Shown here piece after piece: positions 1 to 21,344 of a stretch of DNA of 21,344 nt. The notes under the pieces are model-generated. The model was not told the origin of the DNA and ran no database searches. It was given only the letters and a program-made list of their open reading frames with translations. The stretch covers positions 1-21,344 of the IMG/VR virus record IMGVR_UViG_3300043595_000035; one strand, 5' to 3'. Source of the DNA: a virus. The position numbers and the translations under genes were made by a program. Numbering within the stretch: the first letter of the stretch is position 1; each line of letters starts with the position of its first letter.

Positions 1-753
1 TATGTCAGCCATAACGGGTCGTTTGTTGACACAGACGCTTGCGTGCTCAACTTTTCTCGCGCTGGAAATGTCGGCGCGCCCGGGGTAGACGGCGCGGAGA
101 CATCCGTTAACATTCAGGTGTTCACCAGCAGCGATACCTATACGCCAACGGTCGGCATGAATTACTGCATTGCTGAGGCACAGGCGCCGAGCGGCGGCGG
201 CGGCGGCGCCGATCGCAGCACTGGCGCGCAGCCAGCTGCCGCCGCTGGCGGCGGCGGCGGGGAATATCGCCGCGGCGTGTTTTCGGCTGCGGAGATAGGC
301 GCGGGCGTTACTGTGACGATCAACGCGCCAGGCACTGCAGGCAACGCCAACGGCGGAAATGGCGGCAACGGCGGAACCGTCACCTTCGGCGCGCTCATGA
401 CAGCCAACGGTGGTAGCGGCGGACTGGGCACAGGCCAGCCGGCATCCGGCGTCGCAAGCTATCTACCTGGCGGTGCGGGCGGCACGGGCGGCTCTGGGGG
501 CCAACTCGCCATCCCCGGCGGCCAGGGCGGCATGGGTGTCAACGTGTCGAGTGGCCAGTGGATTGCAGGAAATGGCGGCTGGAGCATGCTAGGGGGCGTT
601 ACGACGCCAAACCACAACAGCTCGGACGCGGTCGGAACCACAGGAAAGAACTACGGCAGTGGCGGCAGTGGCGCTGTGTCGGCGGATGGGACCGGATCGA
701 TAGGCGGCGTTGGCGGACCGGGCTGCGCGATCATCACCGAATACATCGCGTGA
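1..753 (+). CDS. Glycine-rich phage tail protein, C-terminal part
   Basis: The frame is open from the first base and has no stop before 753, so this is the last 250 codons of a longer gene that begins outside the window. The first in-window GTG (43) is probably not the true start. The protein has a short mixed region, including a segment around FTSSDTYTP that resembles the boundary of tail-tip domains. It is followed by about 170 residues of Gly/Ala/Ser-rich sequence with GGxGG and GGNGG motifs, ending in CAIITEYIA. Glycine-rich C-terminal regions of this kind are common in siphophage tail fibre or receptor-binding proteins. It sits upstream of the lysis genes on the same strand, as late tail genes usually do. 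The exact tail role cannot be fixed from the C-terminus alone. Confidence 0.75.
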   Translation, partial: YVSHNGSFVDTDACVLNFSRAGNVGAPGVDGAETSVNIQVFTSSDTYTPTVGMNYCIAEAQAPSGGGGGADRSTGAQPAAAAGGGGGEYRRGVFSAAEIGAGVTVTINAPGTAGNANGGNGGNGGTVTFGALMTANGGSGGLGTGQPASGVASYLPGGAGGTGGSGGQLAIPGGQGGMGVNVSSGQWIAGNGGWSMLGGVTTPNHNSSDAVGTTGKNYGSGGSGAVSADGTGSIGGVGGPGCAIITEYIA

Positions 754-801
754 TCAGCCGCCCTTGTGCTCGCGCAGCACCTCCCGCATGGTCTCCGCCA
801 T
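754..801 (-). CDS. Possible 15-residue peptide
   Basis: A 15-codon frame starts with the ATGA that overlaps the stop of the upstream reverse-strand gene. It encodes MAETMREVLREHKGG and stops exactly next to the tail gene's stop codon. The overlap and the amphipathic sequence fit a translationally coupled micropeptide. A frame this short can arise by chance, and nothing indicates a function. Confidence 0.25.
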   Translation of the reverse strand: MAETMREVLREHKGG

Positions 802-1073
802 CACGCGTTCTCCTTGCCGGGGGCTGTGTGTTCAAGTCCGCGAATATCCCACTCATTGAGAATGGGGCGTTCACGAGCGTCACGAAGAGCAAGCTCAAGA
901 GCGTTTGCGATTTCATCGCGGTCAGCCCCGCCAAAATGAGCGGGTGCCTGTGTCAAACCGTTCGGGCGGCCTTCTTTGTCGTAATAAACCTCGTGCAAGG
1001 CATGGTGAAACTCTCCGCCCGCTCTGTGTTCAGCGGGGATGGCTTTCTTAACGATGCGGTAATTCCAGCTCAT
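801..1073 (-). CDS. Conserved small phage protein (MSWNYR family)
   Basis: A 90-residue soluble protein starting MSWNYRIV. It has a central HEVYYDKEGRPNGLT segment and an acidic helical second half ending near PILNEWDIRG. Short proteins with an N-terminal SWNYR and a central 'HEVYYDxxGxP' are common hypothetical proteins in prophages and plasmids, with no known activity that I can state. It begins 10 bp after the hicA stop and probably belongs to the same reverse-strand transcript as the ribbon-helix-helix, hicB and hicA genes. Confidence 0.75.
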   Translation of the reverse strand: MSWNYRIVKKAIPAEHRAGGEFHHALHEVYYDKEGRPNGLTQAPAHFGGADRDEIANALELALRDARERPILNEWDIRGLEHTAPGKENA

Positions 1074-1083
1074 GGCCTTCTCC

Positions 1084-1278
1084 TTAGAACCGCTTGCCGA
1101 CGCCGGCCTGCTTTAGCGTTTCGTTGGCCGTATGCCGCGATTTGATCTTGCCATCGACGGTGAAGTACCGAGCCGTGATCGGACTCCACCAAATTTCGTG
1201 GTCGCCTTTGCCTTGGCGGTGGAACCGGCACCCGCCCTCCAGGAGAAGGTCGCGCACCTCGCGTTCATAGGCCGCCAT
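1084..1278 (-). CDS. hicA: HicA-type mRNA interferase toxin
   Basis: A 64-residue protein with the compact dsRBD-like fold signature of HicA: a helix with ELL/DLL-GG (VRDLLLEGGCRF), then RQGKGDHEIWW carrying the likely catalytic histidine, a strand region, and a C-terminal helix ending LKQAGV. HicA toxins cleave mRNA and are held inactive by HicB. The ATG lies in a TGATG overlap with the upstream hicB stop, so the two are translationally coupled. The antitoxin-first order is the reverse of the classical hicA-hicB layout but occurs in many pairs. Function is by family resemblance. Confidence 0.75.
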   Translation of the reverse strand: MAAYEREVRDLLLEGGCRFHRQGKGDHEIWWSPITARYFTVDGKIKSRHTANETLKQAGVGKRF

Positions 1279-1535
1279 CAGGCAAAGGCTGGGTTTGGAA
1301 TTCTGGAGGTTTGACCGGCCATGATATGCACGGGGATTTCTCGCAGGTCGGAATACACGTCGTTCAGCTCGATCAGCTCGCCGATCATGGCAAGCACTTT
1401 GACGCGCAGCGCTTCCAGAGTGGGGCTTTCGGCGGCTAGCCCAGCGATATCGGTGCTGGTTGCGACCCAGACGGACGCCTCTTCGTCCCACTCGGCGCGA
1501 ACCAGAATAATGGGATGTCCAAGGGCTGTGCTCAT
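1278..1535 (-). CDS. hicB: HicB-type antitoxin (DUF1902-like)
   Basis: An 85-residue protein containing 'VRAEWDEEASVWVATSTDIAG' (residues about 12-32, a wDeEagvWvA...diaGL pattern) followed by LAAESPTLEALRVKVLAMIGELIELN. This is the partially degraded RNase H-like fold of the HicB/DUF1902 antitoxins. It lacks an obvious C-terminal DNA-binding domain, so transcriptional control of the cassette may be the job of the small protein encoded just upstream. It overlaps that gene by ATGA and the downstream toxin gene by TGATG. It is expected to bind and neutralise the HicA-like protein. Confidence 0.75.
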   Translation of the reverse strand: MSTALGHPIILVRAEWDEEASVWVATSTDIAGLAAESPTLEALRVKVLAMIGELIELNDVYSDLREIPVHIMAGQTSRIPNPAFA

Positions 1536-1708
1536 TTCGCGGTCTCCTTCTGGCGCTGCCTTGCCGCCTCCAGGCCAAGCGCGATAAGGCGGCGGATCGC
1601 CTCGTTATCGGAATCCAGCCTTTGCGAGAACTTAAAATCCTTCACCTGAGCGAATTGCTCATCGGTGAGATAGATCAGCTTTTGAACGGGATAGATTGGA
1701 TCAGCCAT
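1532..1708 (-). CDS. Small ribbon-helix-helix-like regulator
   Basis: A 58-residue protein (MADPIYPVQKLIYLTDEQFAQVKD...). It has a beta-strand segment (QKLIYLT), two helices (DEQFAQVKDFKF and DNEAIRRLIALGLEAARQ) and the 'EAIRRLIALGLEA' pattern of ribbon-helix-helix proteins. I chose the ATG at 1708 because the longer frame runs through the divergent promoter region. It is the first gene of a four-gene reverse transcript with hicB and hicA. Palindromes immediately upstream suggest it autoregulates the cassette. Assignment to the fold is by pattern only. Confidence 0.65.
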   Translation of the reverse strand: MADPIYPVQKLIYLTDEQFAQVKDFKFSQRLDSDNEAIRRLIALGLEAARQRQKETAK

Positions 1709-1710
1709 GA

Positions 1711-1771
1711 GGCAATATTGCCTATATAGACTGTATTGACAAGCCGCCATACGGGCTATACGGTCTGTATA
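1711..1771. promoter_or_regulatory. Divergent promoter region with palindromic operators
   Basis: A perfect 12-bp palindrome GGCAATATTGCC (1711-1722) sits directly before the ribbon-helix-helix start. A second dyad, TATAC-N5-GTATA, is at 1757-1771. Between them TTGACA (1736-1741, + strand) and TTGTCA (1742-1737, - strand) overlap as two back-to-back -35 elements. Possible -10 elements are CAATAT on the minus strand (spacing 16, inside the 12-bp palindrome) and TATACG on the plus strand (spacing 15, inside the second dyad). This suggests divergent promoters, each with an operator over its -10. Confidence 0.5.
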
Positions 1772-1839
1772 CCGGCCTGACAGGGAGGGCTCAATCTCCC
1801 CAGCCAGGCCTAACCACAGCAACCTGAACAGAGGTTCCC

Positions 1840-2067
1840 ATGGCTAACGCCCTTATATCGCAGCCCGTCCTGTCCGCCAATCCGGGCGACATCCGCCAGA
1901 TCCAGCGCATCAAGGCGCTGGTGAAGGACATGCGCCCCAAATTCGACACCATCCGCTCGGTGACCGTTCACGCGATCCCGGTGGAGAGCAACGCCGTCAA
2001 CGACCTTTATGGCGACTGGCTGGAACTGTCGCATCTCGTTCGCAACCATCCGCTGTTTGCGGAATAA
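1840..2067 (+). CDS. Hypothetical small phage protein
   Basis: A 75-residue protein that I do not recognise. It is preceded by a good Shine-Dalgarno (AGAGG, about 5 bases before the ATG). It is mostly helical with mixed charge, contains QIQRIKALVKDMRPKFD and ends LVRNHPLFAE, and has no signal peptide, membrane segment or metal motif. It is the first of four tightly packed + strand genes (to 2762) between the divergent promoter and a strong terminator. The group probably forms one small operon of late-region accessory genes. Confidence 0.65.
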   Translation: MANALISQPVLSANPGDIRQIQRIKALVKDMRPKFDTIRSVTVHAIPVESNAVNDLYGDWLELSHLVRNHPLFAE

Positions 2068-2077
2068 GGGGGCGATC

Positions 2078-2296
2078 ATGGCAAACGTCACGCATTTCAC
2101 CGCCGCCGGTTCGCGCTTCACCCACGCCGGGCGCATCGAAAACGCCATGACGGATTTCCTGTCCGTCATGCAGGCGCTCAAGGCCGTCAACGACAGCGGC
2201 GAGGATTACGCCTGCGCCCGGGCTTTCCTGATCGAGAAGCTGGAGGAGACCTATCAGCGCCTCGATGAAGCCCACCGCGAGGGGAGCGCGCATTGA
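2078..2296 (+). CDS. Hypothetical small phage protein
   Basis: A 72-residue protein with start ATG at 2078 preceded by AGGGGG. An earlier in-frame start at 2009 lies inside the preceding gene and has no such site. The sequence (MANVTHFTAAGSRFTHAGRIENAM...) is largely helical with an acidic C-terminal helix (EKLEETYQRLDEAHREG). No family is recognised. Its TGA overlaps the ATG of the next gene (TGATG), so translation is coupled within the four-gene group. Confidence 0.65.
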   Translation: MANVTHFTAAGSRFTHAGRIENAMTDFLSVMQALKAVNDSGEDYACARAFLIEKLEETYQRLDEAHREGSAH

Positions 2297-2532
2297 TGGG
2301 CGAGCTTCGTTTCTTCCCCGGCGTCGTGGCGGAGGAAGTTCTGCGCGAGCGCGAGGATGCCCAGGCCGAAACCATGGCCGGCATCAAGCTGGTGCTGGGC
2401 GACATCGAGTCCCTCGTCGAGGCGCAGCGCGGCCTGTGCCAGGACGGGGCATGGCGCAATGCGCGGTCCTATCTGCTGGGCGAGCAGGAAATGCGCATTG
2501 CGGTGCTGCGCGAGCTGCTGGGGGTGGCATGA
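2296..2532 (+). CDS. Hypothetical small phage protein
   Basis: A 78-residue protein starting at the ATG inside TGATG at 2294-2298. It is strongly helical (FFPGVVAEEVLREREDAQAE; IESLVEAQRGLCQ) with no membrane segment or recognised motif. It overlaps the following gene by 4 bp (ATGA). It may be a structural or assembly accessory protein, but the sequence does not say. Confidence 0.6.
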   Translation: MGELRFFPGVVAEEVLREREDAQAETMAGIKLVLGDIESLVEAQRGLCQDGAWRNARSYLLGEQEMRIAVLRELLGVA

Positions 2533-2762
2533 TGGAGGCAGATCGTTTCGGCCCGCGCGCCATGGCATGGTCGGAAGCCGACCGGGCCGAAATCTTCGCC
2601 CATATCCTGGGCTTGGAAATGGCGCTGTTCATTGCCGCCGGCATGGTGCGCAACTGCGCCTATGCCGGGCATATCCGCGACAGCATCGCCAACTGGGACA
2701 GGCTGCTGGCCGCTGTCCCTAAGACGCATCCGGTGGACGATCCGGTTAAAGCCACGGAATGA
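2529..2762 (+). CDS. Hypothetical small phage protein
   Basis: A 77-residue protein (MMEADRFGPRAMAWSEADRAE...). The start could be either of two adjacent ATGs (2529 or 2532). The first makes the ATGA overlap used repeatedly in this window. A central segment (IFAHILGLEMALFIAAGMV) is hydrophobic but broken by His and Glu, so a membrane role is uncertain. A Rho-independent terminator follows the stop by 9 bases. Confidence 0.6.
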   Translation: MMEADRFGPRAMAWSEADRAEIFAHILGLEMALFIAAGMVRNCAYAGHIRDSIANWDRLLAAVPKTHPVDDPVKATE

Positions 2763-2771
2763 AACAATCAG

Positions 2772-2794
2772 CCCCGCCTTGAGCGGGGTTTTTT
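2772..2794 (+). terminator. Rho-independent terminator
   Basis: CCCCGC (2772-2777), loop CTTGA, GCGGGG (2783-2788), followed by six T residues. The stem is perfect and GC-only. It lies between the small + strand gene group and the endolysin, whose ribosome binding site (GGAG) starts only a few bases downstream. Readthrough by a late antiterminator, or a separate promoter, would be needed to express the lysis genes. Confidence 0.85.
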
Positions 2795-2806
2795 ATTGGA
2801 GACAGC

Positions 2807-3445
2807 ATGACCTGGCGCTTAGCCAAATCCCTCGAATCCCTGCGCGCGCAGATCAACGCTGCCGCACCAGCCCGCAGCAAAGTCGCGGACGGCACGATCG
2901 GCGATGCCGCCCATGCCAGCCGCTCCAGCGACCACAACCCTCATGTCAAGGACGGCAAGATGGGGGTGGTGACGGCGCTCGACATCACCCACGATCCCCG
3001 CAATGGCGTCGATGCCGGGGCAATTGCCGAGGCGCTGAAAGCCAGCGGCGATGCGCGCATCAAATACATCATCTGGAACCGGCGCATCTGGAACCCGGCC
3101 AAGGGGCCGAACTGGCGCGCTTACACCCGCGCCAACCCGCATGACAAGCATTTCCACATCTCCGTCGCCAGCGGCAAGGCGCTCTACGACGATGGCCGCG
3201 CATGGACCTGGGGCAAGGCCGCGCCGAAGGCCGATGCCCCCGCGATCGTCGCCCGTCCGCTGCTGATGCAGGGGATCACCGGGCATGACGCCGAGGTGGC
3301 GGAGGCGAAGGCGGCGCTGATGAAAGCTCTGGCCGCCGAGAAGGGGTTCGGCCCGCTGCTGGATGGCCTCACGCAGGGCTTCCAGAGGCACGCTGGACTG
3401 GGCGCTGACGGAAAGATCGGCGCCTACACCTGGGACAAGCTTTAA
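2807..3445 (+). CDS. M15-type peptidase endolysin with C-terminal binding domain
   Basis: A 212-residue protein. The N-terminal half has the zinc-peptidase signature seen in phage and Gram-negative M15-like peptidases: SDHNP (His43), VTALDITHDP (Asp59) and HDKHFHISV (His115/117), with IKYIIWNRRIW between. The C-terminal third (about 150-212, ending GLGADGKIGAYTWDKL) looks like a peptidoglycan-binding or accessory helical domain. It would cut peptide cross-links of the host wall during lysis. There is no signal peptide, so release would depend on the downstream holin. The start at 2807 has GGAG upstream. It is followed by the holin and spanin genes, the usual lysis order. Confidence 0.85.
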   Translation: MTWRLAKSLESLRAQINAAAPARSKVADGTIGDAAHASRSSDHNPHVKDGKMGVVTALDITHDPRNGVDAGAIAEALKASGDARIKYIIWNRRIWNPAKGPNWRAYTRANPHDKHFHISVASGKALYDDGRAWTWGKAAPKADAPAIVARPLLMQGITGHDAEVAEAKAALMKALAAEKGFGPLLDGLTQGFQRHAGLGADGKIGAYTWDKL

Positions 3446-3502
3446 CAGCCGTCCCGCAATTCAACTTTAACCCCCTGAAAATTGAACACGAAAGGACATC
3501 CC

Positions 3503-3679
3503 ATGACCTGGGACACGGTACAGCAGCTCGTGCGCATCATCCTCTACAGCATCGGGGCATTCTTCCTCGGCGACGCCACGGCCAATGGCGAGCTTTATCA
3601 GGGCCTCATCGGCGGCGCTCTCAATGTCGGGGCGTTCGCGTGGTGGTACATCTGGGAGCGCACCCGCGAACCGGCATGA
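3503..3679 (+). CDS. Putative holin (Pam3-gp28-like small membrane protein)
   Basis: A 58-residue protein with two hydrophobic segments (about residues 7-22, VRIILYSIGAFFLG; and about 33-49, IGGALNVGAFAWWYIW) separated by a short polar loop. It begins MTWDTVQQLVR and ends in charged WERTREPA. The ATG at 3503 has AAAGGA upstream. The in-frame TTG at 3482 is less likely. Size, topology and position directly after the endolysin fit a class II-type holin that forms lethal membrane lesions. The family name is from memory of similar sequences, not a search. Confidence 0.65.
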   Translation: MTWDTVQQLVRIILYSIGAFFLGDATANGELYQGLIGGALNVGAFAWWYIWERTREPA

Positions 3680-3888
3680 GCTGGCTCGCCCTCCTCACCG
3701 GTCTCCTGAAGCTGGCGTCAATCATCGCCGGCTTCGTGCAGCAGAAAAAGCTGCTGGAGGCCGGTGAGGCCATCGCCATCAAGAAATCCCTGGAGGAGAC
3801 CAATGCTCGGCTTGAAAGGGCTCGCGCTGCTCGCGCTCGTGCTGCCGCTACCGGCATGTCAGACGACGACCCCTATCTACGGGACTGA
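3676..3888 (+). CDS. Putative inner-membrane spanin subunit (Rz-like)
   Basis: A 70-residue protein starting at the ATGA overlap with the holin stop. It has one N-terminal transmembrane segment (WLALLTGLLKLASIIAGFV) followed by a charged helical region (QQKKLLEAGEAIAIKKSLEETNARLERARAARARAA) suited to a periplasmic coiled coil. It is shorter than lambda Rz. A lipoprotein gene is nested in another frame over its 3' part, which is the classical Rz/Rz1 arrangement. Such pairs fuse inner and outer membranes at the last step of lysis. Confidence 0.6.
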   Translation: MSWLALLTGLLKLASIIAGFVQQKKLLEAGEAIAIKKSLEETNARLERARAARARAAATGMSDDDPYLRD

Positions 3889-4003
3889 CACGTCATGCCG
3901 GGGATTTGTGCCGATCCTGTATTCGCGCCAGGACACGCCCGGCACGATCAGCCAAGCCCGCGAGCATAACGCCGCATGGGATGCGCTGTGCAAAACGAAA
4001 TGA
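3803..4003 (+). CDS. Putative outer-membrane spanin lipoprotein (Rz1-like)
   Basis: A 66-residue lipoprotein with start ATG at 3803 preceded by GGAGGAG. It has a short charged N-terminus, a hydrophobic core (LKGLALLALVLPLP) and a lipobox ending LPAC, giving acylated Cys18. The mature part (QTTTPIYGTDTSCRGF...REHNAAWDALCKTK) has two further cysteines. It overlaps the Rz-like gene by 86 bp out of frame. Unlike lambda Rz1 it is not proline-rich, so the role is inferred from the overlap and the lipobox. Confidence 0.65.
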   Translation: MLGLKGLALLALVLPLPACQTTTPIYGTDTSCRGFVPILYSRQDTPGTISQAREHNAAWDALCKTK

Positions 4004-4018
4004 GATCACGAGAGATGC

Positions 4019-4279
4019 ATGACGAACGAAACATCGCGCCACGCCCCAACGGACAGGCTCATAGCCTTGGAGGTGAGTTTGGCCCATATGCGGGAGCGCA
4101 TCACGGAACTGAACGCGCACAACCGGGTTCAGGATATGGCGGCGGAACGCCTCGCCGACCAGCAGGGCAAGGAAATCGAGAAGCTGCGGGAGACGGCATG
4201 GAGCTTCCTGAAATGGCTCGGCGGCACGCTGTTCGCCGTGCTGTTATCGGTCATTTTGAAGACGCTCGGGCTAGTTTAG
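4019..4279 (+). CDS. Small tail-anchored membrane protein, lysis region
   Basis: An 86-residue protein. Residues about 10-62 form a charged coiled-coil-like helix (RLIALEVSLAHMRERITELNAHN; MAAERLADQQGKEIEKLRE). Residues about 66-85 are a single hydrophobic C-terminal segment (FLKWLGGTLFAVLLSVILKTLGLV). GAGAG precedes the ATG. This topology resembles phage haemolysin XhlA-like or holin-accessory proteins. It may be a second holin or a holin regulator, which is an inference from topology and neighbourhood. Confidence 0.65.
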   Translation: MTNETSRHAPTDRLIALEVSLAHMRERITELNAHNRVQDMAAERLADQQGKEIEKLRETAWSFLKWLGGTLFAVLLSVILKTLGLV

Positions 4280-4293
4280 AGCTTGGGACGGAG

Positions 4294-4371
4294 ATGCTCC
4301 GCGCCGTGGCGTTCTGCGCCGGCGCGGTGGCGATCTTTCTGGTGCTGTATCGGATTATGCCGTTGGGGTGA
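4294..4371 (+). CDS. Possible 25-residue membrane peptide
   Basis: A 25-codon frame (MLRAVAFCAGAVAIFLVLYRIMPLG) with a purine-rich GGGACGGAG just upstream. It is almost wholly a single transmembrane segment. It lies 14 bp after the tail-anchored gene and 32 bp before the first CRISPR repeat, so it is the last late gene before the CRISPR locus. It is too short to be certain. Confidence 0.4.
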   Translation: MLRAVAFCAGAVAIFLVLYRIMPLG

Positions 4372-4403
4372 CACGCGCACACAGGGGTAACCCCATAGGC
4401 AGC

Positions 4404-4980
4404 CCTGCCTCCACACGCGCCCGGAGCAGCCTCGGCAAGATCGGCGATGCCTCGGCGTTCAGATCCTGCCTCCACACGCGCCCGGAGCAGCCGCGGGGTC
4501 GTAGAATGTATCGGGCTCGATATACCCTGCCTCCACACGCGCCCGGAGCAGCCGTTCAATATGCGGGGCATCGTCCGGATAGATGGCCTGCCTCCACACG
4601 CGCCCGGAGCAGCCCCTGGCGGCGCCTACAACACGGAGCCTGGGCAACCTGCCTCCACACGCGCCCGGAGCAGCCCTCGAACGCCTCGATCAGGCGCTTG
4701 CGGCCTTCCCTGCCTCCACACGCGCCCGGAGCAGCCGATGCAGCGGATGGACGGGCATTCGGGAAGGATCCTGCCTCCACACGCGCCCGGAGCAGCCAAC
4801 ACGAGAGCGAGTATCACTATCTTTTTAGCGCCTGCCTCCACACGCGCCCGGAGCAGCCGGATTCTATAATTTACGGCAGCCGGAATTACTACCTGCCTCC
4901 ACACGCGCCCGGAGCAGCCGAAGCATGGCTGATCGCGCATCCGCAGGCGAAGCCTGCCTCCACACGCGCCCGGAGCAGCC
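4404..4980. CRISPR. CRISPR array, 10 repeats and 9 spacers
   Basis: Ten identical 28-bp repeats start at 4404, 4465, 4526, 4587, 4648, 4709, 4770, 4831, 4892 and 4953, each 61 bp apart, leaving nine unique 33-bp spacers. The repeat begins CCTGCCTCC and ends GGAGCAGCC on the + strand. It can fold as a 7-bp stem (CTGCTCC with GGA-G-GCAG, one bulged G, 10-nt loop on the minus strand). Repeat and spacer lengths match type I-E arrays. No repeat is degenerate, so polarity is not shown directly. The 301-bp gap on the cas side and only 32 bp on the other suggest a leader on the right and leftward transcription, co-directional with cas. The minus-strand repeat start, GGCTGCTCC, also resembles I-E repeats. 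Confidence 0.98.
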
Positions 4981-5281
4981 TCTAGCTGCCAAGCTGCTGG
5001 TGTTGCTCCACCTTTTCAAAGAACAACCCATCCGGTTAGATGGATGGCTGGTCGGGACGCGTATGGGTGCCCCCTTCAAAGCCCGCCGCCCGTGGTTTGA
5101 CCGAAGCCAGACCATCTGGAGGCAAAGCTCCGATGCCGCTACCCCTCTAATCGCAATTGAGAGGAATTACAGGCCGGCAGCCACGTCACCTCCGTAGAGG
5201 TGACGTGGCGGGCTTTAACCACGACTTTTCGCCTTGCGGCAGCAGTAGCCGGGACCGCCTTCGCGGTGAACGAAACATCTT
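4981..5281. promoter_or_regulatory. Probable CRISPR leader and cas2-array intergenic region
   Basis: A 301-bp stretch without a convincing gene lies between the last repeat and the cas2 stop. It is the only space adjoining the array large enough for a leader with promoter and integration signals. It holds a 13-bp perfect hairpin (5180-5209) and an 8-nt match to the complement of the repeat (TGGAGGCA, 5117-5124). A GGAG...CTCC mini-hairpin surrounds that match. I could not pick out a clear promoter or IHF site. Confidence 0.5.
5180..5209. other. Perfect 13-bp hairpin downstream of cas2
   Basis: GCCACGTCACCTC (5180-5192), loop CGTA, GAGGTGACGTGGC (5197-5209). No T-run follows on either strand (GGGCTTTAAC on +, TGCCGGCC on -), so it is not a canonical terminator. 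It could be a Rho-assisted or bidirectional 3' end for the cas transcript, a small structured RNA, or a protein-binding palindrome in the leader. Confidence 0.7.
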
Positions 5282-5584
5282 CTATTTCTTCAGTCGTGTC
5301 AATAGTATTCCGTCAGCTTCTATTAAATCGCGCGTCGTTTCACCGAGTATCCGAACGCCAACGTCTCCGAATGACTTTGCGTCGCGCCAGATCATAACAA
5401 TCGAGCCACGCATCAAGGCTTGATGCCATTTTTCCAGTACAGCCCAGAGCTGGTCCCGCGCATCGCGATTGAGCTGGGGGCTGACATAGATCCCTGCCGC
5501 GACCTCCAGCATCGTGGAGCGCAGCAACCCGCGATAGCGATGCTCGACATCGCGGGTGATCACCAGTGTCAGGGCGTGGCTCAT
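5282..5584 (-). CDS. cas2: CRISPR adaptation protein Cas2, type I-E family
   Basis: A 100-residue Cas2 of the CT1978/I-E kind. Residues 4-12 are the first beta strand (ALTLVITRD), 25-34 read MLEVAAGIYV (E. coli Cas2 has LLEVRAGVYVG at the same place), and 61-66 SIVMIW is the core strand. The C-terminus carries the extra strand region (DGILLTRLKK). Cas2 dimerises and bridges two Cas1 dimers to form the integrase that inserts new spacers. Its ATG overlaps the cas1 stop by ATGA. It is the last gene of the eight-gene operon and faces the array. The I-E type is unexpected beside a Cas12-like effector. Confidence 0.92.
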   Translation of the reverse strand: MSHALTLVITRDVEHRYRGLLRSTMLEVAAGIYVSPQLNRDARDQLWAVLEKWHQALMRGSIVMIWRDAKSFGDVGVRILGETTRDLIEADGILLTRLKK

Positions 5585-6441
5585 GGCGGTGTCAGCAGTT
5601 GTTTGATACGCTCGATCATCGACGGGATCACATCGTCATCAGCGAAGATTACGTTGGCGCGCCGGCGCACCAGGCGCTCCAATGTGAGATCCTGAGCCTG
5701 CGCATCGCGAACGGCGCCAAACGCGATGCGCAGCGTCGTCGTGTCCCGGTAGAGGTCGGCGATGTCCAGGATCAGCGCTTGCGAGGAATCCTCATGGACG
5801 AATCCGAGCTGGGGAATTGCTGCCGTCGCCATGACGGCGATCGCCGCGGCGGCGCGGACCGCACTGGAGACATGGTTGATCGCCTGGTTGGCGCTATCCG
5901 CCGCGGCCGGGTTGGCGCGATCATAATGCCGGCCCTTCCATTCGATGCCGAACTCCTCGGCGATACGCGCATAAGCCGCTTTGACGCGCGCGCCTTCCAT
6001 GCCGCGCAGCACCTCGATGTCTCGGTGCGGCAGCACCTCGCCGAAGCGCATCGCATACATCTGCCGGGCGACATACATCCGGGAATTGCGGTCCGCCCAT
6101 AATTCGGCTTGGCGACGGGCAAGCGCCGAGGATCCGGCCATCAGCGGCGGCGCGGTATAGAGCTTGACCCCGCCCTCGCCGATAGCGGCAAGCGCCGCGC
6201 CATGGCTGGCCAGCAGCCGCAGCGCATCATGGGTGACGCTCGATCCTGGCCCGAGCAGCACCATGGAGATGGCCTGATGGGGGATTTCGTATTCGCCCGC
6301 CTCTAGGACGCCGCCAGCCGTAACGAACCGGAGGCAGCCATCCTTGACATCCAGCTTGCCGCGATCCAGCCAGACCAGGCCGTGACGGGCATTGTAGGGG
6401 ATGCGAACCCGTTCGAGACCAAGGCGACCGCGCAGCATCAT
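5581..6441 (-). CDS. cas1: CRISPR integrase Cas1, type I-E family
   Basis: A 286-residue Cas1 that aligns by eye along its length with E. coli (I-E) Cas1. Shared blocks are LLGPGSSVTHDALRLLASHGA, the ARQMYAMRFGE region, LRGMEGARVKAAYA, GIEWKGRHYD and LGFVHEDSS...DIADLYR. The metal-binding residues are present as Glu149, His216 and Asp229 (with Asp226), at a constant +8 offset from E. coli E141/H208/D221, so it should be an active spacer integrase. The start is the first ATG of ATGATG at 6441, overlapping the effector stop and preceded by AGAGGG. A longer in-frame start (6624) lies inside the effector gene and lacks such support. No Cas4 or IHF gene is nearby. Confidence 0.95.
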   Translation of the reverse strand: MMLRGRLGLERVRIPYNARHGLVWLDRGKLDVKDGCLRFVTAGGVLEAGEYEIPHQAISMVLLGPGSSVTHDALRLLASHGAALAAIGEGGVKLYTAPPLMAGSSALARRQAELWADRNSRMYVARQMYAMRFGEVLPHRDIEVLRGMEGARVKAAYARIAEEFGIEWKGRHYDRANPAAADSANQAINHVSSAVRAAAAIAVMATAAIPQLGFVHEDSSQALILDIADLYRDTTTLRIAFGAVRDAQAQDLTLERLVRRRANVIFADDDVIPSMIERIKQLLTPP

Positions 6442-8156
6442 CCGGCCCTCTGCACAAGCCGCACGGCCAGTTCCTTGTGGATCACCCGCGCAGAATTGCG
6501 CGTATAGGTCAGCACCGTGCCGCAGGTCTTGCCATCGAGCAGCGACTCCTGGCAGCGCATGATCTCGCGGCCCTTGGCCCGCGCCATCTTCCATTCCGGC
6601 TTCAGCACGCCGCAGCCCGAGCAAGCCTGCGCGGTGACATCGAGCGGCGAGATTTCCTCGTAGGCGTGCTTGCCACGCATATCGGTGGCCTTGTATTTCA
6701 GCGTAGTTTGAATGCGCGCCAGCGCGGCGCGGCGCATCATGACGCGAGCCGCCTTCAGCGAGCGGCGCTTGCCTTGCCAGGGGGCCTTGACCTGGTCTTC
6801 CTTGTCCTCGGGCGGGACCGGTTTTTTCATCAGCTTCGCCACTTCCATGCGCTGCACGGCGATGACGTCGAAATCCCTCACAATCTGTGTGGTGATCTCA
6901 TGCAGCCAAGCGTCACGCGCATTGGCGTCGGTCGCCTCCAGCTTGGCCAATTTTGCCGCGGCGGCATAAAAGCCTGGCGACAGCGGGATGCGGGCGCGGC
7001 GAAGCGGCTTGACGGCAAGACCGCGCTCCAGCTTTTGGGCAAGGCGCTTCTTGGCGTAGGCTTCGCGCTTTTTTGCTTTCATCTTCCGGGCTTCCATCGC
7101 GCGCGATTGCGCCCGGCCGGCAGCGGCATGTTCGGCGAGCAGCGCCTTGTCGATCGGCGGCATTTGCAATTCGCGGGTCTGGCCGCGATTATCGACGATG
7201 GTGATGGGGATCGCTGCGGCGATTTTCACGGCGGCCGTCCGTCCCGTCCGTGGCAATGCCGTGAGTCTGGGCACCTTCCACTGGCAGGACAAAAACCAAT
7301 CCTCGCCCTGCCGCCAGATGCGTCCGCCCATCAGGGTCGCTTCGCGATATGAATGCGCGGCATTGAGATGGCGGGGCATGCGGCATTCCATCCAGCCGAC
7401 GCCGTTGGGCAGCTTCACCCGGGCGAATTCTCCGCGGATCGCATCGGGATCGCCGGCTTTGCGCTTTGCCTCGAATTTGAGCTGGGTGTTGGCGAAATAG
7501 ACGCTGCCCGAGGCATAGCGGTTTTTCTTGAACTTCGGAAAGCCGGTGTCGCGGCCGCCTGATCCAGCGATGCGCTTTTTCCGCTCCCGCAGCATGGCCT
7601 GCAGCGCCTTGATCAGATCCTTGACCACGGATTGTGAGGCGTGGCTGGGCAGATCCGCGATCCATTCGGTCTGTGGCACCATCTTCAGCCGCGCCATGAT
7701 TTTTTGCAGCTCGTGCTCCCACATGAACAGGCGCGGCTGTGCCGGGGTGACATCTCCGGTTTCGGGGTGGACATCGACGGCGCCATTCATCCGGACGCGA
7801 ATTTTGTCGATGACGGCGCCATCCAGCGGCGGCGGTTCCTTCTTCTCGCCGGGCGCTTTGATCACGCTGCCGTCCTTGCGCTTCTTGCCCTCGCGCGCAA
7901 CACGGATCGCCTCGGCGTGGCTTTCCGTCACCACTGTTGCCCAGATCGATCTCCAGCCCAAATGGACCTTGCTTGCCTCGCCGGAATAGGCGGCTTGCTC
8001 CAGGTCGAGCAGCAGGTTCCAGAGCTGGCGGCACCGATGGCGCCACAAATCCATGGTCTTGGCCTGGGTGGCGCTTGGATAGATGCGGATCTTGGATCCG
8101 CGCATCATCTGGTCCGGCTCTTCGCCGACGGCGGGAATGGGCAAAAGTTCGTTCAT
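6438..8156 (-). CDS. TnpB/Cas12-like effector, predicted nuclease-dead
   Basis: A 572-residue protein. Residues 22-51 (KIRIYPSATQAK...RCRQLWNLLLD) match the N-terminal OrfB/TnpB segment, and 205-222 (GFPKFKKNRYASGSVYF) the TnpB-like WED region. The C-terminal third is RuvC plus zinc ribbon: RuvC-I 308-325 (AAVKIAAAIPITIVDNRG), RuvC-II 428-444 (DFDVIAVQRMEVAKLMK), YKA-type segment 487-490, TAQACSGCG 508-516, RuvC-III 545-559. The expected catalytic acids align with Ala313, Gln435 and Thr552. The Cys4 ribbon is complete (C512, C515, C535, C545). A basic helical stretch spans 350-392. Start 8156 overlaps the upstream stop by ATGA and has GAGAGGAG upstream. Size resembles Cas12m (type V-M), which binds DNA without cutting. 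Predicted role: crRNA-guided DNA binding and transcriptional block. Subtype unresolved. A TldR-like repressor is the main alternative, but cas1, cas2 and an array argue for CRISPR. Confidence 0.85.
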   Translation of the reverse strand: MNELLPIPAVGEEPDQMMRGSKIRIYPSATQAKTMDLWRHRCRQLWNLLLDLEQAAYSGEASKVHLGWRSIWATVVTESHAEAIRVAREGKKRKDGSVIKAPGEKKEPPPLDGAVIDKIRVRMNGAVDVHPETGDVTPAQPRLFMWEHELQKIMARLKMVPQTEWIADLPSHASQSVVKDLIKALQAMLRERKKRIAGSGGRDTGFPKFKKNRYASGSVYFANTQLKFEAKRKAGDPDAIRGEFARVKLPNGVGWMECRMPRHLNAAHSYREATLMGGRIWRQGEDWFLSCQWKVPRLTALPRTGRTAAVKIAAAIPITIVDNRGQTRELQMPPIDKALLAEHAAAGRAQSRAMEARKMKAKKREAYAKKRLAQKLERGLAVKPLRRARIPLSPGFYAAAAKLAKLEATDANARDAWLHEITTQIVRDFDVIAVQRMEVAKLMKKPVPPEDKEDQVKAPWQGKRRSLKAARVMMRRAALARIQTTLKYKATDMRGKHAYEEISPLDVTAQACSGCGVLKPEWKMARAKGREIMRCQESLLDGKTCGTVLTYTRNSARVIHKELAVRLVQRAG

Positions 8157-8425
8157 GTCGCGCGCTCCTCTCTGAAAATCCGGTCCGCGGCGATGATGAT
8201 CTGGGCGATCGACTTCAGCCCGGTGCGCCACTTGATATTGGACCTGTGAATTTCGATGGTGCGGCTGGACAGGCGGAGTTCGCGGCCGCTCTGCTTGTTG
8301 GTCATTCCCTTTGCCATGCATTGCACGACCTGCAGCTCGCGGTCGGTGACGTTGAACATCGCGCGCCGCGTTGCCGGGATCACCTTCGGCAGGTCAGCGG
8401 CGGGGATTTCCAGCCAGTCGGTCAT
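8153..8425 (-). CDS. LuxR/GerE-type HTH protein without receiver domain
   Basis: A 90-residue protein. Residues 25-80 (NVTDRELQVVQCMAKGMTNKQSGRELRLSSRTIEIHRSNIKWRTG) are a LuxR-type DNA-binding domain: 'LTxREreVl...G.sNKeIa..L.iS.rTVe.HrsnI..K' with the recognition helix near SSRTIEIHRS. There is no receiver or ligand-binding domain, so it is a stand-alone DNA binder. ATGA overlaps join it to both the upstream gene and the cas12-like gene, so it is made in step with the effector and may regulate the CRISPR operon. The longer 123-codon frame reads through the upstream gene and is rejected. Confidence 0.8.
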   Translation of the reverse strand: MTDWLEIPAADLPKVIPATRRAMFNVTDRELQVVQCMAKGMTNKQSGRELRLSSRTIEIHRSNIKWRTGLKSIAQIIIAADRIFREERAT

Positions 8426-8676
8426 TGCCAGATGTCCATGATCTCGATGCGCGCCGTCAGCTTGATGATTTTGATGCGCTGCCCGGTGGCCCTCGCCAGC
8501 GCTCGAGCTTGAGCCACCAGCCATTCCAGGCGCTTTTCATCCCCAGCGATCAGCGGCGTCCAGGCGCCGTCCAGCAGGATGGCGCAAATGCCTTCCCCGC
8601 CTTCGTCCACACTGACTGCGGCCCACATGACCTCGATCCGATGCGTGTTCGCGGGATTGTGGATCATGGTGGTCAT
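8422..8676 (-). CDS. Hypothetical small protein in the CRISPR operon
   Basis: An 84-residue protein that I do not assign to a family. It has alternating strand-like and helical segments (HRIEVMWAAVSVDEGGEGICAILLDG; DEKRLEWLVAQARALARATGQRIKIIKLTARIEI), suggesting a small alpha/beta fold. Short proteins with MWAAVSVDE-like segments occur in phage accessory regions. It overlaps both neighbours by ATGA. It is not Cas4, Csn2 or any Cascade subunit that I can recognise. An anti-defence or CRISPR-accessory role is possible but unsupported. Confidence 0.7.
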   Translation of the reverse strand: MTTMIHNPANTHRIEVMWAAVSVDEGGEGICAILLDGAWTPLIAGDEKRLEWLVAQARALARATGQRIKIIKLTARIEIMDIWQ

Positions 8677-9041
8677 TGCTCCGCCTCCACGCTTTCCGCC
8701 GCCACCTTCCCGCCCAGAGCTGCGCGGATGTCCTCCGCCAGCTTCGCGCCCTCAGGCGTCAGCGCCAGCGTCAGGAATTTGCGCGACAGGTTGTTGCCGC
8801 CGCAGCGGATGAACCCGGCCTTGTGTAATTTGCCCACGATCGAATAGGGGGCGCTGCCGGGGATGTGGCCCAGGCGGATCGCCTCGCGGACCAGCATTTC
8901 GCGGTCACCGATGAGCGCCAGCGCCAGGGCCGACAGCGGCGGCAGATCGATGCGCTGTTGCGCCAGCAGCACCTGCACTGTGCCGACGATCTTGCGATAG
9001 GCGGTGAGTGTGCGGGGGATTTCGGGGGACATCGGGGTCAC
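8673..9041 (-). CDS. Winged-helix (MarR-like) DNA-binding protein
   Basis: A 122-residue protein. An N-terminal helix (ALTAYRKIVGTVQVLLAQQ-like) precedes residues about 34-100, which read as a MarR-like winged helix: LSALALALIGDREMLVREAIRLGHIPGSAPYSIVGKLHKAGFIRC, then NNLSRKFLTLALTPEGAKLAEDI as wing and last helix. The 'L.kaGfI.r..........LTpeGa.la' pattern is typical. The start is taken at 9041, where ATGA overlaps the XRE gene stop. MSPEIP at 9032 is an alternative. It is the second of three DNA-binding proteins in the operon. Confidence 0.7.
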   Translation of the reverse strand: MTPMSPEIPRTLTAYRKIVGTVQVLLAQQRIDLPPLSALALALIGDREMLVREAIRLGHIPGSAPYSIVGKLHKAGFIRCGGNNLSRKFLTLALTPEGAKLAEDIRAALGGKVAAESVEAEQ

Positions 9042-9514
9042 GCTGCGTCCTCCACCAGCTTGGGCCGCTTGCTGTCCCCATCGACACCGATCCGCATGGC
9101 GCAGGCCGCAACGGCGAGCGCTTGCGCGTAAGCGTCATCCCACGGACGCAGCCCCTTTTTGCATTCCAACATCAGGCCGGACAGCTTCCCCACCGCTTCC
9201 ATCAGCACGAGAGGCACGTCATCGAGCGCAGGCACACTCCGCCGGTAGTAGATGACGGCATCGCTCAGGCGCTTGACGAACAGCCGCTCCGGCGTTGCGT
9301 CCGCTTCCGGGTGCGGCAGCAGCTCATAGGGATCAACCCCCATCGCCTGAGCGATCAGATACAGCCATTCCATCGACACCGTCATACCGCCGGTTTCCAT
9401 CCGCTGGATGGATTGCGGCGTGGTGTTTATGGCAAGTGCGACGTCTTTGAGGGTGAAGCCGCGCGCCTTGCGCACCTCACGGATGAGCGTCTTGGCGTCG
9501 ATGTGTTTCCTCAT
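9038..9514 (-). CDS. XRE-family transcriptional regulator
   Basis: A 158-residue protein. Residues 8-63 form a Cro/C1-type helix-turn-helix: LIREVRKARGFTLKDVALAINTTPQSIQRMETGGMTVSMEWLYLIAQAMGVDPYEL, with the recognition helix at TTPQSIQRMETG. The C-terminal domain (about 75-158) is helical and contains the segment KLSGLMLECKKGLRPWDDAYAQALAVA, similar to the C-terminal extension of many phage XRE proteins. It could be a repressor of this operon or a phage-state regulator. The start at 9514 overlaps the glycosyltransferase stop (ATGA). The longer 206-codon frame is read through that gene. Confidence 0.85.
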   Translation of the reverse strand: MRKHIDAKTLIREVRKARGFTLKDVALAINTTPQSIQRMETGGMTVSMEWLYLIAQAMGVDPYELLPHPEADATPERLFVKRLSDAVIYYRRSVPALDDVPLVLMEAVGKLSGLMLECKKGLRPWDDAYAQALAVAACAMRIGVDGDSKRPKLVEDAA

Positions 9515-10461
9515 TGCTGTGCCCCTGTCAGCTTGCGCCAGCGCTTCGCGATCGAGCGCGTCAGCCGCTGGCGCAGATTGCGCTTGCCCTGCTTGGCCCT
9601 GGCCAGATCGGCTTCGTAGCCATTGGCGATGATCGCCTCGATGACATCGGCGCGGCATTGCTGCCCCATCAGCGGCCCCTTGGGGCGCTGCCGATGCCCG
9701 AAGACATCCCCGCGCTGCCAGCTATTGTCTTCATGAACGCCGCGATAGATCAGCGGCTTGGTGAAGAACATCGAGCCGCCCAGCATATGCGCGCCGGGGG
9801 CGATATAGGCGTCGATCTGGCGCTTGTAGCCCAGCGTCTTGTTGGGCTGCATGGCCTCAAGCACCGGGCGGCGGAACATCATCGATGAGGTGGTGGACCA
9901 ATGCCAGCCGGGCGTGGCGGCCGGGAAGAAACGCAGCGTCGGCGCGATCTCCGCCGGCATGAGGCCGTCATCGGAAAGCGTCTTGGCGATGTGCCCGGTC
10001 TGCACGCCGGTGATCACCTGGTCGTTGCGCAGCAGCATCTGCTCGCAGCACACCAGCGCGCAGATCAGCGCCGGGTTGAGATGCGCCGTCAGCATCTCCT
10101 CCAGGAAGGTCGGCGCGTACCGATCATCGGGGTCGAGCGGGCAGACGAACTCGCCCTTGGTCGCGGCCAGCCCGGCGAAGAACGCCGGTATCTGCCCGAC
10201 ATTGTCATCCAGCGCCAGGAAGCGGATGCGCGGCTCGTGCAGTGTCTCCACCAACAGATCGGCAATCGCCCGGTGCGTGTCGTCGGAGCCGTCATCGACC
10301 ACCACGCATTCCCAATTGCCGTGGGTCTGGTCCAGCAGCGACAGCAGCGCGTCTTCGAGATGGGCGCTGTAATTGTGGTGGGTGACGATGATGGAGACGA
10401 GCGGCTTGTGCCACTTCGCGCGGTCGAGCGTTTTTGGCATCTTGGGAACGACTTTCAGCAT
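9511..10461 (-). CDS. Family 2 glycosyltransferase
   Basis: A 316-residue GT-A type glycosyltransferase. Residues 21-30 are the first strand (LVSIIVTHHN), 50-59 contain NWECVVVDDGS for nucleotide binding, and 106-113 read FVCPLDPDD, holding the DxD metal motif. HEDNSWQRGD near the C-terminal third carries likely acceptor-site acids. It has no membrane segment and a basic C-terminus (RLTRSIAKRWRKL). It is the first gene of the operon that ends with cas2. The start at 10461 has GAGGG eight bases upstream. In temperate phages such enzymes often modify host surface glycans to exclude other phages. The substrate cannot be told here. Confidence 0.85.
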   Translation of the reverse strand: MLKVVPKMPKTLDRAKWHKPLVSIIVTHHNYSAHLEDALLSLLDQTHGNWECVVVDDGSDDTHRAIADLLVETLHEPRIRFLALDDNVGQIPAFFAGLAATKGEFVCPLDPDDRYAPTFLEEMLTAHLNPALICALVCCEQMLLRNDQVITGVQTGHIAKTLSDDGLMPAEIAPTLRFFPAATPGWHWSTTSSMMFRRPVLEAMQPNKTLGYKRQIDAYIAPGAHMLGGSMFFTKPLIYRGVHEDNSWQRGDVFGHRQRPKGPLMGQQCRADVIEAIIANGYEADLARAKQGKRNLRQRLTRSIAKRWRKLTGAQQ

Positions 10462-10489
10462 GGCGGTGTCCCTCGGGTGAAGCTGCTGG

Positions 10490-10702
10490 GAATGGCCGGA
10501 TTTCGCGGTTGAGTAGGGATATCGCCGACCCCGCATCCGGTCTTTCGTCGGTGGGACATCCCAGCGTGCCCCTTCGCATGTGGCCGGCGAATTCTGGCTG
10601 GAGACGACCGGATTTCGCGGTGTACGACCGACCCCGCCAGGGCCGCATCCGGTCTTTCTTCCGTGGGACGCTCCAGGTCGCCCCCTTCCATGTCCCTGGC
10701 GG
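10490..10702. repeat. Two-copy 112-bp structured tandem repeat
   Basis: Two imperfect direct repeats are offset by exactly 112 bp: CCGGATTTCGCGGT at 10496 and 10608, GCATCCGGTCTTTC at 10533 and 10645, GTGGGAC at 10551 and 10663. Each copy contains an inverted repeat: GACCGGAT (10606-10613) with ATCCGGTC (10647-10654), extended by GCGG/CCGC. In the left copy GGCCGGAT (10494-10501) pairs with ATCCGGTC (10535-10542) through one wobble. It fills the space upstream of the glycosyltransferase start and may be the leader RNA, promoter or operator of the CRISPR-containing operon. Reading frames across it look like chance. Confidence 0.75.
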
Positions 10703-10710
10703 GTATCCGG

Positions 10711-10860
10711 CTATTCTTCGCCCATGCGCTCATCGAGATCGTGCTCGCGCTCCATCTCGCGGCCCCGCTTGGATGCCATCGTCAGCAGCAGCGTGATGGC
10801 GGCGACGGAAAGCACCCAGACAAAGCCGATGCACATCAGGGTGATTTTCAACGTCGTCAT
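10711..10860 (-). CDS. Small single-pass membrane protein
   Basis: A 49-residue protein with one strong transmembrane segment (TLKITLMCIGFVWVLSVAAITLLLTM, about residues 3-28) followed by a highly charged tail (ASKRGREMEREHDLDERMGEE). The ATG at 10860 has AGAGG about eight bases upstream. The longer 108-codon frame is not supported. It lies upstream of the tandem repeat, same strand as the CRISPR operon. Function is unknown. Small membrane proteins of this shape in phage accessory regions can act in superinfection exclusion, but that is only a possibility. Confidence 0.6.
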   Translation of the reverse strand: MTTLKITLMCIGFVWVLSVAAITLLLTMASKRGREMEREHDLDERMGEE

Positions 10861-10922
10861 CGGGAGGCCTCTTTCAGGAGGAGCGGGGCGGCGTCCCCAA
10901 GACCCGCCGCCCGCCGTGGAAA

Positions 10923-11189
10923 CTATCGCGCGCCGGGTGCGGGAGATTTGCGGCCCGGCGCGCCAGACGGGCTGGCGGTTGCCTCGCACACAAGCGGGCG
11001 CGTGGCCTCGGCTTGCGTGCATCTGGCGCGCCGCCATGCCAGCCTTGCGGCCTCATGGCGGAAGGTGTCGCGGATGGAAACCGGCGTGTCCTTGAAGCTC
11101 AGGCCGTTGCCGTCGCCGGCAAGCGCGAGCGCGAGCGGGGGGACGTTGACCGTGCCCAGGATGATGGCGAATGCTGTGGTCATGCGCAT
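10923..11189 (-). CDS. Possible small exported protein
   Basis: An 88-residue frame (MRMTTAFAIILGTVNVPPLALALAGDGNG...) with a hydrophobic N-terminus that could be a signal peptide cleaved after ALA, followed by a polar region (DTPVSIRDTFRHEAARLAWRRARCTQAEATRPLVCEA) with two cysteines. No strong ribosome binding site is visible. ATG at 11189 or 11183 are equally possible. It sits between two other small reverse-strand genes with export or membrane signals, which favours it being real. Confidence 0.45.
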   Translation of the reverse strand: MRMTTAFAIILGTVNVPPLALALAGDGNGLSFKDTPVSIRDTFRHEAARLAWRRARCTQAEATRPLVCEATASPSGAPGRKSPAPGAR

Positions 11190-11270
11190 GAGTGTGCCCG
11201 GTGTCGGTTGTTGCTGATCCGGGCGGCGACAGCCCATCGCCGCCGCCCGCTCCCTCTCACGACGCGCGAA

Positions 11271-11582
11271 TTACTTCGCGTCGGAGCCGGATTCTCCGCC
11301 TTCGGAACCTTCTCCGCCTTCGGAGCCGCTGGAGCTGTCGGCGCTGTCCGCGCCATCGGCCTGCGGGCCATCGGCTGCCCACACGCTGTTGTCGATCCCG
11401 CCATCGGCGTGATTGCACCAGCCGCGATCGCCGCGAACGCGGTTGATCTCATAGCCGCCGGTCTGGGCGTTCAGAACCTTGAACGGGCGGGTCAGTTCGC
11501 AGGCGTCGCCATCGGCGACCTCCCCCATGGCCGGAATTGACAGGGACGCAAGCACGGAAAACAGCAGGAAGCTTTTTTTCAT
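11271..11582 (-). CDS. Secreted small protein with acidic Ser/Gly-rich tail
   Basis: A 103-residue protein starting MKKSFLLFSVLASLSIPAMGE, a clear Sec signal peptide with probable cleavage after AMG. The mature domain (ACELTRPFKVLNAQTGGYEINRVRGDRGWCNHAD) has two cysteines that could pair. The last 35 residues are low-complexity Asp/Ser/Gly/Glu (AADGPQADGADSADSSSGSEGGEGSEGGES). GAGGG precedes the ATG by about eight bases. No family is recognised. It is a plausible lysogenic-conversion (moron) product acting in the periplasm or outside. Confidence 0.7.
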   Translation of the reverse strand: MKKSFLLFSVLASLSIPAMGEVADGDACELTRPFKVLNAQTGGYEINRVRGDRGWCNHADGGIDNSVWAADGPQADGADSADSSSGSEGGEGSEGGESGSDAK

Positions 11583-12065
11583 TGAAAATCCCTCGGGTTG
11601 AAAATTGCAGAGACGACGCGGGGTAGTTGCTTGCCGCGCCGTCTCCTTGCAGACCTGTCGATGATCGGATAAACGAGGTGCTGCAAACTGGCATGCACTG
11701 CGGTCTTGCGGCGGTGAGCAGGCCGGGATGGATAGTTGAGACAGACCCATCCCGACCGACCCCGCTTCTCATTGCCGCCCCGGTCTTCCCCGTCTGGTGG
11801 GTGAGAAGGGAGAAAGGCCACACGGGTTTGCCGGGGGCATTCCGACGCGGCCTTCATGGGGTCCGCTGCGGGAGAGGAAAGAAACACACCGCGTGTTTTC
11901 GTTCCCCCTGCCGTGTAGAATGCACACACGCAGTTGCGCCTGTACAGCGAAAAGTTTCGTCACTTTATGGAATAGGTGTTTCCACCTATCGAGACAGCAA
12001 CGGCCCGCCATGGCCATGTAGTTGCGCGCCTTGTTCGCGCTTCGTTCTTCTGGCATCATCGGTTG
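11583..12065. promoter_or_regulatory. 483-bp non-coding region with an operator-like dyad
   Basis: No convincing gene is seen in this stretch between a reverse-strand secreted protein and a forward-strand gene, so it must hold divergent promoters. The clearest element is ATAGGTG-N4-CACCTAT at 11972-11989, a perfect 7-bp dyad about 75 bp upstream of the 12066 gene and close to AT-rich sequence (CACTTTATGGAAT) that could serve as a -10 region. It could be a phage repressor operator. The rest is unremarkable. Confidence 0.4.
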
Positions 12066-12374
12066 ATGAACGAGACCGCCAAGACTGCCAAGACCGGCTA
12101 TTCCGGCTCCACCATCCTGATGACACGTGATGCCGAGCGCCTGGCGCTGTGGCGTGCCGCCGTGCTGGTCTATCGCCGGGCGCGGTCGGAGCGCGGCGAC
12201 AAGGAATGGCTATGCGCCGCCGCCAGCACTGGCGCGGTGATGCAGCTTGCGCCGCAGATGAGCTGGGATGAGGCGTCGCGGGTTGCTACCGAGGCGGTCG
12301 CGGCGGTGTCGGTGCGCTGGCCGGGGTGGATGTGGGAGGGTGAGGGCGAGGGGCCGGATTGGGGTGGGGATTAG
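12066..12374 (+). CDS. Hypothetical small protein next to attP
   Basis: A 102-residue protein starting MNETAKTAKTGYSG, largely helical (DAERLALWRAAVLVYRRARSERGD; WDEASRVATEAVAAVSVRWPGWMW) with an acidic, glycine-rich end (EGEGEGPDWGGD). No family is recognised. The start at 12066 was chosen over an upstream in-frame ATG because the latter lies in the promoter-like region. It is the last gene before the attachment site and points toward it. Confidence 0.55.
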   Translation: MNETAKTAKTGYSGSTILMTRDAERLALWRAAVLVYRRARSERGDKEWLCAAASTGAVMQLAPQMSWDEASRVATEAVAAVSVRWPGWMWEGEGEGPDWGGD

Positions 12375-12389
12375 CGGCCCCTGCGCTCC

Positions 12390-12670
12390 TGGGACCCCGT
12401 TGGGACCCCGTTTGGTTTCGCCGCCTACTGCTTCCCGCCTAAGTCGTTGATTTAATTGGTGAGCCCAGATGGATTCGAACCATCGACCTACTGATTAAAA
12501 GTCAGTTAAGAGTGAGAAAACTGCGAAACGACGCGAAATAGAAAATGCCATAAATCCGTTGAAATGCTAGCGCTTTGCGCGTATCAGCAGTTCCGCACAG
12601 TTACCATCAAGCCTCGTTTTCTTGGGACCCCAGTGGGACCCCAGCGTGGCTTCGGGGACCCGGGGTCCCA
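12390..12670. other. attP: Phage attachment site (attP) with arm-type repeats
   Basis: Five copies of TGGGACCCC surround a tRNA-derived core. Two lie to the left (12390-12398 and 12401-12409), two to the right (12623-12631 and 12634-12642), each pair spaced 11 bp, one helical turn. One inverted copy is at 12662-12670. Tyrosine integrases bind paired arm sites on both phage arms of attP, while attL and attR keep only one arm each. The integrase gene starts 29 bp after the last copy. This layout supports an unintegrated, circular or tandem phage genome. Confidence 0.7.
12457..12506 (-). other. tRNA-Lys(UUU) 3' fragment, attachment core
   Basis: Read on the minus strand this is the anticodon arm (ACTGA-CTTTTAA-TCAGT, anticodon UUU), variable loop, T arm (GATGG-TTCGAAT-CCATC), 3' acceptor strand (TGGGCTC), discriminator A and encoded CCA. 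No D arm or 5' acceptor strand lies on its 5' side, where the sequence is unrelated. It is therefore not a working tRNA but the identity block by which the integrase would recombine with a host tRNA-Lys gene and restore its 3' end. Confidence 0.85.
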
Positions 12671-12698
12671 CCCGGCGAGCGGAACACGGGGGCAAGCG

Positions 12699-13961
12699 AT
12701 GAATCTCACTGACAGGTTTGTGGCGGGGTGCCGCGCCATCGAAGGCCAGCGCACGGACTACCCGGACGATAAGGTTAAGGGACTCACCCTTCGCGTGACG
12801 CCCGCCGGATCGAAAAGCTGGAGCCTACGCTATCGCCGCCAGTCGGACGGCAAGCGCCAACGTCTCACAATCGGTGATTATCCGGCCTTCTCGCTCTATG
12901 AGGCGAGATCGGAGGCGCGCGCCATTCTCGGCGATGTCGCCAGGGGCGATGACCCGGCCAAGTTGAAGAAGCGGCCTGATGCTTCAAAACCCCGCACCTT
13001 CGGCGAGCTTGCGGCGCGTTACATCACCGGCCATGCCGCGCAGAAAAAGAGCGGCAAGGAAGATGAGCGCATCCTTGCCAAGGACGTGCTGCCGGCACTG
13101 GAAGGCGAACCCCTCGGCAGCATTGAGCGCGCCGACATTGCGGCGATCCTTGATACCATCATGGCGCGCGGCTCGCCGGTCGCGGCAAATCGCACCCTGT
13201 CGGCGGTGCGCAAGGTGTTCAACTGGGGCATGGAGAAGGGGCTGATCGCGGCAACGCCCTTGGTTCGCATGAAACCGGCGGCGAAGGAGGCGAGCCGCGA
13301 GCGGGTGCTGTCCGCCGACGAAATCGTCACGTTCTGGCGGCGGCTGGTGGCCAAGGCGCGGATGGATTGGGAGATGCGGCTGCTGCTGCGGCTGTGCCTC
13401 GTTACCGGCCAGCGCATTTCGGTGATCGCCGGCGCGTCGCGCGACGAGATGCATTTCGCCGACGCCGAATGGCACATCTCCGGCGCGCGGATGAAAAACG
13501 GCCTGCCCCATATCGCCCCGCTGTCGCCGCTGGCGTTGCGGCTGTTTGAGAAGGCCGCCACGCGGTCGCGGCATAAGCCGTTGTTACTGCCGAGCCGGTT
13601 GACAGGTCGCGCTTTCCTGAAAAGCGCGCCATCACAGGCGATGAGGCGGGAGTTGGCAAGGCTGGGACTGAAACAGGCGGCGACGCCGCATGATCTCCGC
13701 CGCACAGTGGGGACGGGGCTCGGGCGTCTGGGCTATTCCCGGCTCATCCAGGATAAGGTGCTCGCGCATGTGACCGGCGACCGAAGCGTCGCCGCGATCT
13801 ATGACCGCTACGAATATATCAAGGAGAAGCGCGAAGCCCTGGACGCATGGGCCGCACATCTGGAAAAGCTTCTGTTCGCGCCAAAGGCAGCGCCCGCTGT
13901 GGTCGTCAGCCGGACGCCGCCACGGCCTGCCGGAATGGCTTCGCCCTGGTCTCGCCCCTAG
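12699..13961 (+). CDS. int: Tyrosine site-specific recombinase (P4-type integrase)
   Basis: A 420-residue P4-family integrase. The N-terminal DUF4102-like arm-binding domain (residues 1-100) includes VKGLTLRVTPAGSKSWSLRYR and LTIGDYPAFSLYEARSEA. A SAM-like core-binding domain (about 100-200) follows, then the catalytic domain. Catalytic residues visible are Arg239 (LVTGQRIS), His331 and Arg334 (TPHDLRRT), His357 (LAHVTGD) and Tyr368 (AAIYDRYEY). The start at 12699 is preceded by GGGGG. The upstream in-frame extension from 12564 runs through the arm sites and is unlikely. Location beside the tRNA-derived core matches its role in integration. Confidence 0.93.
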   Translation: MNLTDRFVAGCRAIEGQRTDYPDDKVKGLTLRVTPAGSKSWSLRYRRQSDGKRQRLTIGDYPAFSLYEARSEARAILGDVARGDDPAKLKKRPDASKPRTFGELAARYITGHAAQKKSGKEDERILAKDVLPALEGEPLGSIERADIAAILDTIMARGSPVAANRTLSAVRKVFNWGMEKGLIAATPLVRMKPAAKEASRERVLSADEIVTFWRRLVAKARMDWEMRLLLRLCLVTGQRISVIAGASRDEMHFADAEWHISGARMKNGLPHIAPLSPLALRLFEKAATRSRHKPLLLPSRLTGRAFLKSAPSQAMRRELARLGLKQAATPHDLRRTVGTGLGRLGYSRLIQDKVLAHVTGDRSVAAIYDRYEYIKEKREALDAWAAHLEKLLFAPKAAPAVVVSRTPPRPAGMASPWSRP

Positions 13962-14226
13962 GGCGCACCTTCGGCGGCCGCCCTCCTCCCTTGCGCTTCC
14001 ATTCGGGATTGTCACGCTGTTCGACGCGGCGGCGCTGCCATTCGGCAACCTCGCTCTCTAGCCAGCCGACACGGTTCGGCGATGTCGGAATGGCGGCCGG
14101 AAACCGGTTGGCCTTCATCTCCCGCCACAGCGTCTGCTTCGACCAGCCGGTGATTTCCAGCACCTGCTCAGTCGGCAGAAAGCGGTCAAGTTTAAGAGGG
14201 ATGGGGAATGCCAAGTTCTCACTCAT
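13906..14226 (-). CDS. AlpA-like excisionase / DNA-binding protein
   Basis: A 106-residue protein. Residues about 13-65 (RFLPTEQVLEITGWSKQTLWREMKANRFPAAIPTSPNRVGWLESEVAEW) form an AlpA/MerR-like winged helix: 'tgls+sTlyr....g.FP.p...g...vgW...eV..W'. The C-terminus is basic and proline-rich (KRKGGGRPPKVRPRGETRAKPFR). AlpA-type proteins act as excisionases or regulators of integrase genes. Its 3' end overlaps the integrase 3' end on the opposite strand by 56 bp. Its start overlaps the next gene's stop (ATGA). Confidence 0.8.
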   Translation of the reverse strand: MSENLAFPIPLKLDRFLPTEQVLEITGWSKQTLWREMKANRFPAAIPTSPNRVGWLESEVAEWQRRRVEQRDNPEWKRKGGGRPPKVRPRGETRAKPFRQAVAASG

Positions 14227-14660
14227 GCGATAGCCGCCGACATGCGTTTCTGGGCATAGTCCATCAGTTCATCGCGATGCTTGAAACAGCCATTGCCCAT
14301 GCGGTCGTACTCGCGCGCCTTTGCAATGATCTCCTGCGTGGTCATTGCCTCAAGACGGACGAAGCATGCCTGACCACTGCGTTCCAGCGCATAGCGGACC
14401 TGAAGCCGTTCATATCCCGGCAAGATGAGTTGTTCGTCTTCGACATCAGCCTGCTTGGCGCGGTTCACTGCCTTGCGCACCTCGCTGCGAAGGTACTCAA
14501 GTGTGCAGAAACGGAAAAACTCCGGCAATCTTGTAGCCTTTTTCGTGTGTCGCTGTGCAATCGCGTTGACGATCCACTCAGCCGGCACTTCAGGCTTCCC
14601 GTTGAGGCGGAGGGTGATCTCCTCCCGTATTTCCGATGAAAGATCGCTATAGCTGTACAC
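14223..14660 (-). CDS. Conserved hypothetical phage early protein
   Basis: A 145-residue, helical, charged protein starting with GTG (VYSYSDLSSEIREEI) that has GGAGAGG six bases upstream. It contains WIVNAIAQRHTKK, a segment FFRFCTLEYLRSEVRKAVNRAK and a C-terminal AREYDRMGNGCFKHRDELMDY. I recognise the type as a recurrent phage early protein without assigned activity. It overlaps its upstream neighbour by 14 bp and the AlpA-like gene by 4 bp, so it is part of the leftward early operon. Confidence 0.7.
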   Translation of the reverse strand: MYSYSDLSSEIREEITLRLNGKPEVPAEWIVNAIAQRHTKKATRLPEFFRFCTLEYLRSEVRKAVNRAKQADVEDEQLILPGYERLQVRYALERSGQACFVRLEAMTTQEIIAKAREYDRMGNGCFKHRDELMDYAQKRMSAAIA

Positions 14661-15333
14661 AATACCTCTCCAGCTTTTCCTTAAGTTGTTTTAGCCACGT
14701 CTGAATTTCATCTATTTCGCCTATCGCCTTACGGGCGACAGGCTCACTAATCCCAGCGACGAATGTGTCCTCCCACCCCCGATCGGCCAACCTGCGCATG
14801 TCCGCAAGGTGGCCGCCGATGGCCAGCCGAAACGCCTCGTTCGGATCGGGACGCTTGTCGTTCTCGGGCGCACGCGGTTGGACGCCTCGCTGGGCAAGTT
14901 CCGTAACGGTGGGCGGAACCTCGCTCTCAACCGCGGCTTCAAATTCCTCGCGGGGCACGGCGTGAATGCGCATCGCTGTCTTCTGCTGGTGTTCGGATAG
15001 ACCGGCGTCACGAGCGACTTGCGTCCGCGTATGAACTTTGGGGTGGGCACCCTCCCGAATGTTCTGGTTCGCCCCATGCGCCGCATCAATCGCGTTCAGC
15101 AGCTCGCCCATGCGATCATGCGCGCGAAGCTTGATGCGCCTGGCCATGACGAGCAGGGACTCGTCATTGACCTGCTTGGCGTAGCTGGCGAGCGCGGCGG
15201 CCTTATCCGACCAGTCTTTGCATTCGTCAACGCGGGCGCACTCTGATAGCTGCTTCCGCGCGGCCTCATACATCGCCGGCAGCTTGGCGGTCTTGATGTT
15301 CGGAAGGGTAGCTGGCAGGGCCTGCTCACTCAT
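14647..15333 (-). CDS. Putative phage DNA-binding protein with HTH-like core
   Basis: A 228-residue protein. The N-terminal half is helical (LPAMYEAARKQLSECARVDECKDWSDKAAALASYAKQ...ARRIKLRAHDRMGELL). The centre (HTRTQVARDAGLSEHQQKTAMRIHAVPREEFEAAVESEVPPTVTELAQRG) resembles the ParB/KorB-like HTH context 'tr.qvAr.aGlS..q...a.ri..vp...fe..ve....pTvt.La'. The C-terminus is a long charged helix (QTWLKQLKEKLERY). Related proteins are frequent in alphaproteobacterial prophages. I infer a role in replication or gene control. Confidence 0.7.
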   Translation of the reverse strand: MSEQALPATLPNIKTAKLPAMYEAARKQLSECARVDECKDWSDKAAALASYAKQVNDESLLVMARRIKLRAHDRMGELLNAIDAAHGANQNIREGAHPKVHTRTQVARDAGLSEHQQKTAMRIHAVPREEFEAAVESEVPPTVTELAQRGVQPRAPENDKRPDPNEAFRLAIGGHLADMRRLADRGWEDTFVAGISEPVARKAIGEIDEIQTWLKQLKEKLERYCVQL

Positions 15334-15342
15334 CGTCTACAC

Positions 15343-15576
15343 TCACGCGGTTGAAGCTATGTCGCCGGCAACGGGGACATCCGGCGGGGCTGGGAGATCG
15401 CGCAGCTTCCCGCAGAACTCATCCACCTTCATCTGCTGCCGCAATCTATCGATCTCGGCTTGCTGATCCTCCAGCTTCGCCAGGATTTGCTTTGCCTCCC
15501 GGATGGAGATGGAGACCTCATATTTGTGCGGGTCGGCATTTGTCGCCGCGCGCAGATGGGCGATGATGTCGGTCAT
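15343..15576 (-). CDS. Hypothetical coiled-coil phage protein
   Basis: A 77-residue protein with a coiled-coil stretch at about 25-55 (IREAKQILAKLEDQQAEIDRLRQQMK) and a proline-rich tail. The ATG at 15576 is preceded by CAGGAGAG. It overlaps the tentative 29-codon gene upstream by ATGA. It has no known function that I can name. It is one of several short early-region proteins. Confidence 0.65.
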   Translation of the reverse strand: MTDIIAHLRAATNADPHKYEVSISIREAKQILAKLEDQQAEIDRLRQQMKVDEFCGKLRDLPAPPDVPVAGDIASTA

Positions 15577-15662
15577 GCGCTCTCTCCTGTCTGCCCGGAG
15601 GCGACGATTTTCACCGCCGTCGCCGAACCCGGCTCGCCGCTCGTGGGAAATTCCTCATTCAT
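15573..15662 (-). CDS. Possible 29-residue protein
   Basis: A 29-codon frame (MNEEFPTSGEPGSATAVKIV...) fills the otherwise empty gap between two short genes. Its start overlaps the upstream gene's stop by 8 bp and its TGA forms ATGA with the next start, matching the packing of this operon. GAAGGTGA upstream may be the ribosome binding site. Short length keeps confidence modest. Confidence 0.45.
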   Translation of the reverse strand: MNEEFPTSGEPGSATAVKIVASGQTGESA

Positions 15663-15885
15663 GGGGCGTCACCTTCAGAGCGCGGATTTGGGCGGCGGCC
15701 GCCTCGTATGTGTTTCCGAACGCAGACAGAGCGGCTTCCGCGTCGAGCGCCTTGGCGCACTCCTCCGCGACAGCATCGGCGGCAGCCTTCCACTTCCCCT
15801 GATTGGCGTCCGCCCAGGGCTGTTCGCAGCCTGTCAATTTCGCGGCGGCTTCATAGCCGATCTGCGCTAGCGTCTTGTCGCTCAC
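15655..15885 (-). CDS. Hypothetical small phage protein
   Basis: A 76-residue, alanine-rich, helical protein (MSDKTLAQIGYEAAAKLTGCEQPWADANQGKWKAAADAVAEECAKAL...). AGGAGGG lies about four bases before the ATG. The pattern 'LAqiayeA......W......gKWkaaAdAV' recurs in many phage early proteins of no known function. Confidence 0.7.
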   Translation of the reverse strand: MSDKTLAQIGYEAAAKLTGCEQPWADANQGKWKAAADAVAEECAKALDAEAALSAFGNTYEAAAAQIRALKVTPHE

Positions 15886-15902
15886 TTCACCCTCCTGACG
15901 GC

Positions 15903-16154
15903 TTATTCGGTCACAGGAGACTTGGCCGCGTTTTCATGCTTCTCGATATCGGCGAGAAGCTTGCGCATGATCCATGCCGCATCCGGCGCGTATCCTTGAT
16001 TTGGTCGCGGCGCGAGAAGCTGGACGAGGCCGGAAATGGTGTCGAAGGCTTGTGCCTTCAGCGCCAGCATCGCGTTTTCCGGGCGCAAGCGATCGATTTC
16101 CGCCGCACCATTTCCGAGCGCTTCCTTGGTCTGCATTTCGAGAGAGGCGTCCAT
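15903..16154 (-). CDS. Hypothetical small phage protein
   Basis: An 83-residue protein with a helical first half (LEMQTKEALGNGAAEIDRLRPENAMLALKAQAFDTISGLVQLL), then a short linker (APRPNQGYAPDAA) and a C-terminal helix (WIMRKLLADIEKHE). The start overlaps the preceding stop as TAATG. No family is recognised. Confidence 0.65.
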   Translation of the reverse strand: MDASLEMQTKEALGNGAAEIDRLRPENAMLALKAQAFDTISGLVQLLAPRPNQGYAPDAAWIMRKLLADIEKHENAAKSPVTE

Positions 16155-16468
16155 TATGCGTGTCCTTCTGCTTCGAGTTCTGCTTTGAGGCGTTCGCCGA
16201 ATGCATCCAACTCGGCGGCGATCAGTTCCATGCGGCGCTCGTCCTGCGCTGTCGGATCGGCGTCAGCGTCCAGGCCCGTCATGATGCTGCCCCAGAGATG
16301 CTGGGCACCCGCGAAGAAGGCTTTCTCCATCTCGCGCACTTGGATCGGTGGCGCATCCTTCAGCAGCATGTGATGAAACATCGCCCAACCGGCCGCGATC
16401 AGTTTGCCCTCATCCAGAAGCTTGCGCGTGAGCGCCTCCTCCAGGTCGTGCTTTGCTTTGGCGTCCAT
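16154..16468 (-). CDS. Conserved hypothetical phage early protein
   Basis: A 104-residue protein. The central block (AAGWAMFHHMLLKDAPPIQVREMEKAFFAGAQHLWGSIM) is of a kind I have seen repeatedly in phage early genes, without an assigned activity. Helices flank it on both sides and the C-terminus is acidic. The start at 16468 makes a TAATG overlap with the preceding gene. The longer 119-codon frame extends into that gene without support. Confidence 0.7.
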   Translation of the reverse strand: MDAKAKHDLEEALTRKLLDEGKLIAAGWAMFHHMLLKDAPPIQVREMEKAFFAGAQHLWGSIMTGLDADADPTAQDERRMELIAAELDAFGERLKAELEAEGHA

Positions 16469-16791
16469 TATTTGGTTCTCCTGACGGCATTTCCATTGAT
16501 CGGCTTCTTCCACGGATCGCGCACCGGCGGTAACGGAACATCCAGACCAGCGGCTACGGCTTTGCCCATCTCATCCTGCCAAGCGTGAAGGCGCTTAGTT
16601 TCGTGCTGTTTGACCGGATATCGCCGCCGCGCCTCGTAATGACCTCGGCACTGCGTATCTCCGCCTAACCCCATCGGGTGTTCGGTGTGGCATGGCCACA
16701 TGACAGGATCGATCACGGCGTTTTCATAACGGTCGGCTTGCGGCATCCCCCGAAATGGGCACGTGGCGCACATTCTCTTGGCTGGCGTCAC
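16468..16791 (-). CDS. Zinc-binding-type protein with CxxCPFR motif
   Basis: A 107-residue protein. Near the N-terminus KRMCATCPFRGMPQ supplies a CxxCP motif. WPCHTEHP and TQCRGH supply further Cys/His ligands, resembling DUF6283-type small proteins. The C-terminal part is basic. I place the start at GTG 16791, which forms a GTGA overlap with the HNH gene stop and has GGAGAG four bases upstream. ATG 16833 is possible but overlaps the HNH gene more deeply. Confidence 0.65.
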   Translation of the reverse strand: MTPAKRMCATCPFRGMPQADRYENAVIDPVMWPCHTEHPMGLGGDTQCRGHYEARRRYPVKQHETKRLHAWQDEMGKAVAAGLDVPLPPVRDPWKKPINGNAVRRTK

Positions 16792-17222
16792 TTCACTCTC
16801 CGTGCCGCGTTCTTGCCCAAAGGCTTCTTCCATCCCGACAGCTTCCCGCAAGGCAGCGGCCTCGCGCTCGTCCGCCTGTTCACCTCCGCATCCGCGAGCT
16901 GGCCGACACGCGCGAGGACGATCCGGCGTGTTTCCTCCGCCGATCTTGCGAGGCGTTTGCCCTTGGCGATCTGGGGGATGTCCGTCTTTGCCGTCTTGTC
17001 CCCATGGGCTGCGATGGATAATGGGCGGATGTTGCGGGGATCGTTCGTGCCGCCATCGGCGCGGCGGATCGGATAGTGGTCCCAGTGGCAAAGGGCGAGG
17101 ATTTCACGGGCATTGCCTTTCGAGCGGGTGGGTTCCGGGATCAGCCATTCGTCGCCGACCTTGAGGAGCAGGAGGACGCTGGCGAGCTTTTCGCTGTAGG
17201 ATGGGGGACGGCGGGATGTCAT
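16788..17222 (-). CDS. HNH-type nuclease
   Basis: A 144-residue protein. Residues about 40-80 (LALCHWDHYPIRRADGGTNDPRNIRPLSIAAHGDKT) carry the HNH beta-beta-alpha metal signature: DH at the first position, GGtN-P-NirPL in the middle, and the last His in AAHGDKT. N-terminal residues 8-25 (YSEKLASVLLLLKVGDEW) precede it. A basic helical C-terminus follows. It lies in the early region with recombination genes rather than beside a terminase, so it may act in recombination or host DNA cleavage. ATGA couples it to the upstream gene. Confidence 0.75.
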   Translation of the reverse strand: MTSRRPPSYSEKLASVLLLLKVGDEWLIPEPTRSKGNAREILALCHWDHYPIRRADGGTNDPRNIRPLSIAAHGDKTAKTDIPQIAKGKRLARSAEETRRIVLARVGQLADAEVNRRTSARPLPCGKLSGWKKPLGKNAARRVK

Positions 17223-17446
17223 GGCAGCATCGCCTTTAGCGGGGGACACCCCAAGCAATGGAACGCCACGATGAAATCCCGGCACCCCATGCAGATTTGC
17301 GCGGGCCGATGGATGCAACGTGGCGCTGCCGCGAGCGCTGCCTTGCGTGTCGGATAGCCAGCGAAGCGGCGGTGACCGTCGATGATCGCGTCGGCGGCAT
17401 ACGTCCCAGAAGGGCAGCACCCGCATGGCATCTGCTTGTCGCCCAT
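17219..17446 (-). CDS. Cysteine-rich small protein, probable zinc binder
   Basis: A 75-residue protein with nine cysteines in three clusters: MPCGCCPSG (residues 6-14), PRCIHRPAQICMGCRD (42-57) and FHCLGCPP (62-69). The spacing suggests one or two zinc knuckles. It overlaps the upstream gene as TGATG and the HNH gene as ATGA. Function is unknown. A DNA- or RNA-binding adaptor is plausible. Confidence 0.65.
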   Translation of the reverse strand: MGDKQMPCGCCPSGTYAADAIIDGHRRFAGYPTRKAALAAAPRCIHRPAQICMGCRDFIVAFHCLGCPPLKAMLP

Positions 17447-17712
17447 CACGCCACATCCTCCGAAGGCTCCAGCAGCTCCACCGCCGCCGCCAGAATGAAA
17501 CCCACCGCGCTCATGTCGCCCTTGCGCGCCGCCGCCTGGCTGGCATTGAGCGCAACCTCCGTGACGCAGCATCCCTTCGCCTCGGCGATGCCGGAGAGCA
17601 GCTTGCCGCCTTCTTCCATTCGCGCGCGGTATTTGTCGCCGAGGACGCGCTTGGCGTGGTCGCGGACTTCGTAGAGCTTGGCGATGATGCGGAAGGCTTG
17701 TTCGTGGGTCAC
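17446..17712 (-). CDS. Hypothetical small phage protein
   Basis: An 88-residue, helical protein (MTHEQAFRIIAKLYEVRDHAKRVLGDKYRARMEEGGKLL...). It has two adjacent cysteines (AKGCCVTEVAL) and an acidic end (VELLEPSEDVA). No family is recognised. It is translationally coupled on both sides within the early operon. Confidence 0.65.
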   Translation of the reverse strand: MTHEQAFRIIAKLYEVRDHAKRVLGDKYRARMEEGGKLLSGIAEAKGCCVTEVALNASQAAARKGDMSAVGFILAAAVELLEPSEDVA

Positions 17713-18110
17713 GCCGCCACCCAGATCGCGACGCCGTTGCAGATGATATGCAGCGTGTTGTCGGTGATGATCAGCAGCCAGACCGAAATCCAGGCCGGGA
17801 CATCATCCTGATAGCCGGTCGCGGTGAGATGCTTGAGGCAGTACTCGCCCTCTTCGTCGCTCCAGCGCACCGGGCCGTTCTTGAACCACACCAGGAAGCG
17901 CGCCAGACGCCAGCGGTCGATGACGAAATGCGTTCCGAGGATGATGGCGAGCGCCAGCGGGCTTTGCGTGATCAGCAGGAACGGCAGCGTGTAGCAGACC
18001 GCATGGATCGCGGCGGCTGAGCTGCGCTTGGTCTTCTCGGTCGCCATCCAATGCGATTGCAGGATGTAGTCGCCGACGAGATGGGCGACGAATTGATCAG
18101 CGGTGAACAT
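17709..18110 (-). CDS. DUF3307-type membrane protein
   Basis: A 133-residue protein with three or four hydrophobic segments. It opens with MFTADQFVAHLVGDYILQSHWMATEKTKRSS (the DUF3307 'HllgDfiLQs.wMa..K' motif). AAIHAVCYTLPFLLI and ALAIILGTHFVIDRW follow, then a polar domain and a C-terminal helix (ISVWLLIITDNTLHIICNGVAIWV). Proteins of this family occur in phages and plasmids, with unknown function. The start at 18110 makes a TGATG overlap with the ruvC-like gene. Confidence 0.8.
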   Translation of the reverse strand: MFTADQFVAHLVGDYILQSHWMATEKTKRSSAAAIHAVCYTLPFLLITQSPLALAIILGTHFVIDRWRLARFLVWFKNGPVRWSDEEGEYCLKHLTATGYQDDVPAWISVWLLIITDNTLHIICNGVAIWVAA

Positions 18111-18571
18111 CACGCCGCCTCCCTCTCCGCCTGGACGCACAGCAAAAGCGCCAGCGCATCGGCCTCATTGTCATCCTTGGGGGCAAAGCCCAGTTTCTGC
18201 ATCGCGGCGATGATCGCAGGCTTGCCCGCGTTGCCCTTGCCGGTCGCGTGCTTCTTGATGGTTCCCACCGCGACGCCTTCATGCGGGATGGCGCGTTTTT
18301 CGCACCATGCCGTGAGGTGAGCCAGGAACCCGCCATAGATATGCGCGGCATCGGTTCCGACGTGACGGCGCACCGCCTCGAACACGACGCGCTCAATCGG
18401 CCCGTGCTTGTCCGCCATCTCATTGAGCCAGGAGCGGTAGCGGACCCACATCATGCCGCCGCCCTCGAACTTGCGGACCTTGAAGTTCATCGTGCCGGAG
18501 AGGATGTCGCCGGGGCCGAAAGACACGGCCCAGCCGAGCTTGGTGCCGAGGTCGAGGGCGAGGATGGTCAT
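18110..18571 (-). CDS. RuvC-type Holliday junction resolvase
   Basis: A 153-residue RNase H-fold nuclease with its acidic active site present: Asp7 in MTILALDLGTKLGWA, Glu65 in RVVFEAVRRHVG, Asp134 and Asp138 in PKDDNEADALALL. Length and the order of motifs fit phage and bacterial RuvC enzymes, which cut four-way junctions. In a phage early operon it would resolve recombination or replication intermediates. It is a useful contrast to the effector at 6438-8156, whose RuvC site is lost. Confidence 0.85.
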   Translation of the reverse strand: MTILALDLGTKLGWAVSFGPGDILSGTMNFKVRKFEGGGMMWVRYRSWLNEMADKHGPIERVVFEAVRRHVGTDAAHIYGGFLAHLTAWCEKRAIPHEGVAVGTIKKHATGKGNAGKPAIIAAMQKLGFAPKDDNEADALALLLCVQAEREAA

Positions 18572-18939
18572 ACTTCGATGCCCTCGGCGCTATAAGCATG
18601 CTTGCGCAAAGCGAGCCGGGATATCCATATGCCGGCCGGCCAGTACGGCGGAAAATAGTCGCCTTCGTCGGCGTCTTCGCGGGCGCGCTCCACCAGCTCG
18701 CCGATCGCAGGAAGCTCATCCCAGCAGAGGTCCGCCTCGTTACCGAGGAACGTCCGTGCTTCACCGGCGATCTTGTTACAGGTCAGATGCAGCCTGTAGG
18801 TTGACATCTCGCCATCCCATTTGCCGGTGATAGCGTGATAGGTCTTGCCGGGCGGGATATAGCCGCCGCACTCCTCGCATTTGTGGAGCTTGCGCGCGCG
18901 GCTGGTGCGCTCATTCATGAATTCTGGGGCGTCGCTCAC
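18568..18939 (-). CDS. Zinc-ribbon hypothetical protein
   Basis: A 123-residue protein with a treble-clef-like start (RKLHKCEECGGYIPPGKTYHAITGKWDGEMSTYRLHLTCNKI), giving CxxC plus His/Cys ligands. An acidic helical middle (ELVERAREDADEGDYF) and a hydrophobic aromatic stretch (PPYWPAGIWISRLAL) follow. Similar proteins recur in phage early regions. ATGA overlaps exist on both sides. Confidence 0.7.
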   Translation of the reverse strand: MSDAPEFMNERTSRARKLHKCEECGGYIPPGKTYHAITGKWDGEMSTYRLHLTCNKIAGEARTFLGNEADLCWDELPAIGELVERAREDADEGDYFPPYWPAGIWISRLALRKHAYSAEGIEV

Positions 18940-19424
18940 GCGTATTCCCTCGTCCGCGCATCAACCCGCCCGAACAACTCCAACTGCGCCCGCTTGCCGC
19001 CGATATAAGCCTGCACCTCGGCGCGCAGCACATTGAGGCCATCTTGCGCCCCGTCCGGCATCAGCGGCGCATTGCCATCCTCGCAATATTGGGCAAACGG
19101 CAGATACGGGGTGTTGAAACAAAACGGCGACGTGCAGCCCTCAAGCGGGGCTTGGCAGACGAGAACCGCGCCCTCAACGCCAGTGTTCTCGGAATGGCTC
19201 CACGACACGCCGGTGACCTTAAGCTCGGGATAGAGGCTGTTTGGCCATTCCAGGATTTCCCGGACGCTGGGTCCGAGCGCCTCGAAGGCGTCGGAGAGAT
19301 CGGCGTGGAAGCCTTCCATGGAGCGCAGGGTGATCTTGCGCTCGGTGTCGTTCTCGGCGCCCTCCAACTCGACATGGAGCTGGCCGTCCTTGATCTTGGC
19401 CTTGGTGATGCGGGTGGCGTTCAT
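18936..19424 (-). CDS. Conserved hypothetical phage early protein
   Basis: A 162-residue protein. MNATRITKAKIKDGQLHVELEG starts it, with GGGAGGG upstream of the ATG at 19424. The middle has EILEWPNSLYPELKVTGVSWSHSE and GAVLVCQAPLEGC, suggesting an alpha/beta domain. The end is QLELFGRVDARTREYA, similar to proteins found next to single-strand annealing genes. No activity is known to me. Confidence 0.7.
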   Translation of the reverse strand: MNATRITKAKIKDGQLHVELEGAENDTERKITLRSMEGFHADLSDAFEALGPSVREILEWPNSLYPELKVTGVSWSHSENTGVEGAVLVCQAPLEGCTSPFCFNTPYLPFAQYCEDGNAPLMPDGAQDGLNVLRAEVQAYIGGKRAQLELFGRVDARTREYA

Positions 19425-19663
19425 GATACCCTCCCGCAGCATGGACAGGGCGTCACCGGGCGCGCCAGACGGACATCCCTGGCTTGACCCCCGCTGGGCA
19501 TCTCGACAACGGTGTATGTCACCCGATGGCTGAGAAGTCTGGTGGAAGACGCGACATGCAGTTCATCGCGATGCAGCATCACATCTTCCCCGCCCTTGTC
19601 GGGAATAATGAAGCCGTAGCCCTTGGCCGGCGAAAACCACTTAACAATGCCGGTCTCGATCAC
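19421..19663 (-). CDS. Cold-shock domain protein
   Basis: An 80-residue protein. Residues 4-65 are a cold-shock OB fold with RNP1-like KGYGFI (FSPAKGYGFIIPD) and RNP2-like DVMLHRDEL. It ends in an unusual PVTPCPCCGRVS tail with three cysteines. Cold-shock proteins bind single-stranded RNA or DNA. In this early operon it may melt RNA structure or coat ssDNA for the annealing protein. It overlaps both neighbours by ATGA. Confidence 0.85.
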   Translation of the reverse strand: MIETGIVKWFSPAKGYGFIIPDKGGEDVMLHRDELHVASSTRLLSHRVTYTVVEMPSGGQARDVRLARPVTPCPCCGRVS

Positions 19664-20046
19664 TGCCGCGCCTCCGCTTCCATCCGCTCACCTTCCACAG
19701 CATGACCTTCTTGGATATTTGCCGCCGGGGCCTCGACATGATCGGCAAATTCAAAGATTGAATGCTCGTGCGTGCCGTCATTCACCCGAACGGGAGTGAC
19801 GTTGAAAAGGCCGCCGCTGGTGTAATTGCAAGGCCCGCCGGTCTTATCGAAGATTTCCTTCGCCGATCCGGCGTGCCTGCCGACGCAGTTGAAGCCGACC
19901 TGATTGACTGTCGCCCCAGCCGCACGCCAATCTTCAGGCGTGGCAACGAAGCCGCAGGACGGGCATTTGAAGCGCCACTTGTTCTTGTCGGGGCCGTAGA
20001 GGCGAGCGCCTTCCGCTTCCCATTCCTCGGCGGTTATTTTCCTCAC
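19660..20046 (-). CDS. Conserved zinc-ribbon phage protein
   Basis: A 128-residue protein starting with GTG at 20046. This makes a GTGA overlap with the RecT-like gene, with GGAGGCGGGAG upstream. It reads VRKITAEEWEAEGARLYGPDKNKWRFKCPSCGFVATPEDWRAAGA, with a CxxC pair, later Cys in GFNCVGRH and GPCNYTSGGLFNVTPVRV. This layout is a recurrent phage family I recognise but cannot name. It is preceded in the operon by the annealing protein. Confidence 0.75.
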   Translation of the reverse strand: MRKITAEEWEAEGARLYGPDKNKWRFKCPSCGFVATPEDWRAAGATVNQVGFNCVGRHAGSAKEIFDKTGGPCNYTSGGLFNVTPVRVNDGTHEHSIFEFADHVEAPAANIQEGHAVEGERMEAEARQ

Positions 20047-21221
20047 GCTCCCGCCTCCGCTGCAAACGCCTGATACCCATCCTTCCACGCCTTCCGCTGA
20101 TAGGCGTGATCCCGGTATTTCTCCGGGATGTCCTTGAAATCGACGCCGGACTCGCAAGCGGCCCGCCCGGCCTCAAAGGCTTCTTCCTTGAGCTCAGCCT
20201 GAGAAGGAGCGCCCGCATCATCCGTAACGGGATCGGATGATGCGGGCTCGCCGGCCGGGGGATCGGACGGCGTCTCGGCGGCAGATGGGGGGGCTTCTGC
20301 CGCGGATGTGGATTGCTGGGCGCGCGGGAGCTTGGCCTCAAGCGCTTTGCGGACGCGCTCGAAGTTGCTCGCGGGAATCTCGCTGAACGCGGTGACGCCA
20401 GCCCATTTGCAGACCTTGGCGATATCGGCGCCCGCCTCCGTCACCAGCGTCAGCAACGCAGCGACCTGGGCGGCGTCAAGCCGGGGCTCGTCCGCGATCT
20501 TATCGGCGGGGGGCGTCTCGTCAGCGTCGATTGTCGTGGCGTCGTTGGCTGCGACAGCCGCGCGGGACCGGGAGCGGCCCTTGACTGGCGACACTTCCCG
20601 ATAAGCGGACGGCTCAAGGTCGATGATGTCCTCGGCTTCCTCCGCCGTCATGAGACCCATCGACAATTCCGGCGCGTAAACGCGCGCCCAAAACGCGGCG
20701 GCGCGGTACATGAGCATTTGTTGCCCCATGGTCCGCCATTTGCTGCCGTTGCGGCCGTACCAGCCTTCGTCCTTGGCCATCTTGATGGTGATTTCAGTGC
20801 CGACTAGAATCCTGCCGGTGGCCTTCGAGGCCGCGCTTGCCCGGCAGCCGTAGCTATCCTCGCCACTGTCGCCGGAGAACTCGAATTCCATCTCGGTGAA
20901 CCTGCCGCAGGTGTTCACCAAGGCGATCAGGAACGGGCTGGACCAGCTCGGACGCCCCTGAATGACGTGCAGGTTCTGCATCACCATCAGGGGATCGGCC
21001 TTAACGCGCTGGGCGAAGTTGATTGCGATCATGCAGTTGCCGACAGCTTCCGGCGTCGCGCCCCGGTAGATCTGCGGCACGAGCGTTGAGGAGGCGAGGC
21101 ACCGCGCGACGCGCTGCGTTAGTTCGAAGCTTTGCAGATCGAAGAAGCCGGTGCCGACGCTGGGAAGCTTGGCGACATCGCGCCGCTGGGTTTCGGGTTC
21201 ATGCAAGGCAACTGCGCTCAT
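20043..21221 (-). CDS. RecT-like single-strand annealing protein
   Basis: A 392-residue protein. Residues about 25-200 hold the RecT-type core: FELTQRVARCLASSTLVPQIYRG, AINFAQRVKADPLMVMQNLHVIQGRPSWSSPFLIALVN, and TMGQQMLMYRAAAFWARVYAPELSMGLMTAEEAEDI. A Pro/Ala/Glu-rich linker (about 215-340) leads to a C-terminal motif (EAGRAACESGVDFKDIPEKY...AWKDGYQAF) resembling ribosome-modulation-factor-like repeats. AGGAG precedes the ATG. Such proteins anneal complementary ssDNA in phage recombination, here together with the RuvC-like resolvase. Confidence 0.75.
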   Translation of the reverse strand: MSAVALHEPETQRRDVAKLPSVGTGFFDLQSFELTQRVARCLASSTLVPQIYRGATPEAVGNCMIAINFAQRVKADPLMVMQNLHVIQGRPSWSSPFLIALVNTCGRFTEMEFEFSGDSGEDSYGCRASAASKATGRILVGTEITIKMAKDEGWYGRNGSKWRTMGQQMLMYRAAAFWARVYAPELSMGLMTAEEAEDIIDLEPSAYREVSPVKGRSRSRAAVAANDATTIDADETPPADKIADEPRLDAAQVAALLTLVTEAGADIAKVCKWAGVTAFSEIPASNFERVRKALEAKLPRAQQSTSAAEAPPSAAETPSDPPAGEPASSDPVTDDAGAPSQAELKEEAFEAGRAACESGVDFKDIPEKYRDHAYQRKAWKDGYQAFAAEAGA

Positions 21222-21235
21222 GGCGGGCTCCTGTG

Positions 21236-21344
21236 TCAGGTGGTGCGAATTGAGATGGTGACGCCGCCATTGCTCAGCTCAGCGCCGGGAATGTCGCGCT
21301 TGGCTTTCAGCGCTGCGAGCAGCGCCTTCTTGTCGAGCGTGGGA
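21236..21344 (-). CDS. Partial gene, possible Gp157-like C-terminus
   Basis: A minus-strand frame is open from the window edge to a TGA at 21236. The last 35 residues read PTLDKKALLAALKAKR, then DIPGAELSNGG, then VTISIRTT. The pattern 'd+kalkaalk......iPGaeL......lsIR' resembles the end of siphovirus Gp157-like proteins, which often precede annealing genes. The rest of the gene is outside the window. Confidence 0.6.
   Translation of the reverse strand, partial: PTLDKKALLAALKAKRDIPGAELSNGGVTISIRTT

Follow-up and report, generated by a model that had tools for sequence, protein, structure and literature searches.

The window, by which we mean the whole stretch of DNA analysed here, is an entire virus record of 21,344 bases. 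Comparison with related loci makes it very likely that positions 12390-12670 represent an intact attP site from the free form of a temperate phage, worked by the adjoining integrase (Table 1), and this bacterial virus probably uses the region as a docking site for insertion into a tRNA-Lys gene. An attP with arm sites, a tRNA-Lys core and an adjoining integrase had been proposed by an earlier sequence-only reading; this arrangement is supported structurally, most strongly by the layout found in relatives of the integrase. To the left of the site lie a tail-fibre-type match and a weak endolysin match, and to the right RuvC-like and RecT-like matches, so that both flanks look phage. No exact terminal repeat of 11-200 bases was detected in the 21,344-base record.

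Table 1. Predicted components of the attachment region and the adjoining integrase gene (window coordinates)
Feature	Position	Strand	Basis
Predicted P-arm integrase site 1, TGGGACCCC	12390..12398	+	Exact match; relatives with pairs on both arms
Predicted P-arm integrase site 2, TGGGACCCC, 11 bp past site 1	12401..12409	+	Exact match
attP core: tRNA-Lys(UUU) 3' part with its CCA, 51 bp	12457..12507	-	98% identity to intact gene in genome G866
Proposed crossover: ACTGA - TTAAAAG - TCAGT	12490..12506		att duplications of L059 and L060 end after TTAAAAG
Predicted P'-arm integrase site, TGGGACCCC	12623..12631	+	Exact match; relatives share pair position
Predicted P'-arm integrase site, TGGGACCCC, 11 bp further	12634..12642	+	Exact match
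Candidate degenerate sixth site, GGGGACCCG, 7/9 match	12654..12662	+	By eye; overlaps inverted copy
Predicted fifth site, inverted TGGGACCCC, next to integrase start	12662..12670	-	Exact match
Tyrosine integrase, 420 aa: Arm-DNA-bind_3, Phage_int_M, Phage_integrase	12699..13961	+	Pfam

The attachment region and its integrase

The five copies of TGGGACCCC between 12390 and 12670 are the only exact ones in the window. They lie where the sequence-only reading had placed them, as two pairs, each with a start-to-start spacing of 11 bp, and a single inverted copy on the right; the starts of the two pairs are 233 bp apart. Helically spaced repeated sites thereby occupy both sides of the core, as in a heterobivalent attP. 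Among 20,000 first-order Markov copies of the region 12300-12760, a 9-mer reached five or more copies, counting both strands, in 20, and one pair of a 9-mer spaced by 11 bp arose in 45, but two such pairs of one 9-mer were never generated. When counted with one mismatch, the motif occurs six times in the window against a shuffle mean of 5.55, a number reached in 51 of 100 shuffles; hence it is the exactness, clustering and spacing of the copies that carry the case, not their bare count. Stretches of 461 bp containing a 9-mer in at least four copies are also found at 1-611, in a CRISPR array and at approximately 11101-11811, hence repeat density alone does not single out 12390-12670. In the first of these, which contains a tail-fibre-type gene and probably consists of coding repeats, a 9-mer is found six times within 461 bp; at 11101-11811, one is found four times within the same distance. 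A promoter scan found no site.

The left pair begins 67 bp ahead of the core, the CCA of which is at 12457-12459, with identity to tRNA-Lys(UUU) covering the anticodon arm and reaching approximately 12507. The identification of the core as the 3' part of this gene was borne out, its length being 51 bp as opposed to the 50 bp originally claimed. ARAGORN called no complete tRNA in the window, as expected for a core that is only part of a gene. The tRNA segment was matched in 94 of the 398 genomes of the sampled phylum (E value of 1e-8 or better), the closest match being 98% identical over 51 bp, and an intact tRNA-Lys(ttt) was called by ARAGORN in all 13 sequences submitted to it, which came from nine genomes and comprised eight of the 12 phylum-sample loci plus five longer regions. 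In the 385 genomes of the sampled class, neither the 49-bp tRNA segment at up to one mismatch nor the exact TGGGACCCC pair was present. The search for a host target suggested by the sequence-only reading thus yielded near-identical tRNA-Lys(UUU) genes in the sampled phylum, but neither the exact target nor an integrated copy was found.

At the N terminus of the integrase, residues 3-92 match Arm-DNA-bind_3 (DUF4102, PF13356; E value of 1.2e-20), and Pfam also detects, as domain-level matches, core-binding (Phage_int_M) and tyrosine recombinase catalytic (Phage_integrase) domains. The best PDB sequence match is the arm domain of a CP4-like integrase (3jtz). PDB entries 1z1g and 5j0n, which we take to be lambda Int, show no alignment before residue 131 or 132, and the arm of the window integrase matches PF13356 in place of a lambda-type N-terminal domain. 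Since it carries Arm-DNA-bind_3 (DUF4102), the protein, as judged from its domains, belongs in the P4/IntSXT branch and not with lambda Int. The earlier description of the system as 'lambda-like' therefore fits the expected mode of action but not the integrase family. As in the P4 cluster, the tRNA 3'-end core lies beside int.

No close relative of the integrase was found in searches of plasmids, phages, viral contigs and genomes. The best plasmid match has 38.6% identity, and the phage matches have at most 35% among the 25 of 317 matches listed. Viral contigs supplied one related integrase locus, at 27%, and genome contigs one relative at 34%, in a Rhodospirillaceae MAG, through a peptide-pattern scan that reaches close relatives only. 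The best relative, at 42% identity (39% by tblastn), came from 150 genomes of a single order, 68 of which have an integrase match with an E value of 1e-20 or better.

Repeat pairs in related loci, integrated elements and free phages

Paired repeats upstream of int recur in the loci of these divergent relatives. An exact 8-mer repeated at a lag of exactly 11 was present upstream of int in 23 of the 38 loci with enough upstream DNA, the window included, against a Markov mean of 0.24; the same type of repeat was found in 0/38 cases within int, 1/34 downstream of it and 0/33 far upstream. With the lag widened to 10-13 and the reach set at 140 bp from int, limits chosen after the lag-11 test and the free-phage results, a repeat pair of at least seven bases is found in 42 of 48 loci, compared with 2.2 in shuffles. 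The lag is 11 in 25 of these loci, 12 in ten, 10 in six and 13 in one. This larger set differs from the earlier one in omitting L008 and including ten phage records and L059; L008 had no pair in the earlier analyses, and counting it gives 42/49. The six loci without a pair by this rule are L009, L010, L018, L028, L033 and L088, L018 being the closest relative of the window. Pairs were picked mechanically, and the picks in L086 and L087 are probably not the arm motif. Loci L017 and L045, where the match begins late in int, and L006, with too little upstream DNA, were dropped. L019 and L020 are near-duplicates, both of which are counted in the two sets and the controls; L013 repeats L014 at greater length, and each of the pairs L025/L069, L031/L072, L035/L074, L036/L075 and L046/L080 stands for one element represented at two lengths.

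An inverted copy of the pair motif accompanies 11 of the 42 pairs, with 1.39 expected, and lies on the int side in five (L001, L021, L022, L043 and L093, the window among them) and on the core side in six; the inverted copies seen by eye in L014 and L059 are outside the 11. The motifs themselves are unalike, examples being TGTTACCCC, TAAGTCCCC, TGAAGCCCC, GTGCGTCCT, GTGGCTTCC and TGTATAAACA.

If the pairs are arm sites, an integrated element has to carry the same motif next to its second att copy as well. An integrase was present in 21 of 22 regions, and six of the 21 have an att duplication of at least 47 bases (82-100% identity), several of the remainder being cut by a contig end. In all six, as a raw count, a pair with the same motif is found beside the distal att copy, at a lag of 11 or 12, 18-101 bp before it and 5 to 13 kb from int, under a rule accepting runs of six or more bases within 200 bp (the run in L059 is only six bases). 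Amongst free phages, pairs with runs of at least seven bases are found on both arms in six of 12 records, with pair starts 208-234 bp apart; L087 has by eye a both-arm pair with a six-base run on the left, and five of the 12 lack a both-arm pair by the run-of-seven rule. L072, L074 and L080 have a common att repeat ending GGGAGGCTTCACGTCTRGGAG, which was not recognised as a tRNA.

The element in L059 (genome G253, of the same class as the Rhodospirillaceae MAG) sits in a tRNA-Lys(UUU) gene and encodes an integrase with 31% identity over its first 208 residues. A 48-bp partial copy of the tRNA, which stops after GATTAAAAG, is followed by the integrase, and about 8 kb further on is an intact tRNA-Lys(UUU) at 9396-9471. 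Ahead of int are the sites GCTTCCGTATAGCTTCCGG and, by eye, a 6-bp inverted CGGAAG; ahead of the intact tRNA are TACTTCCGTATTGCTTCCGG. This gives a plan of two sites, core, two sites and one inverted site, like that of the window, and the relative displays both the direct repeats and the restored tRNA-Lys gene. L060, in which no integrase match reached the threshold used, has a second tRNA-Lys duplication. As the att repeat of L059 ends at the anticodon loop and both duplications stop after GATTAAAAG, they suggest that crossover takes place within the 7-base loop, which in the window would correspond to the TTAAAAG overlap at 12495-12501. The anticodon stem, ACTGA / TCAGT, may serve as the inverted core-type sites.

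Across 40 integrases, from which near-duplicates had been removed, motif similarity correlates with similarity of the catalytic (r = 0.37), middle (r = 0.39) and arm (r = 0.20) domains. Once the catalytic part is controlled for, the arm domain contributes little (partial r = 0.08, p = 0.075), whereas the reverse partial correlation, that of the catalytic part with the arm domain held constant, is 0.32 (p = 0.0005). The idea that the motif can be predicted specifically from the arm domain was therefore rejected, co-variation with this domain in particular being unsupported. Use of the exact double TGGGACCCC motif as a signature likewise failed, with four viral contigs carrying it without a related integrase in the stretches searched and none of the 385 genomes containing it; hence the motif alone is not diagnostic. 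Of those contigs, L002 (216-235) and L003 (4944-4963) have tandem GTGGGACCCCTATGGGACCCCT sites, and the stretch searched contained no related integrase in either case; L004 and L005 resemble, by eye, other repeat-rich stretches. As a literature text term, TGGGACCCC occurs in 118 papers, and the titles of the 20 listed look unrelated.

Proposed mechanism and alternative explanations

Direct observations here are the anatomy of the sequence, the integrase family, and relatives that have a similar plan or are integrated at tRNA genes; integrase binding, the place of crossover for this phage, autoregulation and the host are inferred. The N-terminal arm domain of the integrase would bind the TGGGACCCC sites, which number two per side plus an inverted one close to the integrase start, with the central and catalytic domains binding the anticodon-stem core, such that a heterobivalent protein would bridge the two kinds of site. 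The phage would be inserted by strand exchange across the anticodon loop (7 bp) of a tRNA-Lys(UUU) gene in the host, and the tRNA gene would be restored in the process because attP brings the whole 3' end with its CCA. Through the sites located between the core and int, the integrase could furthermore repress int when attP is regenerated; autorepression of this kind is reported for IntS of ICEMlSymR7A.

Should the repeats instead be an operator for a regulator, either a repressor or an excisionase, that flanks the core only incidentally, the position of the right-hand sites directly upstream of int would be readily explained. The window also contains a repressor-type HTH gene, at 9041-9658, beside which a family 2 glycosyltransferase gene (9514-10536, minus strand), possibly cargo, is encoded. 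Furthermore, four other viral contigs have the exact pair, but tblastn detected no related integrase in the stretches searched, which for L002 alone amount to the whole contig. Against this, pairs of the same motif occupy both ends of all six integrated relatives in which an att duplication was found, the far one being kilobases from int, which makes an operator very improbable; motif similarity tracks integrase similarity, and the available text on ICEMlSymR7A identifies its motifs as arm-type sites of IntS on which integration depends. Dual use of the sites by the integrase itself is possible.

Integrated relatives with the same right half beside int raise the alternative that the structure is an attL, or a hybrid site, of an element that has already integrated. 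Yet the left pair is just upstream of the core, when in integrated relatives it is found at the element's distal end, the matches on both sides are of phage type, and the window contains no full tRNA. With both arms flanking the core and phage-type matches either side, we regard an integrated attL as less probable still than an operator, and retain the reading of an intact attP in a free phage.

Relation to known systems and wider significance

The window site is of a familiar type, and the useful addition is the layout common to many related integrases. Comparisons with published systems draw on the available portions of the papers cited. The closest characterised case is the attP of ICEMlSymR7A from Mesorhizobium, in which 283 bp contain five IntS arm-type motifs, all reported to be required for efficient integration (PMC11963761), and the IntS protein represses its own promoter (PMC11963761, PMC5882170). 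Compared by site number, attP length, core, int position and autorepression, the two are alike in having five motifs, within 281 bp in the window, a tRNA 3'-end core and an adjoining int; they differ in that the ICEMlSymR7A motif is TGKTGGTATC, the target is a phe-tRNA with 17 bp of identity, and the element is an ICE and not a phage. In the KplE1 prophage, arm sites overlap the int promoter and control it (PMC2951348). DUF4102 integrases constitute the IntSXT subgroup, and for its P4 cluster the insertion site lies downstream of tRNA genes (PMC8138268); the window integrase has the same arm-domain family, but is at most 42% identical to the relatives found and has its own motif.

Lambda attP, with the heterobivalent tyrosine recombinase Int, likewise distributes five arm-type sites over the two arms that flank the core (PMC4880445) and has the same bridging principle, whereas the arm domain of the window integrase is, by Pfam, of another family; this comparison covers the arm-type sites. 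In the attP of Bradyrhizobium phage BDU-MI-1 (L009), a AGGGTGCC pair at 11 bp is seen by eye to the left of a tRNA-like core, with further direct and inverted copies to the right, followed by int. It differs from the window in having inverted copies on both sides, no exact right pair, another tRNA and another motif.

The same phage carries a type V CRISPR-Cas locus at 4404-8321. It comprises a Cas12-like effector (6441-8321, minus strand; PADLOC Cas12_x2, E value of 1.5e-276), Cas1 (within 5584-6624, minus strand) and Cas2 (5287-5584, minus strand), the latter two both closest to type I-E models, and an array starting at 4404 that has 28-base repeats with a 61-bp period in at least nine repeat-spacer copies. 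This phage-borne combination of a Cas12 effector and I-E-like adaptation genes merits separate attention, and the present analysis fixes an attachment site, a likely crossover region and a tRNA target for the phage that carries it.

Among the open-access papers listed by our searches, we recognised none that states a family-wide rule for arm sites. On balance, we favour the view that DUF4102 integrases share an attP grammar, in which pairs of the same motif flank the core on both sides, the motif being private to each system and drifting with the integrase. On the int side, sites of about 8-10 bp would be spaced by 10-13 bp, and lie some 25-80 bp before int in most cases; the pair starts would be about 208-234 bp apart, as measured in free phages, with an inverted copy in some. 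Such a common layout could help to delimit islands and prophages that lack annotation, and could serve the study of how arm-site specificity evolves. If the grammar is true, attP sites, element ends and arm specificity would become readable from sequence across proteobacterial phages and islands.
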